This document shows, piece by piece, positions 1 through 37,162 of a stretch of DNA of 37,162 nucleotides. Each line of letters starts with the position of its first letter. Positions within the stretch are counted from its first letter, which is position 1. The position numbers and the translations under genes are program-made. The notes below the pieces were generated by a model. That model searched no databases and had not been told where the DNA came from. It saw nothing but the letters and a program-made list of their open reading frames with translations. The stretch lies in the NCBI GenBank assembly GCA_018607725.1, contig JABBAY010000244.1:43157-80318 (forward strand), in the 5' to 3' direction. This stretch comes from K189A clade bacterium (GTDB taxonomy: Bacteria; Pseudomonadota; Gammaproteobacteria; Pseudomonadales; Azotimanducaceae).

Positions 1-2
1 GA

Positions 3-62
3 CCAACTATTGATTCGGCAACTATTGATTCGGCAACTATTGATTCGCCAACTATCGATCCA
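3..62 (+). repeat. 15-bp in-frame tandem repeat
   Basis: Four consecutive 15-bp units (3-17, 18-32, 33-47, 48-62) follow the pattern SCAACTATTGATTCG. Units 2 and 3 are identical and unit 4 has three or four changes; a fifth partial copy follows. They encode the pentapeptide (A/P)TIDS in the linker of the SPOR-like protein. The array may continue to the left of the window. Confidence 0.85.
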
Positions 63-518
63 CCAACGATCAAAACACGAAGCAGTGCAACGAAAAGTCC
101 CGAGCCAGAGCCTCAAGAGGTTCCTCAATGGTTGGCGGAGGTGGCGGCGAAAAGACAGCAGCAACGATTGTCGCCAGCCGCGCAGACAGCACCAGTTGTG
201 CCGCAGATTGTCGCGGGTAAGTTACCATCAACCGTTGTGCTTGATCCGGCGGGTTACTATATACAGTTTAATGCGATGCAGGTTGAGGAGAATGCGATCC
301 GGGAACGTGATCGTCTCGCACCAGAATTTGATAGTCATATTTTACGGTTGAGGTCGGCCAAGGGTGTGTTTTTTGTGGTTGTGGCAGGGCCCTATAGAAC
401 ATTAGCTGACGCAACAAATGCTAAAGATACCGCTAATATTGTCGATGTTATGATTGTCCAAGGCGTGGAACTCGAGCGTCGTCAAGTGCTGGAGCCGGAG
501 TCGAATTTTGAGCGATGA
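3..518 (+). CDS. SPOR-like domain protein, 5' end outside window
   Basis: The reading frame is open from the left edge of the window to the TGA at 516-518, so the true start lies upstream; internal TTG or ATG codons need not be used. The visible part starts with about five degenerate pentapeptides (PTIDS, ATIDS, ATIDS, PTIDP, PTIK), followed by a Pro/Gln/Ala-rich linker. A C-terminal segment of about 75 residues (from GYYIQF to the ERRQV region) has the SPOR layout: a YYIQF strand, a helix with ENAIRERDR, then VFFVVVAGPYRTLADA. SPOR domains of known families bind denuded peptidoglycan glycan strands. This suggests an envelope protein with a periplasmic C-terminus, but no membrane anchor is visible in the part present. 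It overlaps the next gene by 11 nt and is probably co-transcribed with it. The SPOR call is by pattern only. Confidence 0.65.
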   Translation, partial: PTIDSATIDSATIDSPTIDPPTIKTRSSATKSPEPEPQEVPQWLAEVAAKRQQQRLSPAAQTAPVVPQIVAGKLPSTVVLDPAGYYIQFNAMQVEENAIRERDRLAPEFDSHILRLRSAKGVFFVVVAGPYRTLADATNAKDTANIVDVMIVQGVELERRQVLEPESNFER

Positions 519-879
519 AGACGAGATACTAAGAACGACCGGTCTAAGTGATAAAGCGCAGGTCGGTCCATCGACGCAAGAGCCACGGTCGCAATTTCAA
601 CGGCAGGCTCTGAATCAGCCAGGCGTTCTCAATGCTGATGATATTCGCGTCAGTTCTTTTGTCGTGAAAAAAATTCCCGTCGGCGAGGCAACTAACCCGG
701 CACAAGGGGTTGTAGAAACAGCGGGAGCCGGCACAGTTGACGAAACCGAGGCGCCTAGGCGGGTTGCTATAATATTTAAAAGGAAAGCCGGGCATGGATT
801 TTCCGAACGTTTGGTTAGCGTCATAGACGAGACTCAAGCGATGCGAGATCAATTTGAGTCGTTGCCTGAGCGCATATAG
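508..879 (+). CDS. hypothetical soluble protein of the SPOR-like operon
   Basis: Not recognised. The frame is open from 454, but I prefer the TTG at 508: it lies 7 nt after GGAG (497-500) and overlaps the stop of the previous gene, as expected for a coupled operon. This gives 123 residues starting MSDEDEIL, much like the MSDN start of the next gene. The first half is polar and Gln/Pro-rich. The second half has two beta-rich stretches (DDIRVSSFVVKKIPVG and RRVAIIFKRKAG) and a charged C-terminal helix. I see no signal peptide or membrane segment. The next gene starts 10 nt downstream. The function is unknown; the position suggests a partner of the SPOR-like and coiled-coil proteins. Confidence 0.55.
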   Translation: MSDEDEILRTTGLSDKAQVGPSTQEPRSQFQRQALNQPGVLNADDIRVSSFVVKKIPVGEATNPAQGVVETAGAGTVDETEAPRRVAIIFKRKAGHGFSERLVSVIDETQAMRDQFESLPERI

Positions 880-889
880 GGATACCATC

Positions 890-1837
890 ATGAGCGATAA
901 CACTGTGGATGATCAAAATGATGATCCGACTAAAAAGCTAGAAGATACCGATTTTTCAGTGACGGAAATTGCCGATGGCGACGACCAAGTTGCCGCAGGA
1001 GGTACAGATGATGACGAAGGCTTCGAAGAGATTATCATCACCGGGCAGGAGGTGGTGGAGGAGCTTCAACGCCTAATTCCTGCAGCGCTAGAATCTGCTG
1101 AGGCTGCGAACAAGGCATCTAAGCTAGGCCTTGATGCCTTGACCAGAATCGCGACCAGTGGCGAATTAGTGCAGCGGACGTCGAAGCGGCTGGTGGAGAC
1201 GTTTGAAAAGCAAGCCGTGATTGTTAAGTCGATCTATATCGGTGCCTTTAGCCTGCTGTTTGTCGGAATTATTATTTTTGGTGTCATGAGCGTGCAAATC
1301 AGCTCGCGGTTGTCTGAACTGGATGCAGTGATCTTTGCTGCGAGTAAACGAATAGCGAATTTAAATAGCGGTTTGGAATCCTTTGAAAGTATTCGGTTTG
1401 AAGTGCGCAATGTTGCAGAGCAGCAACAAACCCAAACAGCGCAAGTCAGGTTGTTGGCTGAGCAGCTCTATAATACCGAACAGCTGGTCGTGAAGATGGG
1501 GATAGACTTGCCGAAAAGCGCGGCGACGCATCTCGATGACAGTCTCGTCGGCTTGCAGAGTGATTCAAAATCAACAACCCAGGGTCTTAGTGAGCAGCAG
1601 GCAGCGATGACTGCTCTGAGCGCTGATGTCGTTAAGATTGAGCGGCGAATGGCCAGCGTTCAAGAAGCGCTAAATCGGTCTGCGCAGTTGAGCCAGGATG
1701 TTGAAGCATTGCTAACGTTGGAGCGAGCTCGTTATCTCGAGACAATCAATGCGCAAATCCAAATGCAAAAGGATGCAGCGGCAGGCATATTGCCGCCCGA
1801 TGAGCCTGGCACTATTCGGTACCAAGCGCCGCGTTAA
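890..1837 (+). CDS. single-pass membrane coiled-coil protein, unknown function
   Basis: Not recognised. The frame is open from 854, but the ATG at 890 follows the previous stop and has an AGGGA-like ribosome site just upstream. The 315-residue product has three parts. Residues 1-60 are very acidic. Residues 60-113 form a helical stretch (EVVEELQRLIPAALESAEAA). One clear membrane segment lies at about 115-137 (IYIGAFSLLFVGIIIFGVM), followed by about 175 residues of Gln/Glu/Leu-rich predicted coiled coil. With the acidic part inside, the coiled coil would be periplasmic. It is the third gene of a compact operon with the SPOR-like protein and converges on the flhA operon, sharing the TTAA of its stop codon with the opposite gene. 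A cell-envelope scaffold is one guess. Confidence 0.7.
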   Translation: MSDNTVDDQNDDPTKKLEDTDFSVTEIADGDDQVAAGGTDDDEGFEEIIITGQEVVEELQRLIPAALESAEAANKASKLGLDALTRIATSGELVQRTSKRLVETFEKQAVIVKSIYIGAFSLLFVGIIIFGVMSVQISSRLSELDAVIFAASKRIANLNSGLESFESIRFEVRNVAEQQQTQTAQVRLLAEQLYNTEQLVVKMGIDLPKSAATHLDDSLVGLQSDSKSTTQGLSEQQAAMTALSADVVKIERRMASVQEALNRSAQLSQDVEALLTLERARYLETINAQIQMQKDAAAGILPPDEPGTIRYQAPR

Positions 1838-2463
1838 CTGATTGGCTCGTTTGGTGGTTCAAGTTGAGGGGGTGACGGCGGTAGCGTGGTTGTGGCGGCA
1901 TTCAATAGGGACTGAGGAAGGTCGGGCTCCATGGTAATGCCGCTGCGCAGATATAGCACGTCGATCGTCTCAGTCAATCCTGAGAGAAGGCGAGCCAAGT
2001 CGATGTCGTTCGCCCTCGCTGATTCATAACCGACGCTATATAGGCTCGACACATGTTGTTGAGGGAGCCACGCATTAAGAGAGCCTCGGAGCGTGGCAAT
2101 CGACATGGGGTTCTCGATTTTACGTTTTGAAGCGCCTTTTTGCCCGTCGCTCACACCCGCGGTGAATAGGGTTGTAATGTGCTTTTTGAGGAGGATTGCG
2201 TAGCGATCACGAATACTATTGAGATCCGCTTCGCTCACAGAGCTATCGCCTGTGCCGCTGAGTGCGTCCCATAGTGCTTTGCCTTCCAGTCCCAAAAACG
2301 ATGTGTCGGTGCTGCCACCCTTTTCTTGTGTGTTTGTTGCAGTGGCACTAAGTCGAGTGCTGATAAACGATTCGAGCAAATCAATTCTACCGATTAAATA
2401 AATAATCGTTATTACTGTTACGAGCAGTAAGATGATCCCCAAAGCGGTGATCAGCAGAGACAT
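1834..2463 (-). CDS. N-terminally anchored membrane protein at end of flhA-fliA operon
   Basis: Not recognised. The 209-residue product starts with a strong membrane segment at about residues 4-28 (rich in L, I, V), then has a soluble helical domain and a Pro-rich tail (PPSPPQLEPPNEP). Its ATG overlaps the stop of the upstream gene as TAATG, which indicates translational coupling. It is the last gene of the flhA-flhF-flhG-fliA transcription unit, a place where pseudomonads carry chemotaxis genes (cheY, cheZ). It resembles neither of these. Co-transcription with fliA suggests a flagellum- or pole-linked role; this is inference only. Confidence 0.7.
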   Translation of the reverse strand: MSLLITALGIILLLVTVITIIYLIGRIDLLESFISTRLSATATNTQEKGGSTDTSFLGLEGKALWDALSGTGDSSVSEADLNSIRDRYAILLKKHITTLFTAGVSDGQKGASKRKIENPMSIATLRGSLNAWLPQQHVSSLYSVGYESARANDIDLARLLSGLTETIDVLYLRSGITMEPDLPQSLLNAATTTLPPSPPQLEPPNEPIS

Positions 2464-3020
2464 TATTGCGCCTCGCTTTCGTCAATGTCGTCAATGTCGT
2501 CAATGTCGTCGGAATCGTCATTACTCTCTGCAGTATCACCGCCCTGTTCTTGGGTTTGTTCTCGTAAAAAGCGCACGACCTCGAAGTCTTCGCTGAGATC
2601 CAATTCGAGCCAAATTCGATCAGCGATAGCTTGTGTTTGGTTGATGGCCTCGTCAATACTTATTTTTACTGTCTGATAGAGTCCGCCCGTTGAAAAAATT
2701 TCCATGGCAAAATGATCAGGGATATAAGAGATGATCTCCCCGGCTTGGCTCTTGATTGTTTGATAGGCTGCCGGAGTGGGTAGCGTAGGCGGTTCTTCGC
2801 CATTTGCAATGGCTTGATTACGTTGGGACTCGTAGGCCTCATATTTTTTTGCGCCCTCAATGAATACCAGGTCGATATGTGCTCGACAGCGCACCATGAC
2901 CTTCATACGCAAGGCCCGAGCATTTTTTGCTTGGCCTGGGGAGTTCACGGCGGTTTCATATAACTTTTTTGATTCAGCGAAGGCTTTTTTAAGGGCAGCG
3001 CCTTTAGAGAATGAGAACAT
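2463..3020 (-). CDS. hypothetical cytoplasmic protein downstream of fliA
   Basis: Not recognised. The product is 185 residues, without signal peptide or membrane segment. The first 150 residues are helical and mixed-charge (start MFSFSKGAALKKAFAESKKL). The last 35 residues are an acidic tail ending in repeated DDI triplets. An AAGGA ribosome site lies just before the ATG at 3020, and the gene starts only 31 nt after the fliA stop. The downstream gene is coupled to it through a TAATG overlap. The pairing of a soluble acidic-tailed protein with a membrane-anchored one suggests the two interact, but there is no family evidence. Confidence 0.72.
   Translation of the reverse strand: MFSFSKGAALKKAFAESKKLYETAVNSPGQAKNARALRMKVMVRCRAHIDLVFIEGAKKYEAYESQRNQAIANGEEPPTLPTPAAYQTIKSQAGEIISYIPDHFAMEIFSTGGLYQTVKISIDEAINQTQAIADRIWLELDLSEDFEVVRFLREQTQEQGGDTAESNDDSDDIDDIDDIDESEAQ
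2481..2507. repeat. 9-bp tandem repeat coding an Asp/Ile tail
   Basis: Three exact copies of GTCAATGTC (+ strand; 2481-2489, 2490-2498, 2499-2507) encode the repeated DDI triplets near the C-terminus of the 185-residue protein on the minus strand. A further imperfect copy follows. Copy number could vary between strains. Confidence 0.85.
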
Positions 3021-3051
3021 ATTTCTTTCCTTAAATTCAAATATGCTAATA

Positions 3052-3777
3052 TTACGCTGTGATCTCTGCGATGGTAATCCTTAATTTGGCCACCGTCGCG
3101 GAGAGAATTTGACTCACTCTGGATTCATTAACGCCTAGTATGACGCCAATTTCTTTTAAGTTCATTTCTTCTTTGTGATAGAGCGAAATAACGAGCTGCT
3201 CCCTCTCCGATAGTTGGCTGATCGCCAGGGCAACGCGATCGTTGATTTCCCGATTAGAGACCTGTGTTTCAGGATTGGCCGAACTCATGTCCTGTGCTGT
3301 TAAGTCTGTATTGTCTTCGTTAGTTAGCTCAATAGAACTGGTCTGGAATCGATTCGCATGCTCTCTTTCCTTGTGGAAAGCTTCTGTGCTCAGGCCAAGT
3401 GCTTCGGCGATCTCGGTTTGGGTCGGCGAGCGGCCTAGGCGATGGCTTAATTCCATAGCGGTTTTATTATGCTGTTGGAGATGACTCACTGCAGACCTTG
3501 GTATGCTTGATAGTTTGCGAATTTCATCCAAGATGGCGCCTCGTACTCGATTCTTGGCGAACACTTCAAACTCGACGCCAACACCAGGGTTGAAAGCCTT
3601 GCTGGCTTCGATCAAACCCAGAGTGCCGATTTGAATCATGTCTTCGAGTTGGATGTAATCTGGTACTCGGCCTTTTAGATAGATAGCGATCCGTTTGACG
3701 AGGCCAATATAGTTCATCAAATCAATTTTATGATTTTTATCATTTTCAATCTGACTATAGCTGCTGACATCTACCAT
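3052..3777 (-). CDS. fliA: flagellar sigma factor sigma-28 (FliA)
   Basis: The product is a 241-residue sigma-70-family factor of the FliA size class. It directs RNA polymerase to late flagellar and chemotaxis promoters (TAAA-N15-GCCGATAA). Region 2 is visible early (YIQLEDMIQIGTLGLIEA and FAKNRVRGAILDEIRK), region 3 follows (GRSPTQTEIAEALGLS), and region 4 has the helix-turn-helix near the C-terminus (LNLKEIGVILGVNESRVSQI with small changes). The flhG stop is 43 nt upstream, in the flhA-flhF-flhG-fliA order known from Pseudomonas and Vibrio. Its anti-sigma factor FlgM is encoded at 12366-12683 behind a sigma-28-like promoter. Confidence 0.96.
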   Translation of the reverse strand: MVDVSSYSQIENDKNHKIDLMNYIGLVKRIAIYLKGRVPDYIQLEDMIQIGTLGLIEASKAFNPGVGVEFEVFAKNRVRGAILDEIRKLSSIPRSAVSHLQQHNKTAMELSHRLGRSPTQTEIAEALGLSTEAFHKEREHANRFQTSSIELTNEDNTDLTAQDMSSANPETQVSNREINDRVALAISQLSEREQLVISLYHKEEMNLKEIGVILGVNESRVSQILSATVAKLRITIAEITA

Positions 3778-3820
3778 CTTCTATAACTCTAGGTGCTTAG
3801 TTGGGTCGTGTTAGATAGGC

Positions 3821-4606
3821 TTATGTTTGTTCAGTTAAGTTAACTTTTGGTTTGAGCAGGGCATCAACATTTTTGGCAAGCTGTCTAAAATTACTCGCCG
3901 CCGCTGATGACGGGTAGAGCTGTACAACCGGTTGCGCTTTCTTCCATGCCATGGGAATGGCCTCGTCTTTCACAATGTGTCCTATCATGCCAATGCTGAA
4001 TTCAAGAAATCTATTGGTGACGTTATTAAAGCTGCTGTGTAAACGGAACGCATGAGCTTCATCGATGACCTCGTTGGTTAACAGATAAAGATTGTCACTT
4101 GCCGCATTTTTGTTCAGCACTTTGACAGTCGCATAAGCATCAGCATAAGAAGATGGGTCGTCTTTGCAGATAATAAAGCGATAATCGCAAGCTTGTAAAA
4201 AGGTGATGACCGAGTCCGATATACCGGCGGCGATATCGATGATTAAATAGTCGAGTTTTGCTGCTAGTGACTCAAAGCCTTGAAGCATAATGCCAGCTTG
4301 CAGGGAGGTTAGTGACGCCAGTTCTTGTAAACCGCTGGCACCGGGAACCAGTTGGACACCACTTGAGGTGGTAATGATAATCTCTTCAAGGGTTTTAACA
4401 CCGGCGAGAACATGGCTGAAGTTGTATTTTACTTGGCAGCCGAAAGCGAGCTGTGCATTGGCTAGACCCAAGTCGCCATCAAGGAGCATGACGGTTTTGC
4501 CACTCTCTGCTAGCGCAGTCGCTAAATTCACAGCGACTGTTGTCTTGCCGACACCACCTTTGCCGCTGGCAATACCGATGACTCTAACCCTGGAGCCTAA
4601 TTGCAT
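3821..4606 (-). CDS. flhG: flagellar number regulator, MinD-like ATPase FlhG (FleN)
   Basis: The product is a 261-residue ParA/MinD-type ATPase. The deviant Walker A box is GKGGVGKTT (about residues 15-23), followed by the switch I motif DGDLGLAN, the switch II region IDIAAGIS, and a FlhG-like VKDEAIPMAWKKAQPVV segment. In known systems FlhG limits flagellar number by stimulating the FlhF GTPase and by restraining the sigma-54 master activator. Here the Walker A box follows only about 13 residues (MQLGSRVR), and an in-frame TAG lies shortly before the ATG. The N-terminal DQAxxLR activation helix typical of FlhG is therefore missing. Its position between flhF and fliA is canonical. Confidence 0.93.
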   Translation of the reverse strand: MQLGSRVRVIGIASGKGGVGKTTVAVNLATALAESGKTVMLLDGDLGLANAQLAFGCQVKYNFSHVLAGVKTLEEIIITTSSGVQLVPGASGLQELASLTSLQAGIMLQGFESLAAKLDYLIIDIAAGISDSVITFLQACDYRFIICKDDPSSYADAYATVKVLNKNAASDNLYLLTNEVIDEAHAFRLHSSFNNVTNRFLEFSIGMIGHIVKDEAIPMAWKKAQPVVQLYPSSAAASNFRQLAKNVDALLKPKVNLTEQT

Positions 4607-4667
4607 CTTTGTCTATTCCTGAATTCTTCGCAGTTTCATTACTAATACAGCGTAATTTAACAGACTT

Positions 4668-5855
4668 TCAACCGAAATTTAATTGTTGATGTGTGTATTC
4701 TTCCAACACGGGACTATCACTGGGCCTGAGTCCGTCGATACCTTCACTGGGGGCGAGGATGCTATCGATATGCCGCTGGATTTTTTTGTCAATGAGGTGC
4801 GCCAAAAAGTCGCCTGATAGGGCTCTCGGGGGGCTTGTCACGTTAGTGCTAAAAGAGCCTAAAGACACGGGTATATTGCCATTGATGAGAATGCTGATAA
4901 TGGCCCATGGGTAGTCTATACCGTCTAATCGAGAGACCATGCACGAGGTCCAATGCAGGTCGGGGTGGCCCAGCAAGTTGAGCGCCGAGGTCTCGTTCGT
5001 GTCTGCAGCTAGCATTAGGTGGGACTTGAGTCCGGGAATTATTTTTGTGATACATCTGACTTCTCTCTGGATATCTGAGCCAGCGGTATCGATCAATAGA
5101 TGATGAGTCTCACCTATTTCAGCATAAAGGGCTTGGAGTTGCTTAAATGAGGTTATGCGATAGGTGTCAGCACCTGCGCGAGCCCCGGCGATCTGAGTTG
5201 CCTGCCAGGCCCCGATGCGATCATCATTGAAACTGATTAAGACGATCTTTCGTGACTCATCAGCCATTGCCAATTGCGCCGCAATACGCGCGATCATGGT
5301 GCTCTTACCTGATCCTGGTTGGCCAGCGATGAGGTGGGCTTGGGCCGGGTCAGCGACGAGGTCATAGGCCTTGATCTGTGTTTTCATCCATTGAGTTAGA
5401 GCATTCAGACCATCTTGCAGTTTTTTTGTCGGCGCTAATGGGTCATGCATCTGTTGGCTCAACCGAGCAGACATGCCTGTATTCAGGAACAAGTGTTGCA
5501 ACTCGATAATATGCGTCGGTGTGGCATGAGCTTGGTGCGGCAAGCGTGTCAGACTCTGCATTTCCAGTCGAGAGGTCTGAAATTCAGCCTTGATGAGTTC
5601 CACCAGGGTCAACGCCCGTTGCTGTTCGGTGGCCAGCGCTGAGGCCGGTGCTGAGGTCACCGGGGTAGGTGGCGAGACGACAGGCGCAGAGGCCACGGCG
5701 GTAGCCGCTTTTGTGTTGTTGTCCACGGCTGCAATGAGCTCGTTGCGGCCATTGTAGCGACGATTAGAGACCACCATGGAGTCTTCACCGAAATGACTTT
5801 GAATCTGTGCCATCGCCATACGGGTGTCGGGCGCAAAAACCTGTTCTAGTCTCAT
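4668..5855 (-). CDS. flhF: divergent SRP-type GTPase FlhF
   Basis: The product is 395 residues. The N-terminal basic region (MRLEQVFAPDTRMAMAQI) fits FlhF; then comes a Pro/Ala-rich linker, an N domain from about 75, and an SRP-type G domain. The G1 loop is GQPGSGKST (178-186), the G2-like region has DDRIGAWQ, and DTAG marks G3. The G4 position reads SRLD instead of TKLD, and the usual GQxVPxD closing motif is not visible. In known systems FlhF marks the pole where the flagellum is built. The start overlaps the flhA stop (ATGA) and has AAAGGAG upstream. The family call is safe from context and architecture; the G-motif changes are unusual and may alter GTP binding or hydrolysis. Confidence 0.93.
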   Translation of the reverse strand: MRLEQVFAPDTRMAMAQIQSHFGEDSMVVSNRRYNGRNELIAAVDNNTKAATAVASAPVVSPPTPVTSAPASALATEQQRALTLVELIKAEFQTSRLEMQSLTRLPHQAHATPTHIIELQHLFLNTGMSARLSQQMHDPLAPTKKLQDGLNALTQWMKTQIKAYDLVADPAQAHLIAGQPGSGKSTMIARIAAQLAMADESRKIVLISFNDDRIGAWQATQIAGARAGADTYRITSFKQLQALYAEIGETHHLLIDTAGSDIQREVRCITKIIPGLKSHLMLAADTNETSALNLLGHPDLHWTSCMVSRLDGIDYPWAIISILINGNIPVSLGSFSTNVTSPPRALSGDFLAHLIDKKIQRHIDSILAPSEGIDGLRPSDSPVLEEYTHQQLNFG

Positions 5856-7972
5856 GCTGTTTCTCCTTTAGCGTCTCGTATACTGATGTTGGAAATAATT
5901 TTGATGTCTTGGTCGTCGGGTATTTCATTGTAGGACAGTACAGTTAAGCGTGGCACACGCTGACGAGCCGTGCGTGACAACCAAGGTCTGAGTCCGGGTG
6001 AAACAACCAATACGGTAGGTAGCCCTTGCTCTTCTACCTGTTGGCAGCTAGTGGCGATAGCCGCAAAAAGATCCTCTGCTAGCTTGGGTTCAATGACGAG
6101 GCTGCCATTGCGTTGACTTTGCGTGAGTATCGTCGTCAGCATCTGCTCTAGCGACGGTTCTAGTGTCATAACGGGCAGGTTCTCATCCACATTGACCAGG
6201 CCCTGCATGATCATTCGACCCAGTCTCGGGCGTACCAGAGCAGTCAATTCATCGGGGTCCTGAGTCTTGCCGCTTTCGACGGTCAGCACGTCGATAATAC
6301 TGCGCATATCTCTGACGCTGACGTCTTCGGCAAGAATGTTTTGCAGGATTTTTGTCACTGCGGCCAGGGGTAGTTTGTTGGGTACCAGATCTTCCACCAG
6401 TTTCGGCGATCGCTCTGCGACTTTGTCGAGTAATTGTTGGGTTTCGTCATGGCTGAGAAGGCTGGCAGAATTTTCTCGTAAAATGGCGTTCATATGGGTT
6501 GCTATCGCTGTCGATGCATCAACAACCGTATAACCCAGGGTGCGAGCGTAGTCTCGCTGCGACGCGTCTATCCAGACGGCTTCCAGACCAAATGCTGGTT
6601 CTTTCGTGGGCGTGCCTGTGAGTTCGCCATGGACGACGCCCGGGTTGATGGCCAATTCCTGACCAACTCGTATTTCGCCTTGGCCGCGAACGACGCCGCT
6701 GAGGACAATATTGTAGACGTCAGGTGCTAGCTCGAGGTTGTCTCTGATACGAATCGGTTGCACTAGGAAACCAAACTCCGTTGATAGCTTCTTTCGTACG
6801 CCTTTGATTTTTGCCAATAGAGTTCCGCCAGAATCGGCGCTGACCAGTGGAATCAGTCCATAGCCGATGTCAAGTGCAACAATATCGACTTGCTCTACAT
6901 CTTCCCAATCCAGTTCCTTGTTTGCGGGGTCTTCCTGCTCCTCTTCTTGAACAGCGCTACTATCTTCGGCAAGCTTCTTCGTTCCTCGTTGGCCTAGGTA
7001 GTAATAGCCCAGTGCGCCGGACAGTAGGCTCAATGTGATGAATACTAGGTGGGGCATGCCTGGAACCAGGCCCAAGAGCATGAGTATGACTGCGGCGATG
7101 ATCCAGGCTTCCGGCTGTGCGATCTGGCTTTTGGCCTGTACGGTCATCGACTCGGAAGTGGTGACCCGGGTGACGATAATCGCCGTCGACAATGACAGTA
7201 ATAGTGAGGGAATCTGCGCTACAAGACCATCACCGATCGTCAATAGCACATATATGCGACCTGCATCCGCGAAGCTTAGGTCATGCTGGCCGATGCCAAT
7301 GAGCAGGCCGCCGAGTATGTTGATCATCAGGATCATGAGGCCGGCGACGGCGTCGCCGCGAACGAATTTAGATGCGCCGTCCATTGAACCGAAGAAGTCT
7401 GATTCCTGAGAGATTTCTTCACGACGGCGTTTAGCTGTCTCCTGGTCTATCACGCCGGCGTTAAGATCGGCATCAATAGACATCTGTTTGCCGGGCATGG
7501 CGTCGAGGGTAAAGCGAGCGATAACCTCTGAGACACGCCCGGCACCTTTGGTTACCACGATGAAATTGATGATCATTAAAATTGCGAAGATAATGAAGCC
7601 AACGAGATAATTGCCCGCGATCACAAACTCGCCAAACGCTTGAATGACCTTGCCGGCGGCGTCAGGTCCCTCGTGGCCGTTGACTAGCACGACACGCGTC
7701 GAGGCGACGTTTAGGCCGAGACGAAGCATGGTTGCCAAGAGTAATATTGACGGGAATGAAGAAAATTCCAACGGGCGGGACACATTGATCGCAATCATAA
7801 TGATTACGAGTCCAATGACGATATTAAAAGTGAACAGCACGTCCAGCAAAAACGCGGGTAACGGCAAAATCAACATTGAGATGATTAAGAGAATTAAGAC
7901 AGGTATGCCTAGCCCAGATAGTTCGAAACCGGACAGGGTCTGTCGTATTGTTGACACGTTTGCTGTAGCCAT
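5852..7972 (-). CDS. flhA: flagellar type III export gate protein FlhA
   Basis: The product is 706 residues, the normal size for FlhA, the inner-membrane gate of the flagellar export apparatus. The N-terminal half has about eight membrane segments with the conserved NVSRPLEFSSFPSILLLATM and MPGKQMSIDADLNAG signatures. The C-terminal half is the cytoplasmic domain that docks chaperone-substrate complexes. It is the first gene of the operon and is preceded by a sigma-54-like promoter at 8056-8072. flhB, its usual partner, is not in the window; only an orphan FlhB-like C-domain is present (11514-11801). Confidence 0.97.
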   Translation of the reverse strand: MATANVSTIRQTLSGFELSGLGIPVLILLIISMLILPLPAFLLDVLFTFNIVIGLVIIMIAINVSRPLEFSSFPSILLLATMLRLGLNVASTRVVLVNGHEGPDAAGKVIQAFGEFVIAGNYLVGFIIFAILMIINFIVVTKGAGRVSEVIARFTLDAMPGKQMSIDADLNAGVIDQETAKRRREEISQESDFFGSMDGASKFVRGDAVAGLMILMINILGGLLIGIGQHDLSFADAGRIYVLLTIGDGLVAQIPSLLLSLSTAIIVTRVTTSESMTVQAKSQIAQPEAWIIAAVILMLLGLVPGMPHLVFITLSLLSGALGYYYLGQRGTKKLAEDSSAVQEEEQEDPANKELDWEDVEQVDIVALDIGYGLIPLVSADSGGTLLAKIKGVRKKLSTEFGFLVQPIRIRDNLELAPDVYNIVLSGVVRGQGEIRVGQELAINPGVVHGELTGTPTKEPAFGLEAVWIDASQRDYARTLGYTVVDASTAIATHMNAILRENSASLLSHDETQQLLDKVAERSPKLVEDLVPNKLPLAAVTKILQNILAEDVSVRDMRSIIDVLTVESGKTQDPDELTALVRPRLGRMIMQGLVNVDENLPVMTLEPSLEQMLTTILTQSQRNGSLVIEPKLAEDLFAAIATSCQQVEEQGLPTVLVVSPGLRPWLSRTARQRVPRLTVLSYNEIPDDQDIKIISNISIRDAKGETA

Positions 7973-8055
7973 TAAAAATATAACCTTTTAAAACAATAAG
8001 ATACGTACAAATAAAAGAGGGCGATTGAGTGTAGAAAGGCCTCGATTAGATATAT

Positions 8056-8072
8056 AGCGAATATCGTGCCAA
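8056..8072 (-). promoter_or_regulatory. sigma-54-like promoter for flhA operon
   Basis: Read on the minus strand the site is TTGGCACGATATTCGCTA. The -24 box TGGCACG is a perfect match; the -12 box TCGCT differs at one base from TTGCT. The GG and GC pairs are exactly 10 nt apart. The predicted transcript start is near 8045, about 70 nt before flhA. Confidence 0.65.
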
Positions 8073-8203
8073 CATTTAAGTACCGGAAAGGGACGATCAG
8101 CAGTAAAGGTTAGAGTGTTAAAGTCGATCCTATTCCCAGTGGATATTCGATATGAAGTCCTGCGAACTCAACGGGGCTGCAGGAGGCTTAAGGGAGTAAT
8201 AAT

Positions 8204-8677
8204 ATGTGTTTGGGTAAAATCAATTTAACGATGGTGGCCCTGATTCTGAGTGCGGGTTTTGGCTTTTCCGGCTGCGCCCCCATTGAGATGCGTAGTGAAG
8301 GGTCAATGATAAAGATTGCTCAGCAAGAGCTAGTAATCAGTGCGACGGGCTATGCGGTGATCAGCGTTCAGACGAGTGATAACCCCGCGCAGCAGCGTTT
8401 GATGGCGATCAGAGCCTCGAAGATGGATGCCTATCGGGGTTTGGTTGAGCAGGTTTACGGCCAATATGTAGATGGTTCAACGACGATCTCAGACTTGGTC
8501 ATGAGTGACGATGTTTATCGCGCCAAGGTTCAGGGCGTAATATATGGTGCCCAATTGGTGAGCGTCAGCCCGGTGGGTGAAGATACCTATGAAGTGACCC
8601 TATCGCTGCGACGCTCGGTGGTCAATGACCTGCGACTATTATACCTCAAGCATATGAAGCAACTCGCCCGTGCGTAA
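8204..8677 (+). CDS. flgP: outer-membrane lipoprotein FlgP (LPP20-like)
   Basis: The product is 157 residues with a lipoprotein signal peptide (lipobox FSGC, Cys at about residue 24) and an LPP20-type body (RASKMDAYRGLVEQVYGQYV). In Vibrio, FlgP is an outer-membrane lipoprotein tied to the basal-body outer rings and needed for motility. The start at 8204 has AAGGGAG at 8190-8196, 7 nt upstream. The gene overlaps flgT by 8 nt, so translation is probably coupled. The neighbours (flgT, flgA, flgM, flgN) match the Vibrio cluster; no FlgO is present here. Confidence 0.82.
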   Translation: MCLGKINLTMVALILSAGFGFSGCAPIEMRSEGSMIKIAQQELVISATGYAVISVQTSDNPAQQRLMAIRASKMDAYRGLVEQVYGQYVDGSTTISDLVMSDDVYRAKVQGVIYGAQLVSVSPVGEDTYEVTLSLRRSVVNDLRLLYLKHMKQLARA

Positions 8678-9854
8678 ATTATGGACTCACCGTTGTGTAG
8701 TTAGGCTGCTGGCGAGTGTCTGTCTGTTGATGTCGAGTTCTTGGTCGCTGGTCGCTATAGCGCAAACAATGGCCTTTGTGCCACCCCAAGCCCAGGGCGC
8801 TAACGATATGGCGGAGCAGCGGTTGGCCGCGGCACGTAATGCGCTGCTAGATCGCGCGTTGAATGGTGAGCTGGAGATTGTGACCTCCGCTTTTGTTGAT
8901 GAGTCAGGTGAATTGCATGAAGCCACGTATATGGCGTCGAATGGCACCGTGCGGGGGGTTCGAGTCGCTGATTATTTGGCTGGAGATCGTCAGTCACCGG
9001 CGCTGGCTGCTGAGATAATAGGCCAGGTTGACGTTCAAACGTGTCGGCAAAGTCGGTATCGCCGTCAGGCGGTGCTCTACACCCGGATCGGTGCCGATTT
9101 GAAATCTTCAAGTCAGTCCATTCATGAGATCGGAAGAGTCATTCGCGAATCAGTGATCGAGGAGTTTGGAGCGGACCAGGGCTGGCTGGTGACTAGCGAG
9201 CAAGCTTATGCCAGCGAATATGATCGTTCGCTTCGTGGGACGGGTGATCAAGCTGCGGCACTGCGAATCGAGATTCGTGTTGAGGAATCACAAGCAGGTG
9301 TATTGACAGAGGGCTACTATAATGTCCGTAAAAGCCTGAAGAGCGGTTTGCGTTATATTCCGCTATTGGGTTACCGCCCCGACGCGACAGCAAGATCGAA
9401 CAAGGTTCGTTATCAATTGCGGCTGGTGGATATCGCCTCGGGCAAGGTGGTGTTTGACCGTGACGAAATGATCGGCTTTACTGATCAGCTCCAAGGGGCG
9501 GATGCTGATTTACCGTTGGAAATTTTGGCTTTGATCGACGCGGCGACTAGCAGGCAGGTCAACGGGTTGCGCACCGCCGCGAAATGCCTGCCAAATTCTT
9601 TTTTGGTCACAAGATCGGCGCGAACCTCGCCGACGTTGCTCCTGAAATCTGGATCGCTTGCTGGAATGACGGTGGGCGATGAATTTCTCTTGAGCAGTTC
9701 TCGTGATCTTCATAATGTGGTGCTCAATGGGGATGGTATTAACCATCTTGGACTGGGAAGGATTACTCGAGTCAATGACTTCAGTTCCGTGGTTGAGGTC
9801 GTTGCGGGGGAGAAGAGGCCTGTATCAGACTACGTTGCTGCCTTACCATTCTGA
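8670..9854 (+). CDS. flgT: flagellar H-ring protein FlgT
   Basis: The product is 394 residues, close to Vibrio FlgT (about 377). A Sec-type signal peptide occupies the first ~32 residues. The mature protein fits the three-domain pattern: an N domain beginning AEQRLAAARNALLDRALNG, a middle domain around QSIHEIGRVIRESVIEEF, and a C domain around DEFLLSSSRD. FlgT forms the H ring around the LP ring and supports stator assembly in sodium-driven motors. The GTG start at 8670 lies inside the end of flgP. The last two codons plus stop (CCA TTC TGA) are repeated twice more downstream in frame. The call rests on context plus architecture. Confidence 0.78.
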   Translation: MRKLWTHRCVVRLLASVCLLMSSSWSLVAIAQTMAFVPPQAQGANDMAEQRLAAARNALLDRALNGELEIVTSAFVDESGELHEATYMASNGTVRGVRVADYLAGDRQSPALAAEIIGQVDVQTCRQSRYRRQAVLYTRIGADLKSSSQSIHEIGRVIRESVIEEFGADQGWLVTSEQAYASEYDRSLRGTGDQAAALRIEIRVEESQAGVLTEGYYNVRKSLKSGLRYIPLLGYRPDATARSNKVRYQLRLVDIASGKVVFDRDEMIGFTDQLQGADADLPLEILALIDAATSRQVNGLRTAAKCLPNSFLVTRSARTSPTLLLKSGSLAGMTVGDEFLLSSSRDLHNVVLNGDGINHLGLGRITRVNDFSSVVEVVAGEKRPVSDYVAALPF

Positions 9855-9890
9855 GGCAGGCCATTCTGAGATAAGCCATTCTGAATCAAT
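9846..9890 (+). repeat. 15-bp repeat carrying three in-frame stop codons
   Basis: CCATTCTGAR occurs at 9846-9855, 9861-9870 and 9876-9885, exactly 15 bp apart, with variable 5-nt spacers. Because 15 is a multiple of three, each copy places Pro-Phe-TGA in the flgT frame, so the flgT stop is present three times in a row. Confidence 0.8.
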
Positions 9891-9944
9891 CGATTTTGGT
9901 TCAGGCAAATCCGCGATTTTATTGGACAATTTGAGGAGAAGACT

Positions 9945-10403
9945 GTGAAGCGCGTAGGTTATCCATTGAGGAAACTGATGTTGAGCGGTATACCTGTCGT
10001 TTTGATACTGCTTATGTCGGTTGCTCAGGCTAATGCTGATAGCAAGGTGGACGCGGCCTTACTGCGTTTGCTCAACATTGAGAGCTCGGCATTGCCTCGA
10101 GTTGATCAGGTTATGCCAGGAGAAACAAGCAAGGGGCGCTATCGGATTAGGTCTGGAGATACACTGGACGGCATTATTATGCGATTCTATGGGGACTCAT
10201 CCCTTCGAAAAAAGATATTGAGGGATGCCTTCGTTAAGGGTAATCCGCAGTCTTTTCGACGTAATAATGCGAATTGGATGTTAGCGGGGACTGTGTTACG
10301 TTTACCCGATCGAGATGCGGTCTACAACGTGGTCTTTAAGGGCGATGCTACTTCAAGGCGAAGTGCTGCCGATAAGTCGGGTTGGGTAAAGTTTCCGCGG
10401 TAA
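9945..10403 (+). CDS. secreted LysM-domain protein, FimV-like
   Basis: The product is 152 residues with a signal peptide (to about residue 31, ending AQANA). A LysM-like domain starts at YRIRSGDTLDGII and ends at GTVLRLPDR. The NPQSF and AGTVLRLP spacing recalls the LysM region of FimV/HubP polar landmark proteins, but the protein is far too short to be FimV. LysM domains bind peptidoglycan. The GTG start at 9945 has GAGGAG 6-7 nt upstream. It lies between flgT and the FliK-like gene in one operon, so a role in seating the outer rings in the cell wall is a reasonable guess. Confidence 0.75.
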   Translation: MKRVGYPLRKLMLSGIPVVLILLMSVAQANADSKVDAALLRLLNIESSALPRVDQVMPGETSKGRYRIRSGDTLDGIIMRFYGDSSLRKKILRDAFVKGNPQSFRRNNANWMLAGTVLRLPDRDAVYNVVFKGDATSRRSAADKSGWVKFPR

Positions 10404-10440
10404 GCGCCCCGAGCCAGTGGGCCACGCTAAGGAGAAGGTG

Positions 10441-11517
10441 TTGCACAGCCCCGAGTTAAGTAATCTGAGCGCCAAGCCGATTGGTATCGAGATGTCGTCG
10501 ATGCCACGTCTGCAGCTGAATGACCTTGCCGCCAGAGAGTTGGGGTTGAGGAATGGCCAGTTCGTTCGTGCGGTGGCCGATGCCCCTGGCCAATTACGGT
10601 TGGTGAATGGTCAGCTCAATACCCTTGTAGCGTCCACCTTGCCAGCAGAAGTAGGGCAGGTACTGAACTTCCGCTATGTCGTCAGTATTTATGGACGTTA
10701 TCTACAGCAGGTCGCGTCTGACTCAGTTCAACAATCCGCTAAGCAAGCAGCAGCGCCGACGCCAGCGGGCAATCCGCTAGCAGCCTCGCTGCTGGTGCGA
10801 GCTTCAGACGCGGGCTCAAGCTTTCTGGGTGCATTTGGCGTCGCTGAAGTGAGCAAATGGATGGGGCTGGCCGGGCGGCCAGACTTGCAACAACAGCTCA
10901 GCCGCTTGCGAATAAGTCCTGATAATATCTCCCCCGATACCATCAAGCTGGGATTGATAAAATCTGGCCTGTTCACCGAGGCGCTGCTGAGGGTTCAGGT
11001 CAGCGATGGAAAAAACCTCGACTTCAAGCAAATTTTGATTACGTTGCAGCGCTCGCTTCGACAGAGTTCCCCCGCTGCGGCCACTGGGATAAGCCGTTTG
11101 GTGGAGGTGCTCGAAGGCAATCAGGTTGAAGCATTAGCGGCTGACGGACGCAAAGATCTATTCTGGCGATTTTTACTGCCGTTTGGTGAATCAAACCTTA
11201 TCCAGTTGGAGATTGAGTCTCAGCAAGATTCGCCAGGATCTGAGGGACGCCTGTGGTCAGTCTACCTGGAGACTGATTTTCAGGAACTCGATCATCTGGC
11301 GGTGAAGTCGGTGTTAACGTCCTCCGGTCATGTAGATATAACAATCTGGGCGGTCAAGCCCGAAACCCTCAAGCTGGTTCAATCGATGATAGCTGATTTA
11401 CGCTACGAATTAGCTTCCAAAGACTTGTCCATCGATGCATTGCACGTGGTGTTGGGGCGCCGAGTCTTGCGTGAGAACCAGAACGTGCCTGGCGATCTAA
11501 TGGATGTACGGACATGA
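10441..11517 (+). CDS. FliK-like hook-length control protein
   Basis: The product is about 358 residues from the TTG at 10441, chosen because AAGGAG (10429-10434) lies 6 nt before it; the frame is also open from GTG codons at 10417 and 10438. The N-terminal half is Ala/Gln-rich and variable. The C-terminal ~100 residues have the FliK C-domain shape (WSVYLETDFQELDHLAV, then VDITIWAVKPETLKLV, then LRYEL). FliK-type proteins measure hook length and switch export specificity through the FlhB C-domain. The next gene, which overlaps by ATGA, is an orphan FlhB-like C-domain. This is probably a second FliK-like protein (the YlqG type of Bacillus); the main fliK is probably with fliE-fliR elsewhere. 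Confidence 0.65.
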   Translation: MHSPELSNLSAKPIGIEMSSMPRLQLNDLAARELGLRNGQFVRAVADAPGQLRLVNGQLNTLVASTLPAEVGQVLNFRYVVSIYGRYLQQVASDSVQQSAKQAAAPTPAGNPLAASLLVRASDAGSSFLGAFGVAEVSKWMGLAGRPDLQQQLSRLRISPDNISPDTIKLGLIKSGLFTEALLRVQVSDGKNLDFKQILITLQRSLRQSSPAAATGISRLVEVLEGNQVEALAADGRKDLFWRFLLPFGESNLIQLEIESQQDSPGSEGRLWSVYLETDFQELDHLAVKSVLTSSGHVDITIWAVKPETLKLVQSMIADLRYELASKDLSIDALHVVLGRRVLRENQNVPGDLMDVRT

Positions 11518-11801
11518 AGCCCCATGATAAAGGTCTGAGTCGAGCAGTCGCTCTGCAATATGGTGAATTCAAAGTCCCCAAGGTGGTTGCGAAAGGGGAG
11601 GGGGAGGCGGCGCGGGCGATCATTGAGGCTGCGATCAGTCAAGGTACGGTGATCACAGAAAACCCGGCGCTAGCCGCGCTGCTTACTGAGGTCGAGTTAA
11701 ACACCGAGATTCCTGAAGAGCTCTACGTTGCAGTGGCCGTCGTGCTGTCGTGGGTGTACTGGATGCGGGGAGATTCTCCAGAGCAGCACCGAGATTCGTG
11801 A
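11514..11801 (+). CDS. orphan FlhB cytoplasmic-domain-like protein (YlqH/FhlB type)
   Basis: The product is 95 residues and matches the FlhB C-terminal (FlhBCC) fragment: AVALQYGEFKVPKVVAKGEG, then ITENPALAALL and EIPEELYVAVAVVLSWVYWM. The membrane half of FlhB and the NPTH self-cleavage motif are absent (the aligned start reads LSRAVALQY), so the protein mimics the already-cleaved C-fragment. It overlaps the FliK-like gene by ATGA, as in the ylqG-ylqH pair of Bacillus. It converges on flgN with a 2-nt gap. It may modulate export switching; this is inference. Confidence 0.85.
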   Translation: MKPHDKGLSRAVALQYGEFKVPKVVAKGEGEAARAIIEAAISQGTVITENPALAALLTEVELNTEIPEELYVAVAVVLSWVYWMRGDSPEQHRDS

Positions 11802-11803
11802 TG

Positions 11804-12274
11804 CTAGCGATCTATCGGGCGTTTTACCGAGTGACCACCAGCTAACTTTCCAAGCCTGTCGTACACTTCCACTTCGCGACTGTGGGCAGGAGACTGTAAC
11901 GCCTGCAATGCTCCGCGAACTGCCTCTAATTTTCGATTAATGAGTATTTCATTGCGGCGATGCAAGGTTTGGCAATGTCGTGCGAGCTCGGTCAATTCGG
12001 GTGTTAAAGGACCAGTGTGGCCGTCTTTCGTGTTTGGCTGTTGGGTGAGGTCTTCTGGAATGTCTGGGGTTGGCGCTTTGGCCTGGTCCGCAGGGCCGTC
12101 AGTGGCGCCCGAGGCGAAGAAAGCTGACTCTGAGAAAAAGCGAAGAATGGGCGCTTTTTGTTGTTGAATAGTATCGAAATCATCAAGGTCTTGGGTTTTG
12201 AGCGCGACAAATTCCCTTTCGAGAAGGAGTTCCAGTTTTCTGAGGGACTGCACGACCTGTTGGTTGAGGCTCAT
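11804..12274 (-). CDS. flgN: FlgK/FlgL export chaperone FlgN
   Basis: The product is 156 residues. Helical N- and C-terminal parts of FlgN type (LRKLELLLEREFVALKTQD and LARHCQTLHRRNEILI) are separated by a Pro/Gly/Thr-rich insertion at about residues 55-90. FlgN binds the hook-associated proteins FlgK and FlgL and brings them to the export gate. It lies 91 nt after flgM in the standard flgA-flgM-flgN order and ends 2 nt from the convergent FlhB-like gene. The loop insertion is longer than in enteric FlgN (about 140 residues). Confidence 0.88.
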   Translation of the reverse strand: MSLNQQVVQSLRKLELLLEREFVALKTQDLDDFDTIQQQKAPILRFFSESAFFASGATDGPADQAKAPTPDIPEDLTQQPNTKDGHTGPLTPELTELARHCQTLHRRNEILINRKLEAVRGALQALQSPAHSREVEVYDRLGKLAGGHSVKRPIDR

Positions 12275-12365
12275 GGGCTCTGACTAAAACGTGATTGCCA
12301 ATAGCATATCATGTTCACCGAGTCGATGTTCACTCCCAGCTACGGTCTAAGGCTGAAAACAAGTA

Positions 12366-12683
12366 TCAAGCGTTATCACTAATTAACTGCTCGAGCGCTA
12401 AAAAGCTTTCAGCAAGGCGTTTATGATCCAGTGGGTAATTGCCCTGCTCTATGGCTTCTTTGATTCGAGTCGTTTTGTCTTGATCAAATTCAGCGTTACT
12501 CAACGCTTTGGCTGCAAGTTCGCTCAATTCAACGTTGTCAGTCGTCTCTGCAATTTTGCCTTTCACCTGAGCGTCAGCCTTAGCGTTCTCAGTCTGCGCC
12601 GCAATACTACTCGGACTATCCGCTGCGGCTGTCTTTTGTTGACGGTTCGCCGGTGGCGGCGAATTGGATATGCTGTCGATCAT
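12366..12683 (-). CDS. flgM: anti-sigma-28 factor FlgM
   Basis: The product is 105 residues. The N-terminal half is disordered and Ala/Gln/Ser-rich, as expected for an exported anti-sigma factor. The C-terminal half is helical and FlgM-like (VELSELAAKAL, then TTRIKEAIEQGNYPLDHKRL). FlgM holds FliA inactive until the hook is complete and is then secreted. AAGGA lies upstream of the ATG at 12683, and a near-consensus sigma-28 promoter lies 45-70 nt further up, giving FliA-driven feedback on its own inhibitor. It precedes flgN, as in other gammaproteobacteria. Confidence 0.93.
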   Translation of the reverse strand: MIDSISNSPPPANRQQKTAAADSPSSIAAQTENAKADAQVKGKIAETTDNVELSELAAKALSNAEFDQDKTTRIKEAIEQGNYPLDHKRLAESFLALEQLISDNA

Positions 12684-12727
12684 TACCGTAGTCCTTCTTT
12701 ACGCGTTATTGGTGTTCTCCAATGACA

Positions 12728-12754
12728 TAATCGGCCTAGATTCAGAAAACTTTA
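12728..12754 (-). promoter_or_regulatory. sigma-28 (FliA) promoter of flgM
   Basis: On the minus strand the site reads TAAAGTTT, 11 nt, then GCCGATTA. The -35 box and the 15-nt TAAA-to-GCCG spacing are exact, and the -10 box differs from GCCGATAA at one base. The predicted start is near 12721, leaving a leader of about 38 nt before flgM. Confidence 0.85.
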
Positions 12755-12913
12755 GCCGATTTTTTAAAATCTCATTAAATAATCCGATATAAGCCGGCTT
12801 TCTTAAAAATATTCAACGATATCAACTTGTTGCGATTTCACGAATGGCTGAATTTTGTTTCAAATCTGGAGCGATAAGGCGTTTACTGCCTGAGCTCAAC
12901 TTAAGTTCCCGAG

Positions 12914-13981
12914 CTAATACTGCAAATTAACCTGGCCGGGTCCCGTGACGGTACCTTGTAGTTTCTCTCCGGAGTCAGGATTTCTTAGCTTAATCAACTC
13001 GTGCAACATGCCATCTTCTTCGGCAATCAGACCCACAGTGATTGTCAGCGCGCCACTTTTTACAATCATGTTCACGTTATCATGCTTCCTTATCAGTGGT
13101 GCTGGCCTGATATCTGTTGACAGAATAATATGCCCGACCCGCAAGGCCCGCGTGGACTGAGTCTGAGCAATGTCAGCGATGGACGTGAGCGCTTGTTGCT
13201 CTTCATCACCATAGAGTGATCTGACTTCAACATTCTCAGCGCTGAGTGCCTGCCCATAGGGTATGGGTTGAGTGACGACCAACCGCGACCAGCGTCTTTG
13301 CAGATCATTAGCGACTAATCGCTGGCCTTGTCCCAAATTTCTTGCGGCAACCGCGTCCTGCAGTATGCGTCTGTCCACTCGCTGATCGATTGGCACACTA
13401 GCACCGCCCTTAAGCTCAGTGTTCAGGTTTTCAAGCTTGACTTGATCTCCTTGCGCTATCGCTACCTTTAATACGTAAACGGTAATCGGCGTGTCGACAT
13501 GCTGGGGCATCACTGCCTGCCCTTGTCGGACGGGCCTGACAAGTAATCGGCCGACAAAACTATCAACCGGCTCTCTGGCGACAACCTGCCGGGTTTTTTT
13601 TGTGTCGATACGGATATCGGTGGCGCTAAGCTGCGTTCCTGCGGGCAGACTTTTAGCATAAGCCAAGTACTCAGACACCATCGAGACATTAGCGCGAACG
13701 TAGGCTGACCATTTTGGGTCGTCGCACTCCACTAGGATAGTTTGATGGTCGGGATAGGGCAGGCCAATTCTAAAGCCGGGAAGGCAATCAGGGACTATCA
13801 GGCGTCTGTCGAGCGCGACCACAGCAATCTCTGATGGCGTTAGGTCAAGCTCTTGCGACATATATCGAACGATCTGGTCGTCAAGTAATTGACGACGTTC
13901 TTGCGCCTCAGGTGTCGCAAATACGACAACGGCGGCCAGTAGAACCGAGAATGCGAACGTCAATTTGAAAAATTTGCACAT
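12914..13981 (-). CDS. flgA: P-ring chaperone FlgA with apparent triple SAF repeat
   Basis: FlgA is the periplasmic chaperone for assembly of the FlgI P ring. The frame is open to 14047, but the ATG at 13981 gives a clean signal peptide (first ~22 residues, MCKFFKLTFAFSVLL), and a sigma-54-like promoter lies just upstream with its predicted start at 14001. The product is 355 residues, against about 220-240 usually. After an N-terminal domain (23-102) I see three SAF-like modules: 103-165 (LPAGTQLSATDI), 168-232 (IAQGDQVKLENL) and 234-296 (IPYGQALSAENV). A C-terminal beta domain with KLRNPDSGEKLQGTV follows (297-355). Confidence 0.88.
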   Translation of the reverse strand: MCKFFKLTFAFSVLLAAVVVFATPEAQERRQLLDDQIVRYMSQELDLTPSEIAVVALDRRLIVPDCLPGFRIGLPYPDHQTILVECDDPKWSAYVRANVSMVSEYLAYAKSLPAGTQLSATDIRIDTKKTRQVVAREPVDSFVGRLLVRPVRQGQAVMPQHVDTPITVYVLKVAIAQGDQVKLENLNTELKGGASVPIDQRVDRRILQDAVAARNLGQGQRLVANDLQRRWSRLVVTQPIPYGQALSAENVEVRSLYGDEEQQALTSIADIAQTQSTRALRVGHIILSTDIRPAPLIRKHDNVNMIVKSGALTITVGLIAEEDGMLHELIKLRNPDSGEKLQGTVTGPGQVNLQY

Positions 13982-14009
13982 GTGGTCAGTATCGCCCAGG
14001 TCCACAGAT

Positions 14010-14028
14010 TCCGCAATGCGGCTGCCAC
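14010..14028 (-). promoter_or_regulatory. sigma-54-like promoter for flgA
   Basis: On the minus strand: TGTGGCAGCCGCATTGCGG. The -24 box is TGGCAG, the -12 box TTGCGG, and the GG to GC spacing is 10 nt. The predicted start is near 14001, about 20 nt before the flgA ATG at 13981. This supports 13981 over the longer open frame. Confidence 0.55.
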
Positions 14029-14327
14029 ATCGCCACAAAAGCGGCAAAGCGCTGCCTGTTTAGGCGGATTCTAGCCGCTTTACCTCGTTCAGCTAGCGTT
14101 CTGTCCAGAAATTAAGCGATATCGCGCGTCCGCATAGAAATATTAATGATGAAAAGGAGATAAAAACTCAAATGTAAATAGTTGGCATCACAATTGCATT
14201 TATTAATTCGTGCAGTCAGGGGCTGTCCGTCATAACCAACGTGTTTATCAGTCTTCAAGTGAGAGGCGCTAACACAAAGATGATCGACAGCAATAACAGT
14301 AGCTTTAATTAAGAAGTGAAAAAACTC
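14029..14327. other. divergent intergenic region flgA / flgB
   Basis: No gene is seen in this stretch between the flgA promoter and flgB. It is AT-rich in its right part and carries the sigma-54-like promoter for the flgB operon at 14182-14199. In Vibrio and Pseudomonas the chemotaxis genes cheV and cheR usually sit at this spot; they are absent here. Confidence 0.7.
14182..14199 (+). promoter_or_regulatory. sigma-54-like promoter for flgB operon
   Basis: The site TTGGCATCACAATTGCAT has a TGGCAT -24 box, a perfect TTGCA -12 box and GG to GC spacing of 10 nt. The predicted start is near 14209, giving a leader of about 119 nt before flgB. This is the strongest sigma-54 match in the window. Confidence 0.78.
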
Positions 14328-14714
14328 ATGAGTATGATCGATTCAGTTTTTGGTGTTCATGAAAAAGCTCTGGGCATGCGTAACGAACGCTTAACGGTTT
14401 TGGCCAAAAATATTGCCAATGCTGAAACGCCGAATTTCAAAGCGAGAGATTTCGAATTTAACGATGTGCTCAAGCGCGAAATTGGGCTTGGAAAAATGAC
14501 TTTGACGAACGACGGGCATCTCAGCGCTGGCGCTGCAAATAGCAACGGCAGTTTAACATGGGAGGTGCCATTAAGTCCCTCGTTGGATGGAAACACTGTT
14601 GAAATGAGTGTTCAACAAGCCAAGTTTGGTCGGGCGGCTGGTGAGTACCAAGCGACGTTGACGATTTTGGAAGGCCGAATTAGCGGCATTCGAAAAGCAC
14701 TAAGAGGAGAGTAA
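14328..14714 (+). CDS. flgB: flagellar rod protein FlgB
   Basis: The product is 128 residues from the ATG at 14328. The frame is also open from a GTG at 14316, but the shorter start fits the family (FGVHEKALGMR near the N-terminus). The conserved NIANAETPNFKARDFEF segment is present, and the C-terminal helix of axial proteins is visible. FlgB is the proximal rod component. It starts the flgBCDEFGHIJKL series, with flgC beginning 4 nt after its stop. Confidence 0.96.
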   Translation: MSMIDSVFGVHEKALGMRNERLTVLAKNIANAETPNFKARDFEFNDVLKREIGLGKMTLTNDGHLSAGAANSNGSLTWEVPLSPSLDGNTVEMSVQQAKFGRAAGEYQATLTILEGRISGIRKALRGE

Positions 14715-14718
14715 TAAA

Positions 14719-15144
14719 GTGGCTATTAACAATATCTTCAATATTGCTGGCAGCGGCATGAATGCCCAGATGGTTCGACTGAACACGACGGCGTCCAATC
14801 TGGCAAATGCTAGTGTCGTCGCTAGTAGCGAAAAAGACGCGTTTCATGCCAAGCGGGCTGTTTTTGAAACTCTCGTCAACTCGAATCTTAAGGGGTACTC
14901 AAAGGATTTTATTGGGGGCGTGAAAGTGACTGAAATTGTTGACGATGCTGCGGAAGCGAAGCAAATACACGACCCGTTGAATTCTTTAGCGGATGAGAAT
15001 GGTTTTGTTTACGCCTCTAGCGTTTCTGAAGTGACAGAGATGGTGGAGATGATGACCGCAGCGCGGAGTTATGAGAACAACGTCAAGGTGATGACAACCG
15101 CCAGGCAACTAATGCTCAGAACGCTAGAAATTAGTAAAGCCTAA
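14719..15144 (+). CDS. flgC: flagellar rod protein FlgC
   Basis: The product is 141 residues from a GTG with AGAGGAG about 9 nt upstream. The N-terminal axial motif is NTTASNLANASVV, with Ala where Asn/Ile is more usual, and the C-terminus has EVTEMVEMMTAARSYENNV and the final heptad helix. FlgC is part of the proximal rod with FlgB and FlgF. Confidence 0.97.
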   Translation: MAINNIFNIAGSGMNAQMVRLNTTASNLANASVVASSEKDAFHAKRAVFETLVNSNLKGYSKDFIGGVKVTEIVDDAAEAKQIHDPLNSLADENGFVYASSVSEVTEMVEMMTAARSYENNVKVMTTARQLMLRTLEISKA

Positions 15145-15164
15145 TTTAAAGGAGAAGTATCGAA

Positions 15165-15848
15165 ATGTTATCAAGTGTTAATAGCAGCATGCTGACTACA
15201 AAAGAATATGAAGATCAGCAAATCGTAGCCAATACAACACAGGATGATCTGGGCCGTGATGCATTCCTGCAGCTTTTCACAACCCAGCTTAAAAATCAGA
15301 ACCCATTGGATCCAATGGGAAATGAGGCCTTTGTTGCTCAGCTAGCGCAATTCTCATCTCTTGAGTCTATGAAGTCCATGGAGTCAACAATGGGTGAAGT
15401 CGCGAATCTGATCAGAGACGAAAAGTTTATCGGTGGTGCTAACTTGTTAGGTAAGAAAGTTGCCTTAGAAGGCGGTCAAGTCGTTGGCGGAGGTGGCGTA
15501 ACAGCGACTGGCGAAATTGAACTCGCCAATGGCGCTGAGTCGGTCATTGTGAGTATCTATGAGCAAAAAACCGGGAATCTCGTCGCTAGACAAACCCTAG
15601 GAAACCAATCTAAAGGCTCATTGCCTCTTACGTGGGACGGCCAAACCAGCAACGGTGATACGGCTCCGTACGGAAACTATGTGATGTCTGCGTCAGTAGT
15701 CAATGGTACACAGATGGAAACAGCGACGGTCAAAACAGCTTCGACAGTAAAAGCTGTGACCTGGGATGCTTCAGCGCAAGATATCCTTGTCGAGCTTGAT
15801 GGTGGCTTGAAGCTTTCTCTCGCGGAAATTGATCGAATAGAAATATAA
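15165..15848 (+). CDS. flgD: hook-cap scaffolding protein FlgD
   Basis: The product is 227 residues. The N-terminal signature GRDAFLQLFTTQLKNQNPLDP is intact apart from small changes and is followed by FVAQLAQFSSLESM. The C-terminal part has the FlgD Ig/tudor-like domain (LTWDGQTSNGDTAPYGNY). FlgD caps the growing hook and is later lost. AAAGGAG lies before the ATG. It sits between flgC and flgE, as in the standard operon. Confidence 0.97.
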   Translation: MLSSVNSSMLTTKEYEDQQIVANTTQDDLGRDAFLQLFTTQLKNQNPLDPMGNEAFVAQLAQFSSLESMKSMESTMGEVANLIRDEKFIGGANLLGKKVALEGGQVVGGGGVTATGEIELANGAESVIVSIYEQKTGNLVARQTLGNQSKGSLPLTWDGQTSNGDTAPYGNYVMSASVVNGTQMETATVKTASTVKAVTWDASAQDILVELDGGLKLSLAEIDRIEI

Positions 15849-15871
15849 CATTTTTACGGAGCTGAAATAGT

Positions 15872-18751
15872 ATGTCATTTTATACATCTTTAACCGGTTT
15901 GAACGCAGCAACTACGGAACTTGCTGTAACCTCTAACAATATCGCCAACTCGGGAACGTCGGGGTTTAAACGATCTGAAGCCGACTTCGGTGACATTTTC
16001 GCGACCTCACCTTTGCAGAAAGCCTCTAGTGTCATCGGTGCTGGTGTCTCGCTTAAGTCAGTTTCTCAGGAGTTTAGCCAAGGTAACATCGAGTTCTCAG
16101 CTAACTCTCTTGATCTGGCGATTACCGGCGATGGTTTCTTTGCTCTGGAGTCGCCGGATGGCACGAAAATATTCACTCGAAACGGTGGGTTCATGCTCAA
16201 CGAGCAAAACCAGATGGTCAACTCAGCAGGCCAAGCGCTTATGGCTCTACCTGTAGACTCGACGAACAAAGCTGACTTCAGTGAACCCCTTAGCGCCCTC
16301 GCGATACCTCGGCAAACGGTGGCAGAGTTTTCAGCGACTACAGAGGTTGAATTGGGCCTTAACCTGCCTTCTGACAGCGTGCCTATCCTCGAAGCGTTTA
16401 ATGCTTCGAAAGAAGAGACTTACCATAAAACAACGTCATTGACTGTTTACGGCGCATCAGGATCGAGCCATCTGGCAACAATTTACTATGTGAAAACTGC
16501 GGCCGCGACTGCAGATTCTCCGTTTAACAAGTGGCAAACCTATGTGTCGATCGACGGTACTGAGGTGGATCCACAGCTTATTCAAGCTTCCGACAAAGGT
16601 GGCGATTCATATTTCGTCAATAAATTTGGTGAAATAAAAACGCGATCAGAGCTTTTGGAATTGCAGCGTACCAGTTCGGATAGTGCACAATTTTTGATTA
16701 CTACTGGTACGGAATATAAAAAATATTCTTTTGATAACCTATCTTCGCCCGTTGAGTCTCAGCCCGCGACGGTCACCATGCCGATTTCTGATACAAGTAC
16801 TTATAAAGACAACTTGAATTTGACAAACAATCAAGATGGCGTGGATATCTCGTCATTTTCATACGCTCAGCTACAGAATATGTTTCAAATTTCTATCGAT
16901 CAATCTGAATTCGTCGATGTGGGCATCGAGCATTTGATAGGGCAAGACTTAAAATTATCAGGCTCTGAGATCGCCTTCGAACTCACTAACGTTCTGAATT
17001 CTCGCTTTGGCGATGAAAAAACCTATGATTTCTCTACTGCAACTGACGGTCTGCTTACCTTGAGTAGAGGCGAAACCGAGTATGTAAACGGTGCTTGGAG
17101 TGCTCTCGAGTCAATTGATATCGATATCAGAGCTCTCATGACAACGGCCGGATTTGATCCTGACACTGATCAAATTAACCCAGATCAATTGACTTATCTC
17201 GTTAATATGCACCTCGAAGCGTCCGCTAATTTTTCAGATGTTACGGTGACTCGAGACAACACCAACAAAGGATTTCAATTTCTTCAATCTGACTCAACGA
17301 AACTATCTAACCTGTATTTGAGTAATAGTGATGGTGTTTTCGATAGTGTTTTCAAGGTAGGGTCTGCAGTTGCGTCGACTGATCCTGACGTGCCGCCAAC
17401 ATTTGGTACGCAAATTGTACCCTTGTCGAATGATTCCGATATCTTGCTTCTCGAAAATGTCGTTGCAAACGGCGATAACGAGCGAGTGATCAGAGACCAG
17501 CGCTTTGGTATCAAAGTTACGTATTCCGATGGAAACTTCCTGGTTAGTTCTGGCTCTACGGGTGATGATTCCAGTATCGAAGTGAGACTGAACACGGATG
17601 GTAATGGACTCTTAACTAGTGCATCGACGTTAGCCGAAGAATTGTTGGGCATCTCTCAAACGGGATTTGTTGTAAATACTCAATCTAATCAAATCAATAA
17701 TCTTCCTACAGTGCGTGGACAAGCGTCCCAGCCTGCGATTGTGAACGGTGCGACGATGGGTGTTGACCCAAGAAAATCGTTTACCGTAAACGATGGTAAT
17801 AAGGATATGACTGTCATCATTGACGGTATATCGGCGCAATTCTCCCTAGAGGCTGGCCAGTACTCTATTGGCACCTTTACAGAACATATGCAGAGTAAAA
17901 TCAATCAGATGGGTGATAGTCTTGGCCGTACTGTATCCGGTGTAAAGGTGGACTTTAACGACGTTACCGAATCACTGATTATTACCGGCGCGACAACCTC
18001 GGATGAATCCTTTATACAAATTGCTGGTTCATCTGACTGGGGCCTTGAAGATATTGACGCTGCTTTTGGTGCGACGTCGACTTACATCAGCTTAGAAAAC
18101 GATTTGCAGGGAAACGCGGCCGTTTATGTTTCTCAAACTAAAGATGGTGAGTGGGTAGAGACTACCGATAAGGGTGAGTTTGACGAAGAAGATATTCCTT
18201 ATTGGTCGCCAATATTCTTGGACAAGGGTGAGTTAACCTTTGATACCAGTGGATCGATCGTATCTCCTATACGTGGTGCGACATTGAGCAGTGAGGAAAT
18301 TACCGGTACAGCCATATCTATTGGCTATAATCGTAGTACTCAGTTTAATGCGCCTTTCGCTGTACTCAGCCAAAGCCAGAATGGAGCTGCTGAGGGCAAT
18401 CTGGTCGGTGTAAATATCGGCGATGATGGTTTGGTCGTGGCAAGTTACTCTAACGGTTCGCAGAAGTCGCTAGGAAAAATAATCATGGCTAACTTCGCGA
18501 CTCCAAAAGGCTTGCGCCAAATTGGCGATGCGAGTTACTTCGAAACCTCTGAATCGGGTGCTGCCGACTATGGCGAACCTGGCGCCGCTGGCTTCGGTAC
18601 ATTGCGAGCTGGTGCGCGAGAACGCTCTAATGTCGACCTTACCGCTGAACTAGTGGACTTGATTACCGCGCAACGTAACTTCCAAGCGAATGCAAAGGCT
18701 ATCGAGACAAGCTCTTCGTTAACCCAGACAATCATTAATATTCGCGGCTAA
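15872..18751 (+). CDS. flgE: hook protein FlgE, oversized
   Basis: The product is 959 residues, about twice the usual 400-450. The N-terminal axial part is typical (SLTGLNAATTELAVTSNNIAN, then SLDLAITGDGFFAL), as is the C-terminus (VDLTAELVDLITAQRNFQAN). The extra sequence sits between the two halves of the outer D2 region: it begins near residue 235 (after YVSIDGTEVDP) and ends near 780 (before GELTFDTSGS). It is rich in Ser, Thr, Asp and Asn, and around residue 640-680 it contains a stretch like the flagellin hook IN motif. The insert would lie on the hook surface. No frameshift is seen. Confidence 0.95.
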   Translation: MSFYTSLTGLNAATTELAVTSNNIANSGTSGFKRSEADFGDIFATSPLQKASSVIGAGVSLKSVSQEFSQGNIEFSANSLDLAITGDGFFALESPDGTKIFTRNGGFMLNEQNQMVNSAGQALMALPVDSTNKADFSEPLSALAIPRQTVAEFSATTEVELGLNLPSDSVPILEAFNASKEETYHKTTSLTVYGASGSSHLATIYYVKTAAATADSPFNKWQTYVSIDGTEVDPQLIQASDKGGDSYFVNKFGEIKTRSELLELQRTSSDSAQFLITTGTEYKKYSFDNLSSPVESQPATVTMPISDTSTYKDNLNLTNNQDGVDISSFSYAQLQNMFQISIDQSEFVDVGIEHLIGQDLKLSGSEIAFELTNVLNSRFGDEKTYDFSTATDGLLTLSRGETEYVNGAWSALESIDIDIRALMTTAGFDPDTDQINPDQLTYLVNMHLEASANFSDVTVTRDNTNKGFQFLQSDSTKLSNLYLSNSDGVFDSVFKVGSAVASTDPDVPPTFGTQIVPLSNDSDILLLENVVANGDNERVIRDQRFGIKVTYSDGNFLVSSGSTGDDSSIEVRLNTDGNGLLTSASTLAEELLGISQTGFVVNTQSNQINNLPTVRGQASQPAIVNGATMGVDPRKSFTVNDGNKDMTVIIDGISAQFSLEAGQYSIGTFTEHMQSKINQMGDSLGRTVSGVKVDFNDVTESLIITGATTSDESFIQIAGSSDWGLEDIDAAFGATSTYISLENDLQGNAAVYVSQTKDGEWVETTDKGEFDEEDIPYWSPIFLDKGELTFDTSGSIVSPIRGATLSSEEITGTAISIGYNRSTQFNAPFAVLSQSQNGAAEGNLVGVNIGDDGLVVASYSNGSQKSLGKIIMANFATPKGLRQIGDASYFETSESGAADYGEPGAAGFGTLRAGARERSNVDLTAELVDLITAQRNFQANAKAIETSSSLTQTIINIRG

Positions 18752-18781
18752 GTTTAACAAGCGAAACCTAGGAGGCTCAAA

Positions 18782-19549
18782 GTGGACAGACTAGCATATA
18801 CAGCGTTATCGGCGACAATTAGCTCTGCTAGGCAGAGACTCGAGATGACCAACAACTTGGCTAATCTGAACACCATTGGGTTTAAAGTGACTGGCAATCT
18901 GCAGGACACCTCGACGGAAGTGCCAGGACTAGGTTTTCCAACGCGATTTCAGCCTGCACACGCCGCCAGTGAGAAGACTGGCGCGGTAGATCTTTCTCCT
19001 GGCCCTTATCTGCAGACGGGTAATGACCTTGATATTTCCATGAACGACGCATCGGTGCTTGGTGTTCGTTCAGCAATAGATCAAACCCTCGGCTTCACTC
19101 GTCGTGGTGACCTGCATATAACGCCGTCTGGTCTCATAGAAACGGGAAAGGGTAATCTAGTGATGGGCGAGTCAGGGCCGGTGACAGTGCCGCTTGGGCA
19201 AATAATTACTTTTGGTAGTGATGGATCGATCTATGCTCGAAACCCACTTACGCCTGAAGGATTACAAACGAAAGTAGGCGAGCTCATGCTCCGTGATGCC
19301 AGTGAGACCCGTCTTCAAAAGCGAGAGGATGGATTGTTTGAGCCGGCGGGTGCGCAAGTTGCAGGTGAAGACTTTGTCAGTGGCCCAAAGCAGGCTTCAA
19401 TAAAAACAGGCGGCCTTGAAGGGAGCAATGTAAATTCGGTTGCTGCTTTAGTCACCATGATGGATTTGTCGAGATCCTTCGAAATGCAAATTAAAGTAAT
19501 TGCTGAGATTAACGAATTAGACGAAGCGAGTAGCGCTCTAATAGCGTAA
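18782..19549 (+). CDS. flgF: flagellar rod protein FlgF
   Basis: The product is 255 residues from a GTG with AGGAGG about 8 nt upstream. Axial motifs are TNNLANLNTIGFK near the N-terminus and a C-terminal segment SVAALVTMMDLSRSFEMQ. FlgF is a minor rod protein linking FlgB/C to the distal rod. Of its paralogues it is the copy next to flgG and shorter than FlgE, which fixes the name. Confidence 0.95.
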   Translation: MDRLAYTALSATISSARQRLEMTNNLANLNTIGFKVTGNLQDTSTEVPGLGFPTRFQPAHAASEKTGAVDLSPGPYLQTGNDLDISMNDASVLGVRSAIDQTLGFTRRGDLHITPSGLIETGKGNLVMGESGPVTVPLGQIITFGSDGSIYARNPLTPEGLQTKVGELMLRDASETRLQKREDGLFEPAGAQVAGEDFVSGPKQASIKTGGLEGSNVNSVAALVTMMDLSRSFEMQIKVIAEINELDEASSALIA

Positions 19550-19610
19550 TAAATTTGTTCGTTAAAACGAGCTAGTTAGATCCAATAAAAAGATAGCGGG
19601 AGTAGGAATA

Positions 19611-20396
19611 ATGGATGCATCAATGTGGGTAGCAAAAACGGGCTTAACAGCTCAGTCGACTCGGCTCTCCGTAATTTCTAACAATTTGGCGAACGTAAGC
19701 ACTGTTGGTTTCAAGAAAGACAGGGCGATATTCGAAGATTTGATATACCAAAATATTGTTCAGCCAGGCGGTCAAACTGACGCGAACTCCGAGTCACCGA
19801 CAGGTTTGATGCTAGGAACTGGCACCCGTGTTGTAGGCACAGAAAAACTGCACATGCAGGGCAGCATGATGTCCACTGAGAATTCTCTTGATGTGGCTAT
19901 TGCAGGCGACGGCTACTTTGCAATCGAGCAAGGCGATGGAAGTACCGCATACACCAGAGACGGCTCGTTCAAGTTATCGGCAGAGGGTCAGATGGTGACC
20001 TCCGGTGGGCAGGTCCTGATTCCAGCAATTCTTATTCCTGCGGATGCATCTAGTCTCACCATCGGTCGTGACGGTATTGTTACCGCGGAACTGCAAGCTG
20101 GTGCTGGGGCGGTGCAAGTTGGCCAGTTAGAGGTCAGCCGTTTTGTAAACAATTCTGGGTTACAGCCCTTGGGTCGTAACTTGTATAAAACGACCGCAGC
20201 GAGTGGTGAACCAGTTGTTGGTATTCCTGGCGAGGCCGGAGTGGGGAGTCTTATGCAGGGCACTCTTGAAGCATCAAACGTTAACGTTGTTGAAGAGATG
20301 GTCAACATGATTGAGGCGCAGCGCGCCTATGAAATCAACTCAAAAGCAATTTCAGCTGCTGATGGCATGCTGAGATTCCTCAATAACAACTTATAA
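19611..20396 (+). CDS. flgG: distal rod protein FlgG
   Basis: The product is 261 residues, the usual size. The typical FlgG N-terminus reads MWVAKTGLTAQSTRLSVISN, with NNLANVSTVGFKKDRAIFEDL close by. The C-terminus has EASNVNVVEEMVNMIEAQRA and YEINSKAISAADGML. FlgG forms the distal rod that crosses the P and L rings. It starts 61 nt after flgF with GGGAGTAGG upstream. Confidence 0.98.
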   Translation: MDASMWVAKTGLTAQSTRLSVISNNLANVSTVGFKKDRAIFEDLIYQNIVQPGGQTDANSESPTGLMLGTGTRVVGTEKLHMQGSMMSTENSLDVAIAGDGYFAIEQGDGSTAYTRDGSFKLSAEGQMVTSGGQVLIPAILIPADASSLTIGRDGIVTAELQAGAGAVQVGQLEVSRFVNNSGLQPLGRNLYKTTAASGEPVVGIPGEAGVGSLMQGTLEASNVNVVEEMVNMIEAQRAYEINSKAISAADGMLRFLNNNL

Positions 20397-20407
20397 GGAT
20401 TAGAGTT

Positions 20408-21085
20408 ATGAGGTTTTCCTCGTTAGTGATTTTGCCAGTGTTATTATCGGGCTGTGCCTCAGTAGCGCCAGCCCCGTTTGAACGTACTGCTTATCCAAAT
20501 CAGAATATCCCCGTTGAGCAAACAGTAGTTCGTACGGGTTCTATTTTTGATAATGGCAATCGACTCTACCCGACAAGACGTGCCTATCAGTCCGGTGATA
20601 TCAAGGTAGGACACCTCATCACAGTTGTCTTAGATGAAACGACTCAAGCTTCTCGGTCGGGTAATGTCACTACCTCGCGTGCTTCGAGCAACGATGTGCT
20701 TGGTGTGAATCAGGTTGGCGCAATGGTACCAGGGGGCGCGTTTTTTCAAGATTTGAATCTAAGTGGAGCCAATATATCAAGTGAAGGTATCGGTACTGCT
20801 GGGCAAGAAAATTCTCTATCCGGGTCAATTGCTGCTGTTGTCGTTCAGGTTTTCCCGAACGGTAATTTGCTGATCGAAGGCGACAAAATGCTGACGCTGA
20901 CTGAAGGCAGTGAGTACATTAAGTTAAGCGGTGTAATACGTGCCGTAGATGTTCAGCCGGACAATACGATCTTATCGCGGCGAATCGCTAACGCCCAGAT
21001 TTCCTATAGTGGTACAGGCGATCTTGTTGCTGCGTCAAAGCCAGGTTGGTTAACCAGGGCGCTTTATGAAGTGTGGCCATTCTAA
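20408..21085 (+). CDS. flgH: L-ring lipoprotein FlgH
   Basis: The product is 225 residues with a short lipoprotein signal (lipobox LLSGC, Cys at about 16). The conserved L-ring core is visible: GSIFDNGNRLYPTRRAY, VGHLITVVLDETTQAS and FPNGNLLIEGDK, ending near GWLTRAL. FlgH forms the outer-membrane L ring. Its TAA stop overlaps the flgI ATG (TAATG), indicating coupled translation. Confidence 0.97.
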   Translation: MRFSSLVILPVLLSGCASVAPAPFERTAYPNQNIPVEQTVVRTGSIFDNGNRLYPTRRAYQSGDIKVGHLITVVLDETTQASRSGNVTTSRASSNDVLGVNQVGAMVPGGAFFQDLNLSGANISSEGIGTAGQENSLSGSIAAVVVQVFPNGNLLIEGDKMLTLTEGSEYIKLSGVIRAVDVQPDNTILSRRIANAQISYSGTGDLVAASKPGWLTRALYEVWPF

Positions 21086-22242
21086 TGAAAATATTAAATA
21101 TCTTCTTAATAAGCATTTTTTGTAGTGTATCGACGACCGCTTTTGCAGATCGTGTTAAAGATTTAACTGATGTGGGCGGTGTTCGATCAAACCAGCTAGT
21201 CGGTTACGGATTAGTCGTTGGCCTAGGTGGTACGGGCGACGGTAAAGACCTGCCATTTACTGGGCAAAGTTTGAAGTCTTTTCTGTCGGGGCTGGGGGTC
21301 AGTGTTGATGGTCCTATTTCGGAGTTCGATCTCGGTGATAGCCTTCGCGATTTAGCTGGCCAGAACGCCAGAAAAGATTTGAAGCTGGAAAATGTTGCGG
21401 CAGTGATGGTGACAGCGGAGTTGCCGCCGTTTATTAAGCCGGGTCAGCGAATTGATATTAATGTGTCGGCAATCGGTGTGGCTAGTAGCCTGCGTGGCGG
21501 TAATTTGATTATGGCGGAACTCAAGGGTGTGGATGGCGAAATATACGCATTAGCACAGGGCCCATTGACGGTAACTGGTATATCTGTCAACGCCGCAGGT
21601 ACGAGTGTCGAAATTGGCGTGCCTACGTCTGGTCGAATTCCCAACGGTGCAATCGTTGAGCGAATGGTAAAGACCCCATTTGGCTCTAGTAGCCATGTGG
21701 TTCTGAATGTTCGAGACGCTGATTTCTCCACCAGTAATGCTATAGCAAATATGATTAACGAGACTTTTGGGTGGGGGACTGCAGAAGCATTAGATAGCGT
21801 GTCTGTTGTCCTTGCTGTGCCTGATGATGGTCGGCAACGTGTCGCATTTATGAGCGCTGTGGAAAATTTGGAAGTAGTGCCAGGAGAGCCAACCGCACGA
21901 GTGATCGTTAACTCAAGGACTGGAACCGCTGTCATTAATCGCAGTGTCAGGGTAACTGCCGCCGCCGTTTCGCATGGTGCAATTACAGTGCGTATTAACA
22001 CAGACAATGAGGTAGTTCAGCCAAACGCTTTTGCTGAGGGAGAGACCGCCGAAGTAGCAAACGCAGATATACAAGTTACAGAAGGCGGTGCGGGGAATAT
22101 GTTTATGTTCGAATCAGGCGTGGAACTTAGAGATATTGTCGATGCAGTTAATCGAATCGGTGCTACTCCCTCATCGTTGATTGCCATCTTGGAAGCGCTA
22201 AAGCGCTCTGGCAGTCTGCGCGCTGAATTAGTGGTGATATAG
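21085..22242 (+). CDS. flgI: P-ring protein FlgI
   Basis: The product is 385 residues from the ATG at 21085, which overlaps the flgH stop; the frame is open from a GTG at 21073, but the shorter form gives a clean signal peptide (cleavage after TTAFA). P-ring signatures are DRVKDLTDVGGVRSNQLVGY, GLVVGLGGTGD and the C-terminal SLIAILEALKRSGSLRAELV. FlgI builds the periplasmic ring with help from FlgA. flgJ starts directly after its stop. Confidence 0.97.
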   Translation: MKILNIFLISIFCSVSTTAFADRVKDLTDVGGVRSNQLVGYGLVVGLGGTGDGKDLPFTGQSLKSFLSGLGVSVDGPISEFDLGDSLRDLAGQNARKDLKLENVAAVMVTAELPPFIKPGQRIDINVSAIGVASSLRGGNLIMAELKGVDGEIYALAQGPLTVTGISVNAAGTSVEIGVPTSGRIPNGAIVERMVKTPFGSSSHVVLNVRDADFSTSNAIANMINETFGWGTAEALDSVSVVLAVPDDGRQRVAFMSAVENLEVVPGEPTARVIVNSRTGTAVINRSVRVTAAAVSHGAITVRINTDNEVVQPNAFAEGETAEVANADIQVTEGGAGNMFMFESGVELRDIVDAVNRIGATPSSLIAILEALKRSGSLRAELVVI

Positions 22243-22611
22243 ATGGAAGTTTCAACCGGATTCTATGATATCACTGGTCTCGCGAAGTTACGTCTAGAAG
22301 CTACGACGGATGAAAATGCTGCTGCCAGAAAAGTGGGTACTCAGTTTGAAGCGTTGTTCTTACAGGACATGCTCAAATCAATGCGCGCTGCCAGTGAGCC
22401 CTTTAAAGATGAAAATTCAGAGTCTAGTGAAGTGGATGCCTATCAAGAGATGTTTGATAAAGAAATATCAATATCGATGGCGGATCGCGGTTCACTGGGT
22501 GTTGCTGATTGGCTAGTTAATCATTCGAACATGATCAGTGGAAAACAAGAGTCCAGTGCGAAATTAGCGGACGGCTATAAAACAGACATTACAACTATAA
22601 AAACGCGCTGA
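22243..22611 (+). CDS. flgJ: rod-cap protein FlgJ, single-domain form
   Basis: The product is 122 residues: only the rod-binding half of FlgJ is present (KVGTQFEALFLQDMLKSMRA, then YQEMFDKEISISMADRGSLG). The glucosaminidase/muramidase half of enteric and Vibrio FlgJ (total about 310 residues) is missing. The ORF ends cleanly and no trace of the enzyme domain follows in the 114 nt before flgK. FlgJ caps the rod during assembly; the wall-cutting activity must come from another gene. The ATG follows the flgI stop with no gap. Confidence 0.93.
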   Translation: MEVSTGFYDITGLAKLRLEATTDENAAARKVGTQFEALFLQDMLKSMRAASEPFKDENSESSEVDAYQEMFDKEISISMADRGSLGVADWLVNHSNMISGKQESSAKLADGYKTDITTIKTR

Positions 22612-22725
22612 AGATTATTTTCTTTAAGCTCTCAGTGTTGAAGTAGAAAAGAACAAAAATTTGGTTTTTAGTAAGTAATAGTACGGTCTAAAAATACAAG
22701 CGAATCTATTTAGTGTGAATTTATT

Positions 22726-25710
22726 ATGCCCGATTTATTGTCTATAGGCACATCAGCGACGCAGCTTTACCGTCAAGCCTTATCGACGGTGAGTAACAAT
22801 ATCGCCAACATGACTACCGAGGGATATTCTCGGCAGGAAATTGTGAGTGTTGAAAATTCCCCGAGTCAGCAGGGAGTATACTATCTGGGAACGGGTGCTA
22901 CGGTCGAAACCGTAACTAGGGCCTTTGATGCGTTTGCTGAGGATAATGTGCGCAATGGCGCCAGCGAGTTAGGTTTTCAGCAGCCAACTATTCAGTATGC
23001 GAACCGCATTGTCGACGTCATGGGTTCAGAAACTGGTGGGCTGTCTGGCGCTATGGACAAATTTTTCGCAAGTGCTAATGAGCTTACAACCAATCCAAGT
23101 TCCAGTGTTCTGCGAACAAGTTTTTTAGCGACGGCGGACTTTCTGGCTTCTAGAATGACGTCTATTTCTGAACAGTTAGAAACTATTGGGTTGGAAGCGG
23201 CCGCGGATACAGATGCTGGTGTCAATAAAATAAATGGCATTTCAGAACAGTTGGCTCTAATTAATGGGAAACTCCAGCAAAAACTGACAGAGGCGAGACA
23301 GCCGCCGGGACTACTAGATACACGCGACCAACTTCTCCGGGAGTTGTCAAGCCTGGTCAAAGTTGAAGTTAAGATAGCGACTTCTGGTCAGGCGGACGTT
23401 CTTCTTGCTGGCGGTGGAAATGCGTCGAGCCTAGTTAAGGGTCAAAATGCGAGTGTTCTGCGAGTCGTTCACGGCGAAAATGTCGTCGACCGTTCTATCA
23501 TTACATTAGAGATGAAGGGCCCGCAGTCCACAGGGCAGCAATACCAATTGCCAGGACTACAGGGTGGTACGGTTGGTGGATTACTAGATTTCAAAAATAG
23601 CGTGTTAAAGAACGCAGTTGAAGATTTAGATAATTTTGCTAAAACATTTGTGACCGAGGTGAATGATCTGCATCACGCTGGGGTCGATCTAAACGGCAAT
23701 TTAGGTGGAGACATTTTTCGAATCGATCCTGTCGTCGGTGTCGAAGCGCTGACAAGCGGTTCGCTAGGTAATATGACTGTTAGTGTCGTAACTGGACAAA
23801 CAGCTTCTAACGAAAAAATTATGGTCACATGGGACAAAGACAATAACGGATTTATCGTAAGTAAAAATGCTGAAAATAGCTTTTTTGCGGTCGACGGATC
23901 GGGTGAAGTGCAGTTCCATGGCTTGAGAATTCAAAATTCGAATGACCTGCAGGACGGTGCGGTGCTGGCGTTAACTGTGACGGACCGACCCGCCAAGTTC
24001 ATGACGATGGTGATTGAAAATGAGAACGAAGTAGCGGCTGCGAGCCGTTTAACGGCGACCTCATCGATTAATAATAGCTCAGCTGCTCTTGCGCAGGTTG
24101 AATATTCTAATGCAAATCCCAGATCTAGCGTCGTTCCAGCTGGGATGCTTGACTTGTCTACGGCCTCAGTTCGTAATTTTGATGGGGTAGTGAATTTTAG
24201 CAGCAGTCAACCGTGGGCGCAGATTTCAGCCGGTACGACGAGTTTTAGCGTTGAATTGCACCCAAGCGAGGCGAGCTCTGTGCAGCTACAGCTCGTGACT
24301 GCAAATGGTGTGCAGTTATTAGGCGGAACCATCGCAGAAGCGCAAGCCCTGATGAGTAACGAGTTTTTCGATTCGTCAGCTATTTACAGCGATGCAGCGA
24401 TGCAAAACGCACCCACTTCAAGTTATCGCGATTTGGATATCGTTTATGGTTATCGAGCCGAAGCGGTAATCGGTGCGGCAGATACTATAGTGACCGTTAA
24501 GTCTGGCTCAGTTCCGTTGCAAACTAACGTTGGTATCGGCGCCGAAACGATTGTTGGAGACGGCGATCTGCGTCTGAATGGTGTTGAGCTTTCTGAGTTA
24601 ACGTTACAGGCTGGCGATGAACTGTCGGCACTGGATGTTGCATCGTGGTTAAATCTGCAGAGTGATGCAACTGGCGTTTCAGCAGAAGCCACTAATCTGA
24701 TTAAAGTGGATCCGACTAACCTGGCTTTAGGCTCGAGTTTGGTATTGAACGGTGTGCGCGTAGTGGGGGCTGAATCAGCGCTTAATGCGACCGCATTGGT
24801 CGAGCTCATTAACGATGTGAGTACGGATACCCATATTGATGCTTATATCGATGCAGAAGGTCAGATCAATTTGCTTAATCTAGCTGGGCACCAAGGCGAA
24901 GCCTTTGCTTTATCCAGTACGGATGTCGATGGTGAGAATACACTTGGACTATCGTCGAAAAAATACTCTGGTCAATTGGTCCTGACTGCGACGGATAGTA
25001 TCCAGTTTGATTTGGTAACGTCTGGAAGTCATATGGGCAAGCCCGCGGACCTGGCTGCGCTAGGGTTGTCGACGGGTCTTTATTTCTCAGGGACTCTGCC
25101 AGAAGATATGGCGATTTTGGTGTCAGGGGCTGGATCGGGTAGTACGCCAATTATTGCAAAGTCGAGTGAGGTTATAGATCCTAGTAGCATGCCACGGGTG
25201 ATGGAAGGAGCGTTTTCAGTATCTTTTCTTGATGATGGTACTTACATGATCACTGATGTTGGATCAGGTTCCATTGTTGCTAATCGAAATTATGACCCAA
25301 TAGTCGGGGTTCAGTACGGCGAGATTACAGTTCGCTTTGATTCGGAGCCTGTTGCTGGTGATGAATTTCTTATAGAGCCGACAGAAGTAAGTTCTGGTAG
25401 TAACGGGACGATTGTGGCATTGGCGAGTCTTCAACAAGAAAAGGTTTTCACAGGTGGTAATACGTTTTCTGGCGGCTATATAAAGATTCTTAATGATGTA
25501 GGCTCTAAAAGTTTTTCCGCCACGATAGCCAAAGATGCTTTAGAAGTCGTCTATCAGCAAGCCGTGGAAAAGCGAGATTCAAAAGTTGGGGTCAGCTTAG
25601 ATCAAGAGGCGGCATCCTTAATTCGCTTCCAACAGGCATTTCAAGCGGCCGCACAAGTTATTCAAACATCCTCAAAGTTGTTTGATACCATTCTCAGCGC
25701 AAGCAATTAG
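22726..25710 (+). CDS. flgK: hook-filament junction protein FlgK (HAP1), oversized
   Basis: The product is 994 residues, against about 550 in Salmonella. The N-terminus (LLSIGTSATQLYRQALSTVS, then NNIANMTTEGYSRQ) and C-terminus (SLDQEAASLIRFQQAFQAAA, then QVIQTSSKLFDTIL) are typical. The middle is expanded and carries at least two stretches like the flagellin hook IN motif (near LRLNGVELSELTLQAGD and LVLNGVRVVGAESAL). FlgK joins the hook to the filament. No good ribosome site precedes the ATG, but the family N-terminus fixes it. Confidence 0.95.
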   Translation: MPDLLSIGTSATQLYRQALSTVSNNIANMTTEGYSRQEIVSVENSPSQQGVYYLGTGATVETVTRAFDAFAEDNVRNGASELGFQQPTIQYANRIVDVMGSETGGLSGAMDKFFASANELTTNPSSSVLRTSFLATADFLASRMTSISEQLETIGLEAAADTDAGVNKINGISEQLALINGKLQQKLTEARQPPGLLDTRDQLLRELSSLVKVEVKIATSGQADVLLAGGGNASSLVKGQNASVLRVVHGENVVDRSIITLEMKGPQSTGQQYQLPGLQGGTVGGLLDFKNSVLKNAVEDLDNFAKTFVTEVNDLHHAGVDLNGNLGGDIFRIDPVVGVEALTSGSLGNMTVSVVTGQTASNEKIMVTWDKDNNGFIVSKNAENSFFAVDGSGEVQFHGLRIQNSNDLQDGAVLALTVTDRPAKFMTMVIENENEVAAASRLTATSSINNSSAALAQVEYSNANPRSSVVPAGMLDLSTASVRNFDGVVNFSSSQPWAQISAGTTSFSVELHPSEASSVQLQLVTANGVQLLGGTIAEAQALMSNEFFDSSAIYSDAAMQNAPTSSYRDLDIVYGYRAEAVIGAADTIVTVKSGSVPLQTNVGIGAETIVGDGDLRLNGVELSELTLQAGDELSALDVASWLNLQSDATGVSAEATNLIKVDPTNLALGSSLVLNGVRVVGAESALNATALVELINDVSTDTHIDAYIDAEGQINLLNLAGHQGEAFALSSTDVDGENTLGLSSKKYSGQLVLTATDSIQFDLVTSGSHMGKPADLAALGLSTGLYFSGTLPEDMAILVSGAGSGSTPIIAKSSEVIDPSSMPRVMEGAFSVSFLDDGTYMITDVGSGSIVANRNYDPIVGVQYGEITVRFDSEPVAGDEFLIEPTEVSSGSNGTIVALASLQQEKVFTGGNTFSGGYIKILNDVGSKSFSATIAKDALEVVYQQAVEKRDSKVGVSLDQEAASLIRFQQAFQAAAQVIQTSSKLFDTILSASN

Positions 25711-25723
25711 GCAGGGCTAAGGG

Positions 25724-26647
25724 ATGAAAATTTCAACGAATCAGATGTTCACTAACAGCTCTAATCAGATTGTCACAACGCAATCAAAAATTGCAGATAT
25801 GCAGGCACAACTTTCCACGGGTACGAAGTTAGTGAAGCCCAGTGACGAACCCCAACTGGCTGCAGTAGTACTGCGATTGGAAACGGCGATTGCACAACAT
25901 GATAGCTTCCAACGTAATCTGAACCTAGTCGATGAGCGCCTTGCAGTTGAAGAGTCTATTGTTAGCAGCGTCGACAATACATTGATTAGGGTGCGCGAAT
26001 TAGCCTTGCAAGGAGCTTCGGATACTGTGTCTGAGAGCGATCGTAAATTCATTGCTGTTGAAGTTCAGGGGCTCAGAGATGCGCTGTTTGGTTTGGCGAA
26101 TGCACAGGACAAGGAAAATCGCTACTTGTTTGCTGGTAGCCAAGCGGGAAGCCCTGCCTTTCAGTCGGATGACTTCGGTCAAGTATCATACGCAGGTGAT
26201 TATGCAACGTTGCAGGTTGATATTACTAAAAATAGAGCAGTAGATTTGAACAGGCCTGGTACAGCTGTATTTGGATCGGTCACCACGGTGTCGGACGATG
26301 GTGAGGAAATAAAAAGCGGATTTTTCGATGTGCTCGATAATTTAATCTTATCTTTGCAAAATGACGATGCTAGCGCGGTAGGTGCGAGTATTGGCTCGTT
26401 AGATGTTATCCAAGAGCATGCAACTCTGGCTTTGGTGTCGATTGGTGTGGAGCGCTCGACAATTGAGTCGGAGTTAGATATCCATGAAGAAGCTAAAATT
26501 ATTCTGGAAGCGATCTTGTCGAAAGAAAAGGATGTGGACTACTCGGTATTAGTCACAGAACTGTCGGCGAAATTAGTTGCGTTAGAAGCTGTGCAGAGTA
26601 GCTTTGCGAAAATCTCGCAGATGAGTTTGTTGGATTATATACGCTAA
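25724..26647 (+). CDS. flgL: hook-filament junction protein FlgL (HAP3)
   Basis: The product is 307 residues with flagellin-like ends: MKISTNQMFTNSSNQIV at the start, QAQLSTGTKLVKPSDEPQ (with a small change) shortly after, and a C-terminal helix ending SQMSLLDYIR. FlgL sits between FlgK and the filament. It starts 13 nt after flgK with an AAGGG site. Normal size. Confidence 0.96.
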   Translation: MKISTNQMFTNSSNQIVTTQSKIADMQAQLSTGTKLVKPSDEPQLAAVVLRLETAIAQHDSFQRNLNLVDERLAVEESIVSSVDNTLIRVRELALQGASDTVSESDRKFIAVEVQGLRDALFGLANAQDKENRYLFAGSQAGSPAFQSDDFGQVSYAGDYATLQVDITKNRAVDLNRPGTAVFGSVTTVSDDGEEIKSGFFDVLDNLILSLQNDDASAVGASIGSLDVIQEHATLALVSIGVERSTIESELDIHEEAKIILEAILSKEKDVDYSVLVTELSAKLVALEAVQSSFAKISQMSLLDYIR

Positions 26648-26747
26648 TGCTTCGAGCTAAGAGATTTTGATAGCTGAGGTGTTGGTGATCATCGTCCTAT
26701 TTAAATATGATTTTATTGCCGTATCGCGATAGAAAGAGGGATTTTTA

Positions 26748-28169
26748 ATGAGTGAGATTACAAGTGCTTCGACAATTGTTCAGACCTTGGATGCTGGCTC
26801 CGGTATCGATATCAAGAACTTAGCACAATCCTTGGCAGACGCGGAAAATGCGGCAGTAAAGGCCCGGATTAGCAGCAAAATAGAAGAAAAAACCTTGTCT
26901 ATTTCAGGGTATTCGATTGCCTTCAATAGCGTGTCTGAACTGAGGGATGTAGTTGCGTCTATGGATGACATGCGTGAACTGAAGGCAACTAGCGTAGTTT
27001 CATCTGCGTCAGATTCGATAGGGGTGAAAACCGGCAGTGGCGATGCCGTTCCTGGGACTTATGATATCACGGTCCAGCAATTGGCCCAGAGTCAAAGTAA
27101 TATGTCGAATGCGCAGTCCAGTTCATCTGTTGCGCTAAATTCGGGCACTGGATTCTCTATGACCATTACGCTAGGCGCTGCAACTCCAGTTGCTCATGAA
27201 ATTAGTGTGGTCAGTGATACGCCACAAGGGGTTGTCGATGCGATCAATGCTGCGGACATTGGGGTTAGTGCTTTATTGATAAACACCAGTGCGACGGGTA
27301 ATGATTGGCGCATCGTGCTTGATGGTCCGTCAGGTGCTGACAATAGCTTTGCAGTTAGCTCTGATGTAACTCTAGGATTCGGTTCTAATGCGTTGCGGAC
27401 AGCTGCAGATGCGATTGTGTCGATGAACGGGATTACTGGCATTACGCGAAGTAGCAACACGTTGAACGACGTTGTCCCTGGAGTGACACTAGATTTACTC
27501 CAAGCAGATTCGAGTAAAACCGTCAGTGTCCGAGTTGCGGAAGATCAAGCGCCGCTACGTGAAGCTGTAGATGGGCTGATTGCAGCTTATAATGAATTTA
27601 ATTTACTGTTGTCCGAGTTGGCGAGCTCGGACTCGGAGGCTAGCGAGTTTAGTGGTTCCTTATCGTCTGACTATTCAACTGTGAGAATGCTCCGCGATCG
27701 TGTGCGTGACGCATTATTAGCAGATTCCTCAACCCCGAGTGGATCGATTAGTGCGTTGCGAGACATTGGCGTGCAGTTAGGTGCTGACGGAAAATTGTCA
27801 TTGGATGAGGAAAAGTACAGCGCGGTCGTCGAGGCTAATTTTGATGATGTCGTTACGATGTTTTCTGCAGGTACAAACGATCAAAATGAATTTTCTGTGG
27901 CGGCAAAAGGCTTTGCTGCGGATACCATGACAGCGTTAGATGAATTAATCTCCGACACTGGCGCTTTGAAGACACGACAAAGCAATGCGGAATTGTCCAT
28001 CGTCGATTATGAGGAACGCTTAGCTAAGATTGAGCTGCGCCTGACAGCAGCTTATGAGGGCTATCTTAAGCAGTTTGCCGCGATGGATACGCTGGTTGAC
28101 CAAATGCAGGGAATTGGTACTTATCTTGATAGTCAGTTTGAAATGATGAGAAATAACACCCGTAATTAA
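26748..28169 (+). CDS. fliD: filament-cap protein FliD (HAP2)
   Basis: The product is 473 residues. The N-terminal FliD signature is GSGIDIKNLAQSLADAE; the body includes PGTYDITVQQLAQSQ and a hook IN-like stretch; the C-terminal coiled coil ends EMMRNNTRN. FliD caps the filament and inserts flagellin. GAGGG precedes the ATG. It sits directly after flgL, with no flagellin gene between, and there is no fliS or fliT downstream: the next gene lies on the other strand, 3 nt away. Confidence 0.94.
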   Translation: MSEITSASTIVQTLDAGSGIDIKNLAQSLADAENAAVKARISSKIEEKTLSISGYSIAFNSVSELRDVVASMDDMRELKATSVVSSASDSIGVKTGSGDAVPGTYDITVQQLAQSQSNMSNAQSSSSVALNSGTGFSMTITLGAATPVAHEISVVSDTPQGVVDAINAADIGVSALLINTSATGNDWRIVLDGPSGADNSFAVSSDVTLGFGSNALRTAADAIVSMNGITGITRSSNTLNDVVPGVTLDLLQADSSKTVSVRVAEDQAPLREAVDGLIAAYNEFNLLLSELASSDSEASEFSGSLSSDYSTVRMLRDRVRDALLADSSTPSGSISALRDIGVQLGADGKLSLDEEKYSAVVEANFDDVVTMFSAGTNDQNEFSVAAKGFAADTMTALDELISDTGALKTRQSNAELSIVDYEERLAKIELRLTAAYEGYLKQFAAMDTLVDQMQGIGTYLDSQFEMMRNNTRN

Positions 28170-28172
28170 TCT

Positions 28173-29081
28173 TCATTTTATGTCATGGTTTTCTTTAGCC
28201 AGTTGGATGATGGCCAGTGCGTGTTCCTCGGTGATTTTGAATTCATTGCGTAGCATCTCAATCGTGCTGGCTTCGTCCTTGGATATTTCACCATCGTGTA
28301 GAGCGGTGTTCACCTCAGCTTCAAAAATAGCCTGGCGACGTGCCATCTGGTTCGCAAATGCGGATGCGACGATCCCGGTTAACAGCGCTGCAGCGCAAAT
28401 TCCAGAGATGGCAGTCAAGGCGCCGATGATTTTGCCGAGGGGCGTGATGGGCGTGACATCGCCATAGCCGACTGTTGTGAGTGTCACCACAGCCCACCAC
28501 ATGGCTTGGGGAATTGAGCTGAATTTCTCCGGTTGTGCTGTATTCTCCGCCAGATACATCAGCGCGCTGGCCATAAACAGAGCGATAGACATAATATACA
28601 TCGCGGCAAGAAAAGACCGGCGTTCTTGATATACTGCGGAAAATAAATCCTCTAGGGCCGAGGAGTAGTGAGACAGCTTGAGTAAACGTGCCAAGCGCAG
28701 GGTTCGCAGCCAGCGTAGGTCGGTGGTAGCGCCGAAGACCGCTAAAAAGGTTGGCAATATCGCGAGTAAATCAATAATTCCCGTAAAACTGGTTATGTAG
28801 GTAAAACGGCGTTGGTTTGCAGTCTTTCCCTTGAGATGCGGGTTTAATGGACTGGACCAAAGCCGTAGTGCGTATTCGACGCTAAAGACACTCACGGAAA
28901 AAATCTCAAAGTACAACAAGGCGGTAGCATATTGCAGCGCAATGGTTTGCACCGACTCGAGGCAGATACAGACAAGGTTAAGGATGATCAGTGTCGCTAG
29001 GAATCGATCGCAGATTAAACTTGTGCGATCCTGTCCGCTGCCTTTATTGAGTATCTCCATCACGCGTTGTTGAGTGATCAT
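28173..29081 (-). CDS. voltage-gated potassium channel (six-helix Kv type)
   Basis: The product is 302 residues from the ATG at 29081, which has AAGG upstream; the frame is open to 29159. Six membrane segments are visible, S1 starting near FLATLIILNLVCICLE. The S4 voltage sensor is RWLRTLRLARLLKL, the pore selectivity filter is TTVGYGD, and S6 follows. A short cytoplasmic tail reads like a coiled, charged helix (HDGEISKDEASTIEMLRNEF). The protein would let potassium pass on depolarisation. It converges with fliD and shows no functional link to flagella. Confidence 0.9.
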   Translation of the reverse strand: MITQQRVMEILNKGSGQDRTSLICDRFLATLIILNLVCICLESVQTIALQYATALLYFEIFSVSVFSVEYALRLWSSPLNPHLKGKTANQRRFTYITSFTGIIDLLAILPTFLAVFGATTDLRWLRTLRLARLLKLSHYSSALEDLFSAVYQERRSFLAAMYIMSIALFMASALMYLAENTAQPEKFSSIPQAMWWAVVTLTTVGYGDVTPITPLGKIIGALTAISGICAAALLTGIVASAFANQMARRQAIFEAEVNTALHDGEISKDEASTIEMLRNEFKITEEHALAIIQLAKENHDIK

Positions 29082-29361
29082 ATGCCTTAAACCTCTATAT
29101 ATTAACGCTGCGCGCGGGTCTGGCAGGGCTGCCATCTTTGAAAGGGTTGGCTTGCGCATTTCGATAGTAGAATAAAAAGGGTTGTTTGGCGATGGGCTCG
29201 TCGATGGAACCCGAGTGCAGCGACGTAAAATCCTTTAATGACCTATTCGGCCAGACTGGATTGCTTGCCGAGGATGCTTTGGCTGGCACTGCGACGATCC
29301 AGCTGGGTGCTAGCGCTCAGCCGTCGCGCTTTTTACCGCCAGCCTGTTCACACTTTAGTAT

Positions 29362-30240
29362 TTATTCGGCAGGAACTCGGACGATCATGGATTGACTCGC
29401 AGTCGCTAGCAAACGGCCTGTGTCACTCCACATATTAACCGTGCCGTAGCCAAACCCATTGCCGATATACTCGATGCGGTTATCGCATAGTACCCATTCG
29501 CTATCACACAAGTCAGCAAACCGGATGGTGTTGTCGATGCTGGTGCAGTGGGTAACCTGGCCTAAAGCATTGCCCAAAGCTGACGGCATATAATCGGCAA
29601 TGATTGCCAGAGCGCCGGCATCATGATGGACGCCGGGCATTCTTGCCCACAACATGCTGCCGGCATCGCCGCTGGGTGTGCCAGTACCGGAGAAGCCGAA
29701 CATGCCCCTGGCCATTCGAACGTCGACGTGCTGATGCAGCGAGTCAGTTTCGTGGTGGTTTCCCAGGGCTTCGCATGCTTCAGGCCGTGGTGCGTCAGGC
29801 ATGGTCGCCCACAGACGTTGGATGGCATTGGGCCGTGAGCCACAGGCGCCGAGTATCGTAATGATCTCTTTGTCGCCGAGGTGGCCAACCACACGACCCT
29901 GAGTGACGTTGCGACCCACTGCGGGCAACAAGACTTCAAGATCGACGACAGCGGGTTGTTGGGTGATAGACAAATATTGGCCCGTGGCCCAGATGATAGG
30001 TTTGCCGGTCGCTTGTTCTAAAGCAACGACTCCTGCAGCAAGCCCCACGCCACCAAACAGAGAGCCGCGGCCGCCGGTAGTTCGCTCAACGACGGGTAGT
30101 CGCCACTGTAATGTATCGACGGGATGGCGCATTTCGAGAAATTCAGCGCAGCTAATTTTAGTTGTTAAGGCTGTCGAGGAGGCTGTTGTGGACGGGTTTG
30201 CCGCAATTGTTGCCGCAAGTGTTGCAGGATCTGATGGCAT
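29362..30240 (-). CDS. acyl-CoA thioesterase, TesB-like double hotdog
   Basis: The product is 292 residues. The first hotdog half is recognisable by GGRGSLFGGVGLAAGVVALE and the second by DNTIRFADLCDSEWVLCDNR, followed by LLATASQSMIVR. Candidate catalytic residues are the Asp in DNTIRF and the Gln in ASQSM, by analogy with TesB (Asp-Thr-Gln). Such enzymes hydrolyse acyl-CoA to free acid and CoA. The ATG at 30240 has only a weak ribosome site. A small ORF ends 9 nt upstream on the same strand. The substrate cannot be told. Confidence 0.8.
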   Translation of the reverse strand: MPSDPATLAATIAANPSTTASSTALTTKISCAEFLEMRHPVDTLQWRLPVVERTTGGRGSLFGGVGLAAGVVALEQATGKPIIWATGQYLSITQQPAVVDLEVLLPAVGRNVTQGRVVGHLGDKEIITILGACGSRPNAIQRLWATMPDAPRPEACEALGNHHETDSLHQHVDVRMARGMFGFSGTGTPSGDAGSMLWARMPGVHHDAGALAIIADYMPSALGNALGQVTHCTSIDNTIRFADLCDSEWVLCDNRIEYIGNGFGYGTVNMWSDTGRLLATASQSMIVRVPAE

Positions 30241-30249
30241 AACGTTCGC

Positions 30250-30492
30250 TCAATTTTCTGACGCCACAGTATACACAAATGGACCTTTTTCGCGGTAGTG
30301 AAATCGACCCAGAGCGCGATCGGCGAAGAAATCGTCGTGAAGTGGCGATGTATGGTCAGCATAAGTTAACAGCATAGGTAATAGCATAGGGTGCAAGCAT
30401 TGGGTCAGGGACGCCCAAGGAGCCCTCAAAGCTGACATTAAGTCCGCATAAAGTGCGTGATGTGGGGGCTCGCCCATAGGCACCCGCCACAT
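30250..30492 (-). CDS. hypothetical 80-residue protein upstream of thioesterase
   Basis: Not recognised. The ORF is rich in Trp, His, Tyr, Phe and Met (MWRVPMGEPPHHALYADL, then FFADRALGRFHYREKGPF), which looks more like a real protein than a chance frame, and nothing credible lies on the other strand. It ends 9 nt before the thioesterase start, so it could be co-transcribed. There is no convincing ribosome site before the ATG at 30492, and the frame stays open upstream to 30567. It may be a degraded or misread gene. Confidence 0.4.
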   Translation of the reverse strand: MWRVPMGEPPHHALYADLMSALRAPWASLTQCLHPMLLPMLLTYADHTSPLHDDFFADRALGRFHYREKGPFVYTVASEN

Positions 30493-30511
30493 TTTTGAGT
30501 CAGGTTTCGGT

Positions 30512-30534
30512 ATTTCGCAGCGGCGCTGCGAAAT
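30512..30534. repeat. 10-bp perfect inverted repeat with 3-nt loop
   Basis: ATTTCGCAGC (30512-30521), loop GGC, GCTGCGAAAT (30525-30534). Neither side is followed by a T-run, so it is not a typical intrinsic terminator. It could be an operator or an mRNA hairpin. Confidence 0.75.
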
Positions 30535-30655
30535 TGTGATCAGATCCCCTGGGTTGAAGCAGACTCATTAAGTATTCTGGCCAACAATATGAATTTAAGG
30601 AATTGAAAAACAACGAGAAAAACTATTTTCGGGATGATGTTGAACCAAAATATAC

Positions 30656-30674
30656 TTGGCCTAAGTTTTGCTAA
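30656..30674 (+). promoter_or_regulatory. sigma-54-like promoter before the propeller gene
   Basis: TTGGCCTAAGTTTTGCTAA has the -24 box TTGGCC (TTGGCA in the consensus), a perfect TTGCT -12 box and GG to GC spacing of 10 nt. The predicted start is near 30683, about 147 nt before the ATG. No activator site was identified. Confidence 0.55.
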
Positions 30675-30829
30675 ATATATCGTGAGAGCTCGACTTTAAC
30701 CGCGTTAAGCGAGCCTATAGAGGGGTGGCAGGTCGCTGTGATCAAAAAATTTGGGGTCCACTGAGACAGTTTCATTTGGGCTCAAAATAGATCAAAGCAT
30801 TCAAAACGGCATTACAAGGACGTGCTCAC

Positions 30830-32962
30830 ATGCGGATCAAGATGATGAAAAATCAACGATTTGGCTCGTTAAAATTGCCTATCGTGAGCGTTGTGCTGTG
30901 CCTTATTCAAGTTGTTGTTGCGCAAGCCAGCGAGTTTGAACGAATAGGTACGGAGCAGGGCCTGTCGCATGCGAGCATTACTGCCTTGGTGCAGGATCAC
31001 GAGGGCGATATCTGGGTCGGCAGTCAAGCGGGTTTGAATCGTCTCGATGGTCAAGGTTTCGTGACTTATGAGCATGTAGCAGCGGACCCTAGTGCCATCA
31101 GCGGTGACTGGATCTGGTCAATGGTTGTCGACCATCAAGGTCAATTGTGGGTGGGCTCGAATAATGGTGGGCTGAGCCGGTTTAATAGATCGGAGAACAA
31201 CTTTTCCAATTATTTGCATGATCCCGATAACCCCCAGAGTCTGCGTTCGAATCAGGTTCGATTTGTGTTTGAAGATAGTTATCATCAAATCTGGGTCGGC
31301 ACCAAAGGCGGCGGTCTGAGTCGGTTGGATGCGGCGACGGATACGTTCATTCACTATCGTCACGATGCGACCGACGAGACCAGTCTACCCAGTGATTCAG
31401 TCAACTATATCGCCGAGTGGGATCAAAAATTGTATGTGGCGACTGAGGCTGGCTTGGCGGTTCTGGAAGATGGGCAGACGCAATTCAAACAGCATGTTGG
31501 TGGGGTTAAGCGGAATGTTCGGGTGGTACGTGAGCACCAAGGCAAGCTACTGATTGGCACACATGCCAATGGGTTACGAGTTTTTGATCCAGCGACGTCG
31601 AGCGTCACCGAATTCCGACACACCAAGGATGATCTGCATTCGCTGCCCGATGATCTGGTCAGAGATATCTTGATTGATCATCTAGGATCTGTCTGGATCG
31701 CGACGGATCAGGGGCTGGCAAACTGGTCAGTAGAGACGCAAGGGTTTGTCACGTTTAGGCACACATTCACGGATCAATATAGTTTGTCTGACAATCGAAT
31801 TGACTCGCTGTTTGAGGATGACAAACAGATGCTGTGGGTGGGCACCTACGCGGGCCTCAATCTCAAGAAGCCAGTTGATGCGAAGACTCCGTTCTTGCTG
31901 AATGCGTCGGCAAGTTCTGGCGATGGGTCTTTCGAGGCAAAGGCCGCTCGTAGCGGCGATAGGGGCATTTCGAGTCATAGAGGCGGGCTATTTCAGCGCT
32001 ATGACGTTGAGTCAGGGCATTTATCTAATGATATTGTCACGACCATAGCGGAGAGCAAGAGTGGTGATATCTGGATTGGCACCTATGGTGGTGGGTTGAA
32101 CCGTCTGACCCATTCAAACGTCGATGAAGACGTTTATCATTCCGCATCACTGCCCGACCAGAATTTGGCGGATAAGCGCATCATGGCCTTGGCGATCGAT
32201 GAGACCAACAATGTCTGGATAGGCACCCGAACTGCCGGGCTATATCGACTCGGCCCGGGTTTGGGCGAAGTGGCGCATTTTGCCCATGACCCGACCGATG
32301 CAGAATCTATTGGCGCTAACGCGATCACGGCTATTTTTCCCACGAATAATGCAATCTGGGTCGGCACTTATGGTGGCGGGCTCAATCGACTGGATCTGGC
32401 CAGCCAAAAGATAACTCGTTATATCCATCAAGGGAATGATGTCACCACATTGGGTAGCAATCGCGTGCTGACGATCTATCGAGATAGGCAGAGCGTGTTT
32501 TGGATCGGCACTGAGGATGGGGGTTTGAATCGTTTCAAGCCTGATTCAGGTACATTTACGCGCTATATGCATGACCCCAAAAATCCCGATAGCATTTCCC
32601 ATGACACCGCCTGGGAAATTCTGGAAGCCACAGACGGTTCACTCTGGGTCGGTACCCTGGCCGCTGGTTTAAATCGTTGGTCAGCGGCAGACAGACAAGT
32701 CAATCGACCGGTATTCAAGCACTATACTAAAGGCAGCGGACTCCGCGGTGATACGATTTACGGTATCCTGGAGAGTCCTTCAGGCACAATCTGGTTGAGT
32801 GGTGATAAGGGCTTATCAGAGCTGAACCCTGACACCGACGAAATACGACACTTTGACAAGAATGATGGCATTGGCGGCGATGAGTTTAATTTTGGCGCGC
32901 GTTTGCGCAACCACGCCGGCGAACTTATGTTCGGGGGTGCCGCTGGCATGGTGGTTTTCTGA
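30830..32962 (+). CDS. periplasmic two-component-type propeller protein lacking output domains
   Basis: The product is 710 residues: a signal peptide (to about residue 34, ending AQAS) followed by about twelve to fourteen propeller repeats of the Reg_prop type, each with a DIWVGSQAGLNRLD- or IWVGTYGGGLNRL-like core. In known proteins two seven-bladed propellers are followed by a Y_Y_Y domain, a membrane helix and a kinase or GGDEF output. Here the ORF stops right after the usual propeller end (MFGGAAGMVVF), and none of these parts follow before prpF. There is no frameshift continuation in the 75 nt gap. It is either a truncated sensor or a free periplasmic ligand-binding protein. The start is uncertain (30830 or 30842). 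Confidence 0.85.
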   Translation: MRIKMMKNQRFGSLKLPIVSVVLCLIQVVVAQASEFERIGTEQGLSHASITALVQDHEGDIWVGSQAGLNRLDGQGFVTYEHVAADPSAISGDWIWSMVVDHQGQLWVGSNNGGLSRFNRSENNFSNYLHDPDNPQSLRSNQVRFVFEDSYHQIWVGTKGGGLSRLDAATDTFIHYRHDATDETSLPSDSVNYIAEWDQKLYVATEAGLAVLEDGQTQFKQHVGGVKRNVRVVREHQGKLLIGTHANGLRVFDPATSSVTEFRHTKDDLHSLPDDLVRDILIDHLGSVWIATDQGLANWSVETQGFVTFRHTFTDQYSLSDNRIDSLFEDDKQMLWVGTYAGLNLKKPVDAKTPFLLNASASSGDGSFEAKAARSGDRGISSHRGGLFQRYDVESGHLSNDIVTTIAESKSGDIWIGTYGGGLNRLTHSNVDEDVYHSASLPDQNLADKRIMALAIDETNNVWIGTRTAGLYRLGPGLGEVAHFAHDPTDAESIGANAITAIFPTNNAIWVGTYGGGLNRLDLASQKITRYIHQGNDVTTLGSNRVLTIYRDRQSVFWIGTEDGGLNRFKPDSGTFTRYMHDPKNPDSISHDTAWEILEATDGSLWVGTLAAGLNRWSAADRQVNRPVFKHYTKGSGLRGDTIYGILESPSGTIWLSGDKGLSELNPDTDEIRHFDKNDGIGGDEFNFGARLRNHAGELMFGGAAGMVVF

Positions 32963-32993
32963 CGCTTATTCATGGCTGCAGGCTATCATGCGG

Positions 32994-33025
32994 ACAAGCA
33001 TTCGGCCTGTTGCTTGTTGTTTTTT
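32994..33025 (+). terminator. possible intrinsic terminator after the propeller gene
   Basis: Stem ACAAGCA (32994-33000) and TGCTTGT (33011-33017) with a 10-nt loop, followed by TGTTTTTT. The stem is short and only moderately GC-rich, so strength is uncertain. It sits 31 nt after the stop. Confidence 0.4.
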
Positions 33026-33037
33026 CGAATAACGGTA

Positions 33038-34222
33038 CTAAATGGGCCCAGGCACGCGCACCCAGCCTTCCATCAGCACCCTTGCGCTGCGGCTCATGCT
33101 GGCCTTGACGACAACCCAGTCACCCTCGACCAAGCTGGCCTCGGCACCCACCCGCAACGTCCCGGAAGGATGCCCGAAGCGCACCGCATTCCGTTCGCCA
33201 CCGCCGGCAGCGAGATTTACCAGGGTGCCAGGTATGGCGGCGGCAGTCCCGATGGCGACAGCCGCGGTGCCCATCATGGCATGATGCAGTTTACCCATGG
33301 ATAAGGCGCGCACGCGCAGGTCAATATCGGCGGCCGCAACGGCTTTGCCGCTGGATGAGACATAGGCGTCAGGTGGGGCGACAAAAGCGACTTTAGGTGT
33401 GTGCTGGCGTCCCACGGCCTGCTCAATGGTATCGATCAATCCCATCCGAACCGCGCCATAGGCCCGAATGGTCTCAAACATGGCGAGGGCCTTGTCGTCA
33501 TTGTTGATGTCATCCTGCAATTCACTGCCGGTGTAGCCTATGTCACAGGCATTGATGAAAATGGTTGGAATGCCCGCGTTGATCATGGTTGCTGTAAGTG
33601 TGCCGACGCCGGGTACTTCAAGATCATCCACTACTTGCCCCGTTGGGAACATGGAGCCGCCAGCATCATCGTCCGCCGGATTCATAAAATCCAGGACGAC
33701 TTCAGCCGCAGGAAATGTCACACCGTCGAGTTCGAAGTCGCCGGTTTCCTGGACATTGCCATTGTTGATGGGGATGTAGGCGATAATCGTCTTCTTGATA
33801 TTTGCCTGCCAGATACGCACAGTTGCGAGTCCATTGTTGGGAATTCGATTGGCATCTACCAGGCCGCTGTTAATCGCGAAGGCGCCAACCGCCGCCGACA
33901 GGTTGCCACAGTTGCCGCTCCAGTCAACAAAGGCCTTGTCGATAGCGACCTGGCCGAATAGATAATCGACATCGTGATCTGGCTGGCTGCTCTTCGCTAG
34001 AATGACGGTTTTGCTGGTGCTGGAGGTCGCACCTCCCATGCCGTCAGTCTGTTTGCCGTAAGGATCAGGGCTGCCGATAACGCGCAATAGTAATGCGTCT
34101 CGAGCGGCTCCGGCAATCTGGGTCGACTCGGGCATGTCGTTGAGATTGAAGAATACGCCTTTGCTGGTGCCGCCACGCATGTAAGTGGCAGGAATCTTAA
34201 TTTGAGGTGCGTGAGGCATCAT
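33038..34222 (-). CDS. prpF: 2-methylaconitate cis-trans isomerase PrpF
   Basis: The product is 394 residues from the ATG at 34222 (MMPHAPQIKIPATYMRGGTS), matching the family start; the frame is open to a GTG at 34243. PrpF belongs to the diaminopimelate-epimerase fold. Visible landmarks are YMRGGTSKGVFF, GMGGATSSTSKT and the Cys-containing WSGNCGNLSAAVGAFA. It converts 2-methyl-trans-aconitate, made by AcnD, to the cis form for hydration by AcnB in the 2-methylcitrate cycle of propionate use. It lies 109 nt after acnD on the same strand, separated by tandem repeats. Confidence 0.94.
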   Translation of the reverse strand: MMPHAPQIKIPATYMRGGTSKGVFFNLNDMPESTQIAGAARDALLLRVIGSPDPYGKQTDGMGGATSSTSKTVILAKSSQPDHDVDYLFGQVAIDKAFVDWSGNCGNLSAAVGAFAINSGLVDANRIPNNGLATVRIWQANIKKTIIAYIPINNGNVQETGDFELDGVTFPAAEVVLDFMNPADDDAGGSMFPTGQVVDDLEVPGVGTLTATMINAGIPTIFINACDIGYTGSELQDDINNDDKALAMFETIRAYGAVRMGLIDTIEQAVGRQHTPKVAFVAPPDAYVSSSGKAVAAADIDLRVRALSMGKLHHAMMGTAAVAIGTAAAIPGTLVNLAAGGGERNAVRFGHPSGTLRVGAEASLVEGDWVVVKASMSRSARVLMEGWVRVPGPI

Positions 34223-34268
34223 TGTCTCGTTAGTTAAGGCCACCTGTTGGTGGCGAATCGTCTGTTAG

Positions 34269-34324
34269 GCTATGTCTGACAAGCTATGTCTGACAAGCTA
34301 TGTCTGACAAGCTATGTCTGACAG
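34269..34324. repeat. 14-bp tandem repeat between acnD and prpF
   Basis: Four head-to-tail copies of GCTATGTCTGACAA (34269-34282, 34283-34296, 34297-34310, 34311-34324; the last ends in AG). They fill most of the acnD-prpF gap and would be transcribed between the two genes. Confidence 0.9.
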
Positions 34325-34331
34325 GATTGAT

Positions 34332-36923
34332 TTAAGTGCCGGCGGATTCCAGAAAATCCTGCGCGAACCGTTGCAGTACACCGCCCGCATCATAAATCGA
34401 CACCTCTTCCGCTGTATCTAGTCGGCAGGTGACGGGTACTTCTAGCTGCTCACCGTTTTTACGGGTGATGACTAAAGTCAGGGCGGCTCTCGGTGTTGGC
34501 TTACCAATCACGTCGTAGGTTTCTGTGCCATCAATTGCATAGGTCGCACGGTTCTCGCCAGCCTTGAATTCCAGTGGTAGAACGCCCATGCCCACGAGGT
34601 TGGTTCGATGAATGCGCTCAAAACCCTCGGCGACAATCGCTTCGACACCCGCCAGACGAACGCCCTTAGCTGCCCAGTCACGAGAAGAACCTTGACCATA
34701 GTCAGCGCCAGCAATAATGATCAAGGGCTGTTTCCGTTCCATATAGATCTCAATGGCTTCCCACATGCGAGTAATCGTACCTTCTGGCTCCAAGCGTGCC
34801 AATGAGCCTTGCTTAATCTCAGCATTTTCCAGGACCATTTCGTTCAGCAGTTTTGGATTGGCAAATGTGGCTCTTTGCGCCGTCAAATGATCACCGCGGT
34901 GAGTCGCATAGGAATTAAAGTCTTCCTCCGGCAGGCCCATTTTATGTAGGTATTCGCCGGCTGCGCTATCGAGCATGATGGCATTCGAGGGTGACAAATG
35001 ATCAGTCGTGATATTGTCACCTAACACGGCCAGAGGGCGCATGTTCCTGAGTGCTCGCTCTCCGGCCAAGGCGCCTTCCCAATAAGGTGGGCGACGAATG
35101 TAAGTGCTCTTGGGGCGCCAGTCATAGAGCGGATCGATCTGGTTAGTGACGTCCTTCAAGGTAACGAACATTGGATCGTAGACTTTTCGAAATTGTTCTG
35201 GTTTGACGCTCTGCTTGACGATGGCGTCTATTTCCTCATCCTTCGGCCAGATATCTTTTAGTCTGACGGGCTGGCCTTCAGTATCGTAGCCTAGAATGTC
35301 TTTTTCAATATCAAAGCGGATGGTGCCGGCGATGGCATAAGCGACGACCAGCGGTGGCGATGCCAAAAATGCCTGCTTGGCATAAGGATGAATCCGCCCG
35401 TCAAAATTTCGGTTGCCTGACAATACGGCTGTGGCGTATAAATCTCGGTCGATCACTTCTTGTTGAATAACCGGATCCAGTGCGCCACTCATACCGTTAC
35501 AAGTAGTACAGGCAAAACCAACGATGCCAAAACCCAGTTGCTCGAGTTCTGGCAGCAAGTTTGCATCCTCCAGATACAATTGAACGGCTTTACTGCCTGG
35601 TGCGAGTGAGGTTTTAACCCAGGGCTTGCGCGTCAAACCCAGGGCATTGGCATTGCGCGCAATCAAGCCGGCGGCGATCACATTGCGCGGGTTACTGGTG
35701 TTCGTGCAGCTGGTGATCGCGGCGATAATGACTGCACCATCAGGCATTTTGCCGGCTTCACTCTCAATGATGCCACTAATGCCGCGGGCGGCCAGTTCAG
35801 ATGTTGGTACCCGTCGATGTGGGTTGGACGGACCGGCAATATTACGCCCTACAGATGACAGATCAAAGGTCAGTACCCGCTCGTATACCGCGTCTGTGAG
35901 ACTGTCAGCCCACAGGCCAGTGGCTTTCGCATAGGTTTCTACCAGTTTGATTTGCTCGTCTTCTCGACCAGTGAGGCGCAGGTAATCAATCGTTTGCTGA
36001 TCGATGTAGAACATCGCCGCGGTGGCACCGAATTCCGGCGTCATATTGGAGATGGTTGCGCGGTCACCCAGGGTGAGGTGAGTTGAGCCTTCACCATAAA
36101 ACTCAAGATAGCTCGATACCACTTTGCCATCGCGGAGAAATTCCGTTAGGGCCAGAACGATATCAGTAGCAGTGATGCCCGGTTGTGGCTTGCCGGTAAG
36201 ATTAACGCCGATGATGTCTGGTAGGCGCATGTAAGAGGCACGGCCGAGCATGACACTTTCGGCCTCAAGGCCGCCAACGCCAACGGCGATAACCCCGAGT
36301 GCATCAACCATCGGTGTATGGCTGTCGGTGCCTACCAGCGTGTCAGGAAAGGCAACGCCGTCACGGACCTGAATGACGGGTGACATCCGTTCCAGATTGA
36401 TCTGGTGCATGATGCCATTACCCGGCGGGATCACATCCACGTTCCTGAACGCTTCTTTGGTCCAATTGATAAAGTGAAAGCGATCTTCGTTGCGACGGTC
36501 TTCAATGGCACGATTTTTTTCGAAGGCCTGTGCGTCAAAGCCAGCATGCTCAACGGCTAGCGAGTGGTCGACAATTAACTGAGTCGGGACCACGGGGTTT
36601 ACCTGCGAAGGGTCGCCGCCTTTAGCCGCAATGGCATCTCGCAGGCCGGCGAGGTCAACCAACGCGGTTTGTCCCAAAATGTCGTGACAGACCACGCGGG
36701 CAGGAAACCAGGGAAAGTCCAGGTCGCGTTTGCGTTCGATAAATTGTTTGAGGGAGTCGGTCAGAACCGCTGGGTCGCACCGACGTACGAGATTCTCAGC
36801 GAACACACGGGAAGTGTAGGGCAATTGTGCATAGGCGCCGGCTTGAATCGCATCAACTGCGGCCTGGGTATCAAAATAATCCAGGTCAGTACCGGGTAGT
36901 GATTTACGGTATGTCTTGTTCAT
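34332..36923 (-). CDS. acnD: Fe/S-dependent 2-methylcitrate dehydratase AcnD
   Basis: The product is 863 residues, the AcnD size class of aconitase A-like enzymes. The three cluster-binding cysteines are C406 (SCTNTSNPRN) and C472/C475 (CTTCNG). Active-site-region motifs TLVGTDSHTPMVDALG and the C-terminal DYGQGSSRDWAAKG loop are present. AcnD dehydrates 2-methylcitrate to 2-methyl-trans-aconitate and works with PrpF, which follows. prpC and prpB would normally be nearby and are probably beyond the right edge. The start ATG at 36923 has a weak site (GGATTAAG) upstream. Confidence 0.95.
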   Translation of the reverse strand: MNKTYRKSLPGTDLDYFDTQAAVDAIQAGAYAQLPYTSRVFAENLVRRCDPAVLTDSLKQFIERKRDLDFPWFPARVVCHDILGQTALVDLAGLRDAIAAKGGDPSQVNPVVPTQLIVDHSLAVEHAGFDAQAFEKNRAIEDRRNEDRFHFINWTKEAFRNVDVIPPGNGIMHQINLERMSPVIQVRDGVAFPDTLVGTDSHTPMVDALGVIAVGVGGLEAESVMLGRASYMRLPDIIGVNLTGKPQPGITATDIVLALTEFLRDGKVVSSYLEFYGEGSTHLTLGDRATISNMTPEFGATAAMFYIDQQTIDYLRLTGREDEQIKLVETYAKATGLWADSLTDAVYERVLTFDLSSVGRNIAGPSNPHRRVPTSELAARGISGIIESEAGKMPDGAVIIAAITSCTNTSNPRNVIAAGLIARNANALGLTRKPWVKTSLAPGSKAVQLYLEDANLLPELEQLGFGIVGFACTTCNGMSGALDPVIQQEVIDRDLYATAVLSGNRNFDGRIHPYAKQAFLASPPLVVAYAIAGTIRFDIEKDILGYDTEGQPVRLKDIWPKDEEIDAIVKQSVKPEQFRKVYDPMFVTLKDVTNQIDPLYDWRPKSTYIRRPPYWEGALAGERALRNMRPLAVLGDNITTDHLSPSNAIMLDSAAGEYLHKMGLPEEDFNSYATHRGDHLTAQRATFANPKLLNEMVLENAEIKQGSLARLEPEGTITRMWEAIEIYMERKQPLIIIAGADYGQGSSRDWAAKGVRLAGVEAIVAEGFERIHRTNLVGMGVLPLEFKAGENRATYAIDGTETYDVIGKPTPRAALTLVITRKNGEQLEVPVTCRLDTAEEVSIYDAGGVLQRFAQDFLESAGT

Positions 36924-37080
36924 AACTTAATCCACACTAAAAGTGCTGTTGAGGTCGGCGGTGTGTCCGCATCCCTGATGTCTTGGTATTGTTCGTCGCC
37001 CTATAACTGAGCCGGCCTTAAAGTCGCTGCGAAGTCGGTGATTCGGGCTTAAATTGGTTATTGAACCCAACCGTGCGGGC

Positions 37081-37162
37081 AACATTATTGCTTAGCAATT
37101 GCCAACATTGTTGCTTAGCAATTGGCAACATTGTTGCTTAGCAGGCTGGCAACATTGTTGCT
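37081..37162. repeat. 23-bp tandem repeat with embedded palindromes
   Basis: Units at 37081-37103, 37104-37126 and 37127-37150 (24 bp), with a fourth cut by the window edge. The unit is AACATTGTTGCTTAGCAATT plus GSC. Each holds the dyads GCAACA-T-TGTTGC (across the junction) and TTGCT-T-AGCAA. The array lies about 160 nt upstream of acnD and may continue to the right. Confidence 0.88.

Follow-up and report, generated by a model that had tools for sequence, protein, structure and literature searches.

The flagellar locus

The window (the whole stretch of DNA analysed here, 37,162 nucleotides from a K189A clade bacterium) contains the genes flhA, flhF, flhG and fliA in this order, all on the minus strand, followed by two uncharacterised genes, designated u185 and u209:

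5852..7972, minus strand: flhA (TIGR01398, 846.7 bits, over the cut-off)
4668..5855, minus strand: flhF, 395 aa, with altered G-domain (TIGR03499, E 3.1e-30; between flhA and flhG)
3821..4606, minus strand: flhG, 261 aa, MinD-type ATPase core without DQAxxLR and without FFxER (best solved match FleN 5j1j)
3052..3777, minus strand: fliA (TIGR02479, 222 bits, over the cut-off)
2463..3020, minus strand: u185, uncharacterised protein, marker of the window flagellar lineage, directly after fliA
1834..2463, minus strand: u209, uncharacterised, hydrophobic N-terminus, with a domain common to u185 (hhalign probability 93, E 2.4e-7)

As described, FlhF and FlhG form a conserved switch that determines the number and site of flagella. 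Family profile scans recognised the two window proteins as FlhF-like and MinD/FlhG-like. The window FlhF missed the curated threshold of TIGR03499 (106.1 bits, 68 below the cut-off of 174.15), which was reached by just 15 of 58 relatives; its gene occupies the position expected of flhF. Three SRP54-domain genes were found in the window genome, flhF being the only one in the flagellar locus; the remaining two were taken as Ffh and FtsY. The genome contains a single FlhA, and the flagellar cluster goes on along the same contig with MotA, two MotB, FliG, FliM and FliN. The window FlgE (15872-18751) and FlgK (22726-25710) are 959 and 994 aa long; both proteins are usually shorter. Two other very long genes beside the flagellar cluster have N-termini that look flagellin-like by eye, one of 1188 aa (L210:14073-17636) and one of about 1185 aa extending over two stretches (L210:18236 to L211:1793).

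Altered and retained parts of FlhF

A sequence-only reading of this locus had described a G2 region NDDRIGA, SRLD at G4 and no GQxVPxD motif in FlhF. Alignment confirmed all three. The parts concerned are as follows:

5706..5855, minus strand: B-domain with FliG-interacting segment, residues 1-50, retained (phmmer, residues 3-44 against 9en1_A)
5298..5324, minus strand: G1/P-loop GQPGSGKST, residues 178-186, retained
5199..5228, minus strand: G2 NDDRIGAWQA, residues 210-219, with Asp replaced by Asn210, Arg213 kept and Gln replaced by Ala219
5079..5090, minus strand: G3 DTAG, residues 256-259, retained
4920..4934, minus strand: G4 SRLDG, residues 308-312, in place of TKxDE
4824..4877, minus strand: G5/closing region, GQxVPxD replaced

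The G2 aspartate aligned with N210 and the G2 glutamine with A219 against the solved FlhFs 8r9r and 2px0, SRLD lay opposite TKLD of 8r9r, and the counterpart of GQxVPxD was STNVTSPP. From the set made up of G2 Asp/Arg/Gln, TKxD and GQxVPxD, the window FlhF keeps only the arginine (R213) and the G4 aspartate (D311); GQPGSGKST and DTAG are kept as well. The stretches N210-W217 and S308-D311 were identical in the nearest relatives found, L034 and L035. In SRP GTPases, the G2 Asp and Gln act in a composite active site, and the G4 Asp is the main guanine-specificity residue. Judged by these motifs, the window FlhF is a protein in which part of the catalytic and base-recognition set is lost and the phosphate-binding part is kept, and it may still bind nucleotide.

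The spacing of K184, R213 and D256 equals that of K222, R251 and D294 in P. aeruginosa (excerpts of PMC6855561) and of K305, R334 and D377 in V. alginolyticus (excerpts of PMC6092412, where R334 is equated with R251); the equivalences to window residues were drawn here from this spacing. By its phmmer match to the FlhF chain 9en1_A, the stretch of residues 3-44 is a putative FliG-interacting segment, and the N-terminal segment of FlhF binds FliG according to excerpts of PMC12826062 and PMC11236974. The predicted structure of the window FlhF had a pLDDT of 41 and was unusable.

FlhG without activation helix and C-terminal tail

The absence of the N-terminal DQAxxLR motif from FlhG, already claimed from the letters of the window, held: no such motif occurs in the three minus-strand frames of 4501-4800. 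A longer FlhG is likewise excluded by an in-frame stop, after which merely two codons (Thr-Lys) precede the ATG at 4606. The relevant features are:

4613..4615, minus strand: in-frame TAG excluding a longer FlhG N-terminus
3824..3898, minus strand: FlhG C-terminal tail ASNFRQLAKNVDALLKPKVNLTEQT, without FFxER

Displacement of the helix to another place in the genome is not plausible: 11 DQAxxLR-coding sites were found in the window genome, against 6 for a reversed control pattern, and among the 8 of the 11 that were taken as loci, 6 were read in frame without revealing an FlhG-like N-terminus. Only one read site belongs to a gene of the flagellar locus: at 9246-9265, it falls within the frame 8670-9854 for a 394-aa protein whose N-terminus is hydrophobic, and it most likely arose by chance.

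The best solved match of the window FlhG was P. aeruginosa FleN (5j1j, E 8.9e-52; species from the literature). In the phmmer alignments, residue 7 of the window protein fell on residue 31 of 4rz2 and residue 5 on residue 14 of 5j1j, so that the start of FleN is similarly short. Excerpts of PMC12713375 indicate that the lack of DQAxxLR in Pseudomonas FleN is already published.

At the C-terminus, FFxER is absent too, which the sequence-only reading had not mentioned. The window FlhG ends in ALLKPKVNLTEQT, while nearly all other FlhGs read close with a segment like LEFFVERL. By pattern, FFxER was present in 5 of the 35 FlhGs of the window lineage (defined below) vs 100 of 103 outside it, and one of the three outside misses nearly matches (L143, FFVET). 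FlhG has a C-terminal membrane-targeting sequence according to excerpts of PMC12826062, and we take FFxER as its putative counterpart. The Walker A lysine (KGGVGKT) and the two switch aspartates were invariant, both in the lineage (35/35) and in the others (103/103).

The departure of both proteins from the textbook pair is real and conserved, being kept in the two nearest relatives and including FlhF residues relevant to hydrolysis. It is wider on the FlhG side than had been noticed, and milder than had been implied on the side of the window FlhF, where the retained P-loop lysine, G2 arginine and DTAG had been overlooked.

Activation helix and G-motifs across loci

FlhA was found in 77 of 200 genomes of the family, 141 of 194 of the order and 72 of 140 of the class. 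From these, 158 stretches downstream of flhA were hand-picked (67 of 83 family places, 56 from the order and 35 from the class), with order places sampled at one to three per family code, and two named relatives (UBA4475 and a Pseudomonadales MAG) were added, the only ones to come out of the search for such relatives. Among the 161 loci scanned, one was a duplicate (L075, identical to L034 and left out of the counts) and eight had no FlhF match. The other 152 FlhFs were scored for five motifs, by a definition fixed after the motif listing had been inspected and with scores that depend on the alignment in the most diverged proteins. The census of both genes leaves aside two truncated FlhFs (L067, L074) and ten more loci without FlhG on the stretch; L149, L181, L116 and L037 were excluded from the FlhG tree.

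All 27 helix-bearing loci had all five FlhF G-motifs. The 113 helix-less loci were divided into 45 with five motifs, 20 with four and 48 with three or fewer. Where both genes were read in this set, FlhF erosion occurred solely in helix-less loci, though absence of the helix alone does not entail erosion. At the level of the order, the helix was present in only 4 of 107 loci with FlhF and FlhG read. The proposal that the two proteins changed together was not supported by this comparison: a helix-less FlhG is normal in the order, has been printed for Pseudomonas, and stands beside a complete FlhF in 45 of 113 cases. With helix absence so common beside intact FlhF, joint loss as it had been stated was rejected.

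The FlhG tree calls for at least 11 changes of helix state and at least 6 of the eroded state (an FlhF with three or fewer motifs). A tree-based paired test found no association; it comprised just 1 and 4 supported pairs and had almost no power. In the window lineage, all 35 loci are without helix and without the G2 Asp, so that either order of the two losses would fit there. Since most of the order, many loci with an intact FlhF among them, has no helix, the loss of FlhG stimulation probably permitted FlhF erosion and did not accompany it.

The G2 Asp was present in 27/27 helix-bearing FlhFs and in 65/65 helix-less FlhFs scoring four or more, vs 0/35 in the window lineage; these comparison groups were themselves selected by motif score, but the contrast is not circular, as genes other than flhF served to define the lineage. 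Erosion also occurs beyond the window lineage, where it takes other forms. Outside the 35, three or fewer motifs were scored in 21 FlhFs, 13 of which retain the G2 Asp; among the 21 are family f13, genera g29, g10, g31, g16, g6 and part of g22, and contig-end fragments. FleN-type loci with G-motif erosion outside the lineage were seen in f13 (L117-L119), g29 (L050/L057), g22 (L078/L079/L090) and g10 (L084).

A separate flagellar lineage

The window locus is one of 35 loci that form one branch in trees of FlhG, of FliA and of a concatenation of an FlhA fragment, FlhG and FliA (SH-aLRT 99, 99 and 100, from quick searches; trees without inferred root). In the FlhA-fragment tree, the 35 group with six contig-end fragments; these have no FlhG and were excluded from the 35. 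The lineage loci come from family codes f1, f15, f41 and f44 of the same gammaproteobacterial order.

Other flagellar types are present as well in genera g1, g22, g23 and g25. One genome (G015, listed contamination 2%) contains two flhA-flhF-flhG loci, L043 and L044, of which one encodes an intact FlhF next to a different type of FlhG and the other a P-loop-less FlhF. These mixed types within genera and the two loci of G015 indicate that the clusters probably moved horizontally or were lost differentially. In the concatenated tree, at least four separate flagellar lineages were observed in family f1, and three in genus g22, a sign that whole clusters have been replaced repeatedly.

Motif scores of lineage FlhFs range from 3 down to 0, and the FlhFs of L043 and L039 have no P-loop whatever. 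By column, the P-loop lysine is present in 33/35, the G4 lysine is changed to arginine in 26/35 and the G4 aspartate is kept in 26/35; the closing loop varies.

The altered FlhF is under purifying selection. For pairs of the window, L034 and L035, omega was 0.13-0.14 for FlhF and about 0.07-0.09 for its G-domain. Among seven other lineage pairs, FlhF omega was 0.09-0.23 in six, among them the pair of P-loop-less FlhFs with 0.13, and the seventh was saturated. All these values are approximate: synonymous distances are high for several of the pairs, and L092 and L102 are very close to each other. In resemblance to 76 intact FlhFs, the lineage and intact means were 1.45 vs 2.48 for the B-domain and 0.26 vs 2.20 for the G-domain, and the FliG-binding end is thus the best retained.

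u185, u209 and genome context

Of the 35 lineage loci, 28 have a u185 gene directly after fliA; none of the 125 others does (six of these are contig-end fragments). The stretch is cut within 390 bases of fliA in three of the seven lineage loci without it; the remaining four, all of one g22 subgroup, extend 1.2-2.3 kb past fliA without u185, which is therefore not universal in the lineage. Across genomes, u185 was detected in 26 of the 390 scanned from the order (families f1, f15, f41 and f44) and, among 369 class genomes, in the window's own only; it was not detected in G094, a lineage genome with a cut stretch. At E 0.01, neither Pfam nor NCBIfam gave a match to the window u185 or u209, the u185 profile had no PDB match, and 12 u185 members compared with Pfam reached a best E of 0.04, with no family common to them. 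The predicted u185 fold was all helical (pLDDT 61), and a Foldseek search with it gave 135 matches at E <=10 and none at <=0.001 (50 listed). As for u209, it occurs in 9 of 35 lineage loci. An initial HMM count of 17 was corrected, as 8 of the 17 were u185 genes matched via the common domain. A relationship of u209 with FipA (DUF2802) was considered and not supported (hhalign probability 0.2 with a weak, two-sequence FipA profile). That u185 or u209 might work together with FlhF or FlhG is guesswork based on gene position.

We also compared 22 hand-picked genomes, 15 of the lineage and 7 not. The FipA family was found in 0/15 vs 5/7, the FleQ N-domain (E <=0.001) in 3/15 (one strong, G278) vs 6/7, and CheW in 5/15 vs 7/7; each of the 5 lineage genomes concerned had three CheW matches, one in a Pil-Chp-like frame of 774-2086 aa. 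CheZ was found in 0/35 lineage genomes vs 9/36 others. We claim no causal link, because these traits track phylogeny and CheZ is missing in most of the sampled family whatever the FlhF state. The window genome (G000) has just three CheW-domain matches, all in a single cluster on contig C133, with a Pil-Chp-like frame of 2086 aa. Neither CheZ nor a FleQ N-domain was found in this genome (93% complete). With only the Pil-Chp-like CheW cluster and neither of these, the window flagellum may operate without flagellar chemotaxis genes.

A model for the altered pair

We are inclined to favour, by somewhat better than even judgement, a model in which the window pair belongs to a separate flagellar lineage, with FlhF as a FliG-binding adaptor whose GTP hydrolysis is impaired and which is not driven by FlhG; the adaptor part is our inference. 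The model builds on the anatomy observed here: an FlhG cut down to its ATPase core, without activation helix and FFxER, and an FlhF which keeps the B-domain and P-loop and is without the G2 Asp/Gln, the G4 TK and the GQxVPxD loop. Such an FlhF would serve as an adaptor for FliG; it may hold nucleotide, and would hydrolyse it poorly or not at all. FlhG would not switch FlhF; it would act solely through the ATPase cycle of FlhG itself, with the C-ring or a regulator as target. The earlier suggestion that the pair works independently of GTPase activity is, as far as motifs can tell, plausible.

Excerpts of published mutant studies bear on this model from both sides. In V. alginolyticus, R334A abolished GTPase activity and left flagella normal, and in V. 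cholerae, flagella were affected by lost binding and not by a lost catalytic residue, hydrolysis appearing dispensable (excerpts of PMC6092412). P. aeruginosa FlhF alleles without GTP binding or hydrolysis restored polar assembly, and FliG interacted with all FlhF alleles tested there (excerpts of PMC6855561). However, the same alleles affected motility and R251G cells were paralysed, so turnover can matter after placement; and the V. alginolyticus G4 mutant E440K lost its flagella, so that a loss of binding would be expected to do harm (same excerpts). Two of our own observations also count against the adaptor: R213, K184 and D256 stand at conserved spacings, which would allow some hydrolysis, and 13 of the 21 other eroded FlhFs keep the G2 Asp.

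An unlikely though serious alternative is that FlhF is still a working GTPase, its motif changes being tolerated or rearranged and its activation not depending on the FlhG helix but on another factor, as is presumably the case in Pseudomonas. The P-loop, R213, DTAG and D311 are kept; the change of G4 Lys to Arg was also seen in 3 of the 65 helix-less FlhFs scoring four or more; and in Pseudomonas, according to excerpts, FleN without the motif (PMC12713375) coexists with reported FlhF GTPase activity (PMC6092412). Yet the G2 Asp occurs in 92/92 helix-bearing or near-intact FlhFs and in 0/35 of the lineage, two lineage members are wholly P-loop-less, and the G4 substitutions T436M, K437A, D439A and E440K impair the Vibrio FlhF (excerpts of PMC6092412), three of these four positions being different in the window. 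It is rather improbable that we are looking at ordinary divergence, i.e. a fast-evolving Pseudomonas FlhF-FleN pair with unchanged mechanism. The separation of the lineage in three trees (SH-aLRT 99, 99, 100) and the FFxER of 100/103 FlhGs outside it argue against this reading, for which the common order flhA-flhF-flhG-fliA, FleN as best solved match and the absence of the helix as the norm of the order can be put forward.

The graded loss of motifs, down to P-loop-less proteins, might also be taken for decay of an FlhF which no longer functions. With purifying selection in the window genus and in other pairs, a retained B-domain, and a flagellar cluster of its own that includes genes for stator and C-ring, we give this hardly any credence. 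Equally improbable is a changed nucleotide specificity, for example away from GTP, brought about by the G4 and closing-loop changes: the P-loop lysine persists in 33/35 while the G4 lysine is arginine in 26/35 and the closing loop is variable, but the G4 Asp is kept in 26/35 and in the window itself.

Returning to the favoured FliG-binding adaptor, a more far-reaching version can be imagined, which we consider doubtful. In it, FlhF would be a scaffold for FliG that works independently of GTPase activity, FlhG would be a soluble ATPase that does not stimulate FlhF and does not bind the membrane, and u185 (with a membrane-anchored u209 where present) would have assumed the task of recruiting or counting that falls to FipA/HubP and the GTP cycle elsewhere. 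If this was true, the several FlhF erosions that arose separately within the order could be read as natural experiments on the share of the switch required for flagellation. Already the finding that both sides are without parts of the switch and are still kept by selection separates the adaptor role of FlhF (FliG binding) from the GTP cycle, and the lineage offers natural variants, from partial motif loss to no P-loop, for testing which role matters.

Comparison with known systems

In the literature searched, we found no description of natural FlhFs without GTPase motifs. Among the known systems closest to the window pair is FlhF-FleN of Pseudomonas, which has the same gene order and a FleN without DQAxxLR (excerpts of PMC12713375), and which supplies the best solved match of the window FlhG. 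However, the sampled FleN-type loci mostly keep the FlhF G-motifs and FFxER, which the window pair does not, and one 6.2-Mb FleN-type genome (G291) contains a FleQ domain, the FipA family and CheZ, none of which was found in the window genome. With the helix-bearing FlhF-FlhG of the B. subtilis and S. putrefaciens type, the window pair has in common the B-domain, the domain order with an SRP-type NG domain and the MinD-like ATPase core; it differs by the absence of DQAxxLR and FFxER and by altered G2, G4 and G5. The FlhF point mutants (V. alginolyticus R334A; P. aeruginosa R251G, K222A and D294A) resemble it in that, according to the cited excerpts, placement is possible without normal turnover in some species, whereas the window has a natural, fixed state with changes at different residues (G2 Asp and Gln, G4 Thr-Lys). 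The standard FlhF-FlhG switch model may not apply to the window lineage, whose pair is a new variant of the known FlhF-FlhG pair, with testable natural extremes among its relatives.
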